Shown in pieces: positions 1 to 33,550 of a DNA stretch of 33,550 bases. The DNA is from Acidimicrobiaceae bacterium (GTDB lineage: Bacteria > Actinomycetota > Acidimicrobiia > Acidimicrobiales > Bog-793): positions 1 to 33,550 of the forward strand of contig PLPK01000030.1 in assembly GCA_003159795.1 (NCBI GenBank), in the 5' to 3' direction. The notes under the pieces were generated by a model, which did not search any database, was not told the origin of the DNA, and saw only the letters and a program-made list of their open reading frames with translations. The first letter of the stretch is position 1. Every line of letters begins with the position of its first letter. Position numbers and translations under genes: made by a program.

Positions 1-873
1 GTCCAGCAGCTTTTGCGGTGTGCCGTCGGGTTTGGTGGTATCGAAGACGAGGGCACCGTCGAAGCCGAGGACGCGGGCTACGGTCTCAGCCAGCTCGCGG
101 ATGGTGACGTCTTCGCCGGTGCCGATGTTGATCAGCGGCGGCGCGTCTTCGTTGAGCAGCGAGCCGAAGCGGGCGCCGTCGAGGTTCATCAGAAAACAGC
201 AGGCCTGACCGAGGTCGTCGGAGTATAGAAACTCTCGTCGCGGGGTTCCGGTTCCCCAGACGACGACCTGCTTTGCGCCGGAGGCCTTGGCCTCGGCTGT
301 CTTGCGGATCAGCGCGGGCAGGACGTGGCTGCTGTTGAGGCTGAAGTTGTCGTTCGGCCCATACAGATTGGTCGGCATAGCCGAGATGAAGTTGCGGCCG
401 TACTGTGCGCGGTACGAGGAGCACAACTTGATGCCAGTGATCTTCGCCAGGGCGTAGGCCTCGTTGGTCGGCTCCAGCGGGCCTGTGAGCAGTTGGTCCT
501 CGGTGATTGGCTGGGTGGCGTGGCGAGGGTAAATGCACGAGCTCCCGAGGTACAACAACTTTGTTACGTCGTAGAGATGCGACGCGTGAACCACAGTGCC
601 GTGGATCATCATGTTGTCGTAGAGAAACTCCGCTGGTCGGGTGGAGTTGGCCATGATGCCACCGACCGTGCCTGCCACGAGGTAGACGTATTCGGGACGG
701 TTGGCCCGGAACCAGTAGTTGACCGCTGCTTGGTCGCGCAGGTCGAGCTGGTCGCGCCGCGCGACGAGGAGAGTCGTGTAACCCTCTGCCTTGAGCTTGC
801 GGAGAACCGCAGATCCGACGAGGCCAACATGGCCTGCGACGAAGATACGCGCATCTTTCGGTACTGTCGCCAT
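1..873 (-). CDS. fcl: GDP-L-fucose synthase, 3' end cut by window edge
   Basis: This cytoplasmic NADP-dependent epimerase/reductase converts GDP-4-keto-6-deoxy-mannose to GDP-L-fucose for surface polysaccharides. The frame runs open from ATG at 873 to base 1 (291 codons). The family is about 310-320 residues, so roughly 25 residues are missing beyond the window. Seen: a Rossmann motif GHVGLVG (residues 14-20), the family segment SSCIYP (111-116) and the catalytic Tyr-Lys pair as YALAK (Y140, K144), followed by a GDP-sugar-epimerase-like segment around residues 160-175. A G-rich stretch just upstream of the ATG can serve as ribosome binding site. The neighbouring NDP-sugar decarboxylase remnant and tyrosine phosphatase suggest a former polysaccharide locus. 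The alternatives are other short-chain NDP-sugar reductases, but the SSCIYP context is typical of Fcl/WcaG. Confidence 0.93.
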   Translation of the reverse strand, partial: MATVPKDARIFVAGHVGLVGSAVLRKLKAEGYTTLLVARRDQLDLRDQAAVNYWFRANRPEYVYLVAGTVGGIMANSTRPAEFLYDNMMIHGTVVHASHLYDVTKLLYLGSSCIYPRHATQPITEDQLLTGPLEPTNEAYALAKITGIKLCSSYRAQYGRNFISAMPTNLYGPNDNFSLNSSHVLPALIRKTAEAKASGAKQVVVWGTGTPRREFLYSDDLGQACCFLMNLDGARFGSLLNEDAPPLINIGTGEDVTIRELAETVARVLGFDGALVFDTTKPDGTPQKLLD

Positions 874-942
874 TGCCCACCCCCCAACAACTTCTTGCAC
901 GACAGAATACACCGTTCAACAATAAGACTATGGGTGATTGGC

Positions 943-1658
943 GGCTCTTCTCAATGAACTGGGGCGCGTGAACAACTGACCGTGCTCCGATAGGTATCCA
1001 CCAGCGCGGCAAGGGGCCTCGCCATTCTCGTGGCTGTCGACAGCTTCGAGAGAGGGAGACCCCCGCCATGGGTGACGGTACCGAATTTGATGACACGCTG
1101 TTGGGACTGCCCGGCTTCCGGGTGCTGGCTGTGACCGACGACGGCGATGAGCTGCTCGTTGGCATCGAGACAATCCGCCGGGCGGCCGGGTGTCCCTCCT
1201 GCGGGGTGATCGCCAGGACCAAGGACCGGCTGCGGGTGTTGATCAGGGACCTGCCGGCCTTCGACCGGCGGGTGCGGCTGGTCTGGTCCAAGCGCCGCTT
1301 CTGTTGCCCGGATCCGGACTGCCCGGTTCAGACCTGGACCGAGCGCTCAGACGAGCTCCCCGATCGCCGTGTGCTCTCTGCTCGGACAGGTCGTGAGTGC
1401 ACCCGCGCCGTCGGTCAAGAGGCGCGCTCTGTCGCCTCGCTCGCACGCTGGCTCGGCGTCTCCTGGGCGACGGTGATGTCAGCTGTGCGCGACTACGGGA
1501 CACCGCTCGTTGACGACCCGGACCGGGTCGGAGAGGTCGCCTCGTTAGGCATCGACGAGACGGCATTCTTGCGAGCGAACGCCGAGCACCCGACGATGTA
1601 CGTCACCGGCCTGGTCGACCTGGAGCGGCGGGTGCTCGTCGACATGATCGAGGGGAAC
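943..1658 (+). mobile_element. Truncated ISL3-family insertion sequence (left end retained)
   Basis: The segment starts with GGCTCTTCTCAATGAACTGG at 943-962. This resembles the GGCTCTTC-type terminal inverted repeats of ISL3 elements, from memory of the family. It then carries the first half of an ISL3 transposase. The right half and right inverted repeat are absent, and sequence homologous to an NDP-sugar decarboxylase takes over at about 1650-1658. No matching right-hand target duplication can be checked because that end is lost. The 8 bases before the left end (935-942) would be the surviving target copy if the element once transposed here. Confidence 0.72.
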
Positions 1659-1661
1659 CGT
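1068..1661 (+). pseudogene. ISL3-family transposase, N-terminal half only
   Basis: ISL3 transposases (about 400-450 residues) cut and paste their element with a DDE nuclease. About 198 residues survive from ATG 1068, which has a GAGAGGGAG ribosome binding site upstream. Seen: a zinc-ribbon with CPSC (C42, C45) and CC-x4-C (C79, C80, C85), a helix-turn-helix near residues 122-140, and the first catalytic aspartate in the LGIDET motif (D163). The similarity stops at about codon 198 (VDMIEG). The frame stays open to 2198, but that part is out-of-frame translation of the neighbouring sugar gene. Without the second Asp and the Glu, the protein cannot be an active transposase. Confidence 0.85.
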
Positions 1662-2443
1662 TGTTCACAATCACGATTGACGGGCCGGTCGACATCGTCG
1701 CCCACCTCGCCTGCCCGGCATCGCCAGCCGACTACATCCGGCTCCCGCTCCAGACCCTCGACGTGGGCAGCCGGGGAAGCGAGGCCTGTCTCCGGCTGGC
1801 CGCCGAGCACGGGGCCCGCTACCTGCTCACCTCGACGAGCGAGGTATACGGCGATCCGCTCGTCCACCCGCAGCCCGAGACCTACTGGGGCAACGTCAAC
1901 CCGATCGGGCCGCGGAGCGTCTACGACGAGTCGAAGCGGTTCGCCGAGGCCCTCTCGATGGCCTGGGCGCGCGAGCGCGGGGTCGATGTCGGGATCGTAC
2001 GGGTCTTCAACACCTACGGCCCACGCCTTCGAGAGGGTGACGGCCGGGTGGTCTCGAACTTCATCGTGCAGGCCCTCACGGGCCGCCCGCTCACCGTCTA
2101 CGGCGACGGTCGGCAGACGCGCAGCCTGTGCTACCAGAGCGACCTCATTACCGGGATCATGGCGATGCTCGATGCTCGGGGTGTCACCGGGCCGGTGAAC
2201 CTCGGCAACCCGGCGGAGTTGACCGTGCTCGAGCTGGCGAACCTGGTGCTCGAGGCGACGGGCTCGTCGTCCGAGGTGGTCCACCGCGAAGCACTGGAGG
2301 ACGACCCGACCCGGCGGAAGCCGGACATCACGCGAGCGCGAGAGCTGCTCGGCTGGGCACCAGAGGTGTCTCTGGCCGACGGTCTGGGGAGGACGATCAG
2401 CTGGTTCGCCGGCATCCTCGACCACACGACGCTGCTGGGTTAG
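1661..2443 (+). pseudogene. UDP-glucuronate decarboxylase / dTDP-glucose dehydratase-like, 5'-truncated
   Basis: This is an extended short-chain dehydrogenase of the UDP-xylose synthase (UXS) type, which makes UDP-xylose from UDP-glucuronate. The open frame from TTG 1661 gives 260 residues. Seen: HLACPASP (15-22), STSEVYGDP (58-66), the catalytic YDESK (Y88, K92), a segment TYGPR and the C-terminal GWAPE. The first 55 or so residues, including the GxxGxxG NAD-binding loop, are missing because an ISL3 fragment is joined at about 1650-1658. The homologous frame can be read a few codons upstream of 1661, so the TTG is not a natural start. Without the nucleotide-binding loop the product should be inactive. 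Related epimerases (RfbB, GalE) are less likely because of the ACPASP motif. Confidence 0.85.
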
Positions 2444-2488
2444 GGGACATTGAGGCCGGCGGTTCAGCGCTAGCCGCTTTGGAGTGAC

Positions 2489-2540
2489 GGAACCAGTTTC
2501 CTGCGTGGTTCCACGACCGGCCAAGCCAAATGGTTCCAGT
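2489..2540. repeat. GGAACCA/TGGTTCC inverted and direct repeat cluster
   Basis: GGAACCA (2489-2495) pairs perfectly with TGGTTCC (2506-2512) across 10 bases, and a second TGGTTCC lies at 2531-2537. CCAGTTTC occurs twice (2493-2500 and 2535-2542). The repeats sit between the truncated sugar gene and the phosphatase. They could be an operator, or the scar of a mobile-element end. Confidence 0.45.
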
Positions 2541-2658
2541 TTCTTGGCGGGAGACAGCGGCTGGTCCTGAGAGCGGCCAAGGCATCAGCCGGCTTGTACT
2601 GCCGAGGTTCTGATCCCGTCGCCGGGTGTCGTGCGCTTCGCGTGGGGAACGTTGGGCT

Positions 2659-3288
2659 GTGATCGGCGCCGTTCGATACGCTCGGGCGATCGAGATCCTC
2701 GTCGTTTGCACCGCAAACATCTGTCGCTCACCGATGGCTGAGGCTCTGCTCGGGACGCGTATCGCTGAGCGCGAGTTGGCCGCCACCGTTGTGTCGGCCG
2801 GCGTGTTAGAAGGCGGTCACGAGCGGCCGGCCGAAGTGACCGCCGTCCTGGCAAAGAGAGGTATCGCGCTCCCAGACGGACTGAGTCGGCAGCTCGTCCA
2901 GGGCGACGTGCAGCGCGCCGATCTGGTGCTCGGCATGGAGAGGGAGCACGTTCGCGATGCAGTGCTTCTCGAGCCCGACGTCTGGCCCCGGACGTTCACT
3001 CTGAAAGAACTGGTCCGCCGCGGAGCCGAACTCGGCCCAAGGCTGCCGTTCGAGTCGCCTGGAGCGTGGCTGGCGAGAGCCCATGAAGGTCGGGACCGTC
3101 CTGACCTGCTCGGGGACTCCCCGCTCGATGATGTCGCCGATCCGTTCGGGGGCCCGGGCTCAGACTACGAGGCGGCTGCAACCGAGATCGAAGACCTAGT
3201 CGATCGCCTCGTATCCCTCCTTTGGCCCATGAGTGGAGGTTCGCACCATGCACCAGGAACATCTGGTGCGCAGGCGGTGCCCTCATGA
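2659..3288 (+). CDS. Low-molecular-weight protein-tyrosine phosphatase
   Basis: This cytoplasmic phosphatase removes phosphate from protein tyrosines. In capsule and exopolysaccharide loci such enzymes (Wzb/CpsB type) reset the tyrosine autokinase that controls polymerisation. The catalytic P-loop CTANICRS begins at C17 and fits CX5R(S/T). A DP-containing loop (DVADPFGG) near residue 150 carries the general-acid aspartate. The 209-residue length exceeds the usual 150-165. The surplus is a middle insertion around residues 110-145 and a short C-terminal tail. GTG 2659 is chosen because GGGGAA lies 9-14 bases upstream; GTG 2626 would add 11 residues without a clear ribosome site. It follows polysaccharide-gene remnants, which fits a role in surface-glycan control. 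Confidence 0.85.
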   Translation: MIGAVRYARAIEILVVCTANICRSPMAEALLGTRIAERELAATVVSAGVLEGGHERPAEVTAVLAKRGIALPDGLSRQLVQGDVQRADLVLGMEREHVRDAVLLEPDVWPRTFTLKELVRRGAELGPRLPFESPGAWLARAHEGRDRPDLLGDSPLDDVADPFGGPGSDYEAAATEIEDLVDRLVSLLWPMSGGSHHAPGTSGAQAVPS

Positions 3289-3614
3289 GGTCGTCCACCG
3301 ACACTGGTGACATCAAAGCGTCCGCCGCAACAGGCATCTGGCGGTCCGCTTGAGACGCCGGGTACAGACGACCTGATAGGTCGTCGCATTCAACATGATC
3401 CGATCATCCCTGGTCAACGACGCATAGCCGCACAGGGTCGTTCCTCTTGTTCGTACGGCATCGCCCTGGGCAAGTGCCCGCCACCTCCAGCAAGTCGCAC
3501 GCGGAGGCCAGCCTTGTCGTGCTCGGTCTCCTTGGCGAAGAGTAAGTCGAGCTGGTGAAGGCCGAGTACCGGCGACACCTCGCAGGCGCGGTCACGTGCT
3601 AGAGAAACCGGTGC
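3289..3614. other. Intergenic stretch with no convincing gene
   Basis: Only short open frames without family resemblance are present. On the plus strand around 3490-3595 there are two short coding-like runs broken by stops, which could be gene debris. I see no RNA gene, clear promoter or long inverted repeat. Confidence 0.4.
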
Positions 3615-4079
3615 ATGAATGGCGAGGAGCTCAGCGACGAGTCGTCCCGCGACGAGCACCGGAGCGGTCGATGCCGAGGCGGGCTCGGTTGGGCGGACAT
3701 TGGAATGTCCGCGCTCGTGATGCTCGTCATCTCTGTCCCCACCATGGCGGTTGAAGAGGACTGGCATGGCCGTCCGATGATCGACGAGCCGACTCACCTC
3801 TGGATCATCGCCACCTGCCTGGTGGCGGCTGCCTTCCTGATCGGAGGGGCGGTAGCCGGGCACCGCCGGCCCTCCGCGGCGCCCGAGCACGCCACAGCCG
3901 CCGCGAGCCTGGCTGTGGCCGTGCTGTTGGTGGCCGCCATATTGCGCAGGCTTTGGCTGGCCCACGAGGGCGTGTCCGTCGACGTGGCGGGGCTGTGGTG
4001 CCTGGGAGTTGTGGTGGCCCTCTGCTTGAGTGCGGCGGGATCACTGCTCGGCCGTCGGGCGACGACCGATGCACACTGA
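3615..4079 (+). CDS. Small four-helix membrane protein of unknown function
   Basis: The 154-residue product has a hydrophilic, charged N-terminus (1-26) followed by four hydrophobic segments at about 27-47, 61-81, 92-111 and 124-145, so it should be an integral membrane protein. No catalytic motif is visible. The general plan resembles small actinobacterial membrane proteins annotated only as hypothetical. ATG 3615 is preceded by a purine-rich but weak ribosome site (AGAGAAAC). Its stop overlaps the start of a tiny frame at 4069, suggesting possible co-translation. The coding nature is supported by the hydrophobic periodicity and high third-position G+C. Confidence 0.65.
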   Translation: MNGEELSDESSRDEHRSGRCRGGLGWADIGMSALVMLVISVPTMAVEEDWHGRPMIDEPTHLWIIATCLVAAAFLIGGAVAGHRRPSAAPEHATAAASLAVAVLLVAAILRRLWLAHEGVSVDVAGLWCLGVVVALCLSAAGSLLGRRATTDAH

Positions 4080-4203
4080 GGTTCTCGCCACTCGCACCGG
4101 CAAGGTCATCGAGGGCTACCGGCCGCATCTAGTGAAGAAGATCCTCACCGAAGACGTCGGCCTGTCGATCGATGGGGTCTGCCGCGTTCAGTTGACTCCG
4201 TGA
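4069..4203 (+). CDS. Small overlapping open frame, 44 residues, unrecognised
   Basis: ATG 4069 lies inside the last codons of the membrane-protein gene, and the frame ends at TGA 4201-4203. The product is polar with a basic middle (GYRPHLVKKIL) and no membrane segment. It could be a coupled small gene or the tail of a decayed larger one; I do not recognise the family. Third codon positions are mostly G or C, which gives mild support for coding. Confidence 0.3.
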   Translation: MHTEVLATRTGKVIEGYRPHLVKKILTEDVGLSIDGVCRVQLTP

Positions 4204-4308
4204 CAACCAAATCTGCAGCAGTCCCTGGGGGCCGGTCTGAAGTCCGAGCGGGTATCGTCGGCAGCCTCAGGCTGTGAACGGCGTCCGATCCGGACGCGAG
4301 GAGATCCG

Positions 4309-7300
4309 TTGTCGAAGTCGGCTGCGATGCCTGACAGAGTCGTCCGTCCGACCACGCGGCTTGGTGGCGCGCCGGTGCGGGGCGCGGCACGTCGGTCGGT
4401 CCGAGCGGTCAGCGGTCTGACAGTGTTCGTGGTGGCGGTGCTGGTCGGTCCGGCGTCGGGCGCGTCGCCGGTCGTGGGCCACGCGTTCTCGCCGGCCGGG
4501 TCGCTCGTGGCGGTCGGCGGTGTCCCGGGCCGGCCGTTCGGGGCCCGGCGTGTCGGGTCGCTCGCCGCCAACCGGATGGTTTCGCTCGGCGTCGCGCTGC
4601 GGCCGCGAGATCCGAGGGCACTTCGCGCCTTTGCCCAGGCCGTCTCGATGCCCGGCTCTTCCCTCTACCACCGCTATCTAACCCCCGGGGCATTCGCGGC
4701 CGAGTTCGGCCCTTCGAGCGCGAGCACGGCGGCAGTCGTTAGGGCGCTGCGCGGTGCGCGACTGCGCGTCGGGACCGTTTCGGCGAACGGTCTCATCGTT
4801 CCGGTTTCGGGGACCGTCGCCGAGGTCGACGCCGCGTTCCACACCCGCCTCGTCGCCTACAGGCTCGGCGACGGCAGGTTGGGCTGGGCGCCGTCGAAGG
4901 CGCCTCGGCTACCGGGGAGTGTGGCGCATGCGGTGTCAGCCGTGCTCGGTCTCGACGACCTCGTCCTCGCCCATTCATCCGTCGTACGCCCGCATGAGGA
5001 GCGGTCGCGAGCGGGATCGACCGCGGCGGCCTTCGTCGCGACCCCGGGCACGCGCGCGACTCCCCAGGCGTGTGCCGCGGCGATCTCCAGCGCGAGTGTG
5101 AACAAGGGCTGGACCGAGGACCAGCTCGCCAAGGCCTACGGGTTGAACAAGCTGTACGCCGAAGGCGGCCTCGGCGGTGGGCAGACGATCGGCGTGCTCG
5201 AACTCGAACCCTTTGAGCGCGCCGACATCGTGGCTTTCGACCGGTGCTTCTTCGGTACCGGTCAGACGACCGTGATCCACACGATCCCGATCGACGGGTT
5301 CGACCTGCGCGGGCCGGGGACCGGCGAGGCGGTCCTTGACCTCGAGATGCTCGCCGCGCTCGCGCCCGAAGCCCGTCTCGACGTCTACGCCGCCCCGAAC
5401 ACGTCGTTCGGTCCCATCGATGCCTACAACGCGATGGTGAGCGCCGACCAGGCGAACATCCTGTCGACGAGCTGGGGTGCGTGCGAGACGTCGCTCCAGA
5501 TCTCGGCCCCGGGGACTCAACAGATCGAGAACTACATCTTCGAGGAGGCGGCGGCGCAGGGACAGACCGTGTTCGCGTCCTCGGGTGACACCGGGTCGGA
5601 CGACTGCGCGGGGACGCAGTTCTCCTCCTCAACAGCCGAGCCGCCCTACCTGTCGGTCGACGACCCGGCGTCGCAACCGTATGTCGTCGGGGTCGGCGGG
5701 ACCTCGCTCCACTCCGACGCGCCACCGCTTAGCCGCGCCGGCGAGGTCGTATGGAACGACGGTGCGTCGGGCGGCGGGACTGGTGGCGGGGAATCGAACT
5801 CGTGGGCGAGTCCGGTCTGGCAGGCGCAGTCGGGCGTTCAGGGCACCGCGGACGCGCCGAGACGACTCGTCCCCGACGTGAGTTCGGCCGCCGACGAGGA
5901 CCGGGGGGTCACCTTCTACAGCGCGAGCTTCTCGTCCGGTTCCTCGTTTCCGTCGGGGGACGCCGGGTGGACGACGCTTGGCGGGACGTCGATCGCCACA
6001 CCGACGTGGGCCGCGATCGTCGCGGACATCGCCTCGTCGGGTGGCGATTGCGCGACACTCCCGATGACGCGGGGCGGGCGGGATCTCGGCTTCGTCGCCC
6101 CCGAGCTCTACGCGGTCGCGGCGTCGAGCTACGCAACCTCTTACAACGACATCACGGTCGGCAACAACGACGTGTTCGGCCTGGGTCTCGGCTACTCGGC
6201 CGAGCCGGGGTTCGACTTCGCCTCGGGTCTTGGCTCGCCGATCGTCACCGACCCGGTCGGAAACGGTGGCCTGGCGGGCGCGCTCTGCGCCGTCGCGACG
6301 ACGACCGGGGGCGTCATTGCGGCCCCGGTCGTGTCCGGGGTCACCCCCGGTGACGGCCCGACGACGGGGGGCAATGTCGTGACCCTGACCGGCACTGGCT
6401 TCACCACGCCCGGCACCAAGCTGCACGTCGAGTTCGGCGCGGCGACGGCGAGCATCGATTCTGTCTCGGACACGTCGCTCACCGTCACCGCGCCCCCGTC
6501 GGCCGTTCCCCCGGTCGAGGCGGCGACGGGCGCCGCCGGCGCGGTCGAGATCTCGGTGACCGTCACGAACCGATCGGGAGAGGCGACGAGCCGGGGGACC
6601 GCTGCGTCGCTCTACGACTACGTCGCCGAGGACGCATCACAGTTGGCTGAGCCGAGCGTGGCGGCGATCGGTCCCCCCGAGGGCAACGTGCGCGGTGGCC
6701 GCTCCGTCACGATCTGGGGAAGCGGCTTTGCCACCGGAAAGGTGCCCTCGGTCACGTTCGGCGGGGTGGGGTCGTCCCGGGTCACGGTCCTGCACGACTA
6801 TGAGATCAGGGCTCGCGTGCCCGCCGAATCACGATCGACCAGGTGCACGACAGGCGTCCGTTTCGAGCCGGCGACCGTCTGCCAGGTCGAGGTCGTCGTT
6901 GGCACGTCACGGGGTTCGAGTGCGACCGAACCGATCTTGCCGCCACCCTCCGGGCGTGTCGTGCTCGGTCCCCAGGGGGTGATCCGGACTGGTGCGGGCA
7001 CCGAGGAGGCCCCGGCGGTGACGGAGTACGACTATGTCCCGACCCCGACAGTGACGCTGGTCGCGGTCGGCAGGTCAGCTGCCCTGCCGGTGCGCATCTT
7101 CGGATCTGGCTTCTCGGTGCTCTCGTTCGACTGGGTGAACCTGGGCTCGGCTTCGTCGGTCGATAGCGAGCAGACGATGGTCGACTACGTCTCCCCGACG
7201 TCGATCGTCGTCACGCCGACCTCCGAGGACCCGACGGGCGCCTCGGCCGTGCCGTTCACCGGCGGCGTGAGCGTCCAGACGGCCGGAGGGCTGAGCAACG

Positions 7301-8181
7301 CCGCCGCCGTGCCGGCTCGTGGGGTGCTCTCCGTGCATCACCTCTCCGTACTCGGTGGATCGACCGCGGGCGGGACGGAGCTCCTCGTCACGGGGGCGGG
7401 TCTCGCCGGTGTCCGGTCGGTCGCCTTCGTGGGCGAGCTCTCGCCACAGCTCGCGGTCTCCACCGGTTCGGCGGTGATGCACGTCTCGGCCGGTGAGCTG
7501 CTGGTCAGGACCCCGGCGCACGCCGCGGGACCCGTCGACGTCCTGCCGTGTTCGGCGACGGCATGCGCCCTGGCGCGACGAGTCGTCGACACGTTCGTCT
7601 TCGTCCCCCGGTCCGCGCACTCGCTCGCGGCGGTCTCCCCCGCGGCGGGCCCGGCCTCCGGCGGGACCGGGGTGACGCTGTTCGGGAGCGGTGTCGACGA
7701 GGCCTCGGCGGTGCTGTTCGGTCCGGCCGTTTCGAGTGTGGTGGCACCGGCACCGGGGTTCCCGCGGGATGACCCGTACGTCGCGGAGGTGCATTCGCCT
7801 CCCGGGCGCGCCAACGCCCGCGTCGCCGTCGCCCTGCTCGGATCGAGGGGCCAAGCCGCCCCACCCCCGCGGGCGTGGTTCCGGTACGTGCCGAGCGCGC
7901 CGAGCGCGCCGCGAGTAGTCGGTCTCGTGCGGGCGGGCACGACGGTCGTTCTCCACTGGCAGACTCCGGCGAGCGACGGGGGCTCGCGGATCACCTCCTA
8001 CACGGTCGTCGTCTCGGCGCCGGGCGCCGCCGGGCGCAGCTGGCGGTTCGGTTCCCGAATCCGCACGGTGCGGCTCACGGGGTTCGTCCCCGGACGGTCC
8101 TACCGGTTTGTCGTGGCGGCGTGGAATGTCAAACACGGGAAGGGCCCACCCGGGGCCGCCCTCGCCGCCGGCGCCGCCTGA
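4309..8181 (+). CDS. Secreted sedolisin-type (S53) serine-carboxyl peptidase with IPT/TIG and FN3 repeats
   Basis: This exported acid-active endopeptidase belongs to the kumamolisin/sedolisin family. From TTG 4309, which has GAGGAG 5-6 bases upstream, the order is: a long basic signal/anchor region with hydrophobic core 34-50; pro-domain about 85-220, which is normally self-cleaved; catalytic domain about 265-650; several IPT/TIG immunoglobulin-like repeats (about 673-772, 783-870, 912-1000, 1007-1097 and 1106-1194, some weak); and a C-terminal fibronectin-III domain (1199-1290). The catalytic residues are visible: E340 and D344 in EAVLD, the oxyanion aspartate D427 in SSGDTG, and S561 in GGTSIATP. 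The calcium-site region is FDFASGLGSP (635-644). At 1290 residues it is about twice a minimal sedolisin; the tail probably mediates surface or substrate binding. Confidence 0.93.
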   Translation: MSKSAAMPDRVVRPTTRLGGAPVRGAARRSVRAVSGLTVFVVAVLVGPASGASPVVGHAFSPAGSLVAVGGVPGRPFGARRVGSLAANRMVSLGVALRPRDPRALRAFAQAVSMPGSSLYHRYLTPGAFAAEFGPSSASTAAVVRALRGARLRVGTVSANGLIVPVSGTVAEVDAAFHTRLVAYRLGDGRLGWAPSKAPRLPGSVAHAVSAVLGLDDLVLAHSSVVRPHEERSRAGSTAAAFVATPGTRATPQACAAAISSASVNKGWTEDQLAKAYGLNKLYAEGGLGGGQTIGVLELEPFERADIVAFDRCFFGTGQTTVIHTIPIDGFDLRGPGTGEAVLDLEMLAALAPEARLDVYAAPNTSFGPIDAYNAMVSADQANILSTSWGACETSLQISAPGTQQIENYIFEEAAAQGQTVFASSGDTGSDDCAGTQFSSSTAEPPYLSVDDPASQPYVVGVGGTSLHSDAPPLSRAGEVVWNDGASGGGTGGGESNSWASPVWQAQSGVQGTADAPRRLVPDVSSAADEDRGVTFYSASFSSGSSFPSGDAGWTTLGGTSIATPTWAAIVADIASSGGDCATLPMTRGGRDLGFVAPELYAVAASSYATSYNDITVGNNDVFGLGLGYSAEPGFDFASGLGSPIVTDPVGNGGLAGALCAVATTTGGVIAAPVVSGVTPGDGPTTGGNVVTLTGTGFTTPGTKLHVEFGAATASIDSVSDTSLTVTAPPSAVPPVEAATGAAGAVEISVTVTNRSGEATSRGTAASLYDYVAEDASQLAEPSVAAIGPPEGNVRGGRSVTIWGSGFATGKVPSVTFGGVGSSRVTVLHDYEIRARVPAESRSTRCTTGVRFEPATVCQVEVVVGTSRGSSATEPILPPPSGRVVLGPQGVIRTGAGTEEAPAVTEYDYVPTPTVTLVAVGRSAALPVRIFGSGFSVLSFDWVNLGSASSVDSEQTMVDYVSPTSIVVTPTSEDPTGASAVPFTGGVSVQTAGGLSNAAAVPARGVLSVHHLSVLGGSTAGGTELLVTGAGLAGVRSVAFVGELSPQLAVSTGSAVMHVSAGELLVRTPAHAAGPVDVLPCSATACALARRVVDTFVFVPRSAHSLAAVSPAAGPASGGTGVTLFGSGVDEASAVLFGPAVSSVVAPAPGFPRDDPYVAEVHSPPGRANARVAVALLGSRGQAAPPPRAWFRYVPSAPSAPRVVGLVRAGTTVVLHWQTPASDGGSRITSYTVVVSAPGAAGRSWRFGSRIRTVRLTGFVPGRSYRFVVAAWNVKHGKGPPGAALAAGAA

Positions 8182-8284
8182 GCCGGACGCCGGACCACCT
8201 CGGGTGGGGCCCCGCCGGGACGGGTCGCATGCCCCGCATGCCGGAGCGCGACCGGGTTAGGGCGAACCGCCCCTGGAGGGGAGA

Positions 8285-8342
8285 CCCGGCGCGCCGGGAG
8301 GGGCGCAGGGGTCGCAGTCGCCCGGCGGCGCGGCGGTACACT
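8285..8342 (+). promoter_or_regulatory. Candidate promoter/operator region of the dienelactone hydrolase gene
   Basis: A perfect 14-bp palindrome CCCGGCGCGCCGGG occupies 8285-8298. A -10-like TACACT lies at 8337-8342, 76 bases before the hydrolase ATG. No good -35 is visible, so the promoter call is tentative. Confidence 0.3.
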
Positions 8343-8418
8343 GCCGTCGCTCAACCCCGCGCCGACGTGACTGCCGGCGCGGCCCCAGACGGACGGGTTG
8401 GTCGGAGAGGGCGAATCG

Positions 8419-9174
8419 ATGTCGGACGAGATCTGCTCTGAAGTCGTGACGGTGATCGGTCACAACGGGGACCCGATCGAGGCGTACTTCACTCGCCCTG
8501 TCGGAAGCGGGTCGGTTCCCGGGGTCGTCGTCGTCCACCACATGCCGGGTTGGGACGAATGGACCCGGCAGGTCACGTTCCGGCTCGCCGACCACGGCTT
8601 CGCCGCGGTCGCACCGCATCTCTACTCCCGTCTCGGCCCGGGTCGCTGGGACGACCTCGCGGCGGCGGCGATGGCCCAGGGGGGTGTCCCCGATGCACAG
8701 GTCGTCGGTGACATCGAGGGGGCGGCCGCCTTCCTGCGGTCCCAACCCGATGCGAACGGCAGGGTCGGCGTGATCGGGTTCTGCTCCGGTGGACGTCACG
8801 CCTACCTCGCGGCCTGTTCGAGCACCGCGCTCGACGCCGCCGTCGACTGCTGGGGTGGGCGCGTCGTGATGCGCCCGGAGGACCTGAGCCCCGCACAACC
8901 GGTGGCGCCGTTCGACCTGACCGGCGACATGCACTGTCCGATCCTCGGCATCTTCGGCAACGACGACCAGTTCCCGACCCCGGCGGAGGTCGACCGGACC
9001 GAAGCTGAGCTCCGCAAACATAGCAAGGACTACGAATTCCATCGCTACGACGGGGCCGGGCACGGCATCTTCGCGACCGAACGTGCGTCGTACCGGCCGG
9101 AACAGGCGGTCGACGGCTGGGAGAAGGTCTACGCCTTCTACGGGACGCACCTCAGCAACCCCGTGGAGGCCTGA
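8419..9174 (+). CDS. Dienelactone hydrolase family protein
   Basis: This cytoplasmic alpha/beta hydrolase resembles carboxymethylenebutenolidase, which opens dienelactones in chlorocatechol breakdown; many paralogues have unknown ester or lactone substrates. The catalytic triad is visible: nucleophile C122 in GFCSGG (cysteine rather than serine, typical of the family), D183 in GNDDQ, and H215 in GAGHGIF. The oxyanion region HHMPGWDEW is at 40-48. Length (251 residues) is normal. ATG 8419 is preceded at 8 bases by GGAGAGG, so the upstream in-frame GTG at 8398 is unlikely. It stands alone, with no catechol-pathway neighbours, so the real substrate is open. Confidence 0.9.
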   Translation: MSDEICSEVVTVIGHNGDPIEAYFTRPVGSGSVPGVVVVHHMPGWDEWTRQVTFRLADHGFAAVAPHLYSRLGPGRWDDLAAAAMAQGGVPDAQVVGDIEGAAAFLRSQPDANGRVGVIGFCSGGRHAYLAACSSTALDAAVDCWGGRVVMRPEDLSPAQPVAPFDLTGDMHCPILGIFGNDDQFPTPAEVDRTEAELRKHSKDYEFHRYDGAGHGIFATERASYRPEQAVDGWEKVYAFYGTHLSNPVEA

Positions 9175-9226
9175 CCCGGGGTCAATTCCCCTCCGGAGCG
9201 CCATTCCCGCTCGGGACCGGGTCGGA

Positions 9227-9652
9227 TCAGTGACGGATGACGACGACAGGGCAGCCGGCGTGGCACACGACGTGCTCGCTCACGGACCCGACGAGGATTC
9301 CCGTGACGGCGCCGTGGCCCCGGCAGCCGACGACAAGCAGGCTCACTTCGTGTGACATCTCGATGAGCGTCGTGGAGGCGTGGCCCTCGACGACGACGAG
9401 CTCCATCGGGACCTTCGGGTCGGTCCCCAGCGCCTCGGTGACGGCCTCGTTCTGTACGCCGCGGGCGTCCGCCTCGGGGTCGAAGTCATCCGGGTAGGGC
9501 GGCGTCCACCCGACGGTGGCCGGGAAAGCCCAGGTCGTCACCACCCGGAGCGTCGCTCCCGTCAGCTCGGCCTGGCGGGCCGCCCAGCGCAGGGCGGCGA
9601 TCGACGACGCCGTTCCATCGACCCCGACGACCACGACGTCATGCGCCGCCAT
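9227..9652 (-). CDS. Universal stress protein (UspA family)
   Basis: This is a single-domain Usp protein, usually a dimeric ATP-binding stress or dormancy factor. The 141 residues start VVVVGVDGT (6-14) and end with the ATP-binding signature G-x2-G-x9-G-S (G109, G112, G122, S123). The C-terminal strand is VVVIRH. ATG 9652 has GGAG motifs just upstream on the minus strand. The frame stays open far upstream to 10297, but that part is low-complexity translation without family resemblance. It converges with the dienelactone hydrolase, with about 50 bases between their stops. Confidence 0.92.
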   Translation of the reverse strand: MAAHDVVVVGVDGTASSIAALRWAARQAELTGATLRVVTTWAFPATVGWTPPYPDDFDPEADARGVQNEAVTEALGTDPKVPMELVVVEGHASTTLIEMSHEVSLLVVGCRGHGAVTGILVGSVSEHVVCHAGCPVVVIRH

Positions 9653-9780
9653 CTCCGGCTCCACACCACTACCTATACACCCGCTGGCGCCCGCGACCCA
9701 AGGGGCTGAAGGTCCGCGCGGCTCGGGTGGTCCGTATCCGGGCAGGCGAGGCCGAGGAAGCGATCGCATGGAAGCCGTGA

Positions 9781-9960
9781 TCACAACCGAGAGTTGAGAA
9801 GCGGTTCGGCCGCGCGGTCGCCCTCGACCTCGGCACTGACCGTGACGGTCACGGTGTGCGTGACTCCGTGCATCGTGAGCTCGCCTCGCGCCCTGGATTT
9901 CACGATCTTCCCCGCCGCGGGGACGACGGCCCTTCGCCCAAGGCGTTCCGGAGGCCACCG
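9781..9960 (-). pseudogene. YceI-family fragment (decayed)
   Basis: YceI proteins are lipocalin-like isoprenoid-binding proteins of about 170-200 residues. Only the middle is seen here: VPAAGKIVKSRARGEL then TMHGVTHTVTVTVSAEVEG (about 9924 down to 9805). It matches the characteristic strand pattern G-x-LT-x-HGVT-x-x-V of the family. The N-terminal half and the C-terminal 40-50 residues are missing; a stop follows at 9781-9783, and upstream the likely frame shifts. No usable start lies nearby, so this is a remnant. The family call rests on recalled motif pattern. Confidence 0.6.
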
Positions 9961-10291
9961 TTGCAAGCCGTCGCGCGGCAAGAGAGAGTGAGAATGCATC
10001 CAGGTTGTCGGAAGGCCTGGTCGACAAGACGGCCCCGGCCGTTGCCGTGACCGCCCGGTGGAAGTCGTCATCTCGTCGCCTGTTTCGTCGCGGGTTGGGT
10101 GGCGGCGGCCCGGTCGGATCGACCCTGGCGTTCGGTGACGGGCTCCGGCGCGTCTGCAAGGCTGTTCGCCGTGCGCGACGTGGGCAGGACGCGAACTTCG
10201 GCGGCGTCACGGGGGCCGTGTCGCGGTTTCCGGCCAGCCGGTTGGGGCCCCGCGCGGGGGCGGTCCGGTGCCGAGACAGGTGGCATGCCCG
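9961..10291. other. Gap between YceI remnant and sugar kinase
   Basis: I see no gene, RNA or strong promoter here. Some minus-strand translation near 9980-10060 could be the frameshifted N-terminal part of the YceI remnant, but the match is too weak to annotate. Confidence 0.35.
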
Positions 10292-11707
10292 ATGCATGAG
10301 GGTTGTCTCGTGGGCATCGACGTCGGGTCGACCCGGGTGAAGGCGCTCGTCGTTGATCTTGACGGACGGGAGTTGTCCGGCGGCCGTGCCGAGACACCCT
10401 GGCGGATCACCTCCTCGGGAGCCGAGGCGGCACCGGAGGACATCTACGAGGCGGCGCTGGCGGCGACGAGGTCAGCGCTCGAGGGGGCAAGCGATCAGCG
10501 TGTGCTCGGGGTCGGCGTGACGGGGATGGCCGAGGCCCTCGCGCTGCTCGGAGGGCGGGGCCGGGTCGTCGCGCCGGCGATCGCCTGGTACGACGGGCGC
10601 GGCGAGCAGGAGCGGGACGAGCTGGAGCAGCAGTTCGGAGCTGACCGGTTCACCTCGCTAACCGGGCTTCCGGTCTCGACGACGGCATCGATCGTGAAGC
10701 TGCGCTGGATCCGCCGTCACGTGCCCGGCGCGGCGGCCGCCCGTTGCGCACTTAGCGTTCCCGAGTACATCGCGCACCGTCTCGGGGGGATGCGCGCGGC
10801 CGAGCTGTCACTCGCCTCCCGCACCGGGCTTCTCGACGTGGGCCGGGCTCGCTGGGCGACCGAGCTGTTCGAGTGGGCGGGTCTTCCTGAAAGCCTCTTC
10901 CCGGCCGCGCTGCCCGCCGGCAGCCTGCTCGGCACGGTCGTCGACCCGCCGGCCGGTCTGTCGCGGCTGCGCGGCGCGGCGATCGCGATGGGCGGCCAGG
11001 ACCATCAGTGCGCGGCGGTCGGCGCCGGGGTCATTTCCCCCCGGGACATGCTCAACTCCTGCGGCACTGCCGAGGCCTTCGTGCGGAGCATCGTTCCGCT
11101 GGGTCCGTCCGACCTGATCGCCGCGGTGGCGACGGGCGTCGGCGTCGGCTGCCACGTCGTTCCCGGCTACCAGGCGGTCCTCGCCGGCCGGCCGTTCGGA
11201 CTCGTGCTCGCACCGGTGTACGACCTGTTCGGCTGGGAGGACGGCCCCGGGACGCGGTCGCCAAGCGGGGCGGCCGGTGGCGTTCCGGGGAGGCACACGT
11301 CAGTGACGGGAGGGTCCGCGGGTGAGAGGGCGCGGCTCAACACGGAACTGTCGTTCAGCTTCGACGAGGCGACCGGCCGCTCCTGTCTGGCGGGCATCGG
11401 ACCTGGCGTCAGCGCCTCGCAGGCGAAGGAGGTGGCGGCCGACGAGGTCCTGCGGCGCTCGTTCATTCTCTACGCCGCGGTGGAGCGACTCGGCGGCCCA
11501 GTCGATCGCGTGGTCATGACAGGTGGCTGGGCGCGGGTCGGGGGACTCGACAGGAGGAAGATCGAGCGGTTCCCCGGCGTATGCTTCACCGCGGTGCGGG
11601 AGCCGGGCGCCCGAGGCGCCGCCCTCTTCTCCGGCTTGGCCGCGGGGCTCTTTCCCGGTATCGAGTCGTTTCCGGTCCCGCCGCTCGAGCCCCCGGCGAG
11701 CGCCTGA
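10292..11707 (+). CDS. FGGY-family carbohydrate kinase
   Basis: This cytoplasmic kinase transfers phosphate from ATP to a sugar or polyol. It has the ribokinase/glycerol-kinase fold: N-terminal phosphate-1 motif GIDVGSTRVK (8-17), a substrate-loop region with AIAWYDGRG, a second nucleotide segment GGQDHQCAAVGAG, and the C-terminal adenosine motif VVMTGGWAR followed by GARGAALFSG. Length (471 residues) is normal. ATG 10292 is chosen because AGGTGG lies about 8 bases upstream; the in-frame GTG 10268 would add 8 residues. Substrate cannot be read from sequence. It resembles xylulose/gluconate/AI-2-type kinases only generally. The convergent aldolase gene, 9 bases from its stop, hints at a phosphorylated sugar that is then cleaved. 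Confidence 0.88.
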   Translation: MHEGCLVGIDVGSTRVKALVVDLDGRELSGGRAETPWRITSSGAEAAPEDIYEAALAATRSALEGASDQRVLGVGVTGMAEALALLGGRGRVVAPAIAWYDGRGEQERDELEQQFGADRFTSLTGLPVSTTASIVKLRWIRRHVPGAAAARCALSVPEYIAHRLGGMRAAELSLASRTGLLDVGRARWATELFEWAGLPESLFPAALPAGSLLGTVVDPPAGLSRLRGAAIAMGGQDHQCAAVGAGVISPRDMLNSCGTAEAFVRSIVPLGPSDLIAAVATGVGVGCHVVPGYQAVLAGRPFGLVLAPVYDLFGWEDGPGTRSPSGAAGGVPGRHTSVTGGSAGERARLNTELSFSFDEATGRSCLAGIGPGVSASQAKEVAADEVLRRSFILYAAVERLGGPVDRVVMTGGWARVGGLDRRKIERFPGVCFTAVREPGARGAALFSGLAAGLFPGIESFPVPPLEPPASA

Positions 11708-11716
11708 CGGCTCCGG

Positions 11717-12511
11717 TCAGGCGTGCACGACGGAGTACAACTCGGTAAGCAGGGCGACGGTGTCCTCCATCGGTCGTCCCCAGACCTTTCGCCCGATGAC
11801 GATCCCGCTCGCCCCGGCCCCGACCGCCCCTATCACGAGCGAAACCAGTTCGGCGCTCGAGGCCGTGCCGCCGCCGCCGAGCAGCACAACGGGTACGCCG
11901 AGCTCCTCGCACCAGGCACGCAGCACGTCGTCATCCCCCGGATGGGCGACCTTCAGGATGTCCGCGCCGATCTCGGCTGCCACCCGGCAGCCGTGTGCCG
12001 TCACTTCGGCAGCCATCGCGCCCGTCGCGTCGAGCGCCACCGGCTCGACCATGACGGGGAGACCGAACGGGTCCGCCCGCTCCACCACATCGGCGATGAG
12101 CGCCGCCGTCTTCGCCCGCTCCGAGGACGGTACGTCCCAGGGCATCAGCAGCTTGACCCCGTCGACTCCGAGGGCGGCCGCCGTCTCGACACTTGTCGCC
12201 AGACGATGGCCGCCGCCGCCGGCGTCGCGCCAGTGCACGTCCATGGTCAGGATCCTCGCCGGAGCCGAACGGCGGCCGAAGAGTTCGCCCGCCCGGCGGA
12301 GCACCCCCGGACCCAGGAGGAAGCCGTCGCACGGAGCCGCGAAGAGGCGTTGCAGGACGGCCATCGGGTCCTCCAGACCGGGGACCCGGCCCAGGATCGT
12401 TCCGTGGTCGAGCGGCACGATGACGCAGCGCCCGTCGTCGCCGAAGATACGACGCAGGCGGACCGCCTTGCCCGCCTGACGCGCCGAAGGAACTGGGGCG
12501 ATCTGTCTCAT
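11717..12511 (-). CDS. DhnA/LsrF-type class I aldolase
   Basis: This (beta/alpha)8-barrel aldolase belongs to the DeoC/LacD/FbaB superfamily, which cleaves or thiolyses ketose phosphates through a lysine Schiff base. Seen: VPLDHGT (32-38), GVDGVKLLM (116-123), the putative Schiff-base lysine K187 in ILKVAHPG, and the phosphate-binding glycines GGGG (212-215) and GIVIGRKVW (236-244). At 264 residues it matches the family. ATG 12511 was chosen because the homology begins there; upstream the frame is open but reads as nonsense. A GATAAT sits 7 bases before the ATG, suggesting a leaderless message. The substrate is unknown: fructose-1,6-bisphosphate, phospho-AI-2 and sulfo-sugar phosphates are all handled by relatives. 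Confidence 0.88.
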   Translation of the reverse strand: MRQIAPVPSARQAGKAVRLRRIFGDDGRCVIVPLDHGTILGRVPGLEDPMAVLQRLFAAPCDGFLLGPGVLRRAGELFGRRSAPARILTMDVHWRDAGGGGHRLATSVETAAALGVDGVKLLMPWDVPSSERAKTAALIADVVERADPFGLPVMVEPVALDATGAMAAEVTAHGCRVAAEIGADILKVAHPGDDDVLRAWCEELGVPVVLLGGGGTASSAELVSLVIGAVGAGASGIVIGRKVWGRPMEDTVALLTELYSVVHA

Positions 12512-12518
12512 GTCGCCG

Positions 12519-12524
12519 ATTATC
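12519..12524 (-). promoter_or_regulatory. Candidate -10 element of the aldolase gene
   Basis: On the minus strand GATAAT, preceded by GTGT, lies 7 bases before the aldolase ATG. This is the spacing expected for a leaderless transcript. The -35 region is poor. Confidence 0.35.
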
Positions 12525-12753
12525 ACACGCCGAGCAGGCCGCTCGTCTCCGGAGCCACCCACCAGCGGGGCCGGCGGAGCTGGTCCGGTCGCCGGCATCC
12601 CTCCGATCCCCCGTGCAGACGGCGTTCGCCGATCCCGACGTTTCGGCGCCGGTGCCCGATTCGGCGTGCTTGCAACGAGCCGCCCCCGGGTTGACACTTT
12701 GGGCGGCAGGGTTGGCGAACCGCAGGGTTTCTCAGGGCGCTGAGGGAGGCGAG

Positions 12754-13725
12754 GTGCAGGCGATCGTCCAGGACGTGTACGGCTCACCGGACGTCCTCCA
12801 CCTCAGCGAGATCGACAGGCCTGTCGTCGGCGACGGCGACGTGCTCATCCGTGTCCGGGCGGCTGGGGTTGACCCCAGTGTCTGGCACCTCACGACGGGC
12901 CGGCCGTACGTGGCGCGCCTGACGGGTCTCGGCGTGCGCCGGCCCCGGTCCCGGGTCCGCGGTTGGGACGTCGCGGGAGTCATCGAGGCGGTCGCCAAGG
13001 ACGTGACCCGGTTCAAGCCGGGTGACGAGGTGTTCGGCAGTGGCGAGGGCACCTTCGCCGAGTATGCGAGCGCCCTGGAATCAAGGCTCGTGGCCAAGCC
13101 GGCCGACCTCACGTTCGAGCAGGCGGCGGTGATCCCCGTCTCTGGCTGCACCGCGCTCCAGGCCCTGCGCGACGCAGGGAACGTGCAGCCGGGGCAGAAG
13201 GTGGCCGTCATCGGTGCTGGGGGAGGGGTAGGGACCTACGCCGTGCAGATCGCCAAGGCCCTCGGCGCTGAGGTCACCGGGGTGTGCAGTACGACGAAGG
13301 TGGATCTGGTGCGGTCGATCGGCGCCGACCACGTCGTCGACTACACGGCGGAGGACTTTGCCGACGGTGCGCGCCACTTCGACCTCATCGTCGAGACGGC
13401 GGGGAAGCTCCCGTTCCACCGCGTCCGGCGTTGTGTCATCCCCGGCGGGGCCCTCGTCATTGTCGGGGGCGATGAGGGGGGACCGCTGATCGGCGGCCTC
13501 GGCCGCCTGGCCTCGGCGCGCCTGTTGACGCCGTTCGTGGGCCGGAAGCTCGTCGGTCTCTTCGCGCAGATCAGAACGGAGGATCTGGAGTATCTGCTCG
13601 AGCTCGTCGCAGCCGGCAAGGTCACGCCCGTCATGGGCACCAAGTTCCCGCTCGCCGAGGCCCCGGAAGCGGTCCGCCGTTTGAAGACCGAGCACTCGCG
13701 TGGCAAGGCCGTCATCGTGGTCTGA
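12754..13725 (+). CDS. Quinone-oxidoreductase-like MDR family protein, zinc-free
   Basis: This medium-chain NAD(P)H-dependent reductase belongs to the quinone oxidoreductase branch. It has an N-terminal GroES-like domain (1-115), then a Rossmann domain with GAGGGVGTYAVQIAK (154-168). The pattern ends with the usual PLAEAPEAVRRL and HSRGKAVIVV near the C-terminus. The cysteine cluster that binds structural zinc in alcohol dehydrogenases is absent, which supports the zinc-free branch. GTG 12754 is chosen for its strong GAGGGAGG ribosome site 4-5 bases upstream; the frame is open further upstream without family resemblance. Length (323 residues) fits. It is divergent from the aldolase. The likely activity is reduction of quinones or enones; physiological substrate unknown. 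Confidence 0.9.
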   Translation: MQAIVQDVYGSPDVLHLSEIDRPVVGDGDVLIRVRAAGVDPSVWHLTTGRPYVARLTGLGVRRPRSRVRGWDVAGVIEAVAKDVTRFKPGDEVFGSGEGTFAEYASALESRLVAKPADLTFEQAAVIPVSGCTALQALRDAGNVQPGQKVAVIGAGGGVGTYAVQIAKALGAEVTGVCSTTKVDLVRSIGADHVVDYTAEDFADGARHFDLIVETAGKLPFHRVRRCVIPGGALVIVGGDEGGPLIGGLGRLASARLLTPFVGRKLVGLFAQIRTEDLEYLLELVAAGKVTPVMGTKFPLAEAPEAVRRLKTEHSRGKAVIVV

Positions 13726-13754
13726 GGCACCCTCCGGCGGGCGGCGGAGGCGCG

Positions 13755-15701
13755 TCAGCCCGCGACGCCGTCGGCCTCGGTGAATTGGCTGTGGTAGAGG
13801 GAGTGGTAGAAGCCGCCGCGGGCGAGCAACTGGGCGTGGCTGCCCTGTTCCACGATGTGCCCGGCGTCCATGACGATGATCGTGTCCGCGTCGCGGATGG
13901 TGGACAGGCGGTGGGCGATGACGAAGCTCGTCCTGCCGTGGCGCAGCCGGATCATCGCCTGCTGGATGAGCACTTCGGTGCGGGTGTCGACATTGCTCGT
14001 CGCTTCGTCGAGTATGAGGATCTCCGGGCTGGCGAGGAACGCCCGCGCGATCGTCAGCAGCTGCTTCTGGCCCTGTGAGATGTTCGAGGCGTCGTCGTCG
14101 AGCACGGTGTCATAGCCGTCGGGCAGGGTGCGGACGAAATGGTCGACGTAGGCGGCCTTGGCCGCCTCGAGGATCTCCTCGTGCGTCGCGCCCGCCCTGC
14201 CGTAGCCGATGTTGTCCCAGATTGTGCCTGCGAAAAGCCAGGTGTCTTGCAGGACCATGCCGTAGGCGCTGCGCACCTCGTCGCGGGTGAGGTCGCGGTA
14301 GTCCTTGCCGTCGAGGAGGATCCGCCCGGCGTCGATCTCGTAGAAGCGTACGAGCAGGTTGACGATCGTGGTCTTGCCCGCCCCAGTCGGGCCGACGATC
14401 GCCACGGTCTGGCCGGGCGAGGCCTCCAGGGTGAAGTCCTCGATGAGCGGCTTGTCGGGCTCGTAGCGGAACGAGACGTGCTCGAGCTGCACCCGCCCGT
14501 CCGTCGCGGGGCTGAGCACCGCCACCGAGGACAGCTCCCGGTCTGGTGTCTCCTCGGAGGCGTCGACGAACTCGAAGACCCGTTCCGCCGAGGCGAGGCC
14601 CGACTGCAGAAGGTTCATCTGGCTCGCGATCTGGGTGATCGGCATCGTGAACTGACGCGAGTACTGGATGAAGGCCTGCACGTCGCCGAGCGACATCGCG
14701 CCGGATGCCACCCGGTAGCCGCCGAAGACCGCGATCACGACGTAGTTGACGTTGGCGAGGAACTGCATCGCCGGTTGGATGATCCCCGACAGGAACTGCG
14801 CCCGGAAGCTCGCGTCGAGAAGGCGCCGGTTCTGACCGCCGAACTCCTCGATCGTCGCGGCGCGCCGACCGAAGATCTGCACCAGCACGTGCCCGGTGTG
14901 GGTCTCCTCCACCAGGCCGTTCAGCGAACCCGTCTGCTTCCACTGCGCCGCGAACTGGACCTGGCTGCGGCGCGCGATGAAGAAGGTGACCAGGATGGCA
15001 CAGGGGATGACGACCACGGACACCACCGCGAGGATCGGTGAGATCCAGAACATCATCCCCATCACGCCGACGACCGTCAGCACCGAAGTGAGCAGCTGGC
15101 TCAGCCCCTGTTGCAGGGTCGTCGTGAGGTTGTCGATGTCGTTCGTGACTCGGCTGAGCGTGTCACCGTGCGGGTGGCTGTCGAAGTACCGGAGTGGCAG
15201 GCGCGCCAGCTTCTCCTCGACCTCGCGCCGCAGGCCGGACATCGTGCGCTGGGTGATCCCCGCCATCAGGTACCCCTGGCCGTAGCTGAAGAGCGCGCCG
15301 AGCAGATAGACGCCAGCTGCCAGCCCGAGGATGAGGCCGAGGCGCGAGAGATCGACGCCATGTCCCGGGGTGAAGCTCATCCCGGAGAGCATGTCGGCGA
15401 GCTGGCCCTGGCCGCGGGCCCGCAGCTCGGCGATGGCCTGCGCCTTGGTGATCCCGTGCGCCAGCCTCCTGCCCACCACGCCGTCGAAGAGGACGTTCGT
15501 GGCGTTGCCGAGGATCTTGGGTCCGGAGACCGTGAATGCCACTGAGGTCACGCCGAGCGCGAGTGCGACGACGAGGCGGAACCGCTCGGGCCGTAGCCGC
15601 GCGAGCAGCCGCCGCAGGGTGCCGCGCAGGTCCTTGGTGCGCTCCCCGGGCGCTGTGGTGCCCATCCCGCGTCGGCCCCCCCCGGGCCGTCCCCCCATCA
15701 T
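13755..15701 (-). CDS. ABC exporter half-transporter, MdlB-like, catalytic subunit
   Basis: This is the second subunit of a heterodimeric type IV ABC exporter: transmembrane domain about 40-370 with six predicted helices, then a nucleotide-binding domain. Motifs: Walker A GPTGAGKT (437-444), Q-loop at Q485, an atypical signature ISQGQ (541-545) instead of LSGGQ, Walker B ILILDE with catalytic E566, and H-loop H597. The SQGQ form is usual for MdlB-type partners. The start ATG overlaps the stop of the upstream subunit by ATGA at 15698-15701, so the two are translationally coupled and surely form one complex. Residues 82-120 form a longer loop after TM1. Substrate unknown; relatives export drugs, lipids or peptides. 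Confidence 0.94.
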   Translation of the reverse strand: MMGGRPGGGRRGMGTTAPGERTKDLRGTLRRLLARLRPERFRLVVALALGVTSVAFTVSGPKILGNATNVLFDGVVGRRLAHGITKAQAIAELRARGQGQLADMLSGMSFTPGHGVDLSRLGLILGLAAGVYLLGALFSYGQGYLMAGITQRTMSGLRREVEEKLARLPLRYFDSHPHGDTLSRVTNDIDNLTTTLQQGLSQLLTSVLTVVGVMGMMFWISPILAVVSVVVIPCAILVTFFIARRSQVQFAAQWKQTGSLNGLVEETHTGHVLVQIFGRRAATIEEFGGQNRRLLDASFRAQFLSGIIQPAMQFLANVNYVVIAVFGGYRVASGAMSLGDVQAFIQYSRQFTMPITQIASQMNLLQSGLASAERVFEFVDASEETPDRELSSVAVLSPATDGRVQLEHVSFRYEPDKPLIEDFTLEASPGQTVAIVGPTGAGKTTIVNLLVRFYEIDAGRILLDGKDYRDLTRDEVRSAYGMVLQDTWLFAGTIWDNIGYGRAGATHEEILEAAKAAYVDHFVRTLPDGYDTVLDDDASNISQGQKQLLTIARAFLASPEILILDEATSNVDTRTEVLIQQAMIRLRHGRTSFVIAHRLSTIRDADTIIVMDAGHIVEQGSHAQLLARGGFYHSLYHSQFTEADGVAG

Positions 15702-17431
15702 GCGGCGGCGTCCTCACCCAGCTGGGACCGGACGATCTCCCGGTAGGCGTCGCAGCTCGACAGCAGCGCGGCGTGCGTGCCCATCCCGACGACCTGCCCG
15801 TCGTCGAGGACGATGATGTGGTCGGCGTGCATGATCGTGCTCACCCGCTGCGCCACGATGATGACGGCGGCGTGGCGTGTCGCGGTCTTGAGTGCGGCGC
15901 GCAGCCGGGCGTCGGTCGCGGCGTCGAGCGCCGACAAGCAGTCGTCGAACAGGTAGATCTTCGGCTGTTTGACCAGCGACCGGGCGATCGACAGTCGCTG
16001 GCGCTGGCCCCCGGAGACGTTCGTACCGCCCTGGTCGATCGGTGCCGCGAGATCCCCGGGCATCGAGGCGACGAAGTCGCGCGCCTGGGCGATCTCGAGG
16101 GCACTCCACAGCTCGGCGTCGCTCGCCTCGGGCCGGCCGTACCGCAGGTTGTCGGCGACCGTGCCGCTGAAGAGGAAGGCCGTCTGTGGGACGAGCCCGA
16201 TCGAGCTCCAGAGCGCCTCGAGATCCTGCTCCCGTACGTCGACGCCGTCGACGAGCACGACGCCGCTCGTCGGGTCGAAAAAGCGCGGGATGAGGTTGAG
16301 CAACGTCGTCTTGCCGCTGCCCGTTCCACCGATGATGGCGCTCGTCTCGCCGGGCTGCAGTGTGAACGAGAGGTCCCTTAGCACGGGGCGCTCGCCCCCG
16401 GGATAGCCGAACGTGACACTGCGGAACTCCACGGTGCCGGTCGGCCGCGCCGGCCGGACGGGACTTGTCGGGTCCGTCACCGAGGGCTCGGTGTCCAGCA
16501 CCTGCTTGATGCGCTCGGCGCTGGCGACGGCCCGGGGGGCGAGGATCGCCATCATCACCGCCATCATCACGGCCAGCAGGATCTGCAGGATGTAGGCGAG
16601 GAAGGCGGTGAGATTGCCGATCGGGATCGACCCCTCGCTCACCAGCCGGCCGCCGAACCACAGTACGGCGACGCTGGAGAGGTTCAGGATGACCACCAGC
16701 GCCGGCAGGGTCAGCGCGAAGATCCGGTTCACCCGCAGGGCGGTCGAGGTGAGGTTGGCGTTCGCCTCCCCGAAGCGTTCTCGCTCGGAGGCGTTGCGGA
16801 CGAAGGCGCGGATGACCCGGACCCCGGTGATCTGCTCCCGCAGGACCTGGTTGATCCGGTCGATCCGGACCTGCATGGTGCGGAACTGCGGCACGACGAG
16901 TTTCATCACGGTGCCGACGAAAAGCGCCATCACGGGCACGGCGACTACCAGCAGCAACGACAGGCTCCCACCCTCGTGGATGGCGAGCACGACGCCCCCG
17001 ACGCTCATGATGGGGGCGATCACCATGAGCGTGAGCGCCACCTGCAGGAACAGCTGGACCTGCTGGACGTCGTTGGTGTTACGGGTGATGAGCGACGGCG
17101 TGCCGAAATGGTTCATCTCCCGGGCCGAGAAGCCCTGGACACGGGTGAAGACGGCGCCCCGGATGTCGGCGCCGACCCCCATCGACACCCGTGACGACCA
17201 GTACACGGCCACGATCGAGACGACGCCGAGGATCAGGGTGATGGCGAGCATGACGCCGCCGGTCGTCACGATGTAGCGGAGGTTCCCCTTGATGATCCCG
17301 TTGTTGATGATGTCGGCGTTGAGGTTCGGCAGGTAGAGAGCCCCGGCGGTCTGGACGACGAGCAGCGCGACGACGAGGCCAACTTGGGCAAAGTACGGAT
17401 GCAGGTACTTGCGCAGCAGACGGATCAGCAC
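15698..17431 (-). CDS. ABC exporter half-transporter, MdlA-like, degenerate-site subunit
   Basis: This is the first gene of the exporter pair. It is 577 residues from GTG 17431, with six transmembrane helices (about 15-300) and one nucleotide-binding domain. Walker A is GGTGSGKT (368-375), the signature VSGGQ (472-476) is canonical, and Walker B IYLFDD (492-497) ends in aspartate D497 where catalytic exporters have glutamate. The partner has the reverse arrangement (good Glu, odd signature), so the dimer should have one active and one inactive ATP site, as in known heterodimeric exporters. The ribosome site is weak (GGGACGG); a tiny frame at 17425-17517 overlaps the start and could couple translation. 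Confidence 0.94.
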   Translation of the reverse strand: MLIRLLRKYLHPYFAQVGLVVALLVVQTAGALYLPNLNADIINNGIIKGNLRYIVTTGGVMLAITLILGVVSIVAVYWSSRVSMGVGADIRGAVFTRVQGFSAREMNHFGTPSLITRNTNDVQQVQLFLQVALTLMVIAPIMSVGGVVLAIHEGGSLSLLLVVAVPVMALFVGTVMKLVVPQFRTMQVRIDRINQVLREQITGVRVIRAFVRNASERERFGEANANLTSTALRVNRIFALTLPALVVILNLSSVAVLWFGGRLVSEGSIPIGNLTAFLAYILQILLAVMMAVMMAILAPRAVASAERIKQVLDTEPSVTDPTSPVRPARPTGTVEFRSVTFGYPGGERPVLRDLSFTLQPGETSAIIGGTGSGKTTLLNLIPRFFDPTSGVVLVDGVDVREQDLEALWSSIGLVPQTAFLFSGTVADNLRYGRPEASDAELWSALEIAQARDFVASMPGDLAAPIDQGGTNVSGGQRQRLSIARSLVKQPKIYLFDDCLSALDAATDARLRAALKTATRHAAVIIVAQRVSTIMHADHIIVLDDGQVVGMGTHAALLSSCDAYREIVRSQLGEDAAA

Positions 17432-17517
17432 GGCCGACCGTCCCGGATCTCACCGAGCGTCTCCAGGACGCCTTGGGCCCCGTCCCCGGCGGGGGCGCTC
17501 ATCGCGGGTTTTTCCAT
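17425..17517 (-). CDS. Possible leader ORF overlapping the exporter start
   Basis: A 30-codon frame starts at ATG 17517 and ends at TGA 17425-17427, 7 bases inside the exporter gene. The product is short, partly acidic and unrecognised (end: GEIRDGRPC). It could couple translation to the weakly signalled GTG of the exporter, or be chance. An in-frame second ATG lies at 17502. Confidence 0.25.
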   Translation of the reverse strand: MEKPAMSAPAGDGAQGVLETLGEIRDGRPC

Positions 17518-17563
17518 TCGATCTCGATGACCTCGGGCGCGGTTCTGAGGCAAGCTGTGCGCA

Positions 17564-17591
17564 GATACCGTATCCGGATCTCGGGATCCCG
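17564..17591. promoter_or_regulatory. Palindromes between divergent exporter and aldo/keto reductase genes
   Basis: GATAC-C-GTATC (17564-17574) and the perfect 10-bp CGGGATCCCG (17582-17591) lie about 60-85 bases before the reductase ATG and about 130-160 bases before the exporter start. The position suits a shared operator, but no regulator gene is adjacent. Confidence 0.35.
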
Positions 17592-17649
17592 CTGGGCCAG
17601 GTGGCCGAGCCGGGACCCCGGGCGTCGTAGAGTTCCAGGTGGTGCGCCG

Positions 17650-18636
17650 ATGAACCAGGACAGCTACACGCTGGCGGGATCCACCGTCACGATCCCCGCG
17701 CTCGGCGTCGGGACCTGGGCGTGGGGCGATCGGATTACCTGGGGCATGGGCGGATACGACGCCGATCTCACGCGCACCTCGATCGAGGAGGCGTGGGGGG
17801 CCTCGATCGACGCTGGAGTCACGCTGTTCGACACCGCCGAGGTCTACGGCGGGGGGGAGAGCGAGCGCATCGTCGGTGCGATGCTGGCCGGCGATCCGCG
17901 ACGGGCCGCTGCCGCCGTCGTCGCCACCAAGTTCATGCCGTATCCGTGGAAGCTGCGGGTCGCCCGAGCGTTGTCGAAGTCCCTGCGGGAATCGCTTGAC
18001 CGCCTGGGTCTCCCGGCGGTCGACCTCTACCAGATCCATGGCCCGGTCAGTCTTCGTTCCCACGCCGAACTGGCCGAAGCGCTGGCAGCGGCGCACGAGG
18101 CGGGACTCGTGAAGGCGGTCGGCGTGTCGAACTACTCCGGCCCCGAGACTCGGTCGATGGATTCGGAGCTGCGCAGGCGGGGCATGCGACTCGCCACCAA
18201 CCAGATCGAGTTCTCCCTTTTGCGCCGCTCTCCTGAGACGGGCGGTCTGCTCGCGGTGTGCAAGGAGCTGGGTGTCGTGCCGATCGCCTATTCGCCGCTC
18301 GGTCAGGGCCGGCTCACGGGCAAGTACTCCGTCTCGGCTCCTCCGCCCAAGAGAAGGAATTTCGGCCGATACCCGATGGCGATTGTCGAGGATGTTGTCG
18401 CCGAGCTGCGGCGTATCGGTGAGAAGCACGGGGGCAGGACACCGGGCCAGGTGGCTCTGAACTGGGTGATCTCCAAGGGCGCCGTGCCGATTCCCGGCGC
18501 CAAGAACCGGCGTCAGGCGGAGGACAACGCCGGGGCCCTCGGCTGGAGCATGGACGACGAGGATCTCGTGCGGCTTGACCAGGCAGCCCTTCCCGGCGTG
18601 AAGCGCGTCGCCGGCCGTATCTGGCAACACGGCTGA
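17650..18636 (+). CDS. Aldo/keto reductase
   Basis: This soluble NADPH-dependent TIM-barrel oxidoreductase reduces aldehydes or ketones. The catalytic tetrad is visible: D61 and Y66 (LFDTAEVYGGGESE region), K94 (VATKF) and H130 (LYQIHGP). The C-terminal phosphate-binding part contains IPGAKNRRQAEDN. Length (328 residues) is normal. ATG 17650 has AGGTGG 7 bases upstream; the open frame before it lacks similarity. It is transcribed divergently from the ABC exporter. The best general match is the AKR group often called pyridoxal/perakine-type or YajO-like; the substrate cannot be told. Confidence 0.92.
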   Translation: MNQDSYTLAGSTVTIPALGVGTWAWGDRITWGMGGYDADLTRTSIEEAWGASIDAGVTLFDTAEVYGGGESERIVGAMLAGDPRRAAAAVVATKFMPYPWKLRVARALSKSLRESLDRLGLPAVDLYQIHGPVSLRSHAELAEALAAAHEAGLVKAVGVSNYSGPETRSMDSELRRRGMRLATNQIEFSLLRRSPETGGLLAVCKELGVVPIAYSPLGQGRLTGKYSVSAPPPKRRNFGRYPMAIVEDVVAELRRIGEKHGGRTPGQVALNWVISKGAVPIPGAKNRRQAEDNAGALGWSMDDEDLVRLDQAALPGVKRVAGRIWQHG

Positions 18637-18881
18637 CCCACGGGGCACCCAACGAGCCGGATCGCAGGCGCGCCGCGAGGGGCCTCGGATCACTTAGAGC
18701 CCCTTCCGTTGCCGATCATGCCTCTCTCGGTGCACGCCGCCTGGGTCAGCCCGGACATGTCCGGGTCTGTCACGCCGCCCGTCGGGCTGAGCTGCTCGGC
18801 CACCCTCCTGCCCGGGAAAAAGGAGCAGGAGGCGCACGGCTAAACAAGCAATGGAGAATCAGATCGGGGTCGCAAACCAGT

Positions 18882-19742
18882 ATGCCCTCGAACAGAGCAC
18901 CCCCCCAATCCGCGGTGTCCACTTTCGCCTGTGATACCTTCGATTCGGTGAGCGAAAAGGCGCCATATTCCCGGTATCTCCATCCGCGTGCGGACCCCTC
19001 TCCGGAAGCCAATGTGCACAGTCACGGTCTCGAGGTGGCGGTCGATGTATCCTCGGCGTACCACGCCTGGATCGCGGGAATCTGCAAGGGACATCTGGGT
19101 CGCACCGTGCTGGATGTTGGCGCCGGCCAGGGTGCGATATCCCGCTACCTGTTCGATTCGGCGGACCGCTACGTCGCCAGCGATATGTCGGCGGACTGTG
19201 TCGACGCGCTCCGCCGGCGATTCGCTGGCGCGGCGAATGTCTCGGTCATCTCCTTCGACCTGCGCACGGACGAATTGGAGGAGACATTCGACTCGATCGT
19301 GCTCTTCAACGTTCTCGAGCATATCTTCGACGATGAACTGGCCTTGCGTAAGCTTGCCGGCTATCTGAACCCGGGTGGCAATATTCTCATTTACGTTCCC
19401 GCATACAACTGGCTATATGGGGAGTGGGATCGTCGTATAGGGCATTGCCGGCGCTACAATTCCAAATCGCTATCCGGTGTCATCGCTGAAGCGGATCTGG
19501 CGGTGAGCGAGATCCGCTATGTCAACGCGATAGGCATTCCCGCCTGGTTCGCGTTCTCCCGGCTCGGAATACGATCCCGTGCGCGGAAGGCGGACGGCGC
19601 CCCGCCGAGCGGCGAGCTGCGGCTCTGGGACAGGTTCGTCGTCCCCCCGGCGAAGCTCGTCGAGTCCCACGTGCGGCTGCCGGTCGGGCTGAACGTCCTC
19701 GCGATCGCAGCGCTGCCGCCCGCCGCCCGCCCTCGCACGTGA
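18882..19742 (+). CDS. Class I SAM-dependent methyltransferase of the glycan-cluster type
   Basis: The 286-residue Rossmann-fold methyltransferase has motif I VLDVGAGQG (76-84), the SAM-ribose acidic residue at D101, motif III/post-I FDSIVLFNVLEHI (136-148) and a conserved GHCRRYNSKSL segment (187-197). It lacks membrane helices except a mildly hydrophobic C-terminus. This subtype often sits beside GT2 glycosyltransferases, as here. ATG 18882 gives the full ORF; GTG 18948 is an alternative start, since residues 1-22 look non-conserved and neither has a strong ribosome site. Its stop overlaps a GTG of a broken frame (GTGA at 19739-19742). Methyl acceptor unknown; a lipid-linked sugar is a reasonable guess from context. 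Confidence 0.87.
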   Translation: MPSNRAPPQSAVSTFACDTFDSVSEKAPYSRYLHPRADPSPEANVHSHGLEVAVDVSSAYHAWIAGICKGHLGRTVLDVGAGQGAISRYLFDSADRYVASDMSADCVDALRRRFAGAANVSVISFDLRTDELEETFDSIVLFNVLEHIFDDELALRKLAGYLNPGGNILIYVPAYNWLYGEWDRRIGHCRRYNSKSLSGVIAEADLAVSEIRYVNAIGIPAWFAFSRLGIRSRARKADGAPPSGELRLWDRFVVPPAKLVESHVRLPVGLNVLAIAALPPAARPRT

Positions 19743-20020
19743 CCCTGAAGGAACCGGCACCTGCCAACCGGGCCAACCGGGCTACGACCAGATTCGCCGA
19801 GCTCGAGGCGGCGCCACTGGACACCCGTGGCGCTCCGCCTCCAGTGATTCTGCTGCGTCACCGCGACATCGCGGAGCCCCAGGAGAGACCCGAGTTTGAC
19901 GACTCGTTCGCGTAGCTGGAGGTGGGATGGGGCGCGCGGGTCGTGTTGCAGGGGTATCGGGTCAACTGGGACTTCGGATTCGAGCGGGGTGTGATCGCCG
20001 CGAGCGGGTCGTCAAACTGA
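19739..20020 (+). pseudogene. Coupled ORF interrupted by an in-frame TAG, unrecognised
   Basis: GTG 19739 overlaps the methyltransferase stop as GTGA. The frame reads 58 codons to TAG 19913-19915, then continues 34 codons with strongly coding-like third positions to TGA 20018-20020. The second half (LQGYRVNWDFGFERGVIAA) looks like real protein. I do not recognise the family. A 7-bp hairpin (GCGCCAC 19811-19817 with GTGGCGC 19827-19833) lies inside. The options are a gene killed by one nonsense mutation, a stop readthrough, or a short real protein followed by debris. Confidence 0.4.
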
Positions 20021-20046
20021 GTGGAGGGAGCCAGGCGACGTACCCG

Positions 20047-21360
20047 TCAGATTTCGAACCGAGCGAAGCGGTAACGGAAGCAGGCGACGATCCAGGTAAT
20101 CGAGTCTCGGAAGATCCGGATCTTCTTACCTTCTTCGAATGAGCGGGACCGGTAGTAGATCGGCACTTCGACCGGCGTGCAGCCCGCGCGGAGCAGCTTG
20201 GCCAGGAGCTCCCAGTCGAAGTCGAAACGGTTGCACTGGAGCTTCATGCCGTGGACACAATCTCGGCGGAAGACCTTGGCCATCGTGAACGGGTCCCGCA
20301 ACCTCTGCCGGTAGACGAGATTGAACATCGTCCGGAAGATGAAGCTTCCAGCGTTCATCAGCCTGCTGAGTCGCGGCGCCGAGGAGAAACGTCTGATTCC
20401 CCAGATGGCACCTTGCGTAGGCGCGCGCACTCCGAGCACGAACCCTGTCTCGAAGGAGCGGAGCGGGGCGAGCAACGCCTCGTAATCATCCATGTCGTAC
20501 TCCAGATCTGCGTCCTGGATGAGGATGAAGTCACCTTGGGCGTGGGTGAGTCCGGTTCGCACCGCATGACCCTTGCCACGCGCCCGCTCCTCGAGGATGA
20601 GCTCGACTCGCGGGTGGTCCGCGTAGCCAAGCGCCAACTCCTGGGTCCCATCGGTCGAGTTGCTCTCGACGACGATGACGTCGATCTCGACGCCCGGAAT
20701 CTCCTTCGCCAGCAAGTCGGCCATCATCTTCGGGAAGGTGGCGGCCTCGTCATAGACCGGCACGATCACGGAAAGGCGCTGGGGCCGCGAGTACGGAGGC
20801 GCGAGGTCGCCGCGCCGTGCGGTGACGAGAAGGCCCGGGCCGGGGAGTTCGCGCCAACGGGGGGAGACGAAACCCTCACGGAACAAGAGCGTCTGCAGGT
20901 GCTGGCGAGGAAGAGAGGTCCTTTCGCGCGGTGTCTCCGGTGAGGCGACCTCGGGATCTGGCCGGTGGTGGTCGCGTCGGTGACCGAGGGTTGCGACGAG
21001 CAGCCCGCCGGGCGCGATGCCGTCATAGGCGGCTTTGAGAAGGGCGGACGGATCGTCGGCGGACCCGAGGACGTCGTCGAGCACGCAGACCGACGCGGGC
21101 CGCGGCGCATGCGGGCGCTCCCCGTCACCGGATCGGGGAGGCGCGGCCGCGTCTGGGATCACGGTGCTGGCGACGTGGAAGCCTTGTTCGCCAAGGCGCG
21201 CCGCGACCGTCGTGTCGCGTCCGATCGCCAGCACCGGGGAGTCGCCGGAGAAACCGAGCTCGGCGAAGCCGTCGGTGACAGCCCGCACGGCAGCACCGAT
21301 CAGAGGTTGGATGTTGCGACCGGTCGAGACGCCGACAGGGGATCGTCGAGACAAGGGCAT
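20047..21360 (-). CDS. GT2 glycosyltransferase (dolichol-phosphate-sugar synthase-like) with degenerate methyltransferase-like N-domain
   Basis: Residues 195-415 form a family-2 glycosyltransferase of the polyprenol-phosphate mannosyl/glucosyl transferase kind: VIVPVYDEA (198-206), ESNSTDGT (232-239), the metal-binding DAD (283-285), and a DPFTMAKVFRR segment near 356-366. It would load a sugar from a nucleotide donor onto a polyprenyl phosphate at the membrane. Residues 30-185 resemble the back half of a SAM methyltransferase (VCVLDDVLGS, GIAPGGLLVATLGH, LLFREGF), but motif I is replaced by VLAIGRD, so SAM binding is doubtful. ATG 21360 has GGAGC upstream; the TTG 21411 would add 17 residues. 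The C-terminus is amphipathic, without the usual extra membrane helices. Confidence 0.85.
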   Translation of the reverse strand: MPLSRRSPVGVSTGRNIQPLIGAAVRAVTDGFAELGFSGDSPVLAIGRDTTVAARLGEQGFHVASTVIPDAAAPPRSGDGERPHAPRPASVCVLDDVLGSADDPSALLKAAYDGIAPGGLLVATLGHRRDHHRPDPEVASPETPRERTSLPRQHLQTLLFREGFVSPRWRELPGPGLLVTARRGDLAPPYSRPQRLSVIVPVYDEAATFPKMMADLLAKEIPGVEIDVIVVESNSTDGTQELALGYADHPRVELILEERARGKGHAVRTGLTHAQGDFILIQDADLEYDMDDYEALLAPLRSFETGFVLGVRAPTQGAIWGIRRFSSAPRLSRLMNAGSFIFRTMFNLVYRQRLRDPFTMAKVFRRDCVHGMKLQCNRFDFDWELLAKLLRAGCTPVEVPIYYRSRSFEEGKKIRIFRDSITWIVACFRYRFARFEI

Positions 21361-21441
21361 CCGCGGGAGCTCCGGAACCTGTGGGGCGATACCGAACTGC
21401 GAATAGTTCAATCTAGCTGGGACATCTGTCCAAAGCGCGCA

Positions 21442-21606
21442 TCATGGGATCGTGATCGCGCCGCGCACCCGCACCGGGCGGGGATCACGCAGGTCCGTGA
21501 TGGCTCCCGCCGACCGGGGCGTTCGCACTACCTCGATGGGGAAGGTGAACGCCCCGGGCCGTACCCGTGCCGACGCGGGCACGGCGTTGGGAACCGGCGT
21601 GCCGAA
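21442..21606 (-). other. Coding-like in-frame extension past the TGA of the GT-C-like gene
   Basis: After TGA 21607-21609 of the neighbouring membrane-protein gene, the same frame stays open for 54 codons to TGA 21442-21444. By hand count, third positions are about 83% G/C, above first (about 68%) and second (about 59%), the order expected for coding DNA in a high-G+C genome. No ribosome site or independent start is evident. It may be the original C-terminus cut off by a nonsense mutation. Confidence 0.45.
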
Positions 21607-23463
21607 TCACTTCGCCCTGACGAAGGTGGCACGCGCGATCATCGCCTCCTGGCCGGACGGCACGGAAAGCCTGATCCGAACCAGCCCCCCTTCGAGGGGA
21701 ACAACGACCACATGGGAGTGTCTGCTGACGCTCAAGTGGTGGGTCCTGTTCCCGTAGCTCAAGGTCAGGTCGATTGGTCGTCCCGAAGCCAGCGTCGGCC
21801 CAAAATTCAGCTGCAGCCGCCACGAGCTGTCCGGTGACACGACGTCGACGTGCAGCGGCACAGACAGCACCCGGACGTCGGTGAGTGTGGGTTGGTAGGC
21901 CCCTATCTCCCAGGAGTAGTACACGCGGACGAGATCCGGGTGTCCCTCGATGGCTGTGATCGCCGTCGGTATGAAGCTCGTCGCGCGCTCGAGGGTCCAG
22001 TAGGCCCCGGGGTTGTTCTCTTGCAGCATGCCGTAGTAGCCGGTGAAGGAAATGGCGAAACCGACAAATGAGGCGTAGAGGATCGCCGCGACACCGGCGA
22101 CCTTCAGAATCAGCCCACGCCATCTCTTGGCGCGGGCAACTTCGCACCACACGAGGAGTGCCGGGATGAGAAGCAGCGACACGTAATCGACGTCGCACTC
22201 CTCGGTGACACCCCAGATGCTGTAGGCGACCAGCAGCATGCCGAGCAGGCCGAACGCAGCGATCGCGAAGAGCACCGCCCGGAACTCGCGGCTCGCACGA
22301 TCGCGTCGTCCGACGAAGGGAATCCCCCCGCCGAGGACGAGGAACGGTGTCGTCACCAGCACGCCAGCCACCGTTCCGGCGAGGTAGCCCTGTGGCAGCG
22401 CCACCGGCAACATTCCGGAGGTGAACCCGACGAAAGGAAAGCTGAACGTGAAGTAGATGGGGCTGACGAGCATGTACGTGAGCGTCGGGGACATGTAGGC
22501 GAACGAGAACAGGTGAAGGCTGCGGACGTCCGTGCCGCCTAGCGCGTACGAGTAGCCGTATTGGAACGGCGAACCGAAGCGGGCGAAGTTGTACAGGAGG
22601 GCCAGGAACAGCACGACACCTATCGGGGCGAAGATGATCGCGCCGTAGCGCAGGACCGGCTTGACATGCCGGTTCGCTGAGTTCCGCATGACGACCGCGA
22701 AGGTGAGCAATGCCGCCAGCAGCGCGACCGGCGTGAGCACCGGTCTCCCCCCGAAGGCGAGCCCCAGACACAGGCTTCCGAGCCCTAGTCGCCAGGGGAT
22801 CAGCCGCGCGCGCAAACAGCCGCTTGCGAGGAGGTAGAGGGCCAGCATCATGAAGGCGTAGCCGGAGGTGATCTCGACCTCGTAGACCGCCGGGCGGCGA
22901 AGGATGAAGGGGACGACGCTGCAGAAGGCGAGCGCGGTCACCGCGACCGCAGTCATCGAAAGTGACGTCCCGGGCAGGAAGCGGTCGAGGATCGTCAGGA
23001 AGAGCAGTACGGCGAAGAACAGGCCAACGCAACTGAAGATCACGGCCGCCAGGCTGACCGGCATGTTCCCAACCCCGAGGACGCGCCAGGGAAGGAACAA
23101 GGTGAAGACCGGCGTGGTTCCCCAGCTGAGGTAGAAGTGGCCGTGATACAGGATCAGGTCGTGGTACCAACGCTGGTAGGTGCTGTTCAGGGCAGGGTCA
23201 TAGGGATTCTTCAGCGCGAGGAGCCCTTTCGGCGGTCGGAACGGCATGTCGATATGGCCGGCGAGGATGCTGTTCGTGAACTGGTTGTAGTAGTCGCGGA
23301 TCCGGACGTTCCCACTCGATACCGCGGTCCACCAGTAGAAGGGGAAGACGAGAGCGTAGAAACACGCGAGGAGCGCGCGACGACGAGTGACCATCGAACG
23401 CCCGCGCGAGATGCCAGATCGGACCAGCAGGCGGCCACGGTCGACGACTGGTCTCGCGTTCAT
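21607..23463 (-). CDS. Multi-spanning membrane protein, GT-C glycosyltransferase-like
   Basis: This 618-residue polytopic protein has about 11 hydrophobic segments (first at 29-48; further ones at about 135-160, 168-187, 200-216, 224-260, 270-292, 326-350, 358-380, 395-415, 427-441 and 453-475). A beta-rich, mostly soluble C-terminal domain covers about 480-618. The loop after TM1 carries RDYYNQFTNSILAGHIDM, a pattern seen in GT-C-fold proteins that use polyprenyl-phosphate sugars outside the membrane. The family call comes from this architecture, not from a proven catalytic residue. ATG 23463 is preferred over upstream codons, which lack similarity. It lies beside a GT2 enzyme that could make its lipid-linked donor. 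The reading frame continues past the stop (see 21442-21606). Confidence 0.78.
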   Translation of the reverse strand: MNARPVVDRGRLLVRSGISRGRSMVTRRRALLACFYALVFPFYWWTAVSSGNVRIRDYYNQFTNSILAGHIDMPFRPPKGLLALKNPYDPALNSTYQRWYHDLILYHGHFYLSWGTTPVFTLFLPWRVLGVGNMPVSLAAVIFSCVGLFFAVLLFLTILDRFLPGTSLSMTAVAVTALAFCSVVPFILRRPAVYEVEITSGYAFMMLALYLLASGCLRARLIPWRLGLGSLCLGLAFGGRPVLTPVALLAALLTFAVVMRNSANRHVKPVLRYGAIIFAPIGVVLFLALLYNFARFGSPFQYGYSYALGGTDVRSLHLFSFAYMSPTLTYMLVSPIYFTFSFPFVGFTSGMLPVALPQGYLAGTVAGVLVTTPFLVLGGGIPFVGRRDRASREFRAVLFAIAAFGLLGMLLVAYSIWGVTEECDVDYVSLLLIPALLVWCEVARAKRWRGLILKVAGVAAILYASFVGFAISFTGYYGMLQENNPGAYWTLERATSFIPTAITAIEGHPDLVRVYYSWEIGAYQPTLTDVRVLSVPLHVDVVSPDSSWRLQLNFGPTLASGRPIDLTLSYGNRTHHLSVSRHSHVVVVPLEGGLVRIRLSVPSGQEAMIARATFVRAK

Positions 23464-23939
23464 GGTCGACACTCGATTATGCACATCCCGTTGGCGGTGC
23501 ATCCCGTCTTGAGGCGTTCGACCGGCTTTGACGTCCGCCGCCGTGAAAATCACGCTGGCTCCTGCCCGGGGCCGAGACTCATGGTCCTGCGGCTGCGACC
23601 GGAGAAATACTACCTGGCGCCATTTGTCTGATCCGTTGTTGCATTCTGGTCGCCGACACGTCACCAATCGCTGAGCCGTCGGGCGCGACAGTCCCCCGGA
23701 GGACCGACCCTGAACACCGGGCGCCTCGATGGCCGGGGTGCCGTCCCGGATGACGGAAGGACCGCCTCATGAAGCTGTTCCACTTTGCTGAGCTCCATGA
23801 GCACTCGGGCCACCTCCTCGTGCTCAAGAGCCGAGGCCGGTGGGGCCGAGGAGTCAATGGTCAGCTGCTACTGCGTCACGGATCAGCCGTTGCTGCGTTC
23901 CAAATCAGGCGTGGTAACACAGGCGCGAGAATCGACAAC
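23464..23939. other. Divergent intergenic region with a decoy start
   Basis: The region lies between the GT-C-like gene and a methyltransferase. A CATAAT box on the minus strand lies about 14 bases before the GT-C ATG. On the plus strand ATG 23769 has a good AAGGA ribosome site and is in frame with the methyltransferase, giving 57 extra residues. No RNA gene or repeat is seen. Confidence 0.4.
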
Positions 23940-24638
23940 ATGGCCGAACCATGGATGATCGACGAGCTGGCCCATGCCGGTCACGAGCACCTCGACCCCG
24001 CGTTCGTGGCCAGCTTCGATGACAAGCAAGGCCGCCCCGATCCTGCCGAGGACCTCGCTGTGCTCTCTGGCAGCGGTCTTGGCAAGGAGTCCACCGTCGT
24101 CGACCTGGGCGCGGGGACCGGACAATTCGCGCTGCGCGCAGCTCGACAGTTCGGGAAGGTGATCGCGGTCGACGTCTCACCGGCGATGCTGAAGACTCTG
24201 CGTGACCGGGCAAGTGAGCTGGCCCTCGACAACCTCGATTGCATTCAGGCGGGGTTCCTGAGCTACGAGCATGCGGGGCCGCCAGCGGATGCTGTGTACA
24301 CAAGGAACGCTCTGCACCACCTTCCGGACTTCTGGAAGGCCCTAGCGCTGACTCGCATCGCGGCACTCATGCGAGCCGGCGGCGTCTTGCGATTGCATGA
24401 TCTGATCTACGACTTTCAGCCGTCCCAGGCCGAAGCGGTGTTTACGCGTTGGCTCGGCCACGCCGCCACTGATCCCAAGCGGGGGTACACGAGCGAGGAC
24501 TACGCCGAGCACATCCGCACTGAGCACAGCACCTTTCGCTGGCTGTTCGAGCCGATGCTCAGGGCTGCCGGGTTTGAGATCGCGACCACGGACTTCGATG
24601 GACCGGTGTACGGAACGTACACCTGCATCAAGGCCTGA
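23940..24638 (+). CDS. Class I SAM-dependent methyltransferase
   Basis: The 232-residue soluble methyltransferase has motif I VVDLGAGTG (53-61), the acidic residue D78 in VIAVDVSPAML, motif IV region ADAVYTRNALHHL (116-128) and post-motif RAGGVLRLHDL (144-154). The start MAEPWMIDELAHAG matches how I recall relatives beginning, so ATG 23940 is used. The frame is open and has a better ribosome site at ATG 23769, so an N-terminally extended form (289 residues) is possible. These small enzymes are of UbiE/Methyltransf_11 type with unknown acceptor. It is divergent from the GT-C-like gene and may not belong to the glycan cluster. Confidence 0.87.
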   Translation: MAEPWMIDELAHAGHEHLDPAFVASFDDKQGRPDPAEDLAVLSGSGLGKESTVVDLGAGTGQFALRAARQFGKVIAVDVSPAMLKTLRDRASELALDNLDCIQAGFLSYEHAGPPADAVYTRNALHHLPDFWKALALTRIAALMRAGGVLRLHDLIYDFQPSQAEAVFTRWLGHAATDPKRGYTSEDYAEHIRTEHSTFRWLFEPMLRAAGFEIATTDFDGPVYGTYTCIKA

Positions 24639-24946
24639 GGCAGCCGGGCCAATCACCCTCGCTTCGGAACGGGACGTGCCGTCTCAATGTTGCTGGACGC
24701 GTTCAGCCGACGATAACTGACGTCGTCGTCATCAATTCAAGTCAGGCTGAACGCTGCAGTGCTCCCGAAACTATTGAGAACCAACGAATGACGCGGTGAC
24801 CCTCAGGGGCATTGTCATTGTTCTGGGGCACTCGTCAAAGAGCGGAACGCCGATTCGGGCGCGGCCAACCTGTCGTCCGGAAGGGCCTCGGCCGAGCATT
24901 CTGTGCGCCCCAGTCCCCTTGAGGGGCGCCGTCGCCATCAAGATCT
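24639..24946. other. Intergenic region between convergent genes
   Basis: This lies between the methyltransferase and the 3' end of the ABC-2 permease gene. A short hairpin CCCCTTGAGGGG lies just downstream of the permease stop (around 24914-24925), without a T-run. A 55-codon minus-strand frame (24771-24938) starts 8 bases after the permease stop but shows only modest coding bias. Confidence 0.35.
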
Positions 24947-25798
24947 CTACCGCAGGGACTTCCGTCGGTAGAGGGAGACGGCGAGCGGGGCGAAGATGGC
25001 GATCAGTCCGATCGACCACAGGACCGTGGCCAGTTCGGGGTGCTGCATCGGCCAGGCCAAGGTGTTCGCGGACGGATTGGGGTTGCCGAAAAGGTGTCGG
25101 CAGGACGACGCGACGGCACTCACCGGGTTCCAATTCGCCACGACGCGAAGCCAGGCGGGCATGCCCTGAGTGGGGACGAAGGTGTTGGAGACAAATGTCA
25201 GGGGGAGGAAGAAGATGAATCCGACCGCCTGCGCTGCCTCTGGGTTCTTCAGCAGCATGCCGGCACATGCCCCGACCCACGTCATCGCGAACGCGATCAG
25301 CAGACAGAGGCCGCACGCCGCCAGAGCGTCGGCGACTCCATTGTGGATTCCCCAACCCACCGCCAGGCCGGTGACGGCAAGGACGACGATGGCGATGACC
25401 TCGGTGAGCAGGTCCGTTACCACTCGACCGGCGAGGACGGCGGAACGCGCGATCGGAAGCGATCGGAATCGATCGATGAGACCGGTGGCCATGTCGGTAG
25501 AGACGCCGACCGCGGTGCCTTGCGCCGTTCCGACGAGTGCCATCCCGAACATCCCGCCGATGAGGTACTCGTGGTAATTCCCGCCACCGGGGATCTGAAT
25601 GGCCGAGCCGAAGACATAGACGAAGAGCAACACGAAGATGATCGGCTGGACGGTGACGTCGAGGAGCTGCGAGGGCTCTCGGATGATGCGGTTGACGCCG
25701 CGACGGACCAGCACGAGGGTATTTCGGAACGACCACCATGTTCGTGAGAGCAATGGTTCGACTTGAGTGGGGAGTGGAGAGGTCAGCATGGAGGTCAT
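24947..25798 (-). CDS. ABC-2 type permease, DrrB-like
   Basis: This is the membrane subunit of a drug/lipid exporter of the daunorubicin-resistance type. The 283 residues contain six hydrophobic segments (first about 48-66, last about 258-276) and family signatures in order: IIREPSQLLDVTVQPIIF, an ABC-2 motif LIDRFRSLPIARSAVL (107-122) and FVPTQGMPAWLR near 216-227. The start ATG overlaps the stop of the ATPase gene (ATGA, 25795-25798), so the two are co-translated. With its partner it would form a two-subunit exporter controlled by the adjacent TetR protein. The exported compound is unknown. Confidence 0.93.
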   Translation of the reverse strand: MTSMLTSPLPTQVEPLLSRTWWSFRNTLVLVRRGVNRIIREPSQLLDVTVQPIIFVLLFVYVFGSAIQIPGGGNYHEYLIGGMFGMALVGTAQGTAVGVSTDMATGLIDRFRSLPIARSAVLAGRVVTDLLTEVIAIVVLAVTGLAVGWGIHNGVADALAACGLCLLIAFAMTWVGACAGMLLKNPEAAQAVGFIFFLPLTFVSNTFVPTQGMPAWLRVVANWNPVSAVASSCRHLFGNPNPSANTLAWPMQHPELATVLWSIGLIAIFAPLAVSLYRRKSLR

Positions 25799-26778
25799 GC
25801 CACTGCCGCCTTCTCGTTGGGATCTGCAACGGGATCGGCGAAGTGGCCGGTGAGGGTGAGGAAGACGTCGTCGAGGGAAGGGCGGGCGATTCCGAGGTCA
25901 TCCATCACCACGCCCGCCGCACTCATCGCAGCCGCGATCGCCGGAATGGATCTCGCGCCCGCCGTCACCGATGCGTTGACCACTCGTCGTTCGGCGTCCA
26001 CGTGGACCTCCCCGTGTGCGTGGCGGGCGAGCACCTCGCGCGCGATCGCGAGGTTGGACTCTGGTGCAACGGTGACCCCGATGCGGTCACCGCCAACCTC
26101 GGCCTTCAGCTCCTCTGAGGTTCCCTGGGCGATGACCGATCCCCGGTCGATGACGACGATCCGGTCGGCCAACTGATCGGCCTCTTCGAGGTACTGCGTG
26201 GTGAGGAACACAGTCGTGCCATCGGCTGCCAAGGTCCGGATGATGCCCCACATGACCGCACGACTCCGAGGGTCGAGACCCGTCGTGGGTTCGTCGAGGA
26301 AGAGGATCGACGGACGGCTCACGAGACTGGCTGCCAGGTCCAGCCTTCGGCGCATGCCGCCCGAGTAGGTCTTGACCCCGCGGTCGCCGGCATCGGCCAG
26401 GTCGAACTGGGAGAGCAGCTCCTCGGCTCTTTGCTGAGTCCTTCGCCGAGGAAGGCGACAGAGCTGACCAATCATCACGAGGTTGGCCGAACCGGTGAGG
26501 GATTCGTCGAGGGCCGCCGACTGTCCCGCCAGACCGATTCGACGGCGCACCTCCGTCGCCTGGGTGACCACATCGAAGCCGTCGACCCGGGCCGTGCCCC
26601 TATCAGGCCGAAGCAAGGTAGTGAGGACGCGGACCGCAGTTGTCTTCCCAGAGCCGTTGGGGCCAAGGACGCCGAGGATGGTGCCGGCTGCTACGTCGAG
26701 GTCGAGGCCGGCGAGAGCGCGGGTCGGTCCGTAGGACTTCTCGAGATCCACGGCTTCGATCGCAAGGCCAGCGGGCAT
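25795..26778 (-). CDS. ABC transporter ATP-binding protein, DrrA-like
   Basis: The ATPase subunit of the exporter has 327 residues. Walker A is GPNGSGKT (39-46), the signature YSGGM (138-142) is the DrrA type, and Walker B is ILFLDEP (157-164), followed by TTGLDPRSR. The C-terminal 100 residues are the regulatory extension typical of DrrA (DUF4162-like), ending in a PSLDDVFLTLTG segment. ATG 26778 has GAGAGGA about 7 bases upstream. Transcription should start in the palindromic region 26788-26845, divergent from the TetR gene. Confidence 0.94.
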   Translation of the reverse strand: MPAGLAIEAVDLEKSYGPTRALAGLDLDVAAGTILGVLGPNGSGKTTAVRVLTTLLRPDRGTARVDGFDVVTQATEVRRRIGLAGQSAALDESLTGSANLVMIGQLCRLPRRRTQQRAEELLSQFDLADAGDRGVKTYSGGMRRRLDLAASLVSRPSILFLDEPTTGLDPRSRAVMWGIIRTLAADGTTVFLTTQYLEEADQLADRIVVIDRGSVIAQGTSEELKAEVGGDRIGVTVAPESNLAIAREVLARHAHGEVHVDAERRVVNASVTAGARSIPAIAAAMSAAGVVMDDLGIARPSLDDVFLTLTGHFADPVADPNEKAAVA

Positions 26779-26787
26779 CTTCGAGTC

Positions 26788-26845
26788 CTCTCGTACGACG
26801 TACTATACAGTCGTATAGCGTACTGTAACATACGATGTACGAGAG
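26788..26845. promoter_or_regulatory. Multi-palindromic operator and divergent promoter (TetR / DrrAB)
   Basis: The 87-bp gap between divergent genes holds nested inverted repeats: CTCTCGTAC (26788-26796) with GTACGAGAG (26837-26845); CTATAC (26803-26808) with GTATAG (26813-26818), 4-base spacer; TACAGT (26806-26811) with ACTGTA (26822-26827), 10-base spacer. On the minus strand TATAGT (26807-26802) with GTTACA (26829-26824) at 16 bases forms a plausible promoter for the exporter, so a bound TetR dimer would block it directly. Confidence 0.75.
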
Positions 26846-26865
26846 TCAAGGCAGGGGAGAAACAA

Positions 26866-27621
26866 GTGACAGACCTCGATGATCTCTGGCCTCCGTCGAG
26901 CGCAGTCGCGCCTCGACGAGCAGCCTCAGTGCGGACGCAAGAGGGGCGTCGGGAGAAGGTCCTCTCTCGCGACGAGATCGTTCAGACTGCTGTGGCTTTG
27001 GCGGACACGGAGGGTGCGGGGGCGGTCAACATGCGCCGCATCGCGAAGGAGCTCGGTGTTGGCGCGATGTCGCTCTACTGGCATGTGGTCAACAAAGAAC
27101 AGCTTCTCGATCTCATGTTGGATGTCGTCGAGGGCGAAGGCGTGACCGCTGAGCTGTCAGGTGAATGGCGGGGAGACTTGGGGCGGATCGCCAGGCAGCG
27201 ACGTCGAGCGCTTCTTCATCATCCTTGGGTTGTGAGTTTCATGAGCGGGCGACCGCCCTACGGGCCGAACGCGCTCTTGCAGATCGAACAATCCCTTTCG
27301 GCGCTTGATGGTCTCGATCTCGATACTCGAACGGCGCTCCAGATCCTGATGACGATCGACACCTATGTCACCGGTTCAGTCCTGCACGAGCTTCGAGAGG
27401 TCCGAGTTGGGCAGACTCAGTCCGAGACCGAGATCTCTGAACCTGATATCGCTACTGGCATGCGAGCGTGGAGGGATCGGCTTGATCGTTCAGGCCAGTT
27501 TGTGCGGGTTGTCCGCGTCTTTGACGAAGGTATCGATCCCGATGCCGCAGAGACTCGGGACGACCGGTTCGAATTTGGGCTTGACTGCGTGCTAGATGGC
27601 CTAAGTGCCCGGATCACCTAG
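26866..27621 (+). CDS. TetR-family transcriptional regulator
   Basis: This is a dimeric repressor, probably of the divergent exporter operon and itself. The 251 residues start at GTG 26866 with AGGGGAG 6 bases upstream; the open frame before it is antisense to the ATPase gene. The helix-turn-helix lies at about 55-78 (MRRIAKELGVGAMSLYWHV), preceded by SRDEIVQTAVALADTEG. The C-terminal part has the TetR_C ligand domain pattern of the TetR class proper (HHPWVVSFMSGRPP, YVTGSVLHE). The likely inducer is the exporter's substrate or a related drug. Confidence 0.92.
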   Translation: MTDLDDLWPPSSAVAPRRAASVRTQEGRREKVLSRDEIVQTAVALADTEGAGAVNMRRIAKELGVGAMSLYWHVVNKEQLLDLMLDVVEGEGVTAELSGEWRGDLGRIARQRRRALLHHPWVVSFMSGRPPYGPNALLQIEQSLSALDGLDLDTRTALQILMTIDTYVTGSVLHELREVRVGQTQSETEISEPDIATGMRAWRDRLDRSGQFVRVVRVFDEGIDPDAAETRDDRFEFGLDCVLDGLSARIT

Positions 27622-27720
27622 CGCATGTGTCACAAGGGACATGTCAGGTTCAAAATGGACTACCCGACGGATTGAACGCCTGCCCCCTGATGTGCATGGG
27701 CTGTCGCGAATGCAGAACGA

Positions 27721-27740
27721 GCGGCCCAACGTCGGGCCGC
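27721..27740 (+). terminator. GC-rich hairpin downstream of the TetR gene
   Basis: GCGGCCC (27721-27727) and GGGCCGC (27734-27740) form a perfect 7-bp stem with a 6-base loop, 100 bases after the TetR stop and before the toxin-antitoxin promoter. No T-run follows, as is common in high-G+C actinobacteria, so the terminator role is likely but not certain. Confidence 0.4.
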
Positions 27741-27781
27741 CTCGACGCGGTCCCATCGCAGATCGACGGAGATGTGCTCGG

Positions 27782-27813
27782 CTGACTGCGAGGTAGTCGC
27801 GTGCTATCATGAT
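27782..27813 (+). promoter_or_regulatory. Extended -10 promoter with overlapping palindrome (toxin-antitoxin)
   Basis: CTGACT (27782-27787), a 17-base spacer and TATCAT (27805-27810) preceded by TGC form a good sigma-70-like promoter with an extended -10. The antitoxin ATG follows 6 bases after the -10, so the message should be leaderless. The perfect palindrome ATCATGAT (27806-27813), extendable to 14 bp with one mismatched pair, overlaps the -10 and suits ribbon-helix-helix autorepression. Confidence 0.6.
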
Positions 27814-27816
27814 GGC

Positions 27817-28029
27817 ATGGCGAAGAAGGTGACTACGGTGCGCATGCCCGGAGATCTCGCCGAGCAGGTCGACGCTGTCGCACGCGGCCGTGGTGTCAGC
27901 GTGAACACCGTCGTCGTCGACGCGCTGCTCGCCGAGATCGAGCGCGTGAAGACTGACGCGCAGTTCATGACCCGGCTCCGGGAGTTGACCGAGCGCGACA
28001 AGGAGATCCTCGAGCGCCTCGCTAGGTGA
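27817..28029 (+). CDS. Ribbon-helix-helix antitoxin
   Basis: This 70-residue DNA-binding antitoxin has the strand and two helices of the Arc/CopG fold: KKVTTVRMPGDLAEQVDAV then RGVSVNTVVVDALLAEI. A charged C-terminal helix (about 45-70) would wrap and neutralise the Doc toxin. ATG 27817 follows a leaderless promoter, so it lacks a ribosome site. The stop overlaps the toxin GTG (GTGA, 28026-28029), the normal arrangement in such pairs. The antitoxin should repress the operon through the palindrome at its -10. The family differs from the Phd antitoxin of phage P1, but RHH-Doc pairs are known. Confidence 0.87.
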   Translation: MAKKVTTVRMPGDLAEQVDAVARGRGVSVNTVVVDALLAEIERVKTDAQFMTRLRELTERDKEILERLAR

Positions 28030-28415
28030 GGTACCTGAGCCTTGCCGAGGCGCTCGTTGTCGCGGAGGCCGTGACCGGGATCGACAGCGAGGTCTTGGCG
28101 CGTTCAGCAGGCGTCGGGCTCCTCGATTCCGCGCTCCATGCTCCGCAAGCGGGCTTCGGCGACCAGGACCTCTATCCAGACTTCGTCGACAAGGCTGCAG
28201 TCTTGGCGGTCCGGCTGACCCGGAACCATTCGCTTCCCGACGGCAACAAGCGGTTGGCATGGGGTTGCCTCACGTTGTCTTGCGCACTCAACGACCGCGA
28301 TCTGCAGGTTCCCGTCGACGAGGCGGTCCGTCAGATGCTTGCCGTCGCATCTGGCGAGGTCGACGAAGCACAGATGGCCACCTGGCCGACCGGGTGGATC
28401 GGCCAGCCAGGCTGA
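28026..28415 (+). CDS. doc: Doc-family toxin (Fic fold, death on curing)
   Basis: The 129-residue Fic-fold kinase belongs to the Doc type, which phosphorylates elongation factor Tu and stops translation. The catalytic loop HSLPDGNKR (H68-R76) matches the Doc/Fic motif HxFxD(A/G)NKR, with Leu in place of Phe. Upstream residues GLLDSALHAPQAGFG fit the conserved N-terminal part. Length is right for Doc. GTG 28026 overlaps the antitoxin stop. All key residues (H68, D72, N74, K75, R76) are present, so it is probably active. Its place beside an att-like site and a recombinase fragment suggests it arrived with a mobile element. Confidence 0.9.
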   Translation: MRYLSLAEALVVAEAVTGIDSEVLARSAGVGLLDSALHAPQAGFGDQDLYPDFVDKAAVLAVRLTRNHSLPDGNKRLAWGCLTLSCALNDRDLQVPVDEAVRQMLAVASGEVDEAQMATWPTGWIGQPG

Positions 28416-28421
28416 CCCTCG

Positions 28422-28745
28422 TTACCTCGCCGCTCCGGCCACGAAGGCCACAACGATGTAAGTGGCGTGCCGGTCCAAGGACACTCGGGCACGGTCGTAG
28501 CGCATGGTCGTCCGCGGGTCCGCATGAGATGCGGCTTCTTGGACGTCACGCAGCGGCACTCCGGCGTCGAGCGCCGCGGTGATGAATGCGTGCCGGAGGG
28601 TGTGGGGACCAACGGTCTTTGCGATCCCGGCTCGCTTGGTCACGCGTCGGATGATCCGACCGGCGCCACGGCGATCAAGGCGGTTGCCGTCAGCGCCGAG
28701 GAAGATCGGTCCTTCGCAGCGCTCACCGATCGCGAGGTCAGCTAC
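28422..28745 (-). pseudogene. Tyrosine recombinase/integrase, C-terminal fragment
   Basis: Only the last 105 or so residues of a phage-type integrase survive. Seen: the box-II arginine context HTLRHAFITAALDAG, the conserved HADPRTTMRYDR region with the catalytic tyrosine, and a terminal SLDRHATYIVVAF. The similarity begins around DLAIGERCEG (28739). Upstream the minus-strand frame is open to 28817 but is not integrase-like, and the first 200 or so residues, including the first catalytic Arg, are gone. Its stop faces the doc stop across 6 bases. The fragment lies about 80 bases from a tRNA-derived att-like sequence. Confidence 0.82.
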
Positions 28746-28821
28746 GGCCCCAGAGAGGCTCCCGTTTCTTGCCCCACTCTCGATGTCCCAAACGAACGAG
28801 TCCTGGTTGGACAGCACTGGG

Positions 28822-28863
28822 CGCCCCCGGCAGGACTCGAACCTGCGACACGCGGTTTAGGAA
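28822..28863 (-). other. Probable att site: 3' half of tRNA-Arg(CCU)
   Basis: On the minus strand a tRNA 3' half is exact: anticodon loop TTCCTAA (28863-28857, anticodon CCU), stem 3' strand ACCGC, variable GTGTC, T-arm GCAGG-TTCGAGT-CCTGC and acceptor strand CGGGGGC with discriminator G at 28822. The matching 5' parts are absent: CCCGA precedes the loop where GCGGT is needed, and no GCCCCCG lies upstream. It is therefore not a tRNA gene but the duplicated segment left by integration, ending precisely at the anticodon loop. Confidence 0.82.
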
Positions 28864-29171
28864 TCGGGCCGAGAAGGTCCACCAAAACGAGTCGAGTCCG
28901 TTGAACTGGACCTTGAGGGAATGGCCGTCCACTGAGTCCGTTCAGCGCGAGCGAATGTCGCTCCGTAGATTCCCAAGAGATTCCCGACCGGTCAATCCAA
29001 GGTCAGCATTCGATGTGGTCGCTTAGTAGTCGCGGCTGCCCCCGACCGGCACCTCGGGGCGAGCCCGGCCAGGTTACGCGGGCCGCGTTCTGGGACAGCC
29101 ACAGGGACGCGTAACGCCGATTACGCGTCCGGAGCGGGATCGGCGCGGTAATCGGATGGACGCGCGTTCGG
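28864..29171. other. Gap with TTACGCG-type inverted repeats
   Basis: No gene is seen. GGACGCGTAA (29105-29114) and TTACGCGTCC (29121-29130) form a perfect 10-bp stem with a 6-base loop. Related TTACGCG or CGCGGTAA motifs recur near 29073 and 29145. GAGTCCGTT occurs twice (28894-28902 and 28936-28944). The region could hold recombinase arm sites, or terminate the DUF2510 gene transcript. Confidence 0.45.
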
Positions 29172-29933
29172 TCACTGAGGCTTTCGTGGGCGATTCCGGC
29201 GCCAAGAGACAACTGACTGGGCGAAGCCCACAGCCCCAAGGGCAGCTACGAACCACCCGAAGGGCGTTCCCATCGAGGCGAAGATCACTATGACGGCGAT
29301 TCCAACGACCATGAAGCATGGCATCAGCACTTTCATCGGTCGCGAGAGCCCCGGCAACTTGGCGACCGAAGGAGTCGATCGGCCCCAATTCCACAACGAC
29401 CTAAGTTGTCCCGACAGTGCTCCAATCGCGCGACGTGGCACGGGGTCGATCAGCACCCCCCGTTGTTGAAGTTCTGCCAAGACGCGACCCTGGTCCCGAC
29501 GCGTCCAGAAGTATGCGAGCTGGCCATCAGAGAGTTCGAAGCCAATGCCAGACGTCATGAAGCTGCCGCTGAGCAGGAATGCGGCGGTGATCTCGTGGAG
29601 TGGTGCCTCGAAGTCCGAGAACATAGCCCCGGCAAACGACCGAGGATCCATTCGCAGGGTGGCTTCGCCGATCGTCAGTACGACAAGAGGAACCGTCGCA
29701 TTGAGCCGACCGCCGAGAGCGGAGGGCACGTTCATCCCGCCCACGAGCTCAGCTTTGTTGCCTGAGGCGACCTTGGGGGCCAATCCGCTGTGTGGGGGGG
29801 ACGCATTTCCGGTCCATGAAGCACCATCCCACCAGCGGTAAGGGGCGACACGCCACGGATCCGGGTACCAGCCCGGCGAGGCGGGATCGTTGGCTCCTGA
29901 GAGCACGCCGCTCACGTATACAGATTGTCCCAT
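29172..29933 (-). CDS. DUF2510-domain membrane protein
   Basis: The 253-residue protein has an N-terminal DUF2510 motif, GWYPDPWRVAPYRWWDGASW (21-40), a short Trp-rich module common at the ends of actinobacterial membrane and secretion-linked proteins. A middle soluble region (about 70-185) is unrecognised. Two hydrophobic helices follow near 198-218 and 221-243, and a basic tail ends RRNRPRKPQ. ATG 29933 has GGAAG 6 bases upstream; the TTG at 29945 is less likely. The single-gene setting in an accessory region gives no functional hint. The domain call is secure; function is unknown. Confidence 0.82.
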   Translation of the reverse strand: MGQSVYVSGVLSGANDPASPGWYPDPWRVAPYRWWDGASWTGNASPPHSGLAPKVASGNKAELVGGMNVPSALGGRLNATVPLVVLTIGEATLRMDPRSFAGAMFSDFEAPLHEITAAFLLSGSFMTSGIGFELSDGQLAYFWTRRDQGRVLAELQQRGVLIDPVPRRAIGALSGQLRSLWNWGRSTPSVAKLPGLSRPMKVLMPCFMVVGIAVIVIFASMGTPFGWFVAALGAVGFAQSVVSWRRNRPRKPQ

Positions 29934-30259
29934 CCGCGCTTCCAACGCGGGGACTCGGAGCCGGTCCAGTCAAGCGCGGAACGACGGCTCGGGAACATGC
30001 GACCTGACCCATAACACGCGGCGAGATCGCAGCGAGACCGTCTCAGATCGCCGTTCATGAAGGGGCGGGGCCGTGTCAAGGGACGACCCGGAGGCATCCT
30101 GTCGGTTGTTCTGGGACAGTTCCGCGGATGCAAGTCGCCGAACCGGGCGCGGCGCTCGCGTCAACTGACGCGGGCACAAGGGCGTCGTTCTGTACCCTGG
30201 CACACCTCACCTAGCGGTAGCTCTGTGGGCCCGTGCAACGGCCAAGCGAGAAGGGTGAC
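29934..30259. other. Intergenic, no supported gene
   Basis: The segment lies upstream of the DUF2510 gene. It contains small inverted repeats (for example GAGAC-C-GTCTC near 30040-30050) but no open frame with family resemblance, RNA gene or clear promoter. Confidence 0.35.
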
Positions 30260-30387
30260 GTCATTGCCCACACCGGGCGCTCTCTGACTGGGACAAGGCC
30301 AATCCCGACACGGCCTAGGACCCGGAGCTGTTCGGACGGGGAATTCTGCCGAGACTCGCTCAGGTGAAGCTCTCCGGGATCGCCTAG
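30260..30387 (+). pseudogene. Decayed C-terminal helix-turn-helix fragment with in-frame stops
   Basis: One plus-strand frame reads SDWDKANPDTA, stop, DPELFGRGILPRLAQV, KLSGIA, stop. The pattern 'E-x-F-x-R-x-ILPRL-x-x-V-x-L-x-x-I-x-x-A' recalls the start of a C-terminal helix-turn-helix region of actinobacterial accessory proteins of unknown function. Two stop codons and loss of the recognition helix show decay. The similarity ends where IS256-related sequence is approaching. The identification is by memory of the pattern. Confidence 0.4.
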
Positions 30388-30472
30388 GCGGCCTGGACGG
30401 AGTTGTTCTGGTCTAGCTGGTGGAACCCATTAGGGGCACTCGGGGCGTGGAGGGTCCGACGACAGTGACGAT

Positions 30473-31039
30473 CGACGGGCGCCGAGGATGATCAAGGCGG
30501 TCGAGACGGTCTTCCCCTCCTCGGTCCGGATCCGCTGCTGGTTCCACCGTCACGCCAACATCCGGGCCAAGCTTCCCGACGACGAGGCGGCAGACGCGCT
30601 TGCCCACCTCTACTCCGTGCCGGACGCCCCCACCCTCGATGCTGCGCGGGCGGCGGCCGACGGCTTCGAGAACACCTACGGGAGGGCCTTCCCCGCGGCC
30701 GTTGTCTGCTTCGCGGACGACCGGGAGGTGCCCCTTTCCGTTCACCGGGTCCTTGTGCGGTATCACATCCGGGTCCGCACGACCAACCTGGCCCAGCGCA
30801 GTTTGGAAGAGGAGGGCCGACGCACCAAGGTGGTCACCTGCTTCACGAGCGAGCGCTCGATGATGAAGCTCGCCTTCGCCACGATGATCCGCTCGGCCGA
30901 GCGCTGGTGCCGCGTCTCGGTGAACGACATCGAGCGCCAGCAGCTGAAAATGCTGCGGGCCGAGGTCGTGCTCGACCCGCCGCCGGCCGAGGACCACTCG
31001 ACCGGACGCAGCAGAACAGCAGAACACCGCGCGGCGTGA
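30473..31039 (+). pseudogene. IS256-family transposase, C-terminal fragment
   Basis: About 185 residues of a mutator-type (IS256) transposase remain: MIKAVETVFPSSVRIRCWFH (with the conserved C-x-x-H), the last-third motif RTTNLAQRSLEEEGRRTKV with the catalytic glutamate region, and FTSERSMMKLAFATMIRSAE. The first half with both catalytic aspartates is missing, and no start with ribosome site precedes it, so it is non-functional. The stop at 31039 is followed by a sequence like an IS256 right end (31056-31080). Confidence 0.85.
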
Positions 31040-31055
31040 GGCTCAGGCGCGGTCG

Positions 31056-31103
31056 TTTACAGGACGCTCAGCACTTGACCATCATTCATTCTATTGATTA
31101 CCT
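31056..31103 (+). promoter_or_regulatory. IS256-like right end carrying an outward -35
   Basis: TTTACAGGACGC (31056-31067) followed by TTGACC (31075-31080) matches the TTTACA...TTGACA layout I recall for IS256-type terminal repeats. TTGACC could act as an outward -35; the best -10 at 17 bases is TTACCT (31098-31103), which is weak. The next gene starts at 31154. Confidence 0.4.
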
Positions 31104-31153
31104 GAAGCCCCGAGTGTACGGTTCAACTGGAACCGACTTGGGGGAGGCGCGCG

Positions 31154-31855
31154 ATGCGCCTGCGAGCGGCAGTCGCGGCCTTGGGTGTGATCGCCGGAAT
31201 CGTGGTGTGCAACGTCGGATTCTCGCCGGGTATTAGCTCGGCGACCGGCTCGACGTGCTGGAACTCGACGCTTCCTTGCTATGCCCGCGGAACGTTCAAC
31301 GATGGCTCCGCTTGGGGCGGCGGATATGTCCAGACCGAAGTCGCGAACATGTCCGCTACCGAATCATCCTGGATCAACCAAGAGCTGTGGACCACAACGA
31401 ACGGCAATTCGAATACTTACTGGGCTGAGATCGGTTACAGCGCTAACCAACCGTATTGCCGCGGAAACCAGCTGCGGTGGTTCTATTACTACCAAAACCC
31501 GAACGCGAGTTATGGCACCTGTTTCGGGGGCAGCCCGTCAGTCGGCAGTTGGCATCAGCTTGAGATTCAGGAGGACACAAGCAGCGAGTGGTACATCTAT
31601 CTCGACGGCAACGAAGTTGCGATTGATTCTGGCACGAGCGGCTGGAACTACAACGACTACACGGGTCTTGAGTATCACTACGGCACGTTCACGAATATGT
31701 ACACCAACGGCTACTATTCCTACAACGAAGTTAGAGGTACTGGCTGTTGCAGCTGGTACTACTGGGATGAAGGCGGAAGTGACGCAAAGTACCCGACCGA
31801 TTACAACTGGATTTGGACCTCAACTAATCCGTGGATTCACGGGTATAACACGTGA
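31154..31855 (+). CDS. Secreted aromatic-rich protein of unknown function
   Basis: The 233-residue product begins with a clear signal peptide: MRLR, hydrophobic core 5-24, and a likely cleavage near SSA-TG around residue 31. The mature part is very rich in Trp, Tyr, Asn, Ser and Gly, and has six or so cysteines (pairs near 35/42, 102/122 and CC near 198), fitting an exported disulfide-bonded beta-sandwich. The segment VGSWHQLEIQEDTSSEWYIY then LDGNEVA resembles carbohydrate-binding or concanavalin-like folds of hypothetical actinobacterial exoproteins; no catalytic motif is visible. ATG 31154 has GGGGGAGG 5 bases upstream. Base composition is visibly lower in G+C than the neighbours, suggesting transfer. 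It is followed after 9 bases by a membrane-anchored protein gene. Confidence 0.78.
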   Translation: MRLRAAVAALGVIAGIVVCNVGFSPGISSATGSTCWNSTLPCYARGTFNDGSAWGGGYVQTEVANMSATESSWINQELWTTTNGNSNTYWAEIGYSANQPYCRGNQLRWFYYYQNPNASYGTCFGGSPSVGSWHQLEIQEDTSSEWYIYLDGNEVAIDSGTSGWNYNDYTGLEYHYGTFTNMYTNGYYSYNEVRGTGCCSWYYWDEGGSDAKYPTDYNWIWTSTNPWIHGYNT

Positions 31856-31864
31856 GGTATTGAG

Positions 31865-32461
31865 GTGGAACAGCGACGTCTGAAGCGAAGGTATTACCGC
31901 GAAGCACTGATGCTCGCCGCAATATTCACGGTCGCTGGAAGTGTCGCGGGGATTCTGACTCGCGGCAGCTCAGCTGGCGCGGGAAGTTCGGCGCCTTCGG
32001 CTGTCACACGCGCTCAACCGTCCGGAACGACAGGCCCGTCATCATCACCGGTTCCTGCGCCGACGCCTTCTGTGAACACGATTCCGAGCTCGGAGCAAAG
32101 TCAGTACGTCGCGGGACCGTTCATGAGCGAGAGTGCGATCGAGTCGATGGCTACACAGTTGGCGACTAGCGCAGATCCTGCGCCCGTGACCGTGATCTCC
32201 GCAAAGCTTGAAAGTGTCGCGGCAGCGAGCCAAGACGTTGGCTTGCGGGTGGCGAGCTTTTACACCGGCGACGATCGAATGGTGTGGCTCGTGTGGCTCG
32301 ACGGCCAGTACGTGCCAAGCTGCATCACGAATCCGTGCCCAGCCCCGATCGATGGCGTTTACTTCATGGTGTTCGACGCAACGACTGGTGACAGCCTCGG
32401 AGTAGGGAGGGTTGTTAGTGCACCAGGCATGCCGAGCGCGGCGAGTATATCGAACGGTTGA
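31865..32461 (+). CDS. Membrane-anchored or exported protein with Ser/Pro/Thr linker, unknown function
   Basis: From GTG 31865 the 198-residue product has a basic N-terminus (EQRRLKRRYYR), one hydrophobic helix (14-32), a low-complexity Ala/Ser/Pro/Thr linker (about 35-75) and a C-terminal domain (80-198) with a CITNPCPAP cysteine pair. The plan is that of a type II membrane protein or uncleaved exported protein with an outside domain. A GAGG ribosome site lies in the 9-base gap after the preceding secreted-protein gene, so the two form an operon and probably work together outside the cell. It shares the lower G+C of its partner. I do not recognise the domain. Confidence 0.72.
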   Translation: MEQRRLKRRYYREALMLAAIFTVAGSVAGILTRGSSAGAGSSAPSAVTRAQPSGTTGPSSSPVPAPTPSVNTIPSSEQSQYVAGPFMSESAIESMATQLATSADPAPVTVISAKLESVAAASQDVGLRVASFYTGDDRMVWLVWLDGQYVPSCITNPCPAPIDGVYFMVFDATTGDSLGVGRVVSAPGMPSAASISNG

Positions 32462-33197
32462 GCGTTCGACCCACTTTGCGCACCCAAAGTTGAGGCCCGT
32501 CACATAGCTCGGGGGGAGAAAGATCCTCCGCGTGGATTCCTCGTTGACTGCGGCTGTCGAAAACTCGTCCGTCCTGGTTGTGCGATGCGCCAGTGCCAGC
32601 GAACGAGTCCGCCGAGGATGTCGCTTCTCCGGACGTGAGCCGAATCGAAGTCCTGACGGGACTTCCGCGCGTCAACGGCGGCAAGCTGAAAAGTCGGCGA
32701 TCGGCACTCCGTCGTCCCAGTGGCCGGAACCGTAGTTGTCGACGAGATCGAGAGCCTCTGTGAGCTCCTCGTGCAGGAGCGGAAAGGCACCAAAGAGCGC
32801 TCCGCAGGACGCGCAGCCGTTCGAGAGATAGGCGATGCCGGCTGTCCTCGAGTGACGCCGCCGTACCTGGCACCGACGGGATAGTTGTGACGCGCACAGT
32901 CAATCCTGCGGCGAGCCCACAGGCCCGATGGTAGGAAGGTTCCAAAGGGCTCTTGATACCTTGAACGGTTTCGGTGGCACCGGTAGGACGAAGTCTGCGG
33001 CAGGAGCACCTTGTTTGATCGAAGTGGCGGTGGCGTCTGCCCGGAGTTCAGCGTCTAACCCCCCGATTGAACGCTTCTCGAGACGGCCATAAACCGCTGA
33101 TCAGGAAGTTCGCCTCGCCAGGTCCCTGGTCCGTCAGCGAAATGTAGGGGCGACATATACGTGATTGGCGCTGCAGTTTGCAGTATTGTTTTAGGTG
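32462..33197. other. Long intergenic region with gene debris
   Basis: No intact gene is supported. It contains a minus-strand coding-like fragment (32672-32845, listed separately). Sequence from about 33144 (TGTAGGGGCGACA) to the transposase start could be the left end of the IS1634-like element. A TGCAG/CTGCA pair flanks TTT near 33172-33182. The two long minus-strand frames here look like random translation. Confidence 0.4.
32672..32845 (-). pseudogene. Fragment of an unrecognised CxxC protein
   Basis: In the minus frame ending at TGA 32672-32674, 57 codons read as plausible protein: AGIAYLSNGCASCGALFG, then a helical FPLLHEELTEALDLVDN and GSGHWDDG. The NGCASCGA part looks like half of a zinc-ribbon. 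Third positions are about 75% G/C. There is no start codon, and upstream the likely frame moves to another phase, so it appears truncated or frameshifted. The family is not recognised. Confidence 0.42.
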
Positions 33198-33550
33198 ATG
33201 TACGTGAAGCGGACGGTACGCAAGCGAGGCGACAAGCGCTACACGTACCTGTCGCTCGTCGAAGCCGTGCGCTCAGGCGGCAAGAACACCCAGCGGGAGC
33301 TGTTCCGCTTGGGCGAGGTTGGTGAGCTCGAGCGGACCGGACAGCTCGACCGCATCGTCGCCGCGCTCTCGAGCTACACGACAAAGCACTGGATTGCGTC
33401 CGACGAGCTGGAGGGAGCGGGTGCTCCTTCCTATGGTGCCGTTGCGGCGGTCGCTTCTTACTTCGACCGCGTCGGTCTTCGCACCCACTTCGCAGCCCTC
33501 GGTGAGGGGCGGCGTCACCAGCACCTCGCCGACACGGTGTTCGTGATGGT
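33198..33550 (+). CDS. IS1634-like (IS4-superfamily) transposase, N-terminal part, cut by window edge
   Basis: The frame from ATG 33198 stays open to the window end (117 codons). The start MYVKRTVRKRGDKRYTYLSL followed by VEAVRSGGKNTQRELFRLGEV is typical of IS1634-type DDE transposases of about 500-550 residues. A later segment YGAVAAVASYFDRVGL also fits. The DDE residues lie beyond the window, so activity cannot be judged. A GTG directly before the ATG is an alternative start. Confidence 0.82.
   Translation, partial: MYVKRTVRKRGDKRYTYLSLVEAVRSGGKNTQRELFRLGEVGELERTGQLDRIVAALSSYTTKHWIASDELEGAGAPSYGAVAAVASYFDRVGLRTHFAALGEGRRHQHLADTVFVM

Follow-up and report, generated by a model that had tools for sequence, protein, structure and literature searches.

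A rare, conserved gene pair encoding a predicted secreted beta-sandwich protein and a membrane-anchored PepSY-like protein in two bacterial phyla

Introduction

The eqolisins (peptidase family G1, PF01828) are characterized by a concanavalin-like 7+7 beta-sandwich, an invariant dyad of Gln and Glu, and pepstatin-insensitive acid peptidase activity. Their known members include scytalidoglutamic peptidase, aspergillopepsin II, and Alicyclobacillus pepG1 (PMC3009609). Few catalytic classes of peptidase have received as little study as the glutamic peptidases (PMC9343461). The catalytic residues of SGP, Gln53 and Glu136, are Q107 and E190 in full-length numbering, and the Glu188/Glu297 dyad of neprosin (family G3, PF03080) is found at equivalent places on an eqolisin-related beta-sandwich (PMC9343461). 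The Q107E mutant of SCP-B and the E188Q mutant of neprosin are both inactive (PMC9343461).

PepSY domains (PF03413) are found in YpeB, in the propeptides of M4 peptidases, and in Streptomyces SspA. As propeptides they act as inhibitors of M4 peptidases, and SleB is inhibited by YpeB. It has been proposed that free PepSY proteins regulate peptidases near the cell, and no clear role has been established for PepSY proteins that lack an enzymatic domain (PMC4282423).

Here we report an analysis of a two-gene locus that resembles both of these groups and, in part, the LamG lectins (PF13385). The locus lies near the end of a window of 33,550 nucleotides, by which we mean the whole analysed stretch of a contig (PLPK01000030.1) from an Acidimicrobiaceae bacterium of the phylum Actinomycetota.

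Results and Discussion

A secreted and an anchored protein encoded 9 bases apart

Gene 1 (positions 31154-31855, plus strand) is an open reading frame of 233 amino acids, whose ATG start is preceded by GGGGGAG. It is separated by 9 bases (31856-31864, plus strand) from gene 2 (31865-32461, plus strand), an open reading frame of 198 amino acids with a GTG start. The original prediction, made from the letters of the window, had described the two as a secreted and an anchored protein encoded 9 bases apart; the coordinates proved exact, and homologues are found in the same order elsewhere. It had also called gene 1 aromatic- and cysteine-rich and noted a Ser/Pro/Thr stalk in gene 2, both of which hold. 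The gene 1 protein has a signal-peptide-like N-terminus (residues about 1-32), 9% Asn, 7 Cys, and a Trp, Tyr and Phe content of 18.5%, the next highest value among the window genes counted being 12.7%. The gene 2 protein has a basic N-terminus and a predicted helix at residues 2-30 that includes a single hydrophobic stretch, followed by a low-complexity Ser/Pro/Thr/Ala stalk at residues about 33-80 (31961-32104, plus strand). In the AF2 model this stalk is disordered (pLDDT <50) and the C-terminal domain is folded (pLDDT about 70-91).

The composition of the pair had been described as sharply different from the rest of the window. The GC content is indeed lower (0.551 in gene 1 and 0.608 in gene 2, versus 0.62-0.73 in the other window genes), and part of this difference in gene 1 reflects a protein rich in Asn, Tyr and Trp. 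The description is nevertheless overstated, since the GC3 values of 0.697 and 0.638, respectively, are like that of a neighbouring gene at 29172-29945 (0.682). This neighbour lies on the minus strand, and its product has a DUF2510 domain in the N-terminal part and a membrane stretch in the C-terminal part.

Neither protein had a match in Pfam, NCBIfam, PHROGs, PADLOC, or the PDB sequences, which bears out the earlier impression that no known family is evident; the absence of a visible toxin motif likewise held in the first four of these libraries. Rfam and tRNA scans gave nothing useful, and no paper on the gene pair was found in the open-access literature.

The two genes form a conserved unit in two phyla

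Homologues of gene 1 were found only by whole-genome searches, for which the single protein and later profiles served as queries, and by tblastn with the relative from Centralia_MAG_23 (locus L016). A single-sequence look-up of gene 1 gave no match in genome contigs, viral contigs, phages, or plasmids, and a single-sequence search of 395 genomes of the class gave no further relative at E<=0.001. Among 197 relatives searched, gene-1 relatives were present in the window's own genome only, and the profile search identified them in 4 of 376 genomes of the phylum. In total, we identified eight other loci with a gene-1 relative, in Actinobacteria-type genomes, in the window's own genome and on a Bacillota plasmid: L016; L017 and L021, both from a single groundwater MAG; L023 and L029, both from another genome; L027, from a low-GC genome of another class; L052, from Alicyclobacillus sp. 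ALC3 (Bacillota) of acid mine drainage sediment, where the sequence is annotated as a plasmid; and L043, on contig C30 of the window's own genome.

At all nine gene-1 loci, the window included, a gene-2 relative is located directly downstream on the same strand, with a gap of 6-19 bases in those relatives where both gene ends are intact. The second pair in the window's own genome was reached from the gene-2 profile, searched alone and without looking for gene 1; the gene-1 relative (E=1.4e-10) lay immediately upstream of the gene-2 relative, and the locus therefore constitutes independent confirmation of the pair. The shared order and strand of gene 1 and gene 2, their close spacing, and their joint presence in different genomes show that they form a conserved, undescribed unit, which is rare and occurs in two phyla, with up to two copies in a genome. 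Independent occurrence of the genes, which would speak against a paired system, was found for one partner: gene 1 was not seen without gene 2 at any of the nine loci, and gene-2-type domains occur without gene 1 at five loci (L039, L040, L042, L045, L047). At the first of these (991-2790, minus strand, contig C8 of the window's own genome), a gene-2-type, PepSY-like domain forms the central part of a secreted-looking protein of 599 amino acids, which shows that this domain is also found within a larger protein.

A chance association of two unrelated small genes at the degraded, mobile-element-rich end of a contig would be compatible with the transposase and integrase remnants nearby and with the damage seen in some relatives (gene 2 of L016, gene 1 of L023 and L029). 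It does not fit the same order, strand and close spacing in nine of nine gene-1 loci, one of them in a different phylum. With so few gene-2-type genes in a genome (about 1-5 at E<=0.001), the likelihood that the two genes are neighbours by chance is negligible; pair conservation refutes this explanation, to which we attach practically no likelihood.

The coherence of both families was assessed by a left-out test, in which an HMM was built excluding the window protein and then searched for that protein. It recovered gene 1 of the window at E=1.3e-20 and gene 2 at E=4.5e-9, and most other members were also recovered well. Recovery was weak for gene 1 of L023 (0.0098) and L029 (0.13) and for gene 2 of L027 (0.14) and L023 (0.028); these members are consequently the least certain and rest partly on their position in the pair. 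An apparent match to a protein of more than 1000 amino acids (L019) and the weak class-level matches were judged to be non-relatives or left aside, and a further candidate (L018) was rejected by eye.

Several of the relatives are irregular. Gene 2 of L016 (949-1384, minus strand) has no intact in-frame start, and gene 1 of L023 (1381-1501, plus strand) and of L029 (1161-1593, minus strand) has no normal signal-peptide start; all three are damaged or mis-assembled. On the Alicyclobacillus plasmid, gene 1 is annotated in the PLSDB gene table (WP_274436683.1) and the gene-2 homologue (6716-7189, plus strand) is absent from it.

Gene 1 is a probable concanavalin-like beta-sandwich

For comparison with gene 1, an alignment was made of eqolisins of this phylum, among them eqolisins of the window's own genome. 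With signal peptides included, hhalign gave scores of 42.6-47 (P about 4e-6 to 2e-5), partly inflated because the signal peptides were aligned with each other. After trimming, the scores were 25.9-30.1, above every shuffle and near those of LamG. One comparison gave 28.2 (P=0.0017; at most 16.6 in 300 shuffles), and comparisons based on nine members gave 28.1-30.1 (at most 17.7 in 150 shuffles). The register of the alignment was unchanged in nearly all of 20 five-sequence subsets, and the hhalign probability of the trimmed comparison was 9-25%. None of the gene-1 members matched the Pfam HMMs of PF01828 or PF03080 at E up to 10 or 1; the absence of PF03080 from 178 genomes of the phylum is not itself informative. 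The domain of gene 1 is predicted to be all-beta, and an AF2 model from five sequences was strand-rich but of low confidence (pLDDT 32.5). Foldseek placed neprosin at ranks 3-7 for this model, a result that we treat as a lead only because the model is unusable at that confidence.

The main rival to an enzymatic function comes from the LamG comparison. Gene 1 could be a non-enzymatic concanavalin- or LamG-like lectin or adhesin that is exported to the cell surface and whose aromatic-rich surface would bind glycans or matrix polymers, with gene 2 as its anchored receptor or chaperone; we consider this quite possible, though not favoured. The LamG profile scored 25.5-26.0, far over the shuffles (at 25.5, P=0.0035; maximum of 100 shuffles with a realigned profile 15.4), and the motif G-x-W-H-x(n)-W-x-V-Y-x-D-G, common to the gene-1 family, is similar to the classic strand pair of LamG. 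The relative in L016 matched Laminin_G_3 (PF13385) at E=1.5e-5 and 25.6 bits, just under the curated cut-off of 27.6, and the gene-1 profile reached laminin alpha-2 LG domains in the PDB at E=2; the high Trp and Tyr content of gene 1 points the same way. On the other side, window gene 1 had no HMM match to PF13385, and the alignment of the gene-1 profile with LamG extends over only 28-35 columns, versus 76-77 for the eqolisins. Gene 1 also differs from LamG lectins in its Cys-rich composition, in its pairing with gene 2, and in an extra acidic pair that is kept in all nine members and is not known as a requirement of LamG lectins, and partners of the PepSY-like kind are more usual for enzymes.

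Taken from these profile comparisons, a secreted concanavalin-like beta-sandwich is reasonably supported for gene 1. The scores do not settle whether it is eqolisin-like or LamG-like, and the conserved residues modestly tip the balance toward the former.

A conserved acidic pair at near-eqolisin spacing

Two positions of gene 1 are kept in all nine members, 81 residues apart: Glu92 in 'WAEIGY' (codon 31427-31429, plus strand, placed from the translation), which is Glu in seven members and Gln in two (L023 and L029), and the invariant Glu173 in 'TGLEYHY' (codon 31670-31672, plus strand). The hhalign alignment places Glu92 on the eqolisin catalytic Gln (SGP Gln53), and Glu173 falls on the catalytic Glu (SGP Glu136) in a low-confidence, low-stringency extension of the alignment. 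The two SGP residues are 83 apart, and neither glutamate of gene 1 can be located with the poor AF2 model.

The substitutions at position 92 can be read in two ways. The Gln of L023 and L029 is as in the eqolisins and the Glu of the other members as in neprosin, which counts for a glutamic-peptidase-type dyad. At the same time, a family of mixed Glu and Gln is not reassuring for catalysis, because the corresponding exchanges inactivate both SCP-B (Q107E) and neprosin (E188Q).

Two conserved glutamates may also suggest a new glycoside hydrolase family, that is, a beta-jelly-roll with two catalytic Glu in the manner of GH11, GH12 or GH16, anchored or regulated by gene 2. Their spacing of about 81 residues and a G-x-E motif give a GH12-like layout by eye, many concanavalin-like proteins are glucanases, and gene 1 is aromatic-rich. 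Nevertheless, the hhalign scores were at chance level for both families compared (GH12, 15.0; GH11, 9.9), and Gln at the first position in L023 and L029 would remove the nucleophile or the acid of a retaining glycosidase. GH11 and GH12 were rejected as relatives, and we regard a glycoside hydrolase as unlikely.

Gene 1 shares with the eqolisins its secretion, a probable concanavalin-like beta-sandwich, a near-identical spacing of the putative dyad, and a similarity over all shuffles. It differs from them in that the first residue of this putative dyad is usually Glu, not Gln, in having no PF01828 match and neither the NWSGY nor the AEW(I/V)xE signature, in being far more aromatic, and in always occurring with gene 2. 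The Glu/Glu pair of most members recalls the dyad of neprosin; however, neprosin carries an all-beta pro-domain in its own chain, and gene 1 leaves no room for a pro-domain between the signal peptide and the domain.

Gene 2 is likely a PepSY-like protein

The folded part of gene 2 (residues about 82-190) is predicted to be a PepSY-like domain, with the motif FDATTG, and a C-terminal DAxTGxxL motif is present. Several gene-2 members matched PF03413 at the same profile positions, below threshold; no member tested was above the Pfam cut-off. The gene-2 profile gave weak matches in the PDB (9vy3, pro-elastase) that include an M4 propeptide PepSY protein. Foldseek with the AF2 model gave the YpeB C-terminal domain (5boi) and the vibriolysin MCP-02 propeptide (3nqz) at a probability of 0.4-0.5, among the best obtained for gene 2. 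An hhalign comparison with three PepSY domains scored 29.0, over only 16 columns (maximum of 200 shuffles 11.6). Together, these sequence and model comparisons suggest that gene 2 is likely PepSY-like, a candidate member of the family.

Gene 2 resembles the known PepSY proteins in its anchored extracytoplasmic domain and DAxTGxxL motif, and differs from them in remaining under the Pfam cut-off, in having one domain only, and in being paired with a secreted beta-sandwich protein in place of an M4 peptidase or SleB. In L023, gene 2 is anchored by a lipobox (LLSAC) and not by a plain helix, as would suit a protein that must be anchored in one way or another.

A possible surface-tethered peptidase and its regulator

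Our preferred reading, to which we assign a probability of about 0.4, is tentative: a secreted glutamic-peptidase-like protein encoded by gene 1 may be controlled or tethered by the anchored PepSY-like protein encoded by gene 2. We infer catalysis, binding and regulation by the pair as follows. Gene 1 would be exported via its signal peptide as a divergent glutamic-peptidase-like enzyme with a putative dyad of [E/Q]92 and E173. As it has no long built-in propeptide, gene 2 might supply a propeptide-like function in trans. Held in the membrane on its flexible stalk, gene 2 may bind gene 1 at the cell surface and hold, fold or inhibit it, so that gene 1 activity would stay restricted to the producing cell or be regulated there. 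Surface binding, the function originally suggested for the pair, stays alive through the LamG- and concanavalin-like signal of gene 1, but on balance the observations favour a protein of glutamic-peptidase-like type and a PepSY-like partner.

A broader proposal, which we advance with caution, is that these proteins represent a rare, widespread new family of secreted glutamic-class peptidases, mostly Glu/Glu and sometimes Gln/Glu, whose propeptide-like regulator is a separate anchored PepSY-like protein specified by the adjacent gene; the split, surface-tethered zymogen principle would then have moved between phyla. If the pair does consist of a peptidase and a PepSY protein, it would allow the old idea of extracellular peptidases regulated by free PepSY domains to be tested directly. 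A lectin pair would likewise be a surface system without a name, found in two phyla and in up to two copies per genome.

Mobile elements and genomic context

An IS256/Mutator-type transposase remnant (30488-31039, plus strand; PF00872, 6.7e-13; NF033543, 2.6e-20, model positions 199-335 of 338), which corresponds to the C-terminal part, lies directly upstream of the pair and outside the unit, and several remnants of mobile elements are found toward the contig end, from about 27 kb onward. The pairs in L021, L023 and L052 also adjoin transposases, and spread of the pair by mobile elements is plausible.

These neighbours also bear on the original suggestion that gene 1 is an interbacterial effector and gene 2 its anchored immunity protein. 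Adjacent genes, a patchy distribution, very divergent sequences, up to two pairs per genome, and mobile elements next to the pair at several loci would all suit such a system. The proteins themselves do not: gene 1 has an ordinary secretion signal, and searches of Pfam, NCBIfam, PHROGs and PADLOC gave no toxin family, delivery domain or other delivery marker. Its conserved core looks like a beta-sandwich of the lectin or peptidase type, and gene 2, which is similar to domains that regulate proteases, is predicted to face outward from the cell that makes it. We therefore consider an effector and immunity pair very unlikely.

Further observations concern other parts of the window. A truncated tyrosine recombinase, with its C-terminal part only (PF00589 positions 96-168), is encoded at 28422-28817 on the minus strand. 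At 33195-33550 (plus strand), the beginning of an open reading frame that is cut by the contig end looks by eye like the N-terminus of an IS1634/IS4-type transposase, with no Pfam or NCBIfam match. At 1068-2443 (plus strand), an apparent N-terminus of an ISL3-type transposase runs into a sugar-nucleotide epimerase or decarboxylase in another frame, a region that by eye looks rearranged or damaged by insertion. An RHH (CopG-like) gene overlaps a Fic/Doc-family gene by 4 bases at 27772-28415 (plus strand) and forms with it a probable toxin-antitoxin module. A large protein encoded at 4309-8181 (plus strand) contains a Pro-kumamolisin activation domain of the S53/sedolisin type, two IPT/TIG stretches, and FN3, and the window's own genome has two eqolisin-family matches (L058, a true eqolisin, and L063); the organism thus has several genes of the acid-peptidase type.
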